Made by a program: the position numbers and the translations under genes
In this document: one piece after another, positions 1 to 57,309 of the stretch
Position numbering within the stretch: the stretch's first letter is position 1
Layout of the letters: each line of letters opens with the position of its first letter
Assembly (NCBI RefSeq): GCF_002252705.1
Contig: NZ_NQLA01000016.1
Coordinates: forward strand, 1-57,309
DNA from: Vulcanococcus limneticus LL
GTDB taxonomy: Bacteria > Cyanobacteriota > Cyanobacteriia > PCC-6307 > Cyanobiaceae
Direction: 5' to 3'
Length of the DNA: 57,309 nt
The notes under the pieces: model-generated
Database searches by the model: none
Seen by the model: only the letters and a program-made list of their open reading frames with translations
What the model was told of the DNA's origin: nothing

Positions 1-147
1 TACGGCTGGATCAAACAGGCCGCCGGGTTGCGGCAGCTCAAGGCCAGAGGCCGCACCCGGGTCGGAGCGGTGTTCCGGTTGCATGTGGTGGCCTACAGCC
101 TGATCCGCCTGGCCAACCTGCTCGCTCCACGGGAGGCGGTGGAATGA
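1..147 (+). pseudogene. C-terminal end of an IS transposase (cut by window edge)
   Basis: An open frame runs in from the left edge and stops with TGA at 145-147, giving 48 residues. It holds the pattern KQAAGLRQLKARG, RVGAVFRLH and AYSLIRLANLL, which resembles the last part of DDE transposases of the IS5/IS4 type, where a GLR-(K/R)-RG-x-x-RVG stretch is followed by a hydrophobic A-x-N/S-L-x-R-L tail. The catalytic residues would lie upstream, outside the window, so I cannot tell whether the element is intact. No terminal inverted repeat could be recognised downstream. Family assignment is from pattern memory only. Confidence 0.6.
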
Positions 148-794
148 AACAGGCGGCAAGGGGCGATCGGGGTGGATTTCATGCTCAGCGAGAGGGACAG
201 ATGCCAACAGGAATCACCCGATCGGCCGATCGGACTGCCTCAATGGCGACGACCATCGCCGGTGGGATCGGTGGCAGTGCAGTAGCGCTCGGTTCGGGGG
301 CAATTTCAGCAGCCTCCTAGCCAGCCAGAGGATCAGGCAGGGTGACGTACGCACCAAGAGGGCCGTCCCTTGCACATCGGAAGCAGCAAGTAGGGCCAGC
401 CAGGCGTCACCGCAGCCAGTACGTCCTGTTGGCTGTTCACTGGCTGCTGTTTACGGGCTGCTGTTTACTGGCTGCCAGTCGAAGGTCCCGCCTCGATTCA
501 GCACCTCGATCTCGGGTCTTCGAACCGGGCCTGGCACATTGCCACCATCCCTGGCGATAACGGGGTCCACCTCACCCCATGGATCGTGAGCCCGGGCACG
601 ACGCGTACCGCCCATCAGCGGAGGATCCTGGGGGCCTCAAGCCGTCGTGCATCACCCCCGGTGCTCCCCTGCCCCCTGATGGATGGGCGCGACCTCCGCA
701 GCCTCAGCCGCCGCTCCCGCGGCCAGCGGGGACCAGTTGCCCCGGTACGCCCAGCAGCCGGCCTGGCGATCCAGGCCGCGATCAGGATTGAGGA
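148..794. other. Gene-free stretch with a short tandem repeat
   Basis: About 650 bases between the transposase end and the VOC gene. The open frames here have low-complexity Pro/Arg/Ser composition typical of chance frames in GC-rich DNA, and none resembles a family I know. It should contain the right end of the insertion element. The only clear structure is a repeat near 430-478, listed separately. A small palindrome (ccgatcggccgatcgg) lies near 219-234. Confidence 0.5.
430..478. repeat. Imperfect 14-base tandem repeat
   Basis: The 13-mer ggctgctgtttac occurs exactly at 442-454 and again at 456-468. It is flanked by degenerate copies (ggctgttcact at 431-441 and ggctgccag at 470-478). The period is about 14 bases, so it would not keep a reading frame. 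No function is suggested; it may be replication slippage beside an insertion element. Confidence 0.7.
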
Positions 795-1241
795 TCAGGC
801 GGTGAACACCTCATCGCCGTAGCCGATCAGTTCCACCTGATGGCCGTCGGGGTCCCTCACGAACAGCGAGCGACAGCGGGGGCCGTAATCAAAGGCCATC
901 ACCTCCTGGCCTCGCCGCTGCAACTCCTGCTCCACCTCTGCCATGCGGTTGTAGGTGACCCGGAACGCCACATGACGCATCGCGATGGTGTTGTGGTCAG
1001 GCACCGGGGCTGGACTGGCGGAATCGGCAGGAAACAGGTTCAGATAGGCGCCCGGGCAGACCCGCAGGATGAACGGTGGACCGCTGGGCAGCCCCTGCAT
1101 CGCCGCCGGCAGGAAGCCCAGCACCTGCTGGTACCAGGCCATTGAGGCCAGGGGATCGCGCACCGTGAGGGCCACATGATCCAGGGCCTCGATCGGCAGG
1201 GCATTCACGGGGCTGGCGCAGCCATCGGGAGCGGAGCTCAT
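795..1241 (-). CDS. VOC (glyoxalase/dioxygenase fold) family protein
   Basis: 148 residues forming one vicinal-oxygen-chelate unit. The metal-ligand pattern is visible: DHVALTV with His22 in the first strand, RHVAFRV with His90, and RDPDGHQVEL with Glu137 near the C-terminus. This matches the His/His/Glu spacing of glyoxalase I-like and extradiol-dioxygenase-like proteins. The first 17 residues are not part of the fold, so a later start is possible. It ends the minus-strand run that begins with the Rieske oxygenase, 36 bases downstream of that gene's stop, so the two are probably co-transcribed. A VOC partner could process the oxygenase product, but the substrate cannot be read from sequence. 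Confidence 0.8.
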   Translation of the reverse strand: MSSAPDGCASPVNALPIEALDHVALTVRDPLASMAWYQQVLGFLPAAMQGLPSGPPFILRVCPGAYLNLFPADSASPAPVPDHNTIAMRHVAFRVTYNRMAEVEQELQRRGQEVMAFDYGPRCRSLFVRDPDGHQVELIGYGDEVFTA

Positions 1242-1277
1242 CAGATCGCGGGGAAGGGAACAGAGAAGGGCCGGCCG

Positions 1278-2330
1278 TCACACCAGCAAACCGGCGCTGC
1301 GCTTCTGGCGCAGCAGGCTGCGCAGGCACAGGGTCATGGCATCGCTGGCCAGCAACAGGTCGCCGCGGCCGTCGAGATCCGGCAGCCGCGGGGTGAGCGT
1401 CTCCACCATGCGCTGGTCTTCCGCCATGAATCGATCAACCCGACCGCGGGCATTGGCATCCGCCAGGGGAATGCGCAGGAAGGAGCGGAAATGGCGCCAG
1501 AGGTTGAGGGTGCGGCCCTCGTCCAGGGGCACATGCGCCGTGCACAGCGAAATCTGAAAATCGCCGAACACCACCCGCACCAGGGACACATTGGCCAGCC
1601 AGAGCTGGATGTGCTGCACACCGCCATCGCCGCCCTCAGCCTCAGTGTTCTCGTCGGTTATGAACAGGCCCCGCAGGCCCCGGCCCTGCTCAGCGCGGTA
1701 ATGCCGGTCGCGGGGCGCCAACACCCGCTCATAGAGGCTGTCGTCCTTCACCCACTGCTCCTCAGGCATCAGCTGATCGGGAGCAGTCGCCCCAAAGGTG
1801 CCGGAGTGCACAAAGGGGGCATGGGTGAGATCCATGAAGGCCTCCAACACCCGCAGCCAGTTGGCCTGCCACTCCACCTGGCCCTCAAGGTTGCGCCAAC
1901 GGGGATCACCGCCCTCGGGAATCGGGCCCACCGCCGGTAGAGGCGGCAGCGCCTCGGAACTGACCGCGGGCGCCTCGGGATCGCGGGCCCACCACAACCA
2001 GAGGAAGCCGTAGGCCTCCCGGCAGGGCACGCCGCGGGTGTGTGCCCGGCGGGGCATCGGTTCGCCGGTGTGCTGGGCAGGGATGCTGGCGCAGTGTCCG
2101 TCGGCGCCGAAGCACCAGCCGTGGTAACCACAGGCCAGACGGCCGTCCTGCACCCGGCCGGCACTGAGGGAGGCGCCCTTGTGGGGACAGCGATCCAGCA
2201 CAGCGGCCACGGCACCGGCACTGTCGCGCCAGAGGGCAAAGCGCTCGCCATGGAGCCGCACCGCCAGGGGTTGCTCGGGCTTCAACGCCGATGCCAGGGC
2301 CACGGCGTACCAGGAATCGAGCAGTTGCAT
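1278..2330 (-). CDS. Rieske [2Fe-2S] non-heme iron oxygenase
   Basis: 350 residues starting at ATG 2330; the open frame extends upstream, but that part is Arg/Trp/Cys-rich and overlaps the next gene. The Rieske cluster ligands are Cys48-x-His50 (RCPHKGASL) and Cys67-x2-His70 (CGYHGW). The mononuclear iron ligands are in FMDLTHAPFVH (His170, His175). This layout belongs to the oxygenase alpha-subunit superfamily that includes vanillate demethylase and the chlorophyll-related PaO/CAO enzymes. I see no C-terminal CxxC or membrane segments like those of PaO/CAO, so a soluble oxygenase is more likely. An electron-transfer reductase is not encoded nearby. The substrate is unknown. Confidence 0.85.
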   Translation of the reverse strand: MQLLDSWYAVALASALKPEQPLAVRLHGERFALWRDSAGAVAAVLDRCPHKGASLSAGRVQDGRLACGYHGWCFGADGHCASIPAQHTGEPMPRRAHTRGVPCREAYGFLWLWWARDPEAPAVSSEALPPLPAVGPIPEGGDPRWRNLEGQVEWQANWLRVLEAFMDLTHAPFVHSGTFGATAPDQLMPEEQWVKDDSLYERVLAPRDRHYRAEQGRGLRGLFITDENTEAEGGDGGVQHIQLWLANVSLVRVVFGDFQISLCTAHVPLDEGRTLNLWRHFRSFLRIPLADANARGRVDRFMAEDQRMVETLTPRLPDLDGRGDLLLASDAMTLCLRSLLRQKRSAGLLV

Positions 2331-2388
2331 GGCAGGTGAGCCCCGGAGGCAGCGCGCATTCGCCAACGAAGCTGTAGCACGGGGACGC

Positions 2389-2652
2389 CTAGCCCAGATG
2401 GGTCTTCCAGCGATCGCCATCGCGGCGAAACCAGCCACGCTGCTGAAGCGCCGCCAGCAGGGCCTGCACCGGCGGGGTGTCCAACCCGCCCTGCCAGTCC
2501 TGCTCCAGCAAGGCCTGCAGATCATCGGAACTGAGGCCGCGTCGCAGGCCGCTCTTGAGCAGCCGCCGCAGCTCCGCAGGCTCCAGGGCCAGCAGGCCCG
2601 CCATCGACAGGGGACCCATGGGCAGGCTGTCGAGATCGACCGTGGGCACCAC
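2389..2652 (-). CDS. Small hypothetical protein paired with a ParA-like ATPase
   Basis: 87 residues, GTG start at 2652 one base after the stop of the ParA-like gene (2654-2656), which indicates translational coupling. The protein is Leu-rich and probably helical (LLALEPAELRRLLKSGL, VQALLAALQQRGW) and ends in a basic WxxRDGDRWK segment. There are no cysteines and no membrane segment. I do not recognise a family. Partners of ParA/MinD-type ATPases are often small helical proteins that set ATPase activity or location, so it may play that role; this is inferred only from position. Confidence 0.6.
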   Translation of the reverse strand: MVPTVDLDSLPMGPLSMAGLLALEPAELRRLLKSGLRRGLSSDDLQALLEQDWQGGLDTPPVQALLAALQQRGWFRRDGDRWKTHLG

Positions 2653-2653
2653 C

Positions 2654-3418
2654 TCAGAGCACCGTTTCCAGCAGGTGGCTGGCCAGGCCGCGCACCTGCT
2701 CGCTCCAGGGATGATCGGGATGCATCAGCACGGCAAGGCCGCCGCTGGCCAGGGTGAGCAGATCGTCACTGAGGGGCAGCAGGGCCCCGATCGGAACGCC
2801 GTAGCTGCTGGCCACCCGCTCGCGCACCTGCTGAGGATCAAAGAGTTCCGGCAACTTGTTCACCACCATGCGGATGGCCGGCACATCCAGACGCTGAGCC
2901 ACCTCAATGGCCACTGCAGTGCCCAGGTAGTCCTGGCTGTCTGGACGCATCACCATCAACAGACAATCAGCAATGGCCGTCGAGAGGAGTGTTTCTTCGT
3001 TGATCCCTGGATGGGTATCAATCAGCACGAGATCGAGCTTCAGCTTCTCACTGAGGGTAAAGAGCGCATCGTTGAGCTTCTCCACCTCATAGCCCTCGCG
3101 CAGCAACCTGGCGATGCGATCGCCATCCATCGCGGCAGGTACCAGCCAGATCTGCCCGTGGGCCTGTTGCACTGACCGAGGTGTCACGTCATGGGCGCAC
3201 TGCTCAATCGACGCATCGGCCTGCAAATGGTCATTGAGGGTGAACTGACCGGCTGCCGGCGTGAAGCCGAACAGCACGTGAATGCCGGGGGACGCCAGAT
3301 CAGTGTCGATCACCGCAACACGCTTACCCTTCAGCGCAAAGGCGGCCGCCAGATTGGCTGTGAGATTGGATTTACCCGTGCCGCCCCGGAAGGAATGGAT
3401 AGCGAGGATGTGGGCCAT
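2654..3418 (-). CDS. MinD/ParA-family ATPase
   Basis: 254 residues. The P-loop is at residues 11-17 (RGGTGKS), followed by a switch region VIDTDLASPG near 37-46 and a Walker B-like LVLIDTHPG near 130. This is the SIMIBI ParA/MinD fold. The signature lysine that opens the deviant Walker A motif (K-G-G-x-x-K) is Arg11 here, which is conservative but worth noting. There is no obvious amphipathic membrane-targeting helix at the C-terminus as in MinD, and no N-terminal DNA-binding domain as in plasmid ParA. It is divergent from the HAMP protein at 3472 and followed by a coupled 87-residue gene, which suggests a positioning or signalling role rather than plasmid partition. Confidence 0.85.
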   Translation of the reverse strand: MAHILAIHSFRGGTGKSNLTANLAAAFALKGKRVAVIDTDLASPGIHVLFGFTPAAGQFTLNDHLQADASIEQCAHDVTPRSVQQAHGQIWLVPAAMDGDRIARLLREGYEVEKLNDALFTLSEKLKLDLVLIDTHPGINEETLLSTAIADCLLMVMRPDSQDYLGTAVAIEVAQRLDVPAIRMVVNKLPELFDPQQVRERVASSYGVPIGALLPLSDDLLTLASGGLAVLMHPDHPWSEQVRGLASHLLETVL

Positions 3419-3471
3419 GCCTTCGGCGGATCGGATGCGGGCCGATCAATGGTAAGGCTACCGTTAGCACG

Positions 3472-4902
3472 TTGCCCCAGATCTCCGTGAACCTATCCGC
3501 TCGTCTGGTGGCCCTTGGGGTGAGCGGACCAATCGTGGGGCTGGCCATCTTCCTGGCCATCTCCAGCAGCATGGTGGTCGATCTCTCCCAGAAGGCCAAG
3601 CTGGAGCTCACTGCACTCTTCGAGCAGGACAACCGCACCAACCTGATGCTCACCACGAGCATCATTCAACGGGATGCACGGATTGTCGCCACGCAGTTGC
3701 AACGGGATTCCGAGCACCTGGCCACACAGTTGCGCCAGCGGCTGACACTGGCCAGCCATGGCAACCTGCTCTGGGACGGTCAGCCCCTGGCACCCGATTC
3801 CGCACCAGAACGCCTCAATCCGGTCCTGGGCCTGCCGCTCACGATTCCCAGCGAAACGGCATCGATCTACAGGCGCACGAACCAGGGCCGCTGGCAACGG
3901 CTGGCTGGGATGGACAGCGCCGGCCAGCCGTTGGCGGCCGGGTGGCAACCACCCGCGGCCACCGTGCAGGAGCTGGAGGCCAGGCTGGAGCCGACCAACG
4001 GTGGCCTGGAAGCCCGCAACAGCCTGCTGCTGCGGCATGGGGTCTGGCGGATGGCCCGGCTGACGCCGCTCCTGAAACCGGACAGCGGCCGATCGCAGCA
4101 ACTGATCCTGGCGGTGGGGGTCAGCACGGATGCGGCGAACCGGATTCTGGCCAGGAGCGCCCAGCTGTTCCCGAACAGCACCCATCAGCTGGCCTTCTTC
4201 GAGTTCACGCCACAGGGAAGGATCTTCTGCAGCTTCGCCCAGCCCTCCCGCGCCAGCTGCGACACCCTGCGACGCGCCATGCTCAGCAGCGGAGGCATTC
4301 CCCGGATCACCGACAGCCACCACGACACCCTGAGCGAGCGTGCCCTGCGGCTCCCCCGTCGGCCGGGCTCACCAGCCCGGCAGGAGCAGCTGGTGCTGGC
4401 GAGCTTCCCAGGCTGGAACCGCCTGGCGGTGATCCAGGTGGAGGAATCCCAGCTCAGTCGCACGCTGGCGCCCCTGCGTCAGGCCACGGCACAGATGCTG
4501 CTGCTGCTGCTGGCGGCAACGCTGTTGCTGGTTGCCGGCTGTGCAACCGCCGCCTGGCGGATCGCCGCAGGCATCAGGCAGGAACTGCAGCTGTTGGCAG
4601 CAGCGGCCGACGGCATCGCCGCCGGCCGCTCTCGCACGCAGCTGCACTACGGCGCTGACGATGCCCTGGGCCGGCTGGTCCAGGCGTTCAACCGCATGGC
4701 GGGCGCCGTGGCCGACCGGGAGGATTCACTGCGGGAGCGCATCCGCACCCTGGAGATCGACATCAACGTGCAGACGCTTCAGGGCCAGGTGTGCTCAATT
4801 ACGGGTAACCCCAGCTTTGACGCCCTCACGCAGAGGGCCCGGGAGATGCGGGAGCGGCGCCGCCGGCAGCTGGCCAGGGAGAACCAGCCGGGCATCAGTT
4901 GA
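3472..4902 (+). CDS. Membrane sensor-like protein with HAMP domain
   Basis: 476 residues from a TTG start at 3472; GTG 3487 in the same frame is an alternative. A first membrane segment lies around residues 10-35, a long extracytoplasmic region follows (about 36-335), then a second membrane segment (about 338-362, LLLLLLAATLLLVAGC). A HAMP-type linker comes next (about 363-420, with FNRMAGAVADRED). No kinase, cyclase or methyl-accepting domain follows. The protein instead ends with a tail (LEIDIN, QGQV, NPSFDALTQRAREMRERRRR) nearly matched in the receiver protein at 7482-8588. It is divergent from the ParA-like gene, and its end overlaps the convergent TolC-like gene by 8 bases. It probably senses an external signal and passes it on through the tail. 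Confidence 0.8.
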   Translation: MPQISVNLSARLVALGVSGPIVGLAIFLAISSSMVVDLSQKAKLELTALFEQDNRTNLMLTTSIIQRDARIVATQLQRDSEHLATQLRQRLTLASHGNLLWDGQPLAPDSAPERLNPVLGLPLTIPSETASIYRRTNQGRWQRLAGMDSAGQPLAAGWQPPAATVQELEARLEPTNGGLEARNSLLLRHGVWRMARLTPLLKPDSGRSQQLILAVGVSTDAANRILARSAQLFPNSTHQLAFFEFTPQGRIFCSFAQPSRASCDTLRRAMLSSGGIPRITDSHHDTLSERALRLPRRPGSPARQEQLVLASFPGWNRLAVIQVEESQLSRTLAPLRQATAQMLLLLLAATLLLVAGCATAAWRIAAGIRQELQLLAAAADGIAAGRSRTQLHYGADDALGRLVQAFNRMAGAVADREDSLRERIRTLEIDINVQTLQGQVCSITGNPSFDALTQRAREMRERRRRQLARENQPGIS

Positions 4903-6472
4903 TTTTCGACAACCGGGGCGGCAGGCTCAGCCGGGCCAGGGGATTGCCCACCTGCTCGATCAGCTGGGGGTCGGGCGCGTAGCTGAGGCCACTGGCCCGG
5001 GCCAGACGCACCAGGGCGAGGTTGTAGTCGGTCAGCTGTTCCAGATAGGCGCTCACCGCCTGGGTGAGATCCTGCTGGGCCTGCACCACATCGGTGATGT
5101 TCCCGTAGCCGGCGTTGAAACGCAGGGTCTGCAGCTGCAGCGCGTTGCTGGAGGCCTTGACCCGGGCCGAGGCGAGCAGCACGGCGTCCCGTCCCAGCTG
5201 GGCCTGGGCGTGGTAGGTCTGCACCTCACGGCGCACCTGGTTGACGGCCGACTGGACATCCGCCTCGGCAGCCTTGGCCCTGCGCAGGGCGGCAGCCGCA
5301 TTCATGCGTGCCTGGCCGCCATCGAAGCCGGTGAAGGTGATCTGGAGGGCCGTGGAGCCATTCCAGAGATCGGAGCGGGCATCAATCACATAAGGGGGCC
5401 CCAGGGAGGTGTAGCCCACACCTTTGGTCCAGTAGAGCGAATTCACCAGGGAGATCGTGGGTCGGTAGACCGCCAGCTCGATCTGTGCCTGGGCTTCATT
5501 GATCTTGACGGCAGTGAGCTTCTGCTCGATCACCTTGCGATAGCCCATCGCCGCGGTGATGGTGGCCTCGAGGGGCTGGGTCCAGGAACCCAGGGGGGCG
5601 AGGTCGTTGGCGGGCCGAATGGCGACGGCATTGGGGACGTTGAGCAGTTCAGCCAGCTCAGCCTGGGCCACCTGGGCGGTCTGCTGGGCATTGACCAGAT
5701 TCACCTGGTCGGTCTTGAGCACCGATTCCTGCTTGGCCAGCTCGAGCTTCGAGGACACCCCGAGCTTCACCCGCGATCGGGCCAGGCCAAAGAGAATCTG
5801 GTCATTGGCCACAAGCTGCTGGCCGGTGATGATCTTGGCCGCAGCCTGCTGCAGCTTGATGTAGGCCTCCTCCGTGCGCAACCTGTTATCTCGCCTGGCA
5901 ATCACGAAGGTGTCAACCGCCTGACGCACCTGATACTTGTTCTGCCAGATGGTTGGCGAGCGGGCCGGGTCGAACAGATCCCAATTAATGTTGAATTGAT
6001 TGAGACTTTGAAAGTAGCTGCTGTTGAAACTGGTGAGCTTGCCGTAGGGACCGGTGGCGGGGGCTCCCACACCCATCAGGGCCCCGGGGTAGTTGTAGTA
6101 GGCCCTCTCGCCATACAGCCCACCGGCCAGGCTGGCGTTGATCGTGGGCCACCAACTGGCATAGGCCGCCCCCAGGCTGTTCTGGGTGGCCACCAGCTGT
6201 TCGTAGGCCTGGCGCACAACCGGATTGCGACGGTCCGAGAGGTCCACCGCCGTGGTGAGCTCGAGGTTGGCGAGCTGCTGCAGGGGAATCGGTGCGAGCT
6301 CGCCCAGCGGCAAGGGCTGACCTGCGGGCCAGCCCACACCGAGACCGTCGACCGCCTTGGTCGAGGGCAGGGGCTCGCGATCCTCGGCCGCGCGCCCGGG
6401 CAGCCCGCAGACCAGCAGGCCCAGGGCGACCCACGCAGCCACCCAGTGGTGGGGATGGGGCGACCGGGTCAT
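4895..6472 (-). CDS. TolC-family outer membrane efflux protein
   Basis: 525 residues from ATG 6472, which overlaps the crtB stop (ATGA). Residues 1-30 are a signal peptide (hydrophobic core VALGLLVCGLPGRAAE). Two long alpha-helical repeats follow, with the Ala/Gln/Leu-rich heptads typical of the TolC barrel-tunnel fold, for example QAYEQLVATQNSLGAAYASW near the N-terminus and VVQAQQDLTQAVSAYLEQL near the C-terminus. It would form the outer membrane channel of a type I or tripartite exporter. No membrane-fusion protein or pump is encoded beside it, so the partner must be elsewhere. Co-transcription with crtB and crtP is suggested by the overlaps but has no obvious functional reason. Confidence 0.88.
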   Translation of the reverse strand: MTRSPHPHHWVAAWVALGLLVCGLPGRAAEDREPLPSTKAVDGLGVGWPAGQPLPLGELAPIPLQQLANLELTTAVDLSDRRNPVVRQAYEQLVATQNSLGAAYASWWPTINASLAGGLYGERAYYNYPGALMGVGAPATGPYGKLTSFNSSYFQSLNQFNINWDLFDPARSPTIWQNKYQVRQAVDTFVIARRDNRLRTEEAYIKLQQAAAKIITGQQLVANDQILFGLARSRVKLGVSSKLELAKQESVLKTDQVNLVNAQQTAQVAQAELAELLNVPNAVAIRPANDLAPLGSWTQPLEATITAAMGYRKVIEQKLTAVKINEAQAQIELAVYRPTISLVNSLYWTKGVGYTSLGPPYVIDARSDLWNGSTALQITFTGFDGGQARMNAAAALRRAKAAEADVQSAVNQVRREVQTYHAQAQLGRDAVLLASARVKASSNALQLQTLRFNAGYGNITDVVQAQQDLTQAVSAYLEQLTDYNLALVRLARASGLSYAPDPQLIEQVGNPLARLSLPPRLSKIN

Positions 6473-7485
6473 CGGGCCTGGGCGATCACGTAGGAGAAGG
6501 GCAGGTCCAGCAGCTTGCCGGCCTGGGGCACGTAGGCGCGCTTGTTGAACACGTCGTAGTCGTGCCGCTCGATCACATCGAGGATGCCGCGGTAGAGCCG
6601 CAGTGACGCCCACACCGGCCAGCGGGCATCGGGCGCCAGCCAGCGCACACCGGCCTCGGAGCGGGCAAACCACTGGCGGGCCCGTTCGAGCTGGAAGGCC
6701 ATCAGCGCCCGCCAGTTGTCGTTGAGGGTGCCGGCCAGTAGCTCGGCCTCCGAATAGCCGAAGCGTTCCAGGTCTTCCTGGGGCAGGTAGATGCGGCCGC
6801 GGCCCCGGTCCTCGCCCACATCCCGCAGGATGTTAGTGAGCTGGTTGGCGATGCCAAGGGCCACCGCGGCCTCGGAGGTGTCGGGGCGCTCGCTCCAGGG
6901 CGCTGAGGTGTAGGCGGGATCGAGGCCCATCACCTCCTGGGTCATCAGGCCTACGGTACCGGCAACGCGATAGCAGTAAAGCTCCAGCTCGGCGAAGGTG
7001 GCGTAACGGGTCTGGAGTAGGTCCATGCGCTGGCCCTCGATCATGTCGAGGTAGGGCTGCAGGCTCTGGGGGTAGCGCTCGAGTGTGTCCACCATCGCCC
7101 GATCAAGGCCATCGCGCACCTGGCCCTCAAACAGCTGGCGGGTGCGCAGCTCCCAGGCATCGAGCCGCGCCGCCAGCTCTTCCACCGGACGCGCCTGGGC
7201 TTCGGCGCTGTCCATCAGCTCATCGGTGCGGCGACACCAGACGTAGATGGCCCAGATGGCCCGGCGCTTGGCCGGGGGCATCAGCAGCGTGCCGAGATAG
7301 AAGGTCTTGGCCCACTCGGCCGTCTCCTGCCGGCAGGCCTCATAGGCCTCCTCCAGGCTTGGCAGCGCGGCGGATCCGGGCTCCCGCTGGCGGGACGCGG
7401 CGGCGGCGGACTGTGCCGTCATTGGGGCAGGGTCGGCACCTGGATCAACCGGGGCAGAGGCCATGGTGGCAGAACGCTGGGTCAC
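6469..7485 (-). CDS. crtB: Phytoene synthase CrtB
   Basis: 338 residues, joining two geranylgeranyl diphosphates into phytoene, the first carotenoid step. Two Asp-rich Mg/diphosphate-binding motifs are visible: DELMD (residues 88-92) and DVGED (222-226), the latter within NILRDVGEDRGRGRIYLPQED, which is diagnostic of squalene/phytoene synthases. The GTG at 7485 overlaps the stop of the upstream receiver gene (GTGA). ATG 7464 or 7422 are other possible starts, because the first 40 residues are poorly conserved low-complexity sequence. In many cyanobacteria crtB directly follows crtP. Here three signalling genes separate them, although all lie on one strand. Confidence 0.96.
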   Translation of the reverse strand: MTQRSATMASAPVDPGADPAPMTAQSAAAASRQREPGSAALPSLEEAYEACRQETAEWAKTFYLGTLLMPPAKRRAIWAIYVWCRRTDELMDSAEAQARPVEELAARLDAWELRTRQLFEGQVRDGLDRAMVDTLERYPQSLQPYLDMIEGQRMDLLQTRYATFAELELYCYRVAGTVGLMTQEVMGLDPAYTSAPWSERPDTSEAAVALGIANQLTNILRDVGEDRGRGRIYLPQEDLERFGYSEAELLAGTLNDNWRALMAFQLERARQWFARSEAGVRWLAPDARWPVWASLRLYRGILDVIERHDYDVFNKRAYVPQAGKLLDLPFSYVIAQAR

Positions 7486-8588
7486 GAGGCGGCACGGCGC
7501 TGGCGCATGGCCCGGGCCCGCTCGGCCAGGGAGGAAAAGGAAGGATCGCCCAGGATCGAACCCACCTGGCCCTGCACCACGGCGGTGTTGATCTTGATCT
7601 CCAGCTCCTTGATCGTGGCCCGCAACTCCGTCTCCCGCCGCGACACGGCCCCGGCCATGCGCTGGAAGGCCGCCAGCAGGGGCGCCACCCGGGGGTCCTC
7701 GCGCACATCGGCCGCCATGGACGCCACGAAGCGGTCGGCCTGGCTGAGCTCTCGATCGAGGCGTTGCTGGCTCAGCACCAGAGTCTGGTAGAGCTCCAGT
7801 TCCTGGTCCCGCAGGGCCTTCTTCTCCAGGCAGGCGCCGATGCGGGCCCGCAGCAGGGTGGCGTTGAAGGGCTTGGGCAGGTAGTCCTCGGCGCCGGCCT
7901 CAATGCAGCGCACCACGCTGGAGAGGTCGTCGAGGGCGCTGATCATGATCACCGGCAGATGGCGCAGCTCCTCGTCGGCCTTGAGCCGCAGCAGGGTGCC
8001 ATAGCCATCCAGGCGCGGCATCATCACGTCCAGCAACACCAGATCGAAGCGCTGCTGGCGCACCTTCTCCAGTACCTCCACGCCGTCGACGGCCGTGGTG
8101 ACGCTGTGGCCCTGGCGGACCAGGCGGCTGGCCAGCATGTCGCGGTTGAGCGGGTCGTCGTCCACCGCCAGGATGCGGCCGTGGCGGGGGGCCGGCTCGG
8201 ATGCCTGGGGCTGGGGATCGGGCGCGGCTGGGGCATCGGGCAGCTCGCCGGGCGGCTGCGATGGGGCCCCGGCCGCGGGGAGCTGGCGAGCGGGTGGGGC
8301 GGCTCCGGGAGCCGGCAGCGGAACCAGCTGCAGCCGGGTGCGGATCAGGCCCACCAGCGTGGCGGCCGCCTGCTGGATGTGGCGCAGATCGGCCACTGCG
8401 GCCGGGTGCTCCTCAGCAGCCTCCTCCTCGAGCAGTTCGCTGTAGCCGATGATCTGGTTGAGGGGCGTCAGCAGGTCATGGCGCAGGGAGGCGAGTTCCT
8501 GGGCGGGATCCGGGGCGCCAGGGGCCTCTGATCCTGGCGGCGGGCTCGCAGCGGGGGCGGCACCCGAAGGGGGGGGGACAGGATGCAT
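7482..8588 (-). CDS. Receiver protein with HisKA-like N-terminus and conserved tail
   Basis: 368 residues. Residues 32-85 resemble a histidine-kinase dimerisation/phosphoacceptor helix pair (LRHDLLTPLNQIIGYSELL, His37), but there is no ATP-binding HATPase domain. A Pro/Ala-rich linker (86-135) leads to a receiver domain (about 138-255) with acidic pocket DDD 143-145, phosphoacceptor Asp187 (LLDVMMP) and Lys239 (PKPF). A helical region follows, then a C-terminal tail (about 308-368; MAGAV, LEIKIN, VQGQVGSILGDPSF, RARAMRQRR) that closely matches the end of the HAMP protein at 3472-4902. It probably relays phosphate from the upstream hybrid kinase. It starts 3 bases after the response regulator stop and overlaps crtB by 4 bases. 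Confidence 0.85.
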   Translation of the reverse strand: MHPVPPPSGAAPAASPPPGSEAPGAPDPAQELASLRHDLLTPLNQIIGYSELLEEEAAEEHPAAVADLRHIQQAAATLVGLIRTRLQLVPLPAPGAAPPARQLPAAGAPSQPPGELPDAPAAPDPQPQASEPAPRHGRILAVDDDPLNRDMLASRLVRQGHSVTTAVDGVEVLEKVRQQRFDLVLLDVMMPRLDGYGTLLRLKADEELRHLPVIMISALDDLSSVVRCIEAGAEDYLPKPFNATLLRARIGACLEKKALRDQELELYQTLVLSQQRLDRELSQADRFVASMAADVREDPRVAPLLAAFQRMAGAVSRRETELRATIKELEIKINTAVVQGQVGSILGDPSFSSLAERARAMRQRRAAS

Positions 8589-8591
8589 CGC

Positions 8592-8978
8592 TCAGCTGTC
8601 CACCGCGATGCCGCAGCGCTGCAGCTGGGCCTGGATCTTCTCCAGCAACCGGGCCAGATCCACGGGCTTGGTGTCGTAGTCGTCGCAGCCGGCGGCCAGG
8701 CAGCGATCCCGGTCCTCCGCCATGGCATGGGCCGTCAGGCCGATCACCGGGATGGCGGCGGTGGTCGCATCGGCCTTGAGGCGCCGTGTGGCCTCCCAGC
8801 CATCGATCACCGGCAGGCTCATGTCCATCAGGATCAGGGCCGGGGCCTGGGCCTGGGCTGCCTCCAGCGACTCGGCTCCATCCACTGCCATCACCACCTC
8901 GAAGCCCTTGCGCGTCAGCCGCCGGGACAGCATGTCCCGATTCATCTCGTTGTCCTCGACGAGCAGGATGCGAACCAT
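8592..8978 (-). CDS. Single-domain response regulator (CheY-like)
   Basis: 128 residues, one receiver domain with no output domain. The acidic pair is at 8-9 (VEDN), the phosphoacceptor Asp at about 52 (LILMDMSLPV), the switch Thr in GLTAHAM and the conserved Lys in TKPVD. The wording MDMSLPVIDGWEATRRLK is typical of receivers that work with hybrid kinases. It lies 17 bases downstream of the hybrid kinase stop and 3 bases upstream of the next receiver gene, so it is almost certainly in the same transcript. It likely acts as a phosphate shuttle or protein-interaction switch. Confidence 0.92.
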   Translation of the reverse strand: MVRILLVEDNEMNRDMLSRRLTRKGFEVVMAVDGAESLEAAQAQAPALILMDMSLPVIDGWEATRRLKADATTAAIPVIGLTAHAMAEDRDRCLAAGCDDYDTKPVDLARLLEKIQAQLQRCGIAVDS

Positions 8979-8995
8979 CGCAGCGGCGGGAGCAG

Positions 8996-14478
<5,483 letters not shown>

Positions 14479-14480
<2 letters not shown>

Positions 14481-14519
14481 GCCCGCTTCGGCGGCTCAGG
14501 CCCCCGCCGAAGCGGGCTC
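14479..14519. terminator. Perfect 16-base inverted repeat, bidirectional terminator candidate
   Basis: Bases 14479-14494 (gagcccgcttcggcgg) are exactly complementary to 14504-14519 with a 9-base loop. The hairpin sits between two convergent genes. Its left arm starts within the stop codon of the DUF3172 gene, and its right arm lies inside the last codons of rbcR. There is no T-run on either side, so if it ends transcription it does so by structure alone; it may also protect both 3' ends. Confidence 0.65.
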
Positions 14520-15500
14520 GCCGCCCGAGGAGCCTGACCCCGCTGCGGCCTGCTGCAACGGCCGCCGCAGCGGGCTGTCCGGGCTGGCAAACACGGGCAG
14601 GATCTCGCGGCGGAAGGCATCGGCGGCCCGGGAGCAGTAGCGAGCCGGGTGGGTGATCAGCTTGAGCTGGCGCCGCACCGAGAGATCCGCCAGGGCCGGG
14701 CGGTGCAGGCTCCCGGCCGCCAGTTCCCGCTCGATCGATACCACCGGCAGGAAGGCTGCCCCCAGCCCGCTCTGCACCGCATTCTTGATCGCCTCGAAGG
14801 AGTTGAGCTCCATCTCGATCTTGAGCCGACCCACGTCCAGCCCCGAGCGGGCCAGCAGCTGGTCCACCATCTTGCGGGTGGTGGACTGGGCATCGAGGCA
14901 GACGAAGCCCAGCCTGTAGAGATCGTCCTTGCTGAGCTCCGGCAGTCGGGCCAAGGGGTGCTTCACCGGCAGCACCAGGGCCAGCTCGTCGCTGGCATAG
15001 GGCACCACCTGCAGCAGCTCATTCAGATCGGCCGGCAACTCGCCGCCGATAATCGCCAGGTCAACCTGGCCGTTGGCCACGCTCCAGCCGGTGCGGCGGG
15101 TGCTGTGCACCTGCAGCTGCACCGCCACATCCGGATACTTCTGGCGGAACAGGCCGATCATGCGCGGCATCAAGTAGGTGCCGGTGGTCTGGCTGGCGCC
15201 CACGATCAGGGAGCCGCCGCGCAGGTTGTGCAGATCCTCCAGGGCCCGGCAGGCCTCCTGGCACTGGCTGAGGATCCGGTCGCAGTAGCTGAGCAGCAGG
15301 TGGCCGGCCTCGGTGAGCTGGGCCTTGCGGCCACCCCGGTCGAACAGCGACACACTCAACTGCTTCTCCAGGTTCTGGATCTGCAGGCTCACCGCCGGCT
15401 GGGTGACGTAGAGGCTGTCGGCGGCTTTCTTGAAGCTGCCCTCGCTGGCAATGGCCCGCAGGATGCGCAGCTGGTCGAGGGTGAACGGCAGATCGGCCAT
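14496..15500 (-). CDS. rbcR: LysR-family regulator RbcR
   Basis: 334 residues. Residues 1-65 form the winged helix-turn-helix ([43 protein letters not shown], quoted here only as a range: 6-48). The effector domain contains [20 protein letters not shown] and [11 protein letters not shown]. The sequence closely follows RbcR/Ycf30, the activator of RuBisCO and carbon-fixation genes in cyanobacteria and red-lineage plastids, rather than CmpR or NdhR. The C-terminal 20 residues (Ala/Gly/Ser-rich) are encoded by the terminator hairpin region and are probably not functional. It is divergent from the NnrU/ndhF/ndhD run. Confidence 0.9.
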
Positions 15501-15544
15501 GGATCCCGTCGGGGCAGCACCGTCTGGAAATTGGAACTGTAGGC

Positions 15545-16324
15545 ATGGATGCCGTGTCGCCAGAATCGCGGCCTCCGCATCCCGTCATGGCCGACCCGCA
15601 CCTGCACCACAGCAGCCTGGTGATGCTGGGCCTGCTGCTGGCCTTCGCCCTGGTGCACAGCGGCGGCGCCTCGCTGCGGGCCTGGGGGGCCGAGCGCATC
15701 GGCGAGCGGGCCTGGCGGCTGCTGTTCGCCGGCGTCAGCATCCCGTCGGCCGTGGTGGTGATCGGCTACTTCCTGGCCCACCGCTACGACGGGATCCGCC
15801 TCTGGAACCTGCAGGACCAACCCTGGATCATCCCGGTGGTCTGGACCGGCACGGCCATCAGCTTCCTGTTCCTCTATCCGGCCACCTACAACCTGCTGGA
15901 GATTCCGGCGCTGCTCAAGCCCCAGGTGCGGCTCTACGCCACCGGCATCATCCGGGTGAGCCGCCACCCCCAGGCCGTCGGCCAGATCCTCTGGTGTGCC
16001 ACCCACCTGCTCTGGATCGGCAGCAGCTTCATGGTGGCGGCCTGCATCGGCCTGATCGGCCACCACCTGTTCGCGGTGTGGAACGGCGACCGGCGCCTGC
16101 GCAACCGCTTCGGGGCGGCCTTCGAGGAGCTGAAGGCCAGCACCTCGGTGATCCCCTTCCTGGCAGTGCTGGACGGGCGGCAGCAGCTGGTGCTCTCGGA
16201 ATTCCTGCGGCCGGCCCAGCTGGGCATCGCCATCGCCGTTGCCGTGTTCTGGTGGGCGCACCGCTTCATCGGCCTCGGGGCCACGACCTTTGCGCGCACC
16301 GGCCTGGCCCACTGGCTGGGCTGA
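15545..16324 (+). CDS. NnrU-family membrane protein, candidate 15-cis-zeta-carotene isomerase
   Basis: 259 residues from ATG 15545; ATG 15587 (MADPHLHH) is an equally likely start. About six membrane segments are seen, with conserved histidines in [23 protein letters not shown] and [10 protein letters not shown]. The family is NnrU-like; the plant and algal heme-dependent enzyme Z-ISO, which isomerises the zeta-carotene made by phytoene desaturase, belongs to it. Given crtP and crtB a few kb away, a Z-ISO role is attractive, but the older NnrU annotation (nitrogen-oxide metabolism) cannot be excluded from sequence. It lies divergent from rbcR and 96 bases upstream of ndhF. Confidence 0.85.
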
Positions 16325-16420
16325 GGACGCGCCAGGGCAGGGCGCGCGTCACAAGCCCGCCACAGGAGCTGGGGCGCCCCAAAGGGCTGCCTACACTCCG
16401 GGGGACTGCCTCCCTCCCGG

Positions 16421-18439
16421 ATGCCCCCAGCCGCCGAACTCGCCTGGTTGATTCCGGTCCTGCCCCTGGCGGGGGCCTGCCTCGTTGGACTGGGGCTGAT
16501 CAGCTTCAACCGCACCATCAACCGCCTGCGCAAGCCGGTGGCCCTCTTGCTGATCACGTGCGTCGGTGCCGCGGCGGTCCTCAGCTACGCCGTGCTGGCG
16601 GAACAGCTGGCGGGGGCCGGCCCCACGGAGGTGCTGTTCAACTGGGCCAGCGCTGGCAGCTTCAACCTGCAGATGGGCTTCCGCGTCGATGCCCTCGGCG
16701 CGGTGATGCTCTCGCTCGTGACCACTATCGCCGTGCTGGTGATGGTGTATTCCGATGGCTACATGGCCCACGACAAGGGCTATGTGCGCTTTTTCACCTA
16801 CCTGGCCCTGTTCAGCAGCTCGATGCTGGGGCTGGTGATCAGCCCGAACCTGCTCGAGATCTACGTGTTCTGGGAGCTGGTGGGCATGTGCTCCTACCTG
16901 CTGGTGGGCTTCTGGTACGACCGCGACGGCGCCGCCAACGCGGCCCAGAAGGCCTTCGTGGTGAACCGGGTGGGCGACTTCGGCCTGCTGCTGGGGATCC
17001 TGGGCCTGTTCTGGGCCACCGGCAGTTTCGGCTTTGAGGAGATCGGCGCCCGGCTGAGTGAGGCCGTGGCCGACGGCAGCCTCAGCAACGGCGCGGCGGT
17101 GCTGCTCTGCCTGCTGGTGTTCATGGGCCCGATGGCCAAATCGGCCCAGTTCCCGCTGCACGTGTGGCTGCCTGACGCCATGGAGGGCCCCACGCCGATC
17201 TCGGCCCTGATCCACGCCGCCACGATGGTGGCCGCCGGCGTGTTCCTGGTGGCCCGGCTTCAGCCGGTCTACGTGCCCTTCCCCGAGGTGCAGACGGTGA
17301 TCGCCGTGGTGGGCACGATCACCCTGGTGCTGGGCGCCTCGATCGCCCTCACCCAGCAGGACCTCAAAAAGGGCCTGGCTTACAGCACCGTGAGCCAGCT
17401 CGGCTACATGATGCTGGCCATGGGCTGCGGGGCCCCGGTGGCCGGGATGTTCCACCTGGTGACCCACGCCTTCTTCAAGGCAATGCTGTTCCTGGGCTCG
17501 GGCTCGGTGATCCACGCCATGGAGGAGGTGGTGGGCCATGAGCCCGTGCTCGCCCAGGACATGCGCCTGATGGGCGGCCTGCGCCGCTACATGCCCGTGA
17601 CCGCCACCACCTTCTTCATCGGCTGCGTGGCGATCAGCGGCATCCCACCCCTGGCCGGCTTCTGGAGCAAGGACGAGATCCTCGGCGTGGCCTTCGGCCA
17701 CTTCCCGCTGCTCTGGGCCGCCGGCTTTGCCACCGCGGGCCTCACGGCCTTCTACATGTTCCGCCTCTACTTCCTCACCTTCGAGGGCAGCTTCCGCGGC
17801 ACCGACAAGGCCGTCCAGGCCCAGCTGCTGGCCGCCGCCGGCAAGGGCAGCAGCTCGGGCGAGCACGGCGACGACCACGGCCACGCCCACGCCGAGCACC
17901 CCCACGAGTCGGGCTGGCAGATGGCCGCACCCCTGGTGGTGCTGGCCGTGCCCTCGGTGCTGATCGGCCTGCTGGGCACCCCCTGGAACAGCCGCTTCGC
18001 CGCCCTGCTCGATCCCCGTGAGGCCGCCGAGGCGGCCGAGCACTTCAGCTGGGGCGAATTCCTGCCCCTGGCTGGCGCCTCGGTGGGAATCTCGCTGCTA
18101 GGAATCAGCGTGGCCGTGCTGGCCTACGCCCTGCACAAGCTGGATCTCTCCACGGCCGTGGCAGCCCGCTTCCCGGCCGTGAACGCCTTCCTGGCCAACA
18201 AGTGGTATTTGGATGCCATCAACGACAAGCTCTTCGTGCAGGGAAGCCGCAAGCTGGCCCGCCAGGTGCTGGAGGTGGATTCCAAGGTGGTGGACGGCGT
18301 GGTGAACCTCACCGGCCTGGTGACCCTGGGCAGCGGCGAGGGTCTCAAGTACTTCGAGACCGGCCGGGCCCAGTTCTATGCCTTGATCGTGTTCGGAGGC
18401 GTGATCGCCCTGGTGGTGCTGTTCGGCGTGCTGGGCTGA
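16421..18439 (+). CDS. ndhF: NDH-1 subunit 5 (NdhF)
   Basis: 672 residues with about 16 membrane segments; a proton-pumping antiporter-like subunit of the NDH-1 complex in the thylakoid membrane. Diagnostic stretches include YVFWELVGMCSYLLVGFWY, HVWLPDAMEGPTPISALIHAATMV (only partly quoted; near residues 245-270) and GCVAISGIPPLAGFWSKDEIL. A His-rich cytoplasmic loop (GEHGDDHGHAHAEHPHESG) lies near residues 480-500 and is common in cyanobacterial NdhF1. The type is the respiratory/cyclic-flow form (NdhF1), judged by the partner ndhD just downstream. Starts at ATG 16421. Confidence 0.96.
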   Translation: MPPAAELAWLIPVLPLAGACLVGLGLISFNRTINRLRKPVALLLITCVGAAAVLSYAVLAEQLAGAGPTEVLFNWASAGSFNLQMGFRVDALGAVMLSLVTTIAVLVMVYSDGYMAHDKGYVRFFTYLALFSSSMLGLVISPNLLEIYVFWELVGMCSYLLVGFWYDRDGAANAAQKAFVVNRVGDFGLLLGILGLFWATGSFGFEEIGARLSEAVADGSLSNGAAVLLCLLVFMGPMAKSAQFPLHVWLPDAMEGPTPISALIHAATMVAAGVFLVARLQPVYVPFPEVQTVIAVVGTITLVLGASIALTQQDLKKGLAYSTVSQLGYMMLAMGCGAPVAGMFHLVTHAFFKAMLFLGSGSVIHAMEEVVGHEPVLAQDMRLMGGLRRYMPVTATTFFIGCVAISGIPPLAGFWSKDEILGVAFGHFPLLWAAGFATAGLTAFYMFRLYFLTFEGSFRGTDKAVQAQLLAAAGKGSSSGEHGDDHGHAHAEHPHESGWQMAAPLVVLAVPSVLIGLLGTPWNSRFAALLDPREAAEAAEHFSWGEFLPLAGASVGISLLGISVAVLAYALHKLDLSTAVAARFPAVNAFLANKWYLDAINDKLFVQGSRKLARQVLEVDSKVVDGVVNLTGLVTLGSGEGLKYFETGRAQFYALIVFGGVIALVVLFGVLG

Positions 18440-18527
18440 GCCACAACGCTCTGTGTGACATCGACCACCGGCCCAGTTCCAGGCGGGCCGGCATTTCTAC
18501 ACTCCGCCCAGACCATCGGGCCTGTCT

Positions 18528-20240
18528 GTGTTCTTCGACTTCGCGGTGTTCCCGGCGGTGGCGTGCCTGGCCGCTGCAAGCGCCGCTCCGGGAGCCGCCC
18601 CTTCCTCGGCTGCGGATTTCCCGTGGCTGAGCGCCTCGATCCTGTTCCCGATCGCCGCCGCCCTGCTAATCCCCTTCGTGCCCGACAAGGGCGACGGCAA
18701 GCAGGTGCGCTGGTTCGCCCTGGGGGTGTCGCTCATCACCTTCCTGATCACGGTGGGCGCCTACCTCAACGGCTACGACCCGAGCGTCGAGGGGCTGCAG
18801 CTCGTGGAACGCGTGCAGTGGTTGCCCAACCTCGGCCTGGCCTGGTCGGTGGGGGCCGATGGCCTGTCGATGCCGCTGATCCTGCTCACGAGCTTCATCA
18901 CAGCCCTGGCGGCCCTGGCGGCCTGGCCCGTGAGCTTCAAACCGCGGCTCTTCTATTTCCTGCTGCTGGCGATGGATGGCGGCCAGATCGCCGTGTTCGC
19001 GGTGCAGGACATGCTGCTGTTCTTCCTGGCCTGGGAGCTGGAGCTGCTGCCGGTGTACTTGCTGCTGGCCATCTGGGGGGCCAAGAAGCGCCAGTACGCC
19101 GCCACCAAATTCATCCTCTACACAGCCGGCGGCTCGGTGTTCATCCTGCTGGCGGCCCTGGCGATGGCCTTCTACGGCGGCGGCACCCCGAACTTCGAGT
19201 TCACGGCCCTGATGGCCAAGGAGTTCCCGCTCAAATTCCAGCTGCTGGCCTACGCCGGCCTGTTGATCGCCTTCGGGGTGAAGCTTCCGATCGTGCCGCT
19301 GCACACCTGGCTGCCGGACGCCCACGGCGAGGCCACCGCGCCGGTGCACATGCTGCTGGCGGGCATCCTGCTCAAGATGGGTGGCTACGCCCTGCTGCGC
19401 TTCAACGTGCAGCTGCTGCCCGAGGCCCACGCCCAGTTCGCACCGCTGCTGGTGGTGCTCGGGGTGGTGAACATCATCTACGCCGCACTCACCTCCTTCG
19501 CCCAGCGGAACCTGAAGCGCAAGATCGCCTACAGCTCGATCAGCCATATGGGCTTCGTTCTGATCGGCATCGGCAGCTTCAGCGCCCTGGGCACCAGCGG
19601 GGCGATGCTGCAGATGGTGAGCCACGGCTTGATCGGCGCCAGCCTGTTCTTCCTGGTGGGTGCCACCTACGACCGCACCCACACCCTGCAGCTCGATGAG
19701 ATGGGCGGTGTGGGGCAGAAGATGCGCAAGATGTTCGCCCTCTGGACCATCTGCTCGCTGGCATCGCTGGCCCTGCCGGGCATGAGCGGCTTCGTGAGCG
19801 AGCTGATGGTGTTCGTGGGCTTCGCCACCAGCGAGGCCTATGCCCTCAGCTTCCGCATCGTGATGGCCGTGCTGGCGGCAGTCGGGGTGATCCTCACGCC
19901 GATCTACCTGCTCTCGATGCTGCGGGAGATCTTCTTTGGCAAGGAGAACGCCGAGCTGGCCGCCCACACCCACCTGGTGGATGCCGAACCCCGCGAGATC
20001 TACGTGATCAGCTGCCTGCTGGTGCCGATCATCGGCATCGGCCTCTACCCGCGCCTTGTGACCGACAGCTACCGCGCCTCGATCGAAGCCCTGGTGCAGC
20101 GGGAACTGACGGCCCTGGACCGGCCCGTGGGCAGCCCACCCGGAGGCCTGATCCGCCGCTCCCCGCTGGGCGAGCTGCTGCCACCCGCGCTGCTGCAGGC
20201 CCCCTCCCTCCTGCCAGCACCAGTCCCGGCCCTGGGCTGA
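18528..20240 (+). CDS. ndhD: NDH-1 subunit 4 (NdhD)
   Basis: 570 residues from GTG 18528, 88 bases after ndhF. Multi-pass antiporter-like subunit. Typical stretches are [44 protein letters not shown] (partly quoted; near residues 263-287) and [14 protein letters not shown]. It pairs with NdhF in the distal membrane arm for proton pumping. The N-terminal 20 residues are unusual (Ala/Pro/Ser-rich) and the exact start is uncertain. The last 40 residues after DRPVGSP are a variable, probably cytoplasmic tail. Confidence 0.96.
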
Positions 20241-20377
20241 CACCCGGGGTGAACCGGCGCCCCGATCGCGAGGGGCCCAGACCCGGTCCTCCAAGGCGGC
20301 GCTTGCGCAACTGGGAACAGCTCCGTACGCTCTCCACTCAGACCGACCTTGCGGCCCCTACCCTTCCCTGAACGGCG

Positions 20378-20743
20378 ATGCGACAGCTGAATTTTCTGCT
20401 GATCTTCAGCTTCAGCCTTGCGATGGTGATGTTCACCCTGGAGAACACCGCCGCCACCACGGTGAAGTTTTTGCCGGGCGTGTCCACCACCCTGCCGCTG
20501 GCCGTGGTGCTCTTGCTGGTGGGCGGCATCGGCGCCACGGCTGCCTGGGTGTTCGCCGTCTGGGCCGGGGTGGTGAAGCAGGTGGAGAGCCTCAACAACC
20601 CCAGCGAGGTGGAGGCCCAGCAGGTTCGTATCCGCGAGCTCGAGGAGGACGTGCAGCGCTACCGGGCCGCCGTGGATGCCCAACTGGGCCTGCTGCCACC
20701 CGCCGGCGAGAGCTCGGCCCCCCAGACCAGCGGCAACGGATGA
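20378..20743 (+). CDS. LapA-domain (DUF1049) membrane protein
   Basis: 121 residues. Two membrane segments (about 5-25 and 40-62) are separated by a short loop with TLENTAATTVKFLPG, and are followed by a helical, probably coiled-coil segment (residues 72-103, VEAQQVRIRELEEDVQRY). This is the lipopolysaccharide assembly protein A-like architecture found in many Gram-negative bacteria and cyanobacteria. Its role here is unknown; in E. coli LapA acts with LapB in LPS control. It is followed by scpA after 140 bases. Confidence 0.82.
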   Translation: MRQLNFLLIFSFSLAMVMFTLENTAATTVKFLPGVSTTLPLAVVLLLVGGIGATAAWVFAVWAGVVKQVESLNNPSEVEAQQVRIRELEEDVQRYRAAVDAQLGLLPPAGESSAPQTSGNG

Positions 20744-20883
20744 CGGGATGTCGGGATGACCGCGGAGCGAAACACCGCTGTGCGAGTGTTCGCCAAGCAT
20801 CCCCACTGATCACCCCGCTGGCGCCTTGGGGGCTGGTCTGGGCCGGCTGAAGCCGGTAAGTTGCAAGAAGTCTGCGGAATCCC

Positions 20884-21759
20884 GTGTCGGAAGGGGGCGC
20901 CAGGCTGGCTATCCGCCTGCTGCAGGATGCGGCCCTGCGTGGAGATCTGGATCCCTGGGACGTGGATGTGATCGCCGTGGTGGACGGCTTCCTCGACCAG
21001 CTGCGCCAGCGCATCAGCCTGCCCCGGCTGGTGGTGCACAACGGGGCGGGCGGCGGCGGCAGCTTCGAGCAGGACCTGGCCGAAACCAGCGAGGCCTTCC
21101 TGGCCGCCTCGGTGCTCGTGAGCCTCAAGGCCGAGGTACTTGAGGCCCGCACCTTTCCCCCGGAAGCAGCCTTTGAGGAGGAGTCCGGCGAACTGGAGCC
21201 CGCGTGGGCCGGCGGGGAGGTGATCGAGCTGCCCAGCCGGCCCGAGCGACACCTGCGCCGTCGGCTGGTGGCCCCGCCGCCCCTGCAGCGCCCGGTGACC
21301 CTTGGGGAACTGATCCGCCAATTGGAGGAGATCGCGGAGCGGCTGGATCAGGAGGAGGCCCGGCCCCGCCAGCGCCAGCGCAGCCGGCGCTTCAGCGACC
21401 GGGCCGTGATCGAGCAGGTGGTGGCCCTGGCCCACCGCGAGAAGCTGCCCGAGACCACCGCCGCCCTGGGCCGCTACCTGCTCCAGCACCCCGACAGCCT
21501 CGACTGGCTGGGCTTCGACGCCCTGGTGGAGGGCTGGTCGGAGGTGGCCCCGGCGGACCTGGACTGTGATCGCGTGGGGGTGTTCTGGGCCCTGCTGTTC
21601 CTCAGTTCCCAGGGCAAGGTGGCCCTGGAGCAGAGCGGCGGGCTTTACGGGCCGCTGCGCCTCAGGCGGCTGGCCGAGGCGGACGAGGGCCCCTCGCCGC
21701 CCTTGGCTGCGGCCACAGGGCCAGCTCCGGGGCCGGCTCGGCCGGCGCTGGTGGCCTAG
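20884..21759 (+). CDS. scpA: Segregation and condensation protein ScpA
   Basis: 291 residues from GTG 20884. The N-terminal region (ARLAIRLLQDAALRGDLDPWDVDV) and the block ETSEAFLAASVLVSLKAEVL are the kleisin signature that binds SMC. The C-terminal winged-helix (ALLFLSSQGKVALEQ, about residues 235-255) docks on the SMC head. Like other picocyanobacterial ScpA it is longer than the Bacillus protein because of a Gly- and Arg-rich middle. ScpB and SMC are not in this window. The last 25 residues are Pro/Ala-rich and probably disordered. Confidence 0.9.
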   Translation: MSEGGARLAIRLLQDAALRGDLDPWDVDVIAVVDGFLDQLRQRISLPRLVVHNGAGGGGSFEQDLAETSEAFLAASVLVSLKAEVLEARTFPPEAAFEEESGELEPAWAGGEVIELPSRPERHLRRRLVAPPPLQRPVTLGELIRQLEEIAERLDQEEARPRQRQRSRRFSDRAVIEQVVALAHREKLPETTAALGRYLLQHPDSLDWLGFDALVEGWSEVAPADLDCDRVGVFWALLFLSSQGKVALEQSGGLYGPLRLRRLAEADEGPSPPLAAATGPAPGPARPALVA

Positions 21760-21814
21760 AGCGGTTGACTAGGGTTGCCCTATCCAGACCCTCTCACCAC
21801 GGAAGACAGCGCCG

Positions 21815-22993
21815 ATGAAGGCGATGATCCTGGCGGCCGGCAAGGGAACGCGGGTGCGTCCGATCACGCACACCACGCCCAAACCGATGATCCCGATCCT
21901 GCAGAAGCCCGTGATGGAGTTTCTGTTGGAGCTGCTGCGCCAACACGGTTTCACCGAGATCATGGTGAACGTGTCCCATCTGGCGGAGGAGATCGAGAAT
22001 TACTTCCGCGATGGCCAGCGCTTCGGCGTGGAGATCGCCTACAGCTTTGAGGGTCGCATCGAGGATGGCGAACTGATCGGTGAGGCTGTGGGTTCGGCGG
22101 GTGGCATCAAGAAGATTCAGAACTTCCAGCCGTTCTTCGACGACACCTTCGTGGTGCTCTGTGGCGATGCTCTGATTGATCTCGACCTCAGCGAGGCCGT
22201 GCGGCGACATCGCGAGAAGGGCGCCATGGCCAGCCTGATCACCAAGCGGGTGCCTCGCGACCAGGTGAGCAGCTACGGCGTGGTGGTGACAGATGGGGAC
22301 GGAAGGGTGCTCTCCTTCCAGGAGAAGCCGGCGGTGGATGAGGCCGCCAGCGACATGATCAACACCGGTATCTACATCTTCGAGCCACAAGTGCTCGACT
22401 TCATCCCCACGGGTGTGCCCTTCGACATTGGCTCGGACCTGTTCCCACTCCTAGTGGAGGCCGGGGCGCCCTTCTACGCCCTGCCGATGGAATTCGAGTG
22501 GGTGGACATCGGCAAGGTACCCGATTACTGGCAGGCAATCCGCAGTGTGCTGGATGGTCAGGTGCGCCAGGTGCAGATCCCCGGCAAGCAGGTGCGCCCC
22601 GGCATCTATACCGGTCTCAACGTGGCCGCCAACTGGGACAAGATCAACGTGCAGGGCCCTATCTACGTGGGCGGCATGACCAAGATCGAAGACGGAGCCA
22701 CGATCATCGGCCCGGCAATGATCGGCCCCAGCTGTCACATCTGTGAGGGAGCCACGATCGACAACTCGATCATCTTCGACTACTCGCGCATTGGCCCCGG
22801 CGTGCGGCTGGTGGAAAAATTGGTGTATGGCCGCTACTGCGTGGACCGCAACGGCGACCATTTCGACCTGCAGGAAGCAGCCCTCGACTGGCTGATTACC
22901 GACGTGCGCCGCCATGATCACGCGGCCCCCTCGCCCCAGCAGAAGGCGATGGCCGAACTGCTCGGCACCGACCTGGCCATCAGCGGCTCCTGA
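21815..22993 (+). CDS. NDP-sugar pyrophosphorylase (mannose-1-phosphate guanylyltransferase-like)
   Basis: 392 residues. The N-terminal nucleotidyltransferase domain (1-235) begins MKAMILAAGKGTRVRP, the nucleotide-binding G-x-G-T-R-x-R-P signature, with TPKPMIPIL, VLCGDALIDLDL (metal Asp) and EWVDIGKVPDYW. The C-terminal half has left-handed beta-helix hexapeptide-like turns (about 255-345; INVQGPIYVGG, ATIIGPAMIGP). This form makes GDP-mannose or a related NDP-sugar for envelope polysaccharide. Exact substrate is not determined. It stands alone in orientation before the convergent metF. Confidence 0.92.
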   Translation: MKAMILAAGKGTRVRPITHTTPKPMIPILQKPVMEFLLELLRQHGFTEIMVNVSHLAEEIENYFRDGQRFGVEIAYSFEGRIEDGELIGEAVGSAGGIKKIQNFQPFFDDTFVVLCGDALIDLDLSEAVRRHREKGAMASLITKRVPRDQVSSYGVVVTDGDGRVLSFQEKPAVDEAASDMINTGIYIFEPQVLDFIPTGVPFDIGSDLFPLLVEAGAPFYALPMEFEWVDIGKVPDYWQAIRSVLDGQVRQVQIPGKQVRPGIYTGLNVAANWDKINVQGPIYVGGMTKIEDGATIIGPAMIGPSCHICEGATIDNSIIFDYSRIGPGVRLVEKLVYGRYCVDRNGDHFDLQEAALDWLITDVRRHDHAAPSPQQKAMAELLGTDLAISGS

Positions 22994-23036
22994 TCCGGCT
23001 GATCGTGCTGGGCGGGGCGGCCTCTTGTCCCCTGCC

Positions 23037-23969
23037 TCAGGCCGGTATCCCCAGGGCCCCGACCCCGGCGCGCTCCAGGATCAGCGGGATGCGCTCTTCC
23101 GCCTTCACCGCCATCAGGTGCACCCCCTGGGCAATGCCGGCGTAGGCCGCAACCTGCTCGGCGGCGATACTGATGCCCTCGTCGGCGGGGTTGGCGGCGG
23201 CGGCGAGCCGATCGATCACGGCCTGGGGGATGCAGGCGCCGGGCACCACCCGGTTGATGAAGGCCGCGTTCCTGGCCGACTTGAGCAGGAACACCCCCGC
23301 CAGCACCGGCAGCCCCAGGGGTGCGGCCAGCTCCTCCACAAACCGGCGCAGACGCACGGCATCCATCACCATCTGGGTCTGCAGGAAGCGGGCACCAGCG
23401 GCCTGCTTGCGGGCAAGGCGGCGCTGCAAGCCAATCCAGCTGGGAGAGTGGGGGTCAGCTGCCGCTCCTGCGAACAGGTCGGTGGGGCCATCGGGCAGGA
23501 CCCCCTGCACCGGATCGGCCCCCCGGTTGAAGTCGCTCACCTGCTGCAGCAGCCGCACCGCCTCCAGCTCGTTCACCGGCCGGGCGCCGGGCTGATCCCC
23601 GGCGCGCACCGGATCGCCGGTGAGGCAGAGCAGGTTGCGGATGCCGAGGGCATGGGCGCCGAGCAGGTCGGCCTGGAGGGCGATGCGGTTACGGTCGCGG
23701 CAGGCCAGCTGCAGCACCGGCTCGATACCAGCATCCAGCAGCAGGCGGCAGAGGGCCAGGCTGCTCATCCGCATCACGGCGCGGCTGCCATCGGTCACGT
23801 TCACGGCATGCACCAGACCCCGCAGCCGGCGGGCATGGGCGAGGGCGGCGGACACGTCGGCTCCGCGGGGGGGCATCACCTCCGCAGTGATGGCGAACTG
23901 CCCCGCCTCCAATGCCTGTTTCAGCCGCAAGATGCCGTGCTTTCGAATCGGCCCATCATCGGCCAGCAC
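23037..23969 (-). CDS. metF: Methylenetetrahydrofolate reductase MetF
   Basis: 310 residues from GTG 23969. It reduces 5,10-methylene-THF to 5-methyl-THF for methionine synthesis, using FAD. Motifs: AITAEVMPPRGAD (catalytic Glu near residue 30), VNVTDGSRAVMRMSS, NLLCLTGDPVRAGDQ and a late QTQMVMDA. Length matches bacterial MetF. The start codon lies within the first of three tandem 15-base repeats, so the true 5' end deserves care. It is divergent from the small LuxR-type regulator. Confidence 0.92.
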   Translation of the reverse strand: MLADDGPIRKHGILRLKQALEAGQFAITAEVMPPRGADVSAALAHARRLRGLVHAVNVTDGSRAVMRMSSLALCRLLLDAGIEPVLQLACRDRNRIALQADLLGAHALGIRNLLCLTGDPVRAGDQPGARPVNELEAVRLLQQVSDFNRGADPVQGVLPDGPTDLFAGAAADPHSPSWIGLQRRLARKQAAGARFLQTQMVMDAVRLRRFVEELAAPLGLPVLAGVFLLKSARNAAFINRVVPGACIPQAVIDRLAAAANPADEGISIAAEQVAAYAGIAQGVHLMAVKAEERIPLILERAGVGALGIPA

Positions 23970-24012
23970 GGTGACGGCCTGGACGGTGACGCTCTGGACG
24001 GTGACGCCGAGG
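23968..24012. repeat. Three tandem 15-base repeats at the metF 5' end
   Basis: Units acggtgacggcctgg (23968-23982), acggtgacgctctgg (23983-23997) and acggtgacgccgagg (23998-24012) share their first 9 bases exactly. The period of 15 keeps the metF frame, in which upstream units would read VTVQ-type codons, but no start codon is found upstream. They lie in the short divergent region between metF and the LuxR-type gene, where regulator sites are expected. Confidence 0.75.
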
Positions 24013-24083
24013 ACGGATCCTTGCCGAGACGGCGCAGGGGCGATTGCGCTGCGTACAGTGCAGCCACAGCTCCAGGAGCCGCG

Positions 24084-24359
24084 ATGTCAGAGCTGGGCGA
24101 ACTCGGACACCCCCGCTCCGCCCTCTCGGAGCGCGAACTGGAGATCATCGAGCTGGTGGCCCAGGGCCTGACCAACCAGGAGATCGCCCAGGCGCTGATG
24201 ATCAGCAAGCGCACCGTGGACAACCACGTGAGCAACGTGTTCACCAAGACCGGCGCCAAGAACCGGGTGGCCCTGCTCAACTGGGCCCTGGACAACGGCA
24301 AGATCTGCCGCGACGGGGTCAACTGCTGCAGCCTGCCCCAGCCCAATGGCCAGGGCTGA
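24084..24359 (+). CDS. pedR: Small LuxR-type HTH regulator, PedR-like
   Basis: 91 residues from ATG 24084; the open frame extends far upstream but only as antisense to metF. It consists almost entirely of a LuxR/GerE helix-turn-helix (residues 14-70; LSERELEIIELVAQGLTNQE, SKRTVDNHVSN). The short tail holds three cysteines (Cys75, Cys81, Cys82 in ICRDGVNCCSLP). This size, domain and Cys-containing tail match PedR (Synechocystis ssl0564), a regulator whose activity depends on thioredoxin and photosynthetic electron flow through a Cys near position 80. The gene name rests on recall of that protein, not on a search. Confidence 0.72.
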   Translation: MSELGELGHPRSALSERELEIIELVAQGLTNQEIAQALMISKRTVDNHVSNVFTKTGAKNRVALLNWALDNGKICRDGVNCCSLPQPNGQG

Positions 24360-24364
24360 AGCCC

Positions 24365-24556
24365 TCAGGCGGCAGCGAACTGCGGATCGGCAACCTCGCC
24401 CAGCAGCACCTGCAGGCTGAAGCTGCCGGCTTCCAGGCCGAAGAACTCGGCGTAGGCCAGGCAGTCGTCCCGGTCGTGGCCGGCGATGCGCAACACGCCG
24501 TCCTGGTCGTAGAGGCCGATCATCCGGGCAGGGTCAGATGGGGGTCGCGAGGACAT
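24365..24556 (-). CDS. Small conserved-looking hypothetical protein
   Basis: 63 residues, ATG 24556, ending 6 bases after the convergent LuxR-type gene. The middle reads MIGLYDQDGVLRIAGHDRDD and CLAYAEFFGLEAGSF, an acidic, well-structured-looking sequence unlike the Arg/Pro-rich chance frames around it. It resembles short hypothetical proteins of marine Synechococcus, from memory. No function can be suggested. Confidence 0.65.
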   Translation of the reverse strand: MSSRPPSDPARMIGLYDQDGVLRIAGHDRDDCLAYAEFFGLEAGSFSLQVLLGEVADPQFAAA

Positions 24557-24609
24557 AGCAGGGACCAGGGCGCCGTTCCTGAAGAGAAGTGGAAGTTCCT
24601 AGCGCGATC

Positions 24610-25215
24610 CTAAGCGTCCGGAGCAGGCGCCCTCGCCGACCTGGCATCCGCCTCCAGGAGCTGCTCCAGGCGAGCGCGATCGGCATCGGACCAGGAGGCG
24701 AAGGGCTGCCGGGCCAGGGCGGCGTTGCTGAAGCGGCCATCACCGGTGAGTTCCCGCACGCACCAGGAGGGCACGGTCAGCGGACTGTCGGGGCGCTCCA
24801 GCTCCACTTCGGCGATCACCAACGGGGCATTGGCGCCCTCGAACACATCCAGCACCCAGTCGCCGCCGGGCAGATCGAGGGGATGGCGCCACTTGTGCAG
24901 GGCCGTGGCGCAGTGGCCCAGCAGCTGCTCGGCATCGGCCACCGGGATCGCGTACTCGAACTCATGGCGGGCGATACCCCCCGCCGGCAACTTGAGCGTG
25001 AGCCAGGCCTGGGCAGCGCGAGACCCGGCAACCGCCGCCGTTGGGGCCGGAGCCCCGCCGCCATCGGCCGGGAGTGGCGACGCCTGCCGCACCCGCAGGG
25101 TCAGCCCCTCGGCGGCGGAGGCCAGATAGCCCTGGGCCAGGGCCTGGGGCTCACCCGCATGCACGCGCCAGCCGTCTCCAGCCACCAGGAAGCGTCGTTC
25201 GATCTCCAGGGCCAT
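24610..25215 (-). CDS. CYTH-domain protein (triphosphate tunnel enzyme)
   Basis: 201 residues. The opening EIERRFLV is the E-x-E-x-(K/R) signature of CYTH proteins, which hydrolyse triphosphates (inorganic triphosphate, thiamine triphosphate) or act as class IV adenylate cyclases inside an eight-strand tunnel. Further acidic/basic strands are seen: LTLRVRQ, WLTLKLP, FEYAIPV, WVLDVFEG and IAEVELE. In cyanobacteria, characterised members are inorganic triphosphatases, so that is the likeliest activity. It sits 15 bases downstream of NAD kinase on the same strand. Confidence 0.87.
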   Translation of the reverse strand: MALEIERRFLVAGDGWRVHAGEPQALAQGYLASAAEGLTLRVRQASPLPADGGGAPAPTAAVAGSRAAQAWLTLKLPAGGIARHEFEYAIPVADAEQLLGHCATALHKWRHPLDLPGGDWVLDVFEGANAPLVIAEVELERPDSPLTVPSWCVRELTGDGRFSNAALARQPFASWSDADRARLEQLLEADARSARAPAPDA

Positions 25216-25230
25216 CAGGGGGGTTGCGGC

Positions 25231-26142
25231 TCAGTTGGGGGAGGGCTCGCCGGCGGTGAGGTTGCCGGCCCAGTGCAGTTTGCGGGTGAGGGTGCGGTAA
25301 TAGGAAGGGCTCTGCTCGAGCACCACCAGCAGGGCCTGGTGGTGCGAGCGCTGGACGATGCAGCGCTCGCCCGGCTCCAGGTGCGTGGCGTGGGCGCCAT
25401 CCTTCCAGAGCCGCACCCGCCGGCTGGCTTCGCCCAGGGGCCAGATTGCCAGCTGGGAGCGGGGCGGCACCACCACGGGCCGGCTGGAGAGGCTCATCGG
25501 GCAGATCGGATTCACCACGATGGCGTCGATGCCGGGATGCAGGATGGGGCCGCCGGCCGCCATCGAATAGCCGGTGGAGCCCGTGGGGGTGGAGATGATC
25601 AGGCCGTCGCCGCGGTACTGGTCCACCACCTCACCATCGATCTCCAGCTCCAGTACGCAGGTGGGCGACAGCTCGTCCTGTCCCGGCCGCAGGTAGAAGT
25701 CGTTGAGGGCCAGGTGAACCTCGTCGCCGTCCTCGACGTGGGCCTCCAGCATCATGCGGCGCTCCAGGGCGAAGCGGTCGTCCCGCAGCCGCTGCCAGAG
25801 GTTCTCGGGGGAGCCGGCCGGCTCGGCCGCGTGCATCAGCTTGCGCTCATGGGTGAGGAAGCCGAAGTGGCCGCCCACGTTGAAGCAGAGAATCGGCACC
25901 CCCAGCGGGCCCAGGTGCCGGGCGGCACCGAGCACGGTGCCGTCGCCGCCGAGAACCACCGCCAGATCAGGCAGCTCCCCCTCATGGGCCAGCAGGCCAG
26001 GGAAGGGGTTGACGTTGGCGCCACTCATGGCGACAGCGACCCGGGCCCCTTGCTGGCGCAGCTGCTCGGCACTGCGGCGGGCCTGGCGCAGCGCCGCCTG
26101 GCTGCCGGCGCGATGGATCAGCCAGACGGTCCGCAGTTGCAT
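25231..26142 (-). CDS. nadK: NAD(+) kinase
   Basis: 303 residues from ATG 26142. It phosphorylates NAD to NADP. The GGDGT motif lies at 65-69 ([11 protein letters not shown]), with NVGGHFGFL and the tandem [23 protein letters not shown] (partly quoted) near residues 185-210, both diagnostic. Cyanobacteria usually have two NadK paralogues; this sequence, with its [10 protein letters not shown]-terminus, seems to be the picocyanobacterial second type, a call I hold loosely. It is followed by the CYTH gene and lies downstream of the ndhAIGE operon. Confidence 0.94.
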
Positions 26143-26209
26143 GGATCGAGCGGGGCAAGCCGGTGGGAGGCCACAGGAGCGGCCTGCACCGGATCAGCCC
26201 CCAGCCTGG

Positions 26210-26539
26210 CTACCAGCGCAGCAGGTTGAAGCGCTCCATGTCCACCGTTTCACGGTTCCGGTACAGGGAGAGCAGGATCGCCAGGCCCACGGCGGCCTCG
26301 GCGGCGGCCACGGTGATCACGAAGATCGCGAACACCTGGCCGCGGATCAGCTGGCCGTCCAGGTAGCTGGAGAAGGCCATCAGGTTGATATTGACGGCGT
26401 TGAGCATCAGCTCGATGCTCATCAGCACCCGCACGGCGTTGCGGCTGTTGATGAGACCCCAGACGCCGGTGCAGAACAGGATGGCCGCCAGGGCCAGATA
26501 GGCCTGCAGGGGCACGGTGGTGGGCAGCTCGAGGCTCAT
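26210..26539 (-). CDS. ndhE: NDH-1 subunit 4L (NdhE)
   Basis: 109 residues with three membrane segments. [20 protein letters not shown] carries the membrane Glu conserved in NuoK/NdhE, and a second Glu lies in [13 protein letters not shown]. It is part of the proton path in the membrane arm. The ATG overlaps the ndhG stop by one base. Last gene of the ndhA-I-G-E operon. Confidence 0.96.
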
Positions 26540-27180
26540 CAGCGCTTCTCCAGGACGGGGGTGGGCACGGCGGGGCTGGCCGGTGCGGGGGTCTCGAGCA
26601 GCAGCGGCGTGCGCGACTTCTCGATCAGGCCCTGGTCCGCGGGCTCACCGGTCACGATGTCTGCGGAGAGCACATCGCGGCGGGCCAGCACGATGGCACC
26701 GATCATGGCCATCAGCAGCAGCACCGAGGCCAGCTCGAAGGGCAGCAGGTAGTCGGAGAACAGGTGCTCGCCGATCCGGATCGTCGCCTCATCGCCGATG
26801 GGCTCCGGGCCCGGCGTGGCCCAGGGGGTGATGAAGGCCACCCGGAGCAGCAGGCCGAACAGGCCGGCGCAGACGGCACCCGAAAGAACCCGGCGCAGGG
26901 CCAGGCCCGGGATCGCAGCCATCGTTTCCTTTTTGTTCACGAGCATGATCGCAAACAGGATCAGCACGTTCACGGCGCCCACGTAAACGAGCACCTGGGC
27001 GGCGGCCACGAAGCTGGCGTTGAGCATCAGGTAGAGGCCCGCCACCGACAGGAACACGCCCCCAAGCAGGAAGGCGGAATAGACGATGTTGGGCAGCAGT
27101 ACCACGCCCAGGGCTCCGATGGCCACGGCCGCCGAGAGGGCCGCGAAGCAGAGGAATTGGGTGGAGGAGGCGATGGTCAT
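26539..27180 (-). CDS. ndhG: NDH-1 subunit 6 (NdhG)
   Basis: 213 residues with five membrane segments. [25 protein letters not shown] (partly quoted; residues 26-50) and [20 protein letters not shown] (64-83) are typical of NuoJ/NdhG, including the pi-bulge helix region. It starts one base into the ndhI stop, and its own stop overlaps ndhE, so translation is coupled along the operon. The C-terminal 40 residues are a variable Pro-rich tail. Confidence 0.96.
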
Positions 27181-27794
27181 CAGGCTTTGTCTCCGCTGGC
27201 GGCGGCCTCAGGCTTGGGCAGGGTCTCGAGCACCTGCTCGGGCAGTCTGCCGGCCCGGGGCCGGTTGGGATCCACGCCATGGGGATCCATTTCGCCCTTG
27301 GGCAGGTAGGCCAGCTCGCGCAGGGCGAACACCGCCGGGTCACTGGTGACGCTGGTGGGCAGGCGACCGAGGGCGATGTTGTCGAAGTTGAGGTTGTGGC
27401 GATCGAAGGTGGAGAGCTCGTATTCCTCGGTCATCGACAGGCAGTTGGTGGGGCAGTACTCCACGCAGTTGCCGCAGAAGATGCACACCCCGAAATCAAT
27501 CGAGTAGTTGCGCAGTTCCTTCTTCTTGGTGGCCTTGTTCATCACCCAATCCACCACCGGAAGGTTGATCGGGCAGACGCGCACGCACACCTCACAGGCG
27601 ATGCACTTGTCGAACTCGTAGTGGATGCGGCCGCGGTAGCGCTCTGAGGGGATCAGCTTCTCGTAGGGGTACTGTACCGTGATCGGCCGGCGGCGCAGGT
27701 GATCGAAGGTCACCGCAAGACCCTGGCTCAGGTAATTGGCCGCACTCACCGCATCGCGGGTGTAGTCGCCGACTTTCTTGAGGAACCCGAACAT
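27180..27794 (-). CDS. ndhI: NDH-1 iron-sulfur subunit NdhI
   Basis: 204 residues. Two [4Fe-4S] motifs are present: [12 protein letters not shown] and [12 protein letters not shown], near residues 64-75 and 103-114. They carry electrons from ferredoxin toward plastoquinone at the junction of the peripheral and membrane arms. An N-terminal amphipathic segment precedes them, and a variable C-terminal tail ends the protein. It follows ndhA after a 75-base gap that contains a hairpin, and overlaps ndhG by one base. Confidence 0.97.
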
Positions 27795-27828
27795 GGACTT
27801 GGCGGGGCGAAGGGCGGTGAATCAGGGG

Positions 27829-27852
27829 AGCCGGCCCCATGATGGGCCGGCT
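27829..27852 (-). promoter_or_regulatory. Hairpin in the ndhA-ndhI intercistronic gap
   Basis: Bases 27829-27837 (agccggccc) pair perfectly with 27844-27852 (gggccggct) around a 6-base loop (catgat). It lies just past the ndhA stop and before ndhI on the minus-strand transcript. There is no T-run, and ndhI follows in the same operon, so it could be a processing or mRNA-stability element or a partial attenuator rather than an end point. Confidence 0.5.
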
Positions 27853-27869
27853 GGAGCGGGGTCTGGGGA

Positions 27870-29042
27870 TCAGCCGCCGAAGAAGGCGGGGAAGGCGAGC
27901 TTGAGGCCGGCGGTGACCAGCAGGTTGACGAGGGCGATGGGCAGCAGGAACTTCCAGCCCAGATCGAGCAGCTGGTCGATCCGCACCCGGGGCACCGTCC
28001 AGCGCAGCAGAATCGCGAAGAACACCAGCAGGTAGGCCTTGAGCACGGTCATCACGATGCCCACCGAGGCCGTGATCACCTGAACCAGCGGCGCATCGAC
28101 CGACTGGCCCAGGGCCCCTGCCAGCCATTCCACCGGGATGGGGAAGCCCCAGCCGCCCAGGTAGAGCACCGACACCAGCAGGGCCGAGAGCACCAGGTTG
28201 ATGTAGCTGCCCAGATAGAAGAGGGCGAACTTCATGCCCGCGTACTCGGTCTGGTAGCCGGCCACCAGCTCCTCTTCGGCCTCCGGCAGGTCGAAGGGCA
28301 GGCGCTCGCATTCGGCCAGGGCGCAGATCCAGAAGATCACGAAGCCCACCGGCTGGCGCCAGATGTTCCAGCTGAGGATGCCGGCACCGGTCTGCTGGTT
28401 GACGATGTCGACGGTGCTGAGCGAGTTGCTCATCACCACCACCGCCAACACCGCCAGGGCCAGGGGGATCTCATAGGAGATCGACTGGGCCGCCGCCCGC
28501 AGCCCTCCCAGCAGGGAATACTTGTTGTTGGAGGCGTAGCCGGCCATCAGCAGGCCGATCGGCTGGATGCTGCTGAGGGAGATCCACAGGAAGATCCCCA
28601 CGCCCACGTTGCTGATCAGCAGGTGCTGACCAAAGGGCACCACCAGCCAGCTCAGGATCACCGGCACCACCACCAGCACCGGCCCCAGGGTGAAGAGCAG
28701 GCCGTCGGCCCGGGCGGGAATCACGTCCTCCTTCCAGAGGAGCTTGAGGCCATCGGCCAGGGGCTGCAGGATCCCCAGGGCGCCGGCGTATTCGGGGCCG
28801 ATGCGCTGCTGCACGGCGGCCGAGATCTTGCGCTCCAGCCACACGGTGACGAGCACGCCCACCACCGCAGCCACCAGCACCAGCAGCATCGGCAGGGGCA
28901 GCCACACCAGATGGGCGGCGGCAGGGCTGAGGCCAAAGCCCTCAAGCACGTCGGTGAAGCTGGCCTCCAGGTCGAGGCCGGGCGTCACCAGGGCAGGGGC
29001 CTGCAGGGCGGCGGCCATGGCGCTGGCTGGAATGGTCAGCAT
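27870..29042 (-). CDS. ndhA: NDH-1 subunit 1 (NdhA)
   Basis: 390 residues from ATG 29042; ATG 29018 is an alternative. About eight membrane segments. [21 protein letters not shown] and [21 protein letters not shown] are the quinone-pocket loops that identify NuoH/NdhA, which docks the peripheral arm and forms the plastoquinone site. First gene of the ndhAIGE operon. The upstream gene is gltA, which ends 94 bases away on the same strand. Confidence 0.97.
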
Positions 29043-29136
29043 GCGGGTGGCTGCAGGGGGACTGGCGGGACTGGGGGCAACTTAGGCGGCCGCAGCGGCA
29101 GACGGGTCGATGGGGGGTCGCTCGGCGCTGGGCGCG

Positions 29137-30297
29137 TCAGCGGTCCTCGATCGGCGTCAGCTCGCGGGACGGATAGCCGGTGTAGATCTGCGTGGGCCGG
29201 AAGATGCGGTTGGCACCGAGCTGCTCCTTCCAGTGGGCCAGCCAACCGGCGGTGCGGGCGATGGCGAAGATCGGTGTGAACAGGTCTTCTGGGATGCCGA
29301 GCTTGCGATACACCAGGCCGGAATAGAAATCCACGTTGGGATAGATGCCCTTGGGACCGAGCCGCTCGGCAGCGGCGGCCTCCAGCTTGCGGGCCAGGTC
29401 GTAGAGGGGGTCGTGGCCAAAGGAATCGAACAGCTGCTCGGCCAGCTTCTGCAGAATCACGGCCCGGGGGTCCTTCACCTTGTATTCCCGGTGGCCGAAG
29501 CCCATGATCTTGCGCTTCTCGGCAATGGCGCGATCGAGCCAGGGTTCCACCTGGTCCTCGCTGCCGATCTCCTCCAGCATCTCCAGCACGTCCTCATTGG
29601 CACCGCCGTGCAGGGGCCCGGCCAGGGTGCCCACGGCCGAGGCCACGACGGCGTAGGGGTCGGTGAGGGTGCTGGCGGTGACGCGGGCGCTGAAGGTGCT
29701 GGCGTTGAGGCTGTGCTCGGCGTGCAGGATCAAGCAGGCATCGAAGATGCGGGCCGCCAGGGGATCCGGCTCCTGTTCGGTGAGCATGTAGAGGAAATTG
29801 GAGGCGTAGGCCAGGTCGTCGCGGGGCTGGATCGGATCCTGGCCTTTGCGGATCAGCTGGAACGCCGCCACCATCGTGGGGATCTTGGCGATCAGGCGCA
29901 CCACCGCCCCGTAGATGTACTCGGGGTTGTCGAGGGCGCGCCGCGAATAGAAGAGCCCGAGGGAGGCGGCGCTGGCCTGCAGCGCGTCCATCGGATGCCC
30001 CTGGGAGGGGAAGCTCTTCATCATGTCGCGGATGCGGAAGCTCACGCGCCGGTGCATCTGCACCTCCTGCTCAAAGGCGGCCAGCTGCTCCGCATCGGGC
30101 AGTTCGCCCCAGATCAGCAGGTAGGTGGTCTCCAGAAAAGTGCTCTGGGCCGCCAGGTCCTCCACCCGGTAACCGCGATAGCTGAGGATGCCCTGCTGGC
30201 CATCGATGTCGCACACCGCCGACTGGGTGGCCGGCACGCCCTCCAGACCCGGGCGATAGACCGGAGCGGTCGCCTGGATGCCTGCCTCTGCCACCAT
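29137..30297 (-). CDS. gltA: Citrate synthase
   Basis: 386 residues. It condenses acetyl-CoA with oxaloacetate. The catalytic triad is visible: His230 (PLHGGANE), His269 (GFGHREYK) and Asp323 (NVDFYSG), plus the substrate-binding AEHSLNAS at 193-200. The length is that of the short, non-NADH-controlled bacterial type. ATG 30297 is the first credible start. It stands 59 bases downstream of sixA on the same strand and may be part of the same transcript or have its own promoter. Confidence 0.97.
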   Translation of the reverse strand: MVAEAGIQATAPVYRPGLEGVPATQSAVCDIDGQQGILSYRGYRVEDLAAQSTFLETTYLLIWGELPDAEQLAAFEQEVQMHRRVSFRIRDMMKSFPSQGHPMDALQASAASLGLFYSRRALDNPEYIYGAVVRLIAKIPTMVAAFQLIRKGQDPIQPRDDLAYASNFLYMLTEQEPDPLAARIFDACLILHAEHSLNASTFSARVTASTLTDPYAVVASAVGTLAGPLHGGANEDVLEMLEEIGSEDQVEPWLDRAIAEKRKIMGFGHREYKVKDPRAVILQKLAEQLFDSFGHDPLYDLARKLEAAAAERLGPKGIYPNVDFYSGLVYRKLGIPEDLFTPIFAIARTAGWLAHWKEQLGANRIFRPTQIYTGYPSRELTPIEDR

Positions 30298-30356
30298 GCC
30301 GCTCCTCCTGCTGCAGTGGGCAACCTAAGGCCGGCGGCGGAGCCCGCTGGGTAGCG

Positions 30357-30899
30357 CTACCGACCAGCCAGCAAGGTCTTGGGGCTGAGCAGCAACAGCA
30401 ACCGGGCCGATCCGGCCAGCGCCTGCTCCGCCAGTCCGTTCTCAGCGGGCAGCTGCAGCAGCAGGGCGCCGGCCTTCTTGAGCCGCAGCCGCCCCTCGGC
30501 CTGGCCTGCGGGCACCCCGATCAGCCAGGCCGCCAGACGGCTGAGGTCGGGTTCATGGCCCACCAGAGCCAGCCGGCTCCAGCCCGGCCGTGGCGAGGCC
30601 GGCCCCAGCCAGCGCAGCAGCAGCGGCACGGGATCGGCCTCCGGGGCCAGCCCCGACTCCAGCTCCAGATCAGCGGCCAGGCCCGCATCCCGGGCCAGCT
30701 CGGCGGTCTGGCGGGCCCGCACCAAAGGGCTGCTCAGCAGCAGCTCGGCCCGCAGATCCAGCTCCAGCAGACGCTGCAGCACCAGGGCCGTGCGTTCCCG
30801 GCCGGCGGCCGTGAGCGGCCGGGAGCCGTCGTCGAGACCCTCGTCGCGCTGCTCGGCAATGCCGTGGCGCAGCAGCAGCAGCTGGCGGTGATGGGACAT
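30357..30899 (-). CDS. sixA: SixA-type phosphohistidine phosphatase
   Basis: 180 residues from ATG 30899; the 22 residues upstream in frame are unlike the family. The catalytic RHG lies at 10-12 (LLLLRHGIAE), with the second Arg in LSSPLVRARQTAEL and the second His in LVGHEPDLSRLAAWL. These are the histidine-phosphatase motifs of SixA, which removes phosphate from histidine phosphotransfer domains and so tunes phosphorelays. A hybrid kinase relay is present at 9-12 kb, a possible though unproven target. It begins 7 bases after the DUF3352 gene. Confidence 0.88.
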   Translation of the reverse strand: MSHHRQLLLLRHGIAEQRDEGLDDGSRPLTAAGRERTALVLQRLLELDLRAELLLSSPLVRARQTAELARDAGLAADLELESGLAPEADPVPLLLRWLGPASPRPGWSRLALVGHEPDLSRLAAWLIGVPAGQAEGRLRLKKAGALLLQLPAENGLAEQALAGSARLLLLLSPKTLLAGR

Positions 30900-30906
30900 C
30901 GCAGCC

Positions 30907-32748
30907 TCAGCCAAGCTCCAGCAGGGCGTGGAGCCGCAGGGCGCCGCGGGCGGCTGGGGCGACACGGGGTGCGGCTCCAGACGCCGGGGCGGCGGCTGGG
31001 ACGTCAGCGTCCAGGCTCATGGCGCCCCCCTCCAGGCGCTCGGTCAAGGGGGTGGAGGCCAGGGTCGCCAGCAGGCGCCAGGGCTGCCAACGGGCCAGCA
31101 GGCCGCGGGCCGTGGCCCCATCCATCGCCCACTGCACGGGGGCCTGGGGCGTGCCGAGCGCCTGCAGCTGCTCGAGGCGACGACGGGGCTGCCCATGCCC
31201 CTCGCGCTGCTGGGCGAGCACCGCCAGCCCCTGGCCCCACCAGGCCAGATCGCCCTGGGCACTGCGGGCCCCGGCGAGGCGGGCCTGGAGCTGGTCGGGG
31301 TTGCCGCGCACCGGCCGGGACTCCAGCTGGGTCCAGGCTTCCAGGGTCTGGCCCTGGAGGGTCAGGGGGGCAGCCGTGAAGCCCTGGCCGGTCAGATCGG
31401 CCTGGAGGTCCTCGGGGGCGGGGCTGTCGGCGCGGGTGCCCAGCAACCAGCCCTCCTCCTGGCGGGCCCAGAGCAGCGGCCCCCGATCGGCGGCGGCCAC
31501 CAGCGCCGGCAGCGGACCGGCCTCGGCGGCCAGGGCCCGTGCCAGCACGGGGCCGAGCAGGGCGCGCCAGGCGTCGGGGGACGTGGGCGTGGGCGCGAGT
31601 GTCGCTGGCGCTGGCCTGGCCTGCTCAGGGGCGGGTTGGGGGTCCTCCGCAGCGACGGCAACGAGAGCCTCCGCCTCAGTACCGGACGGTGCCTCGTCCG
31701 CCAGCTGCACCGGGTCCAGCAGCTGACCCTCGGCAGCCGCCGCGAAGGTGGGAGCCTCAGCGGCAGGGGCCGGCGTTGGTTCTGGCGCCCCCAGCAGGGT
31801 TGCCGGGTCCTGGAGCAGGGCCAGGCTGGCGACAGGGGTGTGCAGCTGCTGCTGCAGGACCTCAGCGCCGACCAGCGGCCTGGGGGCCAGGGGGGCGCGG
31901 AGCTGCACAAGGGCATCCACCGCCAGGCCCCGCCCGGAGGGGGAGACGGCGGCCACCAGCTCGCTGGCGGGGGAGATCAGCTGGGGGTCGGCCGGCAGGC
32001 CCAGCCAGCGCTCCAGGGCCGCCGGCCTGGCGGTGAGCAGGGCAACGCCCTGGCCGAGCCGCGCCACGGCCTGCCGCAGCGGCGGGCTGGCGGCCTGGTT
32101 GAGCTCGTCGATCTGCGACACGTCCAAGGCCTGCTCGAGCACGCCGCGGCCGGAGGCGATCAGCACCAGATCGTCGTGGATCAGGGCCGTGGCCAGGGGA
32201 CGGGGGCTCTGGCCCACCAGGGCACCGCGGCCGCTGATCAGGCCCATGCCCCGGTAGCGGCTGACCTGCAGGTCGGTGCCGGCCAGGCTGCGGGTCTGCC
32301 AGAAGCGCTGCAGGAAGCGGCGGGCGCCCTCGTTGTCGCGACTGCGCAGGGCCAGCACCCAGCCGGGCTCTCCGACCTGATCCGGGGGCGTGAGCAGGGC
32401 CAGGCTCACCTCACCGCCCAGCCAGGGGGAGAGTTCACTGGCGTAGTCGAGGCCGGCGGCGGCGAAGGCCCCATCGCGCAGCCGATCGAGGGCCTCCGCC
32501 GCGGACCGGCGCTGGCGCGGCGGGGCGACGGCCCGGGCATAGGAGCCAGCCGCCTCGGGACCCACCAGCCAGTGCAGGGTGAGCGGGGCGCTGCGCGGCA
32601 CGAAGCGGGCCGCCAGGGGGAGGGCCAGGGGCTGGTGCTGCAGGGCCAGGGGGCTGCGCTCCAGCACCAGCCACCAGGCCCCGGCCCCCAGCCCCAGTAG
32701 CACCAGGGCCGCCGTCAGGACGGCCGCCAGGAAGGGGCGGGCCTTCAT
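30907..32748 (-). CDS. DUF3352 family protein
   Basis: 613 residues from ATG 32748 (MKARPF); a GTG three codons earlier is possible. An N-terminal membrane anchor (about 5-30) is followed by a long extracytoplasmic region with the DUF3352 pattern (SELSPWLGGEVSLALLTPP, GWVLALRSRDNEGARRFLQ). The middle (about 310-400) is an Ala/Pro-rich insertion of low complexity. The family is widespread in cyanobacteria and has no known activity; an envelope or thylakoid-lumen location is inferred. It lies 7 bases upstream of sixA, so the two are co-transcribed. Confidence 0.85.
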   Translation of the reverse strand: MKARPFLAAVLTAALVLLGLGAGAWWLVLERSPLALQHQPLALPLAARFVPRSAPLTLHWLVGPEAAGSYARAVAPPRQRRSAAEALDRLRDGAFAAAGLDYASELSPWLGGEVSLALLTPPDQVGEPGWVLALRSRDNEGARRFLQRFWQTRSLAGTDLQVSRYRGMGLISGRGALVGQSPRPLATALIHDDLVLIASGRGVLEQALDVSQIDELNQAASPPLRQAVARLGQGVALLTARPAALERWLGLPADPQLISPASELVAAVSPSGRGLAVDALVQLRAPLAPRPLVGAEVLQQQLHTPVASLALLQDPATLLGAPEPTPAPAAEAPTFAAAAEGQLLDPVQLADEAPSGTEAEALVAVAAEDPQPAPEQARPAPATLAPTPTSPDAWRALLGPVLARALAAEAGPLPALVAAADRGPLLWARQEEGWLLGTRADSPAPEDLQADLTGQGFTAAPLTLQGQTLEAWTQLESRPVRGNPDQLQARLAGARSAQGDLAWWGQGLAVLAQQREGHGQPRRRLEQLQALGTPQAPVQWAMDGATARGLLARWQPWRLLATLASTPLTERLEGGAMSLDADVPAAAPASGAAPRVAPAARGALRLHALLELG

Positions 32749-32905
32749 GCGACGCACGCAGCAACGACGTCATCTTTATGCATGGCCCCGGGCTTTGGCA
32801 CGCCAGCGCGCCCACCAGCCAGCCCAACGTTGCAGTCGCCAGCATGGGGCGATGCGCCCGCCGCGGCGACGCCCGCCCCAGCTCCGATCCCCACTCCCCC
32901 TCCCG

Positions 32906-33250
32906 ATGCCCACCCCCGCCACCCTGCGCGCCAGTGACCTGCACCGCCGCCTGGAGGCCGGCGAACCGCTTCAGTTGGTGGATGTGCGCGAGGACGCCGA
33001 GCTGGAGCTGGCGGCCCTGGCCCAGCCGGTGATCCACCTGCCCCTGAGCCGCTCGGCCGAGTGGCTGGAACGGCTGGACACCCTGCTGGATCGCGAGCGG
33101 GACGTGGTGGTGCTCTGCCATGCCGGCGTGCGCAGCTGGCAGTTCGGCAGCTGGCTGATGGAAACCCAGGGCTACGAACGGGTCTGGAACCTGCACGGCG
33201 GCATCGACGCCTGGAGCGTGGAGGTGGATCCCTCCGTGCCGCGCTACTGA
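32906..33250 (+). CDS. Rhodanese-domain protein
   Basis: 114 residues from ATG 32906; the frame continues upstream but only as antisense to the DUF3352 gene. A single rhodanese unit: LVDVREDAELELAAL at 24-38, HLPLSRSAEW at 44-53, and the active-site loop with Cys71 (VVLCHAGVRSWQ). The final NLHGGIDAWS is typical. It probably transfers sulfane sulfur in the cytoplasm. Immediately upstream of hrcA on the same strand (92 bases). Confidence 0.9.
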   Translation: MPTPATLRASDLHRRLEAGEPLQLVDVREDAELELAALAQPVIHLPLSRSAEWLERLDTLLDRERDVVVLCHAGVRSWQFGSWLMETQGYERVWNLHGGIDAWSVEVDPSVPRY

Positions 33251-33342
33251 GCTCTGGGTCCACACCGCACCGCTGGCTCGGTCCGCGTGCCACAACCGGC
33301 CGCAGCCCCTACGATCCACCCCACCCCGCGAGGCAGCGCCCC

Positions 33343-34356
33343 GTGCAACCCCTGCCCCGCCGCCAACAGCAGGTGCTGCAGGCCACGGTGCGCCACTACG
33401 TGGACACCACCGAGCCTGTGGGCAGCCAGACCCTGGTGAAGCGCTTCGGGCTGGAGGCCAGCCCCGCCACCGTTCGCTCGGCGATGGGGGCCCTGGAGCA
33501 GAAGGGTCTGCTGACCCAGCCCCACACCTCCGCCGGGCGGGTGCCGAGCCAGCAGGGCTACCGCCACTACGTGGACTGCCTCCTGCCGGCCCCCGGCGCC
33601 GCCGCCAGCCAGCTGGAGCGGGAACTCACGGGCCTGAGCCTGCAGTGGGCCGCCCTCGACGACCTGCTGCTGCACCTGGCCCGCCGCCTGGCGGACCTCA
33701 CGGGCCTGCTGAGCCTGATCACCCGGCCCCAGCGCCACGCGCCGGACCTGCAGGCCCTGCGCCTGGTGCCCAGCGGCGACCGGCTGCTGGTGTTTCTGGT
33801 GGAGGGCAGCGCCACCACCAGCAGCCTCAACCTGCGCCTGCCCCCCGGCATCAGCGGCGAACTGCCGGCGCTGGAGCGCTGGGCCGCCGGCCAGCTGGAG
33901 GGCACTCCCGGGGCTGTTCGGGGCGGCGCCATTGACTGGGGCAGCCTGCCGCCCCAGCTGCGCGGCAGCGGTGAGCTGCTGCGCCAGGGGCTGGAGAGCC
34001 ACCGGCAGCTGGGCCCCCTGGAGCTGGGCGGCGCCGTGGCCCTGGGGCTGGGGGGCCTGCTGCGCCAGCCGGAATTCAGCCGCACCGAGAGCCTGCGGCC
34101 GCTGCTGCAGCTAGTGGAGGAAGACCCCCAGCAACTCCTGCAGGCCCGGGGCGCCGCCGACCTGGGCGGGGTGTGGATCGGCGCCGAACACCCCCACCCG
34201 GCGCTGCGCTCGTGCGCCGTGGTGCAGTCGAGCTACGGCACGGGCAGTGGTGGCGTGGGCCACGTGGCCCTGGTGGGGCCGATGCGGATGGCCTACGCCA
34301 CGGCCCGCTCGGCGGTGCGCTCGGTGGCCACCGTGCTGGAGCGGCTGCTGAGCTGA
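33343..34356 (+). CDS. hrcA: Heat-inducible transcription repressor HrcA
   Basis: 337 residues from GTG 33343. The N-terminal winged helix (1-75) has RQQQVLQATVRHYVDTTEPVGSQTLVKRF (partly quoted), SPATVRSAMGALEQKGLL and TSAGRVPSQQGYRHYVD, the HrcA signature for binding CIRCE operators of groESL and dnaK. The C-terminal part has the GAF-like region (SLITRPQRHAPDLQALRLV) and GHVALVGPMRMAYATARSAV. No CIRCE-like repeat was recognised just upstream. Convergent with trpB, 3 bases apart. Confidence 0.94.
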   Translation: MQPLPRRQQQVLQATVRHYVDTTEPVGSQTLVKRFGLEASPATVRSAMGALEQKGLLTQPHTSAGRVPSQQGYRHYVDCLLPAPGAAASQLERELTGLSLQWAALDDLLLHLARRLADLTGLLSLITRPQRHAPDLQALRLVPSGDRLLVFLVEGSATTSSLNLRLPPGISGELPALERWAAGQLEGTPGAVRGGAIDWGSLPPQLRGSGELLRQGLESHRQLGPLELGGAVALGLGGLLRQPEFSRTESLRPLLQLVEEDPQQLLQARGAADLGGVWIGAEHPHPALRSCAVVQSSYGTGSGGVGHVALVGPMRMAYATARSAVRSVATVLERLLS

Positions 34357-34359
34357 GCC

Positions 34360-35649
<1,290 letters not shown>

Positions 35650-35694
35650 CGGCGGCGGGGCAAGATGCCGCCAGCGTAGGAAGCGGGCAGGGGC

Positions 35695-35940
35695 TCACCG
35701 GGGCTGGCGGACCGGACGGGTGGCTTTCGAGGGCTGGGGAGGCGGTGGTGGCGGCGTCACCGGCCAGCCTGGCGGCATGTCGATACGGATGCGCGAAGCC
35801 TCGTCGCGGCAGGGCGGGCTGCCGCTGAAGGACGTGCCCAGGCTCTCCTCCCGCTCCGGCGCCGGCCGGCAGAGCTGCTGGGCCGGCTCGCCCTTGAGCC
35901 CCAGGCGAACCATCTCGAACTGGAGGGGAGGCAGGTCCAT
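35695..35940 (-). CDS. Small hypothetical protein
   Basis: 81 residues if started at ATG 35940 (MDLPPLQFEMVRLGLKGEP); the frame continues 24 codons upstream to 36012. The N-terminus looks like folded protein (LQFEMVRLGL, QQLCRPAPER) and the C-terminus is Pro-rich with IRIDMPPGWPV and a run of seven prolines. I do not recognise a family. It lies between trpB and the SUI1 gene, which otherwise would leave about 370 bases empty. Confidence 0.5.
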   Translation of the reverse strand: MDLPPLQFEMVRLGLKGEPAQQLCRPAPEREESLGTSFSGSPPCRDEASRIRIDMPPGWPVTPPPPPPQPSKATRPVRQPR

Positions 35941-36017
35941 GGCAGGGGCATGGGGCAGGGGGAAGCGGCCGGTGGGCGGCCCCTGCGCTGAAGTGGTGTC
36001 TAGCGAATCCACGGGGC

Positions 36018-36356
36018 ATGGCCAAGGGCGGCTGGCAGGAATTCAGCAGGTCGGAGAGCCTGCAGCGGCCGGAGAGCGGCAACGGCGGCGCGGCCTCCGC
36101 ACCCACGCCCCGGGCCCAGCAGCGGGTGCGGGTGCAGCGCACCAAGGCCGGCAAGGGCGGCAAGCTCGTGACCGCCATCACCGGCCTGGAGGCCCCCGAA
36201 GCCGAGCTGAAGGGCCTGCTGAAGCAGCTCAAGGCCGCCGCCGGCACCGGCGGCACCCTCAAGGCAGGCGTGATCGAACTACAGGGCGACCAGGTGGCAG
36301 CGGCCCTGGCGGCCCTGGAGCAGGCCGGCTTCCGGCCCAAGCAGGCGGGGGGCTGA
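36018..36356 (+). CDS. SUI1/YciH-type translation initiation factor
   Basis: 112 residues. The C-terminal 70 residues form the SUI1 fold: RVRVQRTKAGKGGKLVTAI, GLEAPEAELKGLLKQLKAA, then the signature GTGGTLKAGVIELQGDQ at about 77-93. It corresponds to the bacterial eIF1-like factor (YciH), which is thought to affect initiation fidelity. The first 35 residues are disordered. It is upstream of cysC in the same direction by 99 bases. Confidence 0.9.
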   Translation: MAKGGWQEFSRSESLQRPESGNGGAASAPTPRAQQRVRVQRTKAGKGGKLVTAITGLEAPEAELKGLLKQLKAAAGTGGTLKAGVIELQGDQVAAALAALEQAGFRPKQAGG

Positions 36357-36455
36357 GGCCGGCTCCGCGCGCTGGTGGGCCGGGCAGGGCCAGCGAGGCG
36401 GCCCAGCCTGCAGGAGAGAATGCCCGCCACAGCTCCACCGCCAGCCCGCTGCGCC

Positions 36456-37073
36456 ATGACCACCAAGGCCACCAACATCGTCTGGCACCACTCCACCGTG
36501 ACGCGCCAGGCCCGGGCCCACCAGAGGGGGCATCGCAGCGCCATCCTCTGGTTCACCGGCCTGAGCGGGGCGGGCAAGAGCACCCTGGCCAACGCCGTGA
36601 ACTCGGCCCTGTTCGAGCAGGGCCTGGCCTGCTACGTGCTCGATGGCGACAACGTGCGCCACGGCCTCTGCAAGGACCTGGGCTTCTCCGACGCCGACCG
36701 GGAGGAGAACATCCGCCGCATCGGAGAGGTGGCGAAGCTGTTCCTGGACGCGGGTGTGGTGGTGCTCACCGCCTTCGTGTCGCCGTTCCGGGCCGATCGG
36801 GACCGGGCCCGGGCCCTGGTGGAGCCCGGCGACTTCATTGAGATCCACTGCGCCGCCGATCTGGACGTGTGCGAGCAGCGCGACACCAAGGGCCTCTACG
36901 CCAAGGCCCGCGCCGGCGAGATCAAGGACTTCACCGGCATCTCCAGCCCCTACGAGGCCCCCGAGCTGCCCGAGCTGCGGATCGAGACCGGCCGCCAGAG
37001 CCTGGACGACTGCGTCGCCCAGGTGCTGAGCCACCTGGAGGCCCAGGGGGTGGTGCCCGCCAGCGAGGCCTGA
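36456..37073 (+). CDS. cysC: Adenylylsulfate kinase CysC
   Basis: 205 residues from ATG 36456. It phosphorylates APS to PAPS in sulfate assimilation. The P-loop is at 35-43 (GLSGAGKST), the APS-binding [20 protein letters not shown] at 63-82, and [13 protein letters not shown] with Ser109, the residue phosphorylated in some enzymes. [14 protein letters not shown] near 155 is also typical. Upstream in-frame codons are Arg/Pro-rich and not part of the family. Confidence 0.96.
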
Positions 37074-37086
37074 GCCGCCTGCCCCT

Positions 37087-38049
37087 TCAGGACGGCTCCG
37101 CCAGCTCCCGCAGCAGGAAGGCCCCCACCAGGGCCGGCAGCACGTAGCGCGACGTGAGCAGCACCCCGAACAGCAGCGGCTGGGCGGTGCCGTAAAGGGG
37201 GCCGAGCAGCAGGAGCAGCACCGCATCGCGGGTGCCGATCCCTGCGAACGACAGCGGCAGCAGGCCCACCAGCACCGCCGTCACCATCACCAGCAGGCCT
37301 GAGGCCGACCACAGGTCCATCGCCAGGGCCTGGGCGAACAGGCCCATCTGCACCAGATGCAGACTCCACAGCCCCAGGGACACCAGCAGGAAAACCAGAA
37401 AGTCGGCCCAGCGGAAGCGACCCGCCACCAGGCCCGCCTCCCGCAGCTTCAGGGGCAGGGGCTTGAGCAGCCGCGCCACCACACCGCCGTGGCGATGGGG
37501 CAGCAGCACCAGCAGCAGCGGCAGGGCCAGCAGCAGCAGCAGGGGCGTCAGCCCCAGACCGGCCAAGGGACCAGCCAGTTCGGGGATGCCCGGCACCGCC
37601 CCCACCAGCCGGCGCAGCAGCCCCAGCAGGGCGCCGAGCAGCACCAGGGAGAACAGGTCGGCCACCTTCTCGTAGACGGTGAACACGTGCAGCTCGAACG
37701 GGTAGGCGATCCGATCCAGCCGGCCGCAGAGCAGGCCCTTGCCCAGGTCGCCCAGCTTGGAGGGCAGCACCAGATTGAGGCAGGCCGCCAGGAAATAGCT
37801 CTTGAGGGACGTGCCGTAGCCAGGGGCCGGGGTGATCCCGAGCCTGCGGGCGAAGTGGGCGTAGCGCCAGGCGGTGGCAGCGCTGAGCAGGCCCCCCACC
37901 CCCAGGGCCGCCAGGAACAGGGGCAGGGACGCCCGGCGCAGGGCCGCCAGCAGCTGGGCCGGATCCACCTGGCGGTACAGCAGCCAGAGCAGCAGCAGCG
38001 ACACGCCGATGGCCAAGGCGACCTTGAGGCCGGAGCGGCGGCGGCTCAC
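37087..38049 (-). CDS. Flippase-like integral membrane protein (UPF0104/LPG-synthase TM family)
   Basis: 320 residues from GTG 38049, which overlaps the previous stop (GTGA). About eight membrane segments. LNLVLPSKLGDLGKGLLCGR near residues 85-105 and VYEKVADLFSLVLLG near 117-131 match the lysylphosphatidylglycerol synthetase N-terminal domain/UPF0104 family, whose members flip lipids or lipid-linked sugars. A late GLLPLSFAGIGTRDAVLL (about 262-279) is also typical. No C-terminal aminoacyl-transfer domain is present, so it is not an LPG synthase. Last gene in the four-gene glycan cluster, where it would move the product across the membrane. Confidence 0.82.
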   Translation of the reverse strand: MSRRRSGLKVALAIGVSLLLLWLLYRQVDPAQLLAALRRASLPLFLAALGVGGLLSAATAWRYAHFARRLGITPAPGYGTSLKSYFLAACLNLVLPSKLGDLGKGLLCGRLDRIAYPFELHVFTVYEKVADLFSLVLLGALLGLLRRLVGAVPGIPELAGPLAGLGLTPLLLLLALPLLLVLLPHRHGGVVARLLKPLPLKLREAGLVAGRFRWADFLVFLLVSLGLWSLHLVQMGLFAQALAMDLWSASGLLVMVTAVLVGLLPLSFAGIGTRDAVLLLLLGPLYGTAQPLLFGVLLTSRYVLPALVGAFLLRELAEPS

Positions 38050-39779
38050 CAGCGGCGCTCCAGGCTCAGGCCCGGCCCGTCCTGGCCCAGGGCACTGCGC
38101 AGCGGCTCCTGCAACTCCAGGGCATAGGGGTGGAACACCCGGCTCATCACCACGTGGCGAAAGCTGCTGAAGGTGGTGGGAATCAGGCTGGCCTGCGCCG
38201 CCTCCGCCGCCGGCAGCCGCACGCGGTCCTCCACCACCAGCCCATCGTCCCGAAAACGCAGCCGCCGCACGAAGCTCCGCTGGGGATCGGGCCGCGCCGC
38301 GATCAGAAGCCTCTGCATCAGGGCCCGGATGCCATCGGCCCAGTAGCGGCCCAGCGAGAGCATCAGCAGCCGCAGCACGATCAGCTTGAGGGGGGTCATC
38401 GGCTGGGGCCGGTAGGCGCTCAGCGGCCCCTCGATCCGCAGGGTGGCGGCATCCTCCCAGCACCAGCGCAGCTCCGGGGCCTGGGCTGTGGCCAGATAGG
38501 TGGCCGCTGCAGGCCGCCGCCAGCGCAGCAGGCCGCGGGGGCGGGGCTCGACCCGCAGGGCCAGCTGGGTGTCCTGCACCACGAAACGCTCCTGCCGGTA
38601 GAGGCGGAAGGCGCCGCCGAGCCGCAGCGACACATGGGTGCAGCAGTCGCCGTGGCGCAGCCAGAGGTGGCCCGCCTGGGGCAGCTGCCGCTCGATCTGG
38701 GATGGTGGCAGATCCGCAGCGCCGCCCGGTTGCGAGGCCCCCCAGCCTGCGGCCACCAGCCCCCGCAGCAGAGGCAGGCAGCGCAGGTCACTCCAGAGGT
38801 GGTGCTGGATCACGAAGTCGTCGCGGACGGCGGTGGGGTAGCGGATCCAGCGGGCTTCCAGCACCCGCAGCAGCAGCTCCAACTCAGCATCGCCGTCGCC
38901 GCGGTCGGCCCGCTCGATCGCGTGGGCCAGCAGCCCGTGGCCGAACCAGTTCCAGGTGGCGCGGGCGAACAGCTCGCCGCCGAGACAGCCATCGGGCTCC
39001 ACCGCCGCCAGGATCAGGCGGGCATGGCCGTCCAGCAGGTCCTGCACCCGGGGACGGCACTCGGGCAGCGCCTCCGCCAGCTCCCGCAGGCAGGCGAAGG
39101 TGAGCGACTCATACCCAACATCGAAGCCGCCGTACTCCTCGAACCAGCCCTCCTCGCTGCGCCAGCTCATCAGCCGCTCGAAGCGCTGCCGGGCCACCGC
39201 CGCCAGGGCCGGATCGCCCAGCAGGGCAGCGCCGCGGGCCAGGCAGAGGCTGATCAGGGCCTCGTGGTTGGAGAGGCGGCCGCTCTCGCGGTGCTGCGCC
39301 AGCCAGTAGAGCCGCCGGGCCAGCCGCGGCAGCAACTCACTCGGCAGCTCCAGCGCGCCCAGGCGCTGGGCCTCGAGGATCGCGAACAGGGAGAAGGCCG
39401 TGGCGCCGGCGGCCTGCTCATAGGGGAAATAGTCGTCGACGCTGCCGTTGCCGTGCTGGCCCTGGAGCGAGAAGGCGGCCCCGGCCTGGATCAGGCGGCG
39501 CAGCTCCTGGCCGGCCGCCGCACTCAGCTGGGGGAAGAGGCGCTGCTCCAGGGCCAGGGCCAGCGGATACAGGCACTCCTGGGACATCCCGGAGGGGAAG
39601 TCCTTGATCTTGTACTGCCACCAGGAGCGATCGAAGCAGCCGTAGCTGGGGGCGTAGGGGGTGCGATCGGCAAGGGTGAGCAGGTGGCGGCAGCGCTCCT
39701 GCAGGCTGGCCTCCAGCGCCGCCACCAAAGCCGCCGGATCGGGTGGAGCACCACGCAGGGCCGGCAGGGCGAGGCTCAT
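38046..39779 (-). CDS. Heparinase-like alpha/alpha-barrel protein of unknown activity
   Basis: 577 residues, ATG 39779 overlapping the previous stop (ATGA). Residues 80-330 are rich in paired helices (RLIQAGAAFSLQGQHGNGSVDDYFPYEQ, partly quoted; FARATWNWFGHGLLAHAIER), as in alpha/alpha-toroid sugar enzymes. The second half (about 370-570) has beta-strand-like stretches (LWLRHGDCCTHVSLRLGGAF, LRIEGPLS), similar in layout to heparinase II/III proteins. No signal peptide is visible, so a cytoplasmic or membrane-associated place is likely. I cannot assign catalytic residues. Its position between two membrane proteins and a glycosyltransferase suggests a role in glycan modification. Confidence 0.7.
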   Translation of the reverse strand: MSLALPALRGAPPDPAALVAALEASLQERCRHLLTLADRTPYAPSYGCFDRSWWQYKIKDFPSGMSQECLYPLALALEQRLFPQLSAAAGQELRRLIQAGAAFSLQGQHGNGSVDDYFPYEQAAGATAFSLFAILEAQRLGALELPSELLPRLARRLYWLAQHRESGRLSNHEALISLCLARGAALLGDPALAAVARQRFERLMSWRSEEGWFEEYGGFDVGYESLTFACLRELAEALPECRPRVQDLLDGHARLILAAVEPDGCLGGELFARATWNWFGHGLLAHAIERADRGDGDAELELLLRVLEARWIRYPTAVRDDFVIQHHLWSDLRCLPLLRGLVAAGWGASQPGGAADLPPSQIERQLPQAGHLWLRHGDCCTHVSLRLGGAFRLYRQERFVVQDTQLALRVEPRPRGLLRWRRPAAATYLATAQAPELRWCWEDAATLRIEGPLSAYRPQPMTPLKLIVLRLLMLSLGRYWADGIRALMQRLLIAARPDPQRSFVRRLRFRDDGLVVEDRVRLPAAEAAQASLIPTTFSSFRHVVMSRVFHPYALELQEPLRSALGQDGPGLSLERRW

Positions 39780-41626
39780 CGGCCCGCTCCGGGCGATGGC
39801 AACGCGGCAGCTGGCGCGGCGGGCGGAGCAGCCGGCAGCGCAACGGGTGGAGCAGCGGCGGCCTCAGCCGGGGCGAACTGGCAGGCCACAGACACCAGCA
39901 GGAGCTGCTCCGACGCGGAGGGCTGCGGCCCCGAGGCGCGCCGGTCCGCTGGCAGGGGAGTCGTACAGGCCGCCCGGGGCCGCACGGCCGCCAGGTCCTC
40001 CCGGGGGGCCAGCATGTGGCTCACGCGCAGGCGCCGCAGCTGAGCGGCCAGCTGGGGATCGTCGCGTCGCAGGCTGTCCTCCACCAGCTCCTGCTGGCGG
40101 CGCAGGCGCAGGCCATCGCGGATCGCGGTGCGGTGGAAGCCCCGATCCATCTCCTCCGCGTAGAACACCCGCACCCCGGCGGCCACCGGCAGGGCACTGG
40201 CCAGCTCGGAGCTGCCGTCGCCCGGCAGCACCAGCACCTGGCCCGTGGCGGGCACCTGGGCTGCCACCGCCCGGATGGCGGCAGCGTTCACCGGCAGCAG
40301 GTCCACCGGCTCCCGCAGCAGCGGCAGGGCCAGGGCCAGCAGCAGGGGCAGCAGCCGGCCACCCCGGAGCGGCAGCAGCCAGGCCAGCACGGAGAACTCC
40401 GCTGCGGAGAGCAGCAGCACCGCCGGCATCATCAGGTAGCGGTTGGGATCGTGCAGGCGGAAGGCCAGGGCGAAGGAGAGGCCGTAGAGCACCAGCGCCG
40501 CCAGGGCCAGGGCCAGGGCGAGCTGGCCGGCACGGCTGCGGCGCTGGGGATCGGCGTCGCGCCAGAGGCGCCAGCGCTGGGCCAGGGCCGCTGGGCCGCC
40601 ACGCCGCAGGGGCCCCACCAGGCGTACGGCCGCCAGCAGGGCGGCCACCGCCAGCACCGAGGCCGGATCGCCCAGCCAGCCGAAGGCATGCTGGCCGCTG
40701 GCCGGCAGGGGCCGAAAGCGCTTGTCGCGCAGCAGCTCCAGCAGCACGGCCGGAGTGGGTCGGAAATCGTGGAGGCTGGCGACGCTCGGGCCCAGATCCC
40801 CCTGCAGCAGGGCCGGCTCCAGGGCTGGGGCGGCACCGAAATGGCCGGCCTCGAACAGGCGGAACGTGGGCCCCCAGGTGGCGGCGTGGATCTGGGGGCC
40901 AAGCAGCTTGAGCCCGAGCAGGGTTGCCAGCACCAGCAGCAGCAGCCGGAGCGCCAGGGGCCCGAGCGCAGCCCGGCGCGGCCAGCGCCAGCGCCAGCGG
41001 GGCGCCCCGGCCCAGGCCGCCAGCAGGGCGGCTCCCGCCGTGGTGAGCAGGCCAAGGGCGCCGAAGGTGGGATAGGCGGCCGCCAGCAGCGCCAGGCAGA
41101 GCAGGCTCCAGCGCCAGCGACCCTGCAGCTGGGCCAGCAGCAGGGCAAAGAACAGCAGGGTGCCCAGATCCCGAGGGGTTCCGGTGAGTACCTGGTTGCT
41201 GAACACCGCATTGGCCAGCAGCAGCACCGCGAGCAGGGCCCGCCGCGCCGGATCGCGCAGCAGGCTGGTCGCCAGGCCCCAGCTCAGGGCCGCCAGGGGC
41301 AGCAGCAGGGCGAAGGCCAGCAGCTTGGTGGCCACGGGCACCGTGAGCTGCAGTCCGCCCGCCAGGGCCAGCACAAGGCCCTGGTAGATCCGCGGCGCGG
41401 CCGCCGCGAAGTACTGCACCTGGGGCTGGGCCGCCAGCCAGCCGTCGCCCTTGAGGGCCGCCACCAGGGGCGGGCCGTACTGGCGGGTGTTGTCGAGGAG
41501 CTGGCCTGGATCGGCCACGGCGCCGCCGAAGCGGAGCAGCAGCACGAGCAGGAACAGCAGTGGCGCCAGCCAGGCCAGGCCGCCGGCGCCAGCCCATCGT
41601 CCTGCCGCGGACCTGAAGGCGCTCAT
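39776..41626 (-). CDS. Large multi-pass membrane protein, glycosyltransferase-C-like
   Basis: 616 residues with about eleven membrane segments, starting at ATG 41626, which overlaps the glycosyltransferase stop (ATGA). After the first segment comes a loop GGAVADPGQLLDNTRQYGPPLV and later NAVFSNQVLTGTPRDLGTLLFF. The C-terminal 170 residues are soluble (VLVLPGDGSSELASALPVAAG, FYAEEMDRGFHRTAIRDGL) and end in an Ala/Pro tail. This plan resembles GT-C or DUF2079-type membrane enzymes that use lipid-linked sugars, but I find no certain catalytic Asp motif. The function is inferred only from the neighbouring glycosyltransferase. Confidence 0.68.
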   Translation of the reverse strand: MSAFRSAAGRWAGAGGLAWLAPLLFLLVLLLRFGGAVADPGQLLDNTRQYGPPLVAALKGDGWLAAQPQVQYFAAAAPRIYQGLVLALAGGLQLTVPVATKLLAFALLLPLAALSWGLATSLLRDPARRALLAVLLLANAVFSNQVLTGTPRDLGTLLFFALLLAQLQGRWRWSLLCLALLAAAYPTFGALGLLTTAGAALLAAWAGAPRWRWRWPRRAALGPLALRLLLLVLATLLGLKLLGPQIHAATWGPTFRLFEAGHFGAAPALEPALLQGDLGPSVASLHDFRPTPAVLLELLRDKRFRPLPASGQHAFGWLGDPASVLAVAALLAAVRLVGPLRRGGPAALAQRWRLWRDADPQRRSRAGQLALALALAALVLYGLSFALAFRLHDPNRYLMMPAVLLLSAAEFSVLAWLLPLRGGRLLPLLLALALPLLREPVDLLPVNAAAIRAVAAQVPATGQVLVLPGDGSSELASALPVAAGVRVFYAEEMDRGFHRTAIRDGLRLRRQQELVEDSLRRDDPQLAAQLRRLRVSHMLAPREDLAAVRPRAACTTPLPADRRASGPQPSASEQLLLVSVACQFAPAEAAAAPPVALPAAPPAAPAAALPSPGAGR

Positions 41627-42639
41627 CGCCCCGCTCCGCCACTGCGGTCGCGCTGCAGGGCCAGCAACTGCTCCGAGAGGCGGCGGTTGATGCCGCTGAG
41701 CAGCGACACATAGCTGATCGCCAGCAACTGCAGGGCAGTGAGGAACATCACCGCCGCAAAGATCAGGCTGGGCACATGGCTGCGCGGCGAATCCTCCAAC
41801 CAGAGATAGATCCAGCGCAGGAACAGCACCGAGGAGGCGGCCAGCAGCACCCCGGCCAGGAAGAGGGTGATCTTTTCGGCCCGGTAGATCAGCAGGGTGC
41901 GCAGAATCGCCGTGGTGGAACGGCGGATGTAATCGCCGCTGCTGCGCACCAGCCGCGAGGGGCGGGTGCTGGGGTTCACCCGGATCGGCACCGACACCAC
42001 CCGCAGGCCATTGAGACCCGCCTGGATGATGCTCTCCAGGGTGTAGGTGTAGTCGTCGTAGATGTTGATCCGCGCCGCTGCGTGGCGGCTGAGGGCTCGG
42101 AAGCCGCTGGGGGCATCCAGCACCGGCGTCTGACTCACCAGCCGCACCACGGAGCTGCCGATCTTCTGGAACAGCTTCTTGCTGACGCTGAATTCCTGGT
42201 GGGAATCGATCGGGCGGGCCCCGATCACGATGTCGGCCTGGCGCTCCAGGATCGGGCGCACCAGGGCCAACAGGTCGCGGGCGTCGTACTGGTTATCGGC
42301 ATCGGTGTTGACGATCACGTCGGCGCCGAGCCGCAGCGCCTCCGCCACTCCGGTCTGGAAGGCGGTGGCCAGGCCGCGGTTCACCCCATGGGCCACCACG
42401 TGCTCCACCCCCAGGGTCGCGGCCACGGCCAGGGTGCGATCGGAGGAGCCGTCGTCCACCACCAGGATTTCCCAGCGCAGCGGCCGCCCGTCCGGCAGGT
42501 CCGGGGCCTGGGCCAGGGCCGCGCGGATCGCCGACACCGCCTCCGGCAGCTGGGCCTCCTCGTTGAAGCAGGGAATCTGGATGATCACCCGCAGCGGCAC
42601 AGCGGCCCCCGCCGGCGCCAAGGGCGTCAGGGCCTGCAT
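41623..42639 (-). CDS. Family 2 glycosyltransferase, DPM1/GtrB-like, with two membrane segments
   Basis: 338 residues from ATG 42639; a TTG at 42675 would add 12 residues. The GT-A fold is clear: IQIPCFNEEAQLP near 19-31, VVDDGSSDRTLAVA near 60, and NTDADNQYD (metal-binding D-x-D) near 112. Two C-terminal membrane segments (about 258-280 and 292-315) match polyprenyl-phosphate sugar transferases of the DPM1/GtrB type, which load mannose or glucose onto a lipid carrier. It is the first gene of the overlapping four-gene cluster and probably supplies lipid-linked sugar to the membrane protein next to it. Confidence 0.9.
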   Translation of the reverse strand: MQALTPLAPAGAAVPLRVIIQIPCFNEEAQLPEAVSAIRAALAQAPDLPDGRPLRWEILVVDDGSSDRTLAVAATLGVEHVVAHGVNRGLATAFQTGVAEALRLGADVIVNTDADNQYDARDLLALVRPILERQADIVIGARPIDSHQEFSVSKKLFQKIGSSVVRLVSQTPVLDAPSGFRALSRHAAARINIYDDYTYTLESIIQAGLNGLRVVSVPIRVNPSTRPSRLVRSSGDYIRRSTTAILRTLLIYRAEKITLFLAGVLLAASSVLFLRWIYLWLEDSPRSHVPSLIFAAVMFLTALQLLAISYVSLLSGINRRLSEQLLALQRDRSGGAGR

Positions 42640-42720
42640 CGCAGGAGGGGCCGGTGGGGCACGGTCACGCGGCAAACACGGGCGACCACCACAGCAGGGG
42701 ATTCACCTTGAGGGCTCACC

Positions 42721-43791
42721 TTACTGAGCGGCATCCGGCAGCTCCCAGCGGCGGGCCAGCTCGTCGAGCAGGGTCTTGAGGCAGCTGGCCACCGGCACCG
42801 CCAGCAGGAGTCCCAGCAGGTCGCCCAGCCCCATCAGGCTGCCGAAGCGGGCCCCGATCGGCAGGCACACCAGCAGCCAGGCCGGCTGCAGGCCCACGAT
42901 GCTGCCCATCAGCCGGGGCTGGATCACCTGGTCCACCACCTGGCCCACGCTGATGGCCGCCGCCAGCACCTCCAGGCCGGTGCGCGGCTCCTCCAGGGCC
43001 AGCAGCACGCTCACCAGCACGATCGTGAGGGCGCTGGCGTAGGGCACCAGGGTGGTGAAGCCGATCAGCACCGCGAACAGCACGCCGTAGGGGATGCCCA
43101 GCAGCGTGAACACCACCATCTGGGCGCCGCTGAGGATCAGGGCCAGCAGCACCTGGCCGGCGAAATAGCCGCGGAAGGTGCGCCCCAGGGTGGAGAGGAT
43201 CAGACCACGCCACTGGGCTGGCAGCCAGCGGGCCAGGCCCGCCACGATCGACTCGCCGCCCAGCAGCAGGAAGATCGCCAGCACCAGCACGATCACGGTG
43301 TTGACCGTGACCCCCACCGTGGCCCCCAGCAGGCCCAGCAGCTGCTGACTGACCTGGCTGGCCACCTGGCTGACGCGGGTGAGCAGGCTGCTGCTGAGGT
43401 CGCCGATCTCTGTGGGCAGGCCCCGCTGGGCGGCCCACTGCTCAAGGCGATCCAACCACTGCTGCCCCTCCGCCAGCCAGGAGGGCAGGGCGTTGATGAG
43501 TTCGCCGAGCTGCTGCACCAGCCGCGGCACCAGCCACAGACCCGCCAGCACCAGCAGCCCCATCCCCAGGCCCACCACCAGCAACACCGCCAGGCTGCGG
43601 GGCAGGCCGCGGCCCACCAGCCAGCGGGTGGGCAGGTCGAGCAGGAAGGCGATCAGGGCCGCCCCCAGGAACAGGGCCGGGAAGGGCGCCAGGGGCAGCA
43701 GCAGCTGGCGCAGCACCCAGAGGTTGAGCACCAGCAGCGGCAGCGCCAGGCTCAGCCGCAGCCAGGAGGGGAGCACCAGGCGTTCGAGCAT
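42721..43791 (-). CDS. AI-2E-family (UPF0118) transporter
   Basis: 356 residues, about eight membrane segments. The C-terminal half has GYFAGQVLLALILSGAQMVV, IGFTTLVPYASALTIVLVSV and QVVDQVIQPRLMGSIVGLQP, signature blocks of this exporter family. An amphipathic region (about 85-160, QLGELINALPSWLAEGQQWL) precedes it. Members move AI-2 or ions in some bacteria; the substrate in cyanobacteria is unknown. ATG 43791. Ends 82 bases before the glycosyltransferase start on the same strand. Confidence 0.9.
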   Translation of the reverse strand: MLERLVLPSWLRLSLALPLLVLNLWVLRQLLLPLAPFPALFLGAALIAFLLDLPTRWLVGRGLPRSLAVLLVVGLGMGLLVLAGLWLVPRLVQQLGELINALPSWLAEGQQWLDRLEQWAAQRGLPTEIGDLSSSLLTRVSQVASQVSQQLLGLLGATVGVTVNTVIVLVLAIFLLLGGESIVAGLARWLPAQWRGLILSTLGRTFRGYFAGQVLLALILSGAQMVVFTLLGIPYGVLFAVLIGFTTLVPYASALTIVLVSVLLALEEPRTGLEVLAAAISVGQVVDQVIQPRLMGSIVGLQPAWLLVCLPIGARFGSLMGLGDLLGLLLAVPVASCLKTLLDELARRWELPDAAQ

Positions 43792-43822
43792 CGTCCGCCG
43801 TACGGCTCCGCGGGGAAAGGGT

Positions 43823-44455
43823 TCAGGAGTTGGCGCCCAGTCTGCTGGCGCCTGCCGCAGCCTGCCACCAGAAATACAGCCAGGCGGCGATGCCGAGGAA
43901 TTTGAAGCCCTCCTCGAACAGCTGCGTCAGCTCATAGCGGAAGGGCAGCAGGCTCTGGATCTCATCCACCAGCACCGAGCTGCCCAGCAGCACCACCGCT
44001 GCAAGGAAGGAGAGCCCCCCGAGGGCGGGCACGAGGCTGCGGTAGCGCAGCAGCAGGGCCACGGCGAACACCGCGTAGAGCGCGTAGAGGAAGTTGGCGC
44101 CGATGTAGCGATCGTGCAGCAGGAACATGTCGTCGAGGGCGAGCAGCAGCGAGAAGCCGCCGCCCAGCAGCAGCAGCTGGCGGTGCCGCCCCCGCGCACC
44201 GGTCACGCCGGAGAGGGCGCCGAAGAAGGCGATCGCCGCCGCCGCCATCCAGAGCAGGTAGCCGAGGTTGGAGAGCAGCCCAACCCCCAGGGGGTACTTG
44301 CAGGTCTGGGCCAGGTCGCGCAGCACCAGTTCGGCCTCGATGCCGGCGGCGCCACTGAGCCACAGCGCCAGCACGTACACCAGCAGGGCCGGCAGCAGGG
44401 CCAGGCGCAACAGGGGAACGAGTCCGGCTCGGGGTTGGGAGGGGGTGTCGGACAT
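43823..44455 (-). CDS. Uncharacterised seven-segment membrane protein
   Basis: 210 residues with about six to seven membrane segments. Polar residues lie inside two of them: LALDDMFLLHDRYIG near 105-119 and the C-terminal LTQLFEEGFKFLGIAAWLYF near 175-194. Membrane-embedded Asp/Glu/His clusters of this kind are seen in hydrolase-like membrane proteins, but I do not recognise a family. It starts 31 bases upstream of the AI-2E gene and shares its direction. Conserved acidic-His pattern suggests metal binding, an inference only. Confidence 0.75.
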   Translation of the reverse strand: MSDTPSQPRAGLVPLLRLALLPALLVYVLALWLSGAAGIEAELVLRDLAQTCKYPLGVGLLSNLGYLLWMAAAAIAFFGALSGVTGARGRHRQLLLLGGGFSLLLALDDMFLLHDRYIGANFLYALYAVFAVALLLRYRSLVPALGGLSFLAAVVLLGSSVLVDEIQSLLPFRYELTQLFEEGFKFLGIAAWLYFWWQAAAGASRLGANS

Positions 44456-44519
44456 GGAGGAAAGCGCCAGGGGGCGCCAGGCCTGTCGGCACCCTACCGA
44501 GCCCGCGCCAGCCGGTTCT

Positions 44520-44541
44520 CCGGGCCGGGATCTGGGCCCGG
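44520..44541 (-). terminator. Hairpin just downstream of purE
   Basis: A 7-base perfect stem (ccgggcc at 44520-44526 with ggcccgg at 44535-44541) and an 8-base loop lie directly after the purE stop on the minus strand, between purE and the next gene. No T-run follows, so termination is plausible but not certain. Confidence 0.4.
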
Positions 44542-44544
44542 GCC

Positions 44545-45132
44545 TCAGCCCCAGCCTCCGGCCATACGGTCCAGGTAGACGGTGCTGCCCAGCTCCTGGA
44601 GGCGCCCATCCTTGGCCACCACCTGGTCGTGCAGGCTCTGGCGGTAGGCGGCCAGCCGCTCGGCCAGGGCCGGATCGGCGAGGGCCAGGATCTGGGCCGC
44701 CAGCAGGCCGGCGTTGGTGCCGTTGCCGATGGCCACGGTGGCCACGGGGATGCCAGCCGGCATCTGCACGATCGAGTGCAGGGAATCCACCCCCGAGAGG
44801 GCCTTGCTCTGCACCGGCACGCCGATCACCGGCAGGGGGGTGAGGGCGGCCACCATGCCGGGCAGGTGGGCGGCACCGCCGGCGCCGGCGATCACCACCT
44901 GGAGGCCACGGCCGGCGGCCTGCTGGGCGAAGGCCACCATCTCCAGGGGGGTGCGGTGGGCGGAGAGCACCCGCACCTCCACCGGAACGCCGAAGTCGTC
45001 CAGCAGGTCCACCGCCGGCTGGAGGGTTGGCAGGTCGGAGTCGCTGCCCATCACCACCGCCACCCGGGGGCCCCCGGGCCCTTGAGGGCTGCTGGCGGTG
45101 GGATTGCTGGCGAGAGGCTTGCTGGCGGCCAT
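44545..45132 (-). CDS. purE: N5-carboxyaminoimidazole ribonucleotide mutase PurE
   Basis: 195 residues from ATG 45132. It moves the carboxyl group in purine synthesis. [10 protein letters not shown] (29-38), [10 protein letters not shown] (58-67, with the catalytic His59) and [11 protein letters not shown] near 80-90 are the class I PurE blocks; [18 protein letters not shown] is also typical. The first 20 residues are a variable extension. It is divergent from nagA, with only 81 bases between the two starts. Confidence 0.95.
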
Positions 45133-45213
45133 GACCGGAATCCCCACGGAGGCGGCGAGGATGCCATTCTCCCGCCCCGGCGCCGTTCCCTCCCCCGCCC
45201 GGTGCCCATCGCC

Positions 45214-46371
45214 ATGCGCTGGCTCAGCAACCTCCGCCTGCCCAACGCCGCCCCCAGCCACGCCAGCCAACCGAACCGCCGCTGGCGGGTGGGGCTCGAC
45301 GGCCACGGCCAGATCGCCGCGGTGGAACCCCTGGCGCCCGGCAGCGCGGCCGCCGGCGAGAACTGGCAGGGCGACTGGCTCAGCCCTGCCGCGGTGGACC
45401 TACAGATCAACGGCGGCCTGGGCCTGGCCTTCCCGGAGCTGACGCCGGCCGACCTGCCGAAGCTGCTGGAGCTGCTGGAGCGGCTCTGGGCCGATGGGGT
45501 GGAGGCGATCAGCCCCACCCTGGTGACCTGCGGCGTGGCGCCGCTGCGCCAGGCCCTGGCGGTGCTGCGCCAGGCCCGCGCCGAGCACCGGCAGGGGCGC
45601 TGCCAGCTGCTGGGCGCCCACCTGGAGGGGCCGTTCCTGGAGCCCAGCCGGCGCGGCGCCCACCCGGCCCAGCACCTGGCGGCCCCGAGCCGGGCGGCGC
45701 TGCTGGAGAGGATCGGCGGCTTCGAGGCCGAGATCGAGCTGATGACCCTGGCGCCGGAGCTGCCCGGCGCCGGCGAGGTGATCGAGGCGCTGCGGGAGCT
45801 GGGGATCCTGGTGAGCCTGGGCCACAGCGCCGCCGATGAGGCCCAGGCCAGCGCGGCCTTCGCGGCAGGCGTGACGATGCTGACCCACAGCCTCAATGCC
45901 ATGCCCGACATGCACCGCCGCGCCCCCGGGCCGGTGGCAGCCGCGGCGCTGCGGGGCGACGTGGCGCTGGGGCTGATCGCCGATGGCGTGCACGTGGCGC
46001 CCACCATGGCAGTGCTGCTGCAGCGGCTGGCCCCCGGGCAGCTGGTGCTGGTGAGCGATGCCCTGGCCCCCTACGGCCTACCCGACGGCACCTACCGCTG
46101 GGACGACCGCCCGTTGACGGTGGAGGGCGGCAGCTGCCGGCTGGAGGACGGCACCCTGGCGGGGGTGACCCTGCCGCTGCTGGAGGCCGCCTGCCGGCTG
46201 GCGCGCTGGAGCGGCGAGCCGGAGCGGGCCATCGCCGCCGCCACGCTGCACCCCCGCAGGGTGCTGGGCGACGAGCGGCCGCTGCCGGAGCTGCTGCTGG
46301 GGCTGCCCCTGGCGGAGACCCTGCGCTGGAGCGGCACGGCGGAGGCGCTGCGCTGGCGGCGCTCCGCCTGA
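45214..46371 (+). CDS. nagA: N-acetylglucosamine-6-phosphate deacetylase NagA
   Basis: 385 residues from ATG 45214; GTG 45202 is an alternative. It is an amidohydrolase-fold enzyme that removes acetyl from GlcNAc-6-P during amino-sugar recycling. AVDLQINGG near 60-68, the metal-binding HLEGPFLEP with Glu138, GHSAADE with His204, THSLNAM with His225 and the catalytic Asp282 (LVSDALAP) are all in place. No nagB is seen nearby. It is followed after 81 bases by chlM in the same direction. Confidence 0.92.
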
Positions 46372-46452
46372 GGCCGGCGGCCCGGCGCTGCGGGCCCCCA
46401 GGCAGTGCTGCCTAAGATCCGCGCCACGTCCCGCCCATCAGGCCCCCTTCCG

Positions 46453-47187
46453 ATGCCCCCCGAGCAGCTGCTGGATCCCAGCCAGACCCAGGACGCCAAG
46501 GCGGCGGAGAAGGCCGAGGTGCAGGCCTACTTCAACAGCACCGGCTTTGAGCGCTGGAACCGCATCTACAGCGAGAGCGAGGCGGTGAACCGGGTGCAGC
46601 GCAACATCCGCATCGGCCACCAGAAGACGGTGGACAACGTGCTGGTTTGGCTGCAGGAGCAGGGCGACCTGGCCAACCGCACGTTCTGCGACGCCGGCTG
46701 CGGTGTGGGCAGCCTCAGCCTGCCCCTGGCGCAGGTCGGAGCCGGCCACGTGGACGCCTCCGACCTGTCGGAAGCAATGGTGGCGGAGGCCGGTCGCCGC
46801 GCGACCGAAGCGGGGATCCCCAGCGAGCGACTGCGCTTCACCGCCTCCGACCTGGAGAGCCTGAGCGGCCGCTACGACACGGTCATCTGCCTGGACGTGT
46901 TCATCCACTACCCCCAGGCCCCGGCGGAAGAGATGGTGCGCCATCTGGCCGCCATGGCCGAGCGCCATCTGATCGTGAGCTTCGCGCCCTACACCCCGCT
47001 GCTGGCGCTGCTGAAGGGCATCGGCCAGCTGTTCCCAGGCCCCAGCAAGACCACCCGCGCCTACACGCTGCGGGAGGCGGGGATCGTGGCGGCGGCTGCT
47101 GAGGCGGGCTTCGTGCTCAAGCGCCGCAGCCTCAACCAGGCGCCCTTCTACTTCTCGCGGCTGCTGGCGTTCGAGAAGGCGGCCTGA
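46453..47187 (+). CDS. chlM: Mg-protoporphyrin IX methyltransferase ChlM
   Basis: 244 residues from ATG 46453; upstream codons in frame do not fit the family. It methylates Mg-protoporphyrin IX in chlorophyll synthesis. The SAM motif I is DAGCGVGSLSLPLAQ (80-94), preceded by the ChlM-typical AYFNSTGFERWNRIYS (25-40). DLESLSGRYDTVICLDVFIHYPQ (partly quoted) marks motif II, and LTQ-like NQAPFYFSRLLAFEK ends the protein. The last 84 bases are duplicated downstream at 47869-47952, but this copy is continuous with the gene body and appears intact. Confidence 0.96.
   Translation: MPPEQLLDPSQTQDAKAAEKAEVQAYFNSTGFERWNRIYSESEAVNRVQRNIRIGHQKTVDNVLVWLQEQGDLANRTFCDAGCGVGSLSLPLAQVGAGHVDASDLSEAMVAEAGRRATEAGIPSERLRFTASDLESLSGRYDTVICLDVFIHYPQAPAEEMVRHLAAMAERHLIVSFAPYTPLLALLKGIGQLFPGPSKTTRAYTLREAGIVAAAAEAGFVLKRRSLNQAPFYFSRLLAFEKAA
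47104..47187 (+). repeat. Native copy of the duplicated chlM 3' end
   Basis: These 84 bases encode the last 27 residues of ChlM plus the stop. They recur at 47869-47952 in the same orientation with six mismatches (about 93% identity by eye). This is the pattern left when an element integrates in the 3' end of a gene and regenerates it. Confidence 0.9.
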
Positions 47188-47287
47188 AGGGGGGCCCGCG
47201 GCGGGAGCCATCCATCCGACGCTTGCACCAGCCGGGCCCAGGCGGCGGAGAGGCCCCAGGACAACCGGTGATCAGGCAGCCAGCCAC

Positions 47288-47818
47288 TCAGTCATCCCCA
47301 GTCGCACCTGCAGGTGCCCCTGTCGTCGGCCAGCGCGGGTCGAGGTGAGGATCATCAGATCGCGCCGTGGAAGGGTCGGCGAGGGGCCGGAAGCCATCGA
47401 GATACTCAAAGCGGTCAACAACGTGTCCCTGCATGTAGGGGCGACCAGTGCTGGGGCAGCGGCGGAACTCCCAGGTGTGCTCCAGGCGGGCCTTGAGCAG
47501 TTCGCTCGTGGGGCTGCCCTCCGGCCGATGGCGACAGGTCCATAACATCACTGTCTTCGCAGTTGTAGCAGGACGCTGGACAGAAACCAGGATAGTTGAG
47601 TAGCTATGGAGCTCATCAAAGAACTTGCGTTTAACGATTTGATGCCGCTCAAAGTCGGCGTAGCCGATCCAGGAGGTTTCCCCAAAACGCATGTAGAAGG
47701 CCTCACTGGCGATGATCGGAAGGAACCAGGAGAGACCGGCCTGACGGTCGTGCAAGATTCCCCACTGGAGGATGATGGCGCGGGCCTCATCCTCTGAAAC
47801 GAGATCAATGTTCGGCAC
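47288..47818 (-). CDS. Hypothetical protein between the two chlM-end copies
   Basis: 176 residues. A soluble, mixed sequence: EDEARAIILQWGILHDRQAG, FYMRFGETSWIGYADFERH, VKRKFFDELHSYSTILVS, YMQGHVVDRFEYLDGFRP. There is no membrane segment or recognised motif. The GC content and codon use are clearly lower than in the core genes on the left. The C-terminal 25 residues (Thr/Pro/Asp/Gly) look disordered. It is the only gene between the two chlM-end repeats, so it is likely cargo of the insertion. Start at ATG 47818. Confidence 0.6.
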   Translation of the reverse strand: MPNIDLVSEDEARAIILQWGILHDRQAGLSWFLPIIASEAFYMRFGETSWIGYADFERHQIVKRKFFDELHSYSTILVSVQRPATTAKTVMLWTCRHRPEGSPTSELLKARLEHTWEFRRCPSTGRPYMQGHVVDRFEYLDGFRPLADPSTARSDDPHLDPRWPTTGAPAGATGDD

Positions 47819-47868
47819 TGGAGCAGTGACAGAACGACATGGAGGAACCGTAGCCAGCTGATCCGCTC

Positions 47869-47952
47869 GTGGGCTTCGCGCCCAAGCGCCGCAGCCTCAA
47901 CCAGGCGCCCTTCCACGTCTCGCGGCTGCTGGCGTTCGAGAAGCCGGCCTGA
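47869..47952 (+). repeat. Second copy of the chlM 3' end, att-like
   Basis: 84 bases matching 47104-47187 with six differences, including the in-frame stop at the same place. In frame it would read VGFAPKRRSLNQAPF and end KPA, so several changes alter amino acids. It has no gene body upstream. The serine-hydrolase-like gene on the other strand terminates inside it. Confidence 0.9.
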
Positions 47953-49261
47953 GCCTGACGGGCGGAGGCTCGTCGGGCGCCAGGACAGCGCCGATCTCGC
48001 GGAAGATGGCGTCGGCGCCGTTGCTGTACCCACCGGTCTTGTCAAAGGCTGCCTCGTCAAAGGTCACCGCGACGGCGATCGCGATCTTCTTCGACGGCAG
48101 ATAGGCCATCACCCCGGCCTGCCCGGAGAACAACGGGTTCTGGAGGAGCCACGGGCCCGAGAGCACGATACCGATGCCATAGGTGTAGAAGTCGTCGAGC
48201 GTCGCGCAGGTGACACAGCCCTGGATGGGCTTGCCGAAGCCGCGCAGGGTCGGAGCGATCTGGAGGCGGTGCATCTCGGGCGACACCAAGCGCCCGGTGC
48301 CGATCGCCTCGGCCGACGTCACCATGTCGGCGATGGTCGTGTATTGGATCGCGCCCCGCGTGATCGTCCACGACGGATTCCAGTAGGTCGACTCCTCGTA
48401 GAAGCGCGTGGATGGTGGGATGCCAAGCAGCTGGCGCCGCTCCGACGAGAAGGCGTGAAGCACGGGCTGGGCGATCCTGGGTGTGCCGTCAGGGTCGCGC
48501 GTGTGGCGTAACGGCAGGGGGGCGAAGATCCGCTCCTGCATCAGCTGCGGGATCGTCATGCCCGTGATCTTTTCAAGCGCCAGGCCCAGGAGGATGTAGT
48601 TCGTGTGGGCGTAGTTCCAGCTGGTACCAGGCTCATACCAAAGGGACTGGAGATTCGCATAGGAGAGCAGCTCCTGCGGCGTGAACTGGCGGAAGGGATT
48701 CGCGTAGACGGTCTGCTCGAACGCAGGGTTGCCGATCACGTAGTCGCGGTAGCCGGATGTCATCCGGGCGAGCTGGCCGAGGGTGACGCGATGGGCATTC
48801 GGGATCTCCGGCAGCCAGCGCGAGAGCTTGTCGTCAAGGCTCACCCGCTTCTCATCAACCAGTTGCAACAGCAGCGTGGCGACGTAGGAGATGGCGATGG
48901 CACCATTGCGCACGTGCATGTCACGGGTGGCAGGAACGCCCGTCATCGATTCGCCCAGCGCCTCGGTGACGACATCCTGGCCATCGATCGTGACGCGCAC
49001 GAGCACCGCCCGAAGATGGTCTGAGGCCATCCGGTTGCGCACGATCCGCAGGATCGCGTCGGCCTGGGCCGAGTCCGACACGGTGCCGCCAGGGCTGGCC
49101 AGGGCGGGCGCTGCGGCCAGGCATGCCGCAACTACTGCACCCACAATCAACCTGGAGCGGGAGCCTGGCCGACGCGCCGCAGCTCGTACCTGGGCGAGCA
49201 GGCCACGCGTGGATCGGCAGACCTCCTGCCGCAGCGACCAGCGTGCCTGAACAGGCTCCAT
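47897..49261 (-). CDS. Beta-lactamase-fold protein lacking the catalytic motifs
   Basis: 454 residues from ATG 49261. A signal peptide-like segment (about 36-56, LIVGAVVAACLAAAPALAS) leads to a beta-lactamase/DD-peptidase-like domain (about 65-420): LLLQLVDEKRVSLDDKLSRWLPEIPN, TLGQLARMTSGYRDYV, NYILLGLALEKITGM. Where active relatives have S-x-x-K before the LLQLVDE helix, this protein has A-I-A-I (in VRNGAIAISYVATLL), and the Y-x-N motif is YAH. It may be a non-catalytic binding protein. The last 17 residues are read from the antisense of the chlM-end repeat, so the original C-terminus was replaced. Confidence 0.82.
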   Translation of the reverse strand: MEPVQARWSLRQEVCRSTRGLLAQVRAAARRPGSRSRLIVGAVVAACLAAAPALASPGGTVSDSAQADAILRIVRNRMASDHLRAVLVRVTIDGQDVVTEALGESMTGVPATRDMHVRNGAIAISYVATLLLQLVDEKRVSLDDKLSRWLPEIPNAHRVTLGQLARMTSGYRDYVIGNPAFEQTVYANPFRQFTPQELLSYANLQSLWYEPGTSWNYAHTNYILLGLALEKITGMTIPQLMQERIFAPLPLRHTRDPDGTPRIAQPVLHAFSSERRQLLGIPPSTRFYEESTYWNPSWTITRGAIQYTTIADMVTSAEAIGTGRLVSPEMHRLQIAPTLRGFGKPIQGCVTCATLDDFYTYGIGIVLSGPWLLQNPLFSGQAGVMAYLPSKKIAIAVAVTFDEAAFDKTGGYSNGADAIFREIGAVLAPDEPPPVRLRPASRTPAAARRGRAPG

Positions 49262-49401
49262 GGAGCGAAAGGCCGGAGATCGTCAGTGATACAGCATCTC
49301 AGCATGATCAGCAACGTCCGTGCCAAGCCGTCGACCGCAAGAGGACAACCATGGCGAGGGATTAGATCTCGCCGAGGACTCTGCGGAGATCAAACAGAAG
49401 A

Positions 49402-49824
49402 TCACCGCAGACCCAGATAGCCCGCCAGCAGGAGGAAGCCGACTCCGAACAAGAACCAATACAGCCAGTCCGACTGTGCGGTGTTATCGAGAACAGCAGA
49501 CGCCGGCCTCTTCGGATTGTAGTAGACCCTGACCAGCTTTCCGGGCACGTATGGCCTCAGAAGCTCATCCATTGCAGCTCGACTGACTCCGTATCCGGAG
49601 AAGGAAGCGCGAAAGCCCACATAGGCTCGACCACCAACGTCGTAATGGTAGCGCAAAACGGGCTTCGTCATGTCAATGTGCTCATCGTCCACACGAGACT
49701 CGGTGATGCGCCCGATAACACTGGGCCAAGACAAGCACTCCTTCGAGCGGGCCCTTAGCCATAGGGACAAGCCCACCAAAGCGGCACCAGCAAGGAGTGA
49801 CACTGAAGCAAACACCAGAGCCAT
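49402..49824 (-). CDS. DUF3592-type membrane protein
   Basis: 140 residues. Membrane segments at about 3-25 and 118-138 flank a soluble beta-rich part with WPSVIGRITESRVD, LRYHYDVGGRAYVGFRASF and PYVPGKLVRVYYNPKRPASAVL. The W-P-x-x-x-G-x-I opening and the V-x-V-x-Y-N-P-x-x-P end are the DUF3592 signature as I recall it. The function of the family is unknown. Lower GC than the core; part of the accessory region. Confidence 0.8.
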   Translation of the reverse strand: MALVFASVSLLAGAALVGLSLWLRARSKECLSWPSVIGRITESRVDDEHIDMTKPVLRYHYDVGGRAYVGFRASFSGYGVSRAAMDELLRPYVPGKLVRVYYNPKRPASAVLDNTAQSDWLYWFLFGVGFLLLAGYLGLR

Positions 49825-49924
49825 GGATCCGAGGCTTAACGGAAGATTCGGCTGGAGCCAGGTGACGCGTGGTCATCAACTGACCTGAGTGGATCAGTAT
49901 CGCGTGCCAAACAGGCGGCGCGCA

Positions 49925-50404
49925 TCATGGCTGGCTTAAGGCTTGGATCATGGCAGGAAGAAGGAATCCAATCAAGACCAACGACAGGGCCGGACGCAGC
50001 AAGTTTACAGGCTTTGAATCCCTCTCCATGATGGCTGAGGCGGCATGATTCGCTGCCGAGAAAGAAAAGAACATCAACATCGCGGTCACGATCGTGGCAT
50101 CTGCATGGCGCCCCCAATCCAGGGCATAGACGAGCAGTGCCGTCACTGCGGTAGCCGCATTGGCCAGACCCGATTGGACTTGATAGGCATGATTGGGCGC
50201 ATAGCCAATTTTCACAGAGGCCGCTTCTCCCAACACCAGGGACTCAAAGGCCACTGTTCCCGACATGAGCACAACAACGAAAGGCCCCAGAATATGGAAT
50301 CGTGAAATCGCATCATGACCGAGGAAGGAAGCGACTACAAAAGCCAGTCCGATGCCGACGGGCCGAAGCCACTCCATGAACACGGCCAGATTCTGTTTTG
50401 TCAT
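49925..50404 (-). CDS. Small membrane protein, DUF6790-like
   Basis: 159 residues with four membrane segments. GEAASVKIGYAPNHAYQVQSGLAN (partly quoted; residues 59-78) and FFSFSAANHAASAIMERD near 113-130 are the most distinctive parts, and resemble small membrane proteins filed under DUF6790; that link is from memory. The function is unknown. ATG 50404. Confidence 0.65.
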   Translation of the reverse strand: MTKQNLAVFMEWLRPVGIGLAFVVASFLGHDAISRFHILGPFVVVLMSGTVAFESLVLGEAASVKIGYAPNHAYQVQSGLANAATAVTALLVYALDWGRHADATIVTAMLMFFSFSAANHAASAIMERDSKPVNLLRPALSLVLIGFLLPAMIQALSQP

Positions 50405-51270
50405 GTCAGCTCACATCCACGCTGTCGATTGCTCACCGAACAATTTGCAGAAGAGGGCCCACCCGAATTGCTGGGGCGGATCGCTGCGAGGAAGGGTAGG
50501 CCGCGCTCAAGGCTTCACTTAACTCCATCGGATGAACCAGCCCCATAAGCCAGATAAAAGCCATGCACTGCCCCCAGTAGCTCGCGTAAGCGGGCGCCTA
50601 GGCACGAAGCGCCTCACCTGTCGCATCCTCATCTAAGGGAGACAAAGCCCCGGGGTCGAATAGAGAGGAATGAACTCCTCTCGCCCCGTGCAGGCTCCAC
50701 GACGATGCTATCTCCGGAAGGGGAGAGAAACTGGATCGTCGCACCTTGCTCCTACAAGCCTTGAGATGCTAAGCCTTGCAAAGAAGCGAAGACCCGGCAT
50801 CTGCAGCGATGTGGACCAGCCATGAGGCACCAGATGCGTAGGCGCTTGGCAGTTCATAGTGGCGGTGAAAAAGATGAGCCTTACAGATGACATACAGAAC
50901 TACTGACAGGGAAGCATGCAGCAAGGGACCTCGAGCCTCCGAACGCCCAAAACAACGTTGGATAGCACGCAGCGACAGAAACAGGAAAGCCAGCATCCAC
51001 ATGCTGGCCTTGAAACCAGAAGGAAGACGCAATACGACCAGGCAATCCACATCGATTCCCCGCAGATAACGATGACCTGAGGGAGATACACATTCAGGAC
51101 ATGACTAGAACCAGGCAGCGCGAAGGGCACACAGAGCGCGGAGCCTAGTTCATACTCAACGGATGCCTAAGCTGAATCCAATAGATCGAACAGAGGTGGC
51201 CGATCTCGTTCTATCTGACGAAGAGCCCGCGCCACCTTAACGAGCAAGAAGGAGGATGTCGCAAGCCGTC
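50405..51270. other. Gene-free stretch in the accessory region
   Basis: About 870 bases. Several frames of 60-93 codons exist on both strands, but they overlap one another and match no family I know. One on the minus strand (50769-51050) has a hydrophobic N-terminal half and could be a decayed membrane-protein gene. A structured segment is listed at 50651-50688. Base composition is lower in GC than the core. Confidence 0.5.
50651..50688. other. Two-part hairpin in the gene-free stretch
   Basis: An inner stem gagagga (50663-50669) with tcctctc (50676-50682) and a 6-base loop is enclosed by cggg g (50651-50655) pairing with ccccg (50684-50688), with a 7-versus-1 base bulge. It could fold as one interrupted hairpin. 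No gene ends directly beside it. Confidence 0.4.
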
Positions 51271-51750
51271 CTAGAACTTAAAGCGAAGTGACATGATCAG
51301 AAGGCCAATTGCAGTACAAACTAGCAGCCCCAAGAGCCCACCGAAAAGAAGGCCCGCTGCGATAACGAGAACCACGAATACTGCCTGAATCAATCGTATA
51401 TCACGGTTAAGCTGGCGAGACCGCTCTTCAGCCTTTCGTCTTCGCGCAATCCGCTTTAGCCGGTACTTCTCAGAAGTCTCAGGGTCCTCGGCCCTTGGCC
51501 CCAGTGAAGCAGATTGACGCTGGGACTCTGCCCAGTTAGTCTGCTGATTCAACAGCCGCTGCCGGAATATCTGAGCTCCTGCGCTCTTCAGAAGATCATC
51601 TCCACTGACCTCGGGGGGCGTGTCAGGCACGTGATGGCTTGATTCATTCTCATTGGTGCAGTCGCGATGAGTCATATTGAAGTCTGATATCCACCAACGC
51701 GGCACACTGTGCCCCCACTTCATGCGTCGGTTGCGATCCTCGGACGTCAT
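51271..51750 (-). CDS. Hypothetical protein with C-terminal membrane hairpin
   Basis: 159 residues. The first 100 are hydrophilic, with LLKSAGAQIFRQRLLNQQTNW. A strongly basic, coiled-coil-like helix follows (YRLKRIARRRKAEERSRQLNRD, about residues 95-116). Residues 119-157 form two hydrophobic segments joined by GG (FVVLVIAAGLLFGGLLGLLV). This is a sensible membrane-anchored layout and not typical of a chance frame. No family recognised. ATG 51750. Confidence 0.6.
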   Translation of the reverse strand: MTSEDRNRRMKWGHSVPRWWISDFNMTHRDCTNENESSHHVPDTPPEVSGDDLLKSAGAQIFRQRLLNQQTNWAESQRQSASLGPRAEDPETSEKYRLKRIARRRKAEERSRQLNRDIRLIQAVFVVLVIAAGLLFGGLLGLLVCTAIGLLIMSLRFKF

Positions 51751-51985
51751 GCCACTTCCTTAACGCGACAGCGGACTCTTGCTAACCAAGAGTTTGCGAA
51801 GAGTAGGCCATACCCTGAACGATGTCAACATATAGCGCAAGCACCTTGATGCGGCTTGACCATCGATCTGGCCTCCCCATCGCAAAGCCCCCAGTTACAA
51901 ATACAATCGACTGATTCAGGATGGGATCCCTAACCATCAATCACACCCGCCAATGCGTGCGCCAGGAGGTCACTTTCTTGATGAT

Positions 51986-52372
51986 CTAGGCCACACGTTC
52001 CCGCAAATGAATGATATTGCCCTCCGGGTCGCAGACATTGCGAACCCGCAGGCTGGGTCCCGGCCACACTGGCCCGCAAAGTAAGCCGCCAGACTCTACT
52101 ACCGCTTTCTCGGCGTCCTCCAGACTGCTGACTGTGAAGAATGGCTTGATCGCCTGCTGATCGCGAGGTGATGGTGGTGCGGCGATCTCGATCTGATCGG
52201 CGTACATTGCAGGGATGGCATGGATGATCAACTGAGCATCCGCCGACTGCAGCACTCTGTGTTCAGAGTCTGCGAAAAGCAACTTGGCTGATAGCAACCT
52301 CTCGTAGAAGCCTGAGACAGATTCGAGGTCTTTAGCGTAGATCAGAACACCTGTGGTCGCTGGCCCAGGCAT
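51986..52372 (-). CDS. VOC family protein
   Basis: 128 residues. TTGVLIYAKDLESVSGFYERLL at 6-27, a central VLQSADAQLIIHAIP, FFTVSSLEDAEKAVVESGG near 78-96, and a C-terminal VCDPEGNIIHLRER. This is one VOC unit of the glyoxalase/bleomycin-resistance type. In place of the first metal-ligand His there is Leu/Tyr, so metal binding is doubtful and a ligand-binding role is possible. It lies alone between hypothetical genes. Confidence 0.82.
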   Translation of the reverse strand: MPGPATTGVLIYAKDLESVSGFYERLLSAKLLFADSEHRVLQSADAQLIIHAIPAMYADQIEIAAPPSPRDQQAIKPFFTVSSLEDAEKAVVESGGLLCGPVWPGPSLRVRNVCDPEGNIIHLRERVA

Positions 52373-52524
52373 GTGGTCATCCGAGGGAGTAGGTCACTGA
52401 GTATGGCCTGTGAGGCCAAGGGTTCCAGATTGGAACCGGGCTGAGGTCTTGGTCAATCACAGGATACGTGCTGCTCCGGACATCTGGATCTGGAAGTTAG
52501 GCCACTCAGTTGTACATCGCCGCT

Positions 52525-53400
52525 TCACGTCTTCTGGGACAGTTCCTCGGCGGCGATGCCAAACACTTCGTCTGCCGAACCGATTGCCACGAAGTGACCG
52601 GCCCCCGCCACCGGATGCCACACAGCTCCAGGCATTTGGTCGGCAAGCTCCTTGTTGATCGCATCGGGCACGAGCCGGTCGTCCAGGCCTTGCCAGAGGT
52701 GAACACGTCGCTCGATCTGGCGAACATCAAAGTCCCAACCCCGGTAGAGCAGCTCGGAATCGCGAACTAAACCCTCGATTCCATGGGCAAAGCATTCGGC
52801 GCTTGCTTCGCTGAAGGCAGCTGCGAAGCCTGGTCGCCGCACAATCTCCTGGTCATACGGGTTGATGGCCCTCAGCAATTGCTGGATGTAGGTCTCGCGG
52901 AAATCAACGGCGGTCTTGGCGAGTGCCGCATACATGAGACGGAAGCCAGGCTGAAAGTGCAGTGCGAGAAAGCCCCCTAGCGCATCAACTGCGGAAAGGT
53001 GCTTCTTTGCCGAGTTGTCGCCGAAAGCTCCGTAGCTGCCGCCGGCGATGCTGGTCACGTGGCGCAGTCGAGCTGGGTCGATGTAAGCCGCGGCCGCCAG
53101 AGCCCACGGGCCACCCTCCGACCAGCCTGTCACTCCAAACTCACGGTGTCCCAAAGCGTCGGCGATGGCCGTCATGTCGTCAGCCCATCCCGAGTAGCTG
53201 CGTTCCTCCTGGGGAGTGGACTGTCCGATGCCGGGCCGGTCTACGCAAACAAGGCGGAGCCCATGCTTGGACGCCGCCTCGGCAAAGAGTCGGGCCTCAA
53301 GCCTGCTACTCGGCCCGCCATGATTATGGATAATGAGCGGACCATAAGGATCTCCAACTTCGAGATAGGCGAGAAGACGGTCGTCTTTCGTTACCAGCAT
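52525..53400 (-). CDS. Alpha/beta hydrolase
   Basis: 291 residues. The oxyanion-hole HNHGGPSSRLEA (26-37), VDRPGIGQST and the nucleophile elbow GWSEGG with Ser94 are clear. The acid lies in LWQGLDDRLVP and the final His in VAGAGHFVAIG. A cap domain (about 130-215) covers the site. It resembles proline iminopeptidase/haloperoxidase-like hydrolases; the substrate is unknown. ATG 53400. Confidence 0.9.
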   Translation of the reverse strand: MLVTKDDRLLAYLEVGDPYGPLIIHNHGGPSSRLEARLFAEAASKHGLRLVCVDRPGIGQSTPQEERSYSGWADDMTAIADALGHREFGVTGWSEGGPWALAAAAYIDPARLRHVTSIAGGSYGAFGDNSAKKHLSAVDALGGFLALHFQPGFRLMYAALAKTAVDFRETYIQQLLRAINPYDQEIVRRPGFAAAFSEASAECFAHGIEGLVRDSELLYRGWDFDVRQIERRVHLWQGLDDRLVPDAINKELADQMPGAVWHPVAGAGHFVAIGSADEVFGIAAEELSQKT

Positions 53401-53872
53401 CGATCCGCTCCACGGGAACTATGATCGCAATGGCCGATTTAAGATGATCTTAGGATTGATTGGCATGAGGCTGGCAACGAGGCCTGCCATCGGCAATGAG
53501 AGGGCAACGCTGCCATGGGAGCAGCCGCCTCCGTCAAGACAATCTAGGGCATTCCATGGGGCCCAACATTCGCCATCAGCCACGGGAGGTAAGAATGTCC
53601 GCTGCATGGCATTGGTGGGCAGCGGCGCCGCTTGCTCAGTAACCAAGAACGCGTAGATGCATCGCATTGACATCAGCTTGAGCAGCTTCGCCTCGCAGAC
53701 GGACTGCATCTCCATGAACCTCTGGAAGATAACCCCTAGGAACTCAACAACCTTGGCGAACTTGGGGCTATCCAGCCTCCTCCGATGCCTGGCCAACGAT
53801 CACGATCAGCAACGGGAGGTAGCACTCTTCGCATCCCATGCATCATTGGCCCCCGTTCGCTGAATCTTGATG
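53401..53872. other. Stretch without a supported gene
   Basis: About 470 bases between the hydrolase and the methyltransferase. A minus-strand frame (53419-53796, 125 codons) and an opposite-strand frame (53444-53656) overlap. Neither has a recognisable domain, and the minus-strand product is Cys/Pro-rich with a weak hydrophobic end. One of them may be a real small gene or a remnant. Confidence 0.4.
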
Positions 53873-54559
53873 TCAGCTGTCAGCGCATTGAATCCGCAGC
53901 ATTTCGCATGCTCCTCTCTGGAACTCGTAGTCCACCCGCTGAATCGACACCTTGTGTCCAGCTGTACGTAGCAGCTCGACACTCGTTTCAAGATGGGGCG
54001 AGATGGCACCACCAAATGCAAGAAGCGGAAACACCCTGACTTCCCTGGCAACTCGGCATAGCTCAAGCAGCGAAGAATGATGGAACGCCTCGTCCAGCTG
54101 TTGGCTATACAAGAAAAGTAGATGGGAGCAGAGGGCCAAGTCGAAGTGCCTATCAGAGAATGGGAGAGATGGTAGTTCCGAGTTCAAGTACCGTCCCTCA
54201 ACAAGGCCGGCTGGATAGTCATCCAAGAAAGTTTGCATTGCGGCCATGCGGACCTTGCCGAGCTCCTCAACTGATGCGATGGCTTTCCAAACGAATTCGT
54301 TCTGATTCTGCCTGGTCTGATCGATCACGAGCCTATAGGTCGCGGCAATGCGAGCTTCGATATCGGCTCTGCTGAATGCATAGATTGGATCGCACGAAAT
54401 AACCTGAGCGCCTCTTATAGTAGCTTCTGCATTGAAGCCTGCTGGTCCATCCCCACAGCCAAGGATTCGGCCAGCCATATCGGCCCCGGCCAGCGAGAAC
54501 ATGGCCGAGTACTCCTCGAAAGAACGGCCCCAGGGAACAACCTGATCAAGCGCGAACAT
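53873..54559 (-). CDS. SAM-dependent methyltransferase-like protein
   Basis: 228 residues. RILGCGDGPAGFNAEAT (31-47) is a SAM motif I, followed by VISCDPIYAFSRADIEARI with the acidic ribose contact. LPSLPFSDRHFDLALCSHLLFLYS near 130-153 is the motif IV region, and a C-terminal RVDYEFQRGACEMLRI ends the fold. The substrate is unknown; this kind is often filed as a hypothetical class I methyltransferase. ATG 54559. Confidence 0.8.
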   Translation of the reverse strand: MFALDQVVPWGRSFEEYSAMFSLAGADMAGRILGCGDGPAGFNAEATIRGAQVISCDPIYAFSRADIEARIAATYRLVIDQTRQNQNEFVWKAIASVEELGKVRMAAMQTFLDDYPAGLVEGRYLNSELPSLPFSDRHFDLALCSHLLFLYSQQLDEAFHHSSLLELCRVAREVRVFPLLAFGGAISPHLETSVELLRTAGHKVSIQRVDYEFQRGACEMLRIQCADS

Positions 54560-54848
54560 GGTCTCTTTGGCGAAAGGCTAAAACTCAGGATCAACGGCTG
54601 GATTTAGCGCAGTCAAGTGGAGGCATTCGCACTATACTGACCTTACCCAATGGCCCAGAGCTAACAGTGCCAAGATCGCCGAGATGAAGGGCCCGCATGA
54701 TCCGACCCGGCCCATGGAAACCCCAGTGTAGATCCATTGGCGACTGACTTCTGAGACGTCCTAGACGAGTGCCGACGAGGCAGCATGGTCAAAACGGAGG
54801 GCTTCCATCCAGTCCGGCATCTCCCGCAACTTGCAGAAGTCGTTCGCG

Positions 54849-55229
54849 TCAGTCGCGAACGTCGGAATGAAAGACCTTGGAGATCACCTGCCAGCGTCCG
54901 TCCACGTGGATGAGCGTCAGCAGATCAATGAAGTCCCTGGGCGGGATCGAGCACTGCAGCCGGGCATGGGCGGTGACCGGTCCGATGAGCTCAATCGACA
55001 GCACGCGGTCGGTGCGCGGCTGGCTGCTGGCCGCAGGTGCAGGGCGCGCGTCGACTACGGGAAAGTACTCGTCCATCCGCAAAACGATGGGCTTGTCAGC
55101 GACCGCTGTGGCATACAGCGCATCCTGATGGAAGACCTGCGCCAGGAGAGTCGTGTCGCTGTGGTACAACCCGTCGAAGTACAACTGCAACACCGAATGG
55201 ATAGCGTCGAACTCGGTGGGGCTGCTCAT
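54849..55229 (-). CDS. NTF2-like (lumazine-binding-type) protein
   Basis: 126 residues. AIHSVLQLYFDGLYHSDTTLLAQVFHQDALYAT at 9-41 (given as a range; key parts LYFDGLYHSD and FHQDA) and the C-terminal FIDLLTLIHVDGRWQVISKVFHSD are typical of the putative lumazine-binding/NTF2-like family in proteobacteria. It probably binds a small ligand. Its start overlaps the stop of the tautomerase gene by 4 bases, so the two are coupled. Confidence 0.85.
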   Translation of the reverse strand: MSSPTEFDAIHSVLQLYFDGLYHSDTTLLAQVFHQDALYATAVADKPIVLRMDEYFPVVDARPAPAASSQPRTDRVLSIELIGPVTAHARLQCSIPPRDFIDLLTLIHVDGRWQVISKVFHSDVRD

Positions 55230-55444
55230 GGGCCGGTCCCCCGCTTGGCGCGCTCGCGCAGAACGGCGACGGTCTCGCCGGCGATGCCCCAGTGATCGGT
55301 CTCGACCTCCTCGATGACCACGAAGGTGGTGGCAGGATCCTTGTCGAGCACCTGCACCAGGAGATCGGTGGCGCCGCGAATGAGCTGGGCCTTCTGATCG
55401 CGTGTCGCGCCTTCGCGCGTGATCTGGATCTTGACGTAGGGCAT
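55226..55444 (-). CDS. 4-oxalocrotonate tautomerase family protein
   Basis: 72 residues. After removal of Met the N-terminal residue would be Pro, the general base of this family (MPYVKIQITREGATRDQKAQ, residues 1-20). Then LIRGATDLLVQVLDKDPATTFVVIEEV, partly quoted, is typical. It acts on small keto-acids; the substrate is unknown. It sits between GST (10 bases) and the NTF2-like gene in one minus-strand operon. Confidence 0.9.
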   Translation of the reverse strand: MPYVKIQITREGATRDQKAQLIRGATDLLVQVLDKDPATTFVVIEEVETDHWGIAGETVAVLRERAKRGTGP

Positions 55445-55454
55445 GGCGAGCTCC

Positions 55455-56075
55455 TCAGGCGATCAGGCCTTCGGCCTTCATCGCGGCCTGCACCGCGGGT
55501 CGGGCCGACACGCGCGCCATGAAGGCGCCGATGTGCTTGAGATCCGATAGATCGATCTGCACAAACTTGGCCCAGCCGAGCACGGTGAAGAGGTAGGCAT
55601 CAGCCGCAGTGAAGGTCTCGCCGGTGAGATAGCTCTTGCCCTCGAGCTGGCCGTCGAGCCAGGCCAGCTTCTTGCGCAGCACAGCGGCCAGCGCCTTCTT
55701 CGCCGTGGCGTCCACGTCGTTCTGGAAGAGGGGGGTGAACGACTTGTGGATCTCGGAGGTGATGTAGTTCTGCCACTCCATCACGCGGTAGCGTGCAAGG
55801 CTGCCGGCTTCCGGCATCAGCGTGTGCGCGTCGGCGCGGTCGGCGATGTACTGCGCGATCACGGGGCCTTCGGACAGGTGGGTGCCGTCGCCGAGTTGGA
55901 TCAGCGGGACCTGCCCCCTGGCGTTGATGGTGTAGTAGTCGACGCCGCCGGCGGTGAGGTGCCTGGCGGTGTCGACCTTCTCAAGGGTGAAGGCCGTGCC
56001 GGTTTCGCGCAGCAGGATGTGCGGGGCGAGCGAGCAGGCGCCCGGCGTGAAGTAGAGCTTGAGAGGGGTGGGCAT
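55455..56075 (-). CDS. Glutathione S-transferase, beta class
   Basis: 206 residues from ATG 56075; upstream codons in the open frame run into the LysR region and are not part of the fold. The N-terminus LYFTPGACSLAPHILLRETG is the beta-class pattern, with Cys14 and Ser15 at the active site. NARGQVPLIQLGDG and LSEGPVIAQYIADRA form the glutathione-binding strand and helix, and the C-terminal all-helical domain includes FTAADAYLFTVLGWAKF. It would detoxify electrophiles with glutathione. Typical proteobacterial sequence, probably acquired. Confidence 0.92.
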   Translation of the reverse strand: MPTPLKLYFTPGACSLAPHILLRETGTAFTLEKVDTARHLTAGGVDYYTINARGQVPLIQLGDGTHLSEGPVIAQYIADRADAHTLMPEAGSLARYRVMEWQNYITSEIHKSFTPLFQNDVDATAKKALAAVLRKKLAWLDGQLEGKSYLTGETFTAADAYLFTVLGWAKFVQIDLSDLKHIGAFMARVSARPAVQAAMKAEGLIA

Positions 56076-56178
56076 CGAAAGAAGTCCTGGCGGAAGTGGA
56101 GCTGCGCCGACTGTATTGGCTACGCGATCGGAAATAAACATGTCATCATTCAATTCACTTATTACATAGAGATCACCA
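56076..56178. promoter_or_regulatory. Divergent GST / LysR control region
   Basis: 103 bases between the two divergent starts. It is AT-richer than either gene, as expected for promoters (for example ttcaattcacttattaca near 56151-56168). LysR regulators usually bind such regions to control both genes, but I could not fix an operator. Confidence 0.45.
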
Positions 56179-57108
56179 ATGAGCCGCCAGTTCCAGGACC
56201 TGCGCCTGGGCAGCATCGAGTTGTTCTGCCTCACCGCGCAGCACTTGAGCTTCACAGCAGCAGCGAAGTCAGCGGGGCTAACGGCGGCCGCCGTTAGCCG
56301 TTCGGTCACGCGGTTGGAGGGGCGCCTAGGGGTACGCCTCTTGATGCGCACCACACGCCAGGTGCGCTTGACCGACGTCGGCCAGCGCTACTACGACCAA
56401 TGCCGCCAGGCGCTTGGACAGTTGAGTGAAGCCGAGCGCGAGGCCACGGGTCAGCAATTGAAGCCCTCAGGGCTGGTGCGCATGAGCCTGCCCACGTCCT
56501 ATGGCCACTACCGCGTGCTGCCTTTGCTGCCGGACTTCGTGCGGCGATATCCAGATATCGAGATCGAGACCCAATTGACCAATCGCAACGTGGACTTCAC
56601 CGATGAAGGCTTCGATCTCGCGGTGCGCGGCCGTGTGCTGCCCGACTCCGGCCTGGTGGCGCGCAAGCTCGAGGACGCGCCCTTGCTGATCGTTGGAGCG
56701 CCCAGCTACCTCAAGCACCATCGTCCGCCGCGCACCGCCGACGACTTGGCACAGCACGAGTGCATCCAGTTCGTGCTGCCCAGTAGCGGCCAGGTGGTGC
56801 CTTGGCTGGTGCAGAGCGAGGGGCACACGATGGAGTTCTCGACGCCGGGTCGGCTGCGCTGCGCCGAAGACATCCTCGCGCCAATCACGCTGGCGCGCGC
56901 CGGAGCGGGTTTGGTGCAGACCTACCGCTTCCTGGTCGAGGACGACCTGCGCGACGGGCGCCTGGTTGAGGTGCTGGCCGATCACGCCGGTGCGTCACGC
57001 CCGTTCTCGCTGCTCTATCCCGGCAACCGCCACATGACACTGCGCGTGCGCACCATGATCAATTTTCTGGTTGACGCCCTCGGCCCTGGGCCGCAACGCT
57101 CGCGTTGA
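56179..57108 (+). CDS. LysR-family regulator of the GST operon
   Basis: 309 residues. The winged helix-turn-helix is at 8-65 (SIELFCLTAQHLSFTAAAKS, TAAAVSRSVTRLEGRLGVRLL), with TTRQVRLTDVGQRYY after it. The effector domain holds VRMSLPTSYGHYRVLPLLPDF, VDFTDEGFDLAVRGRVLPDSG and LPSSGQVVPWLV. This is the CrgA-like/aromatic-type proteobacterial LysR subgroup, quite unlike the cyanobacterial RbcR in this window. Divergent position over the GST, tautomerase and NTF2-like genes makes them its likely targets. ATG 56179. Confidence 0.92.
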   Translation: MSRQFQDLRLGSIELFCLTAQHLSFTAAAKSAGLTAAAVSRSVTRLEGRLGVRLLMRTTRQVRLTDVGQRYYDQCRQALGQLSEAEREATGQQLKPSGLVRMSLPTSYGHYRVLPLLPDFVRRYPDIEIETQLTNRNVDFTDEGFDLAVRGRVLPDSGLVARKLEDAPLLIVGAPSYLKHHRPPRTADDLAQHECIQFVLPSSGQVVPWLVQSEGHTMEFSTPGRLRCAEDILAPITLARAGAGLVQTYRFLVEDDLRDGRLVEVLADHAGASRPFSLLYPGNRHMTLRVRTMINFLVDALGPGPQRSR

Positions 57109-57263
57109 CCTGCCCTTTGGCTAAGTCACAGCAGAGGTCTCACACGCAACGGCACTGAGGACCGCACCCCCAAGGGCCATCCCCAGCGACTGGTTCGGCG
57201 GCTCGGCACTGTTGACGTGACCCCCTTTGTCGGTCCAGTCCTTATGAGAGTGGGTGGATGTGG
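57109..57263. other. Probable terminal part of an insertion element
   Basis: Bases between the LysR stop and the transposase-like end contain tgttgacgtgacccccttt (57210-57228), the sort of sequence often found at ends of IS3/IS481-type elements. No second copy is available in the window to prove an inverted repeat. Confidence 0.35.
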
Positions 57264-57309
57264 TCATGCTGCAACTCCCTGTTGAGCTGCCTCCAGGGGC
57301 GTACGCCCC
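57264..57309 (-). pseudogene. C-terminal end of a transposase/integrase (cut by window edge)
   Basis: On the minus strand the last 14 codons before TGA read GRTPLEAAQQGVAA. A G-R-T-P-x-E-A ending directly follows the H-x-x-L-G motif in integrase-core (rve) transposases of the IS3/IS481 kind. Only this end is inside the window, so the call is weak. It would place an insertion element at the right edge, matching the transposase remnant at the left edge. Confidence 0.5.

Follow-up and report, generated by a model that had tools for sequence, protein, structure and literature searches.

The 57,309-nt stretch analysed here (the window) is one entire contig (C82) of the 160-contig draft genome of Vulcanococcus limneticus LL. 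It carries an intact chlM gene, followed by a variable island that runs to the contig end (Table 1). A repeat search of the window identified an 82-nt same-strand repeat (47106-47187 and 47871-47952; 94% identity, 765 nt from start to start), and both copies end with the TGA stop codon. In an 84-nt version (47104-47187 versus 47869-47952), the copies have six mismatches. Aligned with chlM, the copy 2 82-mer scores 139, and the best of 3,000 random 82-mers drawn from window positions 1-46000 scores 36.

The original prediction had placed the last 84 bases of chlM again 765 bases downstream with six differences and the same stop, had counted one cargo gene between the copies, and had described the genes beyond as lower in GC. 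The repeat search confirms the first of these statements; one ORF of 176 codons, orf176, lies between the copies, and the GC content is 0.73 over 36.0-47.2 kb and 0.60 over 47.2-57.3 kb, with orf176 itself at 0.60. The search for copies outside the window that it had proposed gave none, since a 151-nt chlM-end query matched the two repeat sites alone in the 160-contig assembly.

Table 1. Features of the window around the chlM 3′ end and in the island beyond
Feature	Position	Strand	Evidence
chlM, Mg-protoporphyrin IX methyltransferase, intact	46438-47187	+	TIGR02021, 221 bits (cut-off 158.9); Pfam Mg-por_mtran_C
Repeat copy 1 (84 nt), chlM 3′ end including the stop codon	47104-47187	+	Repeat search and direct comparison
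Variable lower-GC island after chlM, reaching the contig end	47188-57309		GC content; comparison with relatives
orf176, 176 codons, sole sizeable gene between the copies	47288-47818	-	ORF list; no family in Pfam or NCBIfam
Probable left extension of copy 2	47861-47883	+	20 of 23 nt match chlM 46967-46989
Repeat copy 2 (84 nt), decaying chlM 3′ remnant	47869-47952	+	6 differences in 84 nt; 5 in the 82-nt core, all residue-changing
Beta-lactamase-family hydrolase ORF, its end running into antisense copy 2	47897-49261	-	PF00144, 141 bits
Hydrolase-gene tail, the former neighbour of the chlM 3′ end	47953-48105		In GreenBA-s 35 nt after intact chlM
Short degenerate attC-like site	53559-53622	-	Model R1, 17.1 bits, E = 0.0019
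attC-like site, 3′ end of orf228	53789-53880	-	Model R1, 33.3 bits, E = 3e-8
orf228, gene of a probable cassette ending in the attC-like site	53873-54559	-	No Pfam or NCBIfam family

The window contains no tRNA gene, which rules out a tRNA as the insertion target. A scan of 13 island ORFs revealed no integrase, and Rfam gave a single chance-level match. Farther along the island (54849-57108), lumazine-binding-like, tautomerase, glutathione-transferase-like, and LysR genes lie in a row at a GC content of ~0.65, which differs from the lower-GC middle of the island.

Positions 46438-49261 were matched in 23 of 25 genomes from the genus (the window strain counted), with Synechococcus sp. GreenBA-s the nearest (92%). 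There, chlM is followed by 35 nt and then by sequence homologous to the hydrolase-gene tail of the window. GreenBA-s has neither orf176 nor a second chlM end, and a query with 47188-47880 matched nothing in it; 765 bp present in the window strain are absent. The junction seen in GreenBA-s is held in the window strain by copy 2, not by copy 1, and the 35-nt spacer is missing behind copy 2. GreenBA-s retains the tail of the hydrolase gene alone, ending in DEPPPVRRP and a stop. At 47897-48000 of the window, this stop is gone from the hydrolase ORF, whose last codons are read from copy 2 in antisense.

Behind chlM, relatives carry a convergent RluA-type gene and a response regulator. Both are within reach in 54 of the 80 chlM loci taken from named genomes; three loci have an rluA match alone, and 23 have neither, some of these 23 sitting at contig ends. 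The chlM-rluA spacing in the 54 loci ranges from 16 to 7384 bp and its content varies among relatives: The interval is a hotspot of added and swapped DNA. The original prediction took the duplicated chlM end to mark an insertion junction and named, as things to look for, a strain with one chlM end and no insert and strains with other cargo at the same point. GreenBA-s is such an insert-free strain, the variable chlM-rluA content provides the others, and the junction is thereby upheld. In both this genome and GreenBA-s, rluA lies on a contig other than that of chlM. As a separate case within the interval, Synechococcus sp. BO 8801 (locus L126, 7273-7471 and 10753-10946) has a piece of ~200 nt repeated at 79% identity, with its source upstream of chlM and its second copy just behind chlM.

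Copy 2 is decaying. Within the 82-nt core, the two copies differ at five sites, all five nonsynonymous, and at each of them the chlM of GreenBA-s agrees with copy 1; at two further sites copies 1 and 2 agree and GreenBA-s differs. At one of these two sites, both copies have GCG as the alanine codon, present in only one of 72 chlM tails (those readable out of 80), which indicates that copy 2 comes from the window strain's own lineage or a close one. Copy 2 is most similar to copy 1 (93.9%), which in turn is more similar to GreenBA-s (97.6%) than to copy 2. We take this order of identities to reflect rapid change in copy 2, which would explain it, although it lends no positive support to the reading favored below. 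Judging from the 23-nt match at its left edge, copy 2 is probably a chlM remnant that has lost ~130 nt internally. This reading stays at probable because the 52 nt left of 47871 on their own align with chlM no better than chance (19% of shuffles and 57% of random windows are equally good). If the deletion is real, two of the five core differences arose with it, and three stay as substitutions.

The gene between the copies is foreign-looking. Among 300 family genomes, including this one, relatives of orf176 occur at 68%-69% identity in two genomes (G060 and G099) and at 29% in a third (G053). The 3.5 kb around the two close relatives contains no chlM, and none of the 300 genomes emerged as a donor with orf176 immediately after chlM; the donor possibly lies outside this sample. 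For the 103 nt that follow copy 1, the DNA downstream from chlM in the other loci gave no convincing match. Pfam gave one weak, chance-level line for orf176, a search for a viral relative found none, and a single-sequence fold (mean pLDDT 35) was of no use.

We favor the reading, with a probability of roughly 0.58, that copy 2 is the displaced old end of chlM, pushed aside when recombination within the gene brought in the orf176 DNA and the far end joined illegitimately. A fragment carrying orf176 would have entered directly behind chlM, one of its ends recombining homologously within chlM and supplying the present 3′ end (copy 1), the other making an illegitimate join within the former 3′ region of chlM. 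That former end, still next to the hydrolase gene, would then have escaped selection and decayed as copy 2, and the island beyond would have been built partly by an integron whose integrase adjoins rluA. The position of copy 2 at the old neighbour, its decay, the insert-free relative, and the varied chlM remnants in another genus described below fit such an entry; we infer the combination of a homologous and an illegitimate end, the sequence of steps, and the closeness of the donor to the window strain. An old gene end beside its old neighbour with new DNA upstream, the arrangement that marks homology-facilitated illegitimate recombination, is what we find here. Our estimate is lowered because the search turned up no genome in which orf176 follows chlM, although such a donor may lie outside the sample. 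Also against this reading, the missing 35-nt spacer behind copy 2 calls for a further small deletion or insertion.

Homology-facilitated illegitimate recombination has been proposed for displaced 3′ ends in the type VI secretion immunity arrays and Rhs loci of Vibrio cholerae, in the excerpts of that work considered here (PMC5361080). The chlM locus resembles those loci, as excerpted, in that homology anchors one side, new DNA has been put in, and the former 3′ part has moved downstream together with its old neighbour; it differs in that whole immunity genes can be displaced in Vibrio, whereas here the displaced part is the decaying tail of a housekeeping gene and the mechanism is deduced. For hotspots whose content is swapped through recombination in the core genes on either side, the portion of PMC5635113 that we draw on proposes a double homologous exchange. 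The chlM-rluA interval is comparable to them, being a variable interval of changing content between conserved genes. Unlike the present case, a double homologous exchange as outlined in that portion leaves no partial duplicate; the presence of the chlM remnant therefore implies that one end of the exchange was not homologous. The chlM tail belongs with such displaced-end and hotspot systems, which are already known. Its significance lies in showing how a free-living picocyanobacterium can gain genes beside a photosynthesis gene without losing chlM, and chlM remnants are scars by which such insertions can be recognized.

Alternatively, slippage or unequal exchange may have duplicated the chlM 3′ end locally, the orf176 DNA being inserted between the copies later. 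That both copies belong to one lineage (the shared GCG codon; copy 2 nearest to copy 1) agrees with such a duplication, and the insert-free relative fits it equally well. However, it requires two events at one spot, and the remnants beside chlM in another genus also have other DNA between them and the intact gene. We regard a local duplication as possible, with the odds well against it.

Those remnants come from a wider search. When the 80 loci were scanned (628 kb downstream from chlM and 645 kb upstream), one clear remnant emerged, in Synechococcus sp. CS-1330 (counted once, since genome G127 and locus L177 are one strain); the remaining matches are 19-48 nt long and occur on both sides of chlM. 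The CS-1330 remnant begins 2.4 kb downstream from chlM and comprises a 167-nt 3′ end at 98% identity and an inner piece at 78%-79%; it repeats the chlM 3′ end including the stop, and a GIDE-family gene lies between it and the intact chlM. In a direct comparison of the two CS-1330 copies (L177, 7001-7177 versus 4268-4444), the remnant is 96%-98% identical to chlM at the 3′ end and 78% further in, a pattern that suggests recent gene conversion between them. In genome G219, the remnant consists of pieces from almost the entire length of chlM, of which the longest is 82% identical; it ends ~5.2 kb behind the intact gene, with Dak2 and PEP-utilising-enzyme genes between. The G219 remnant is nearest to the chlM of another genus (90%), whereas the intact G219 chlM is nearest to its own genus, so the remnant may itself be an incoming piece. 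Among the 16 genomes of the G219 genus, G162 carries a remnant ahead of its chlM. Downstream from the intact gene, it also has 26 nt of chlM tail, next to the gene found beside the remnant in G219 (the two products share 505 of 547 residues), a second case of a chlM end beside a retained gene.

In a self-comparison of 81 loci, to which G219 was added on account of its remnant, the chlM repeats of G219 and CS-1330 rank first. A 102-nt chlM end matched 165 of 400 family genomes, the other 235 being too diverged or lacking chlM. Twenty-eight genomes besides this one have two matches, the extra ones mostly of 21-55 nt and on other contigs; among these, the extra match of G219 behind chlM is its remnant, and in G313 the two matches are equal and lie on separate contigs. 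G253 and G259 are also among the 28 genomes with an extra match.

CS-1330, G219, and G162 all belong to one genus, and their remnants therefore count as a single other lineage, perhaps with more than one event, and may not be independent. A broader proposal is that the chlM end serves as a recurrent landing pad, where recombination within chlM would repeatedly dock DNA in the chlM-rluA hotspot, remnant repeats would allow emptying and refilling without a dedicated recombinase, and some remnants would be kept alike by gene conversion, as the 98% and 78% identities in CS-1330 could indicate. We put this forward tentatively, as an unlikely extension taken as a whole, its odds being lowered by the single genus of the three strains.

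An integrase using the chlM 3′ end, as the original prediction had it, now appears improbable. Site-specific integration with regeneration of the gene end would leave the 82-nt repeat around a small element, and it accommodates several observations: the end of a gene is directly repeated and retains its stop codon, cargo lies between the copies, an insert-free relative exists, and the CS-1330 remnant likewise includes the stop. Islands placed at a gene 3′ end by tyrosine and serine integrases are also flanked by direct repeats of that end. Unlike in those islands, there is no integrase between the copies here, no fixed core, and copy 2 is decayed. Pfam recognized no integrase in the CS-1330 and G219 intervals either, and the repeats differ in extent between strains, from 82 nt here to 167 nt plus an inner piece and to pieces of nearly the whole gene. 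The suggestion that the integrase might lie elsewhere was right insofar as an integrase gene lies beside rluA on another contig; it is of the integron type, however. An integrase acting on chlM is thus unlikely.

Integron integrases act at attI and attC sites. In this genome and in GreenBA-s, a full-length integron integrase gene adjoins rluA on a contig separate from chlM. The rluA-side integrase scores 460 bits against TIGR02249 (cut-off 265), and its nearest solved protein is IntI4; under the stricter PRK15417 model, the score falls short of the cut-off (334-338 versus 435). Among 30 family IntI loci fetched, these two alone have rluA in their short flanks, and none of the 80 chlM loci has IntI within reach of chlM. 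TIGR02249 is matched above cut-off in 60 of 300 family genomes and 12 of 59 genera, compared with none of 14 control genomes. Some family genomes have two or three matches, and this genome has two IntI genes, on contigs C29 and C68. The integrase beside rluA (L069, 3501-7731, in this genome; L070, 128-2092, in GreenBA-s) is read toward the cassettes, the reverse of the usual integron layout.

Sites resembling attC (AAC, arm, loop, arm, GTT) are present on the rluA/integrase contigs and on the chlM contig of GreenBA-s. We built a covariance model (R1) from nine such sites, the window island being left out of the training. At E ≤ 1 it marks 18 places in this genome and 19 in GreenBA-s, of which two and seven, respectively, are training sites. 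Both attC-like sites of the window island score above the best match in window positions 1-46000 (12.1 bits). The hairpin at 53789-53880 has a folding energy of -17 kcal/mol (z = -2.2), with four of 200 shuffles equally good. The two sites are absent among the listed matches of a coarse whole-genome scan with the model, and a motif scanner missed both; its one weak island candidate (51780-51900, score 24.5) is no better than a candidate from a core control region. In GreenBA-s, chlM thus borders cassette-bearing DNA, and the island of the window strain contains at least one cassette-like unit. An integron integrase gene and attC sites behind genes, the marks of a chromosomal integron, are found in both strains. 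Contig C82 ends at 57309; on C29, IntI is followed by two cassettes and then by GC-rich genes, and the two contigs could not be joined.

The integron could also have caused the chlM duplication by accident, if IntI had joined a cassette to a secondary site close to the end of chlM and taken the chlM tail along with orf176. This genome does have two IntI genes and attC sites, and orf176 is a one-gene, cassette-size insert that points toward chlM, as the surrounding island genes do. Yet 47188-47870 contains no attC-like site at E up to 10, which also speaks against orf176 as an intact cassette, and to our knowledge cassette insertion by an integron integrase does not copy 82 nt of its target; we consider such an accident very improbable. 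An assembly artefact at a short repeat, conceivable in a draft of 160 contigs, is hardly credible, since six mismatches separate the copies, the sequence to the right of copy 2 matches the DNA behind chlM in GreenBA-s, and the insert holds an open gene with relatives at 68%-69%.

The Treponema chromosomal integron also has its integrase read toward the array, according to the sections of PMC3607928 used here, and shares with the present loci a full-length IntI, attC sites, and an integrase pointing at the cassettes. It differs from the present case, in which the host is a picocyanobacterium and the integrase and the window island are on separate contigs. Integrons in Cyanobacteria have already been published (PMC2426708, from the part consulted), and Synechococcus is included in integron-integrase data sets, as seen in portions of PMC3607928 and PMC3108266. 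We found no survey of integrons in picocyanobacteria in the limited collection of literature searched, and specialists may find the occurrence of integron integrases in 60 of 300 genomes of the family more interesting than the chlM case. In this genome, more attC-like matches lie on contigs C76, C54, C9, C53, C14, C49, C31, and C2, and their presence on so many short contigs indicates that the cassette stock is larger than the window shows.
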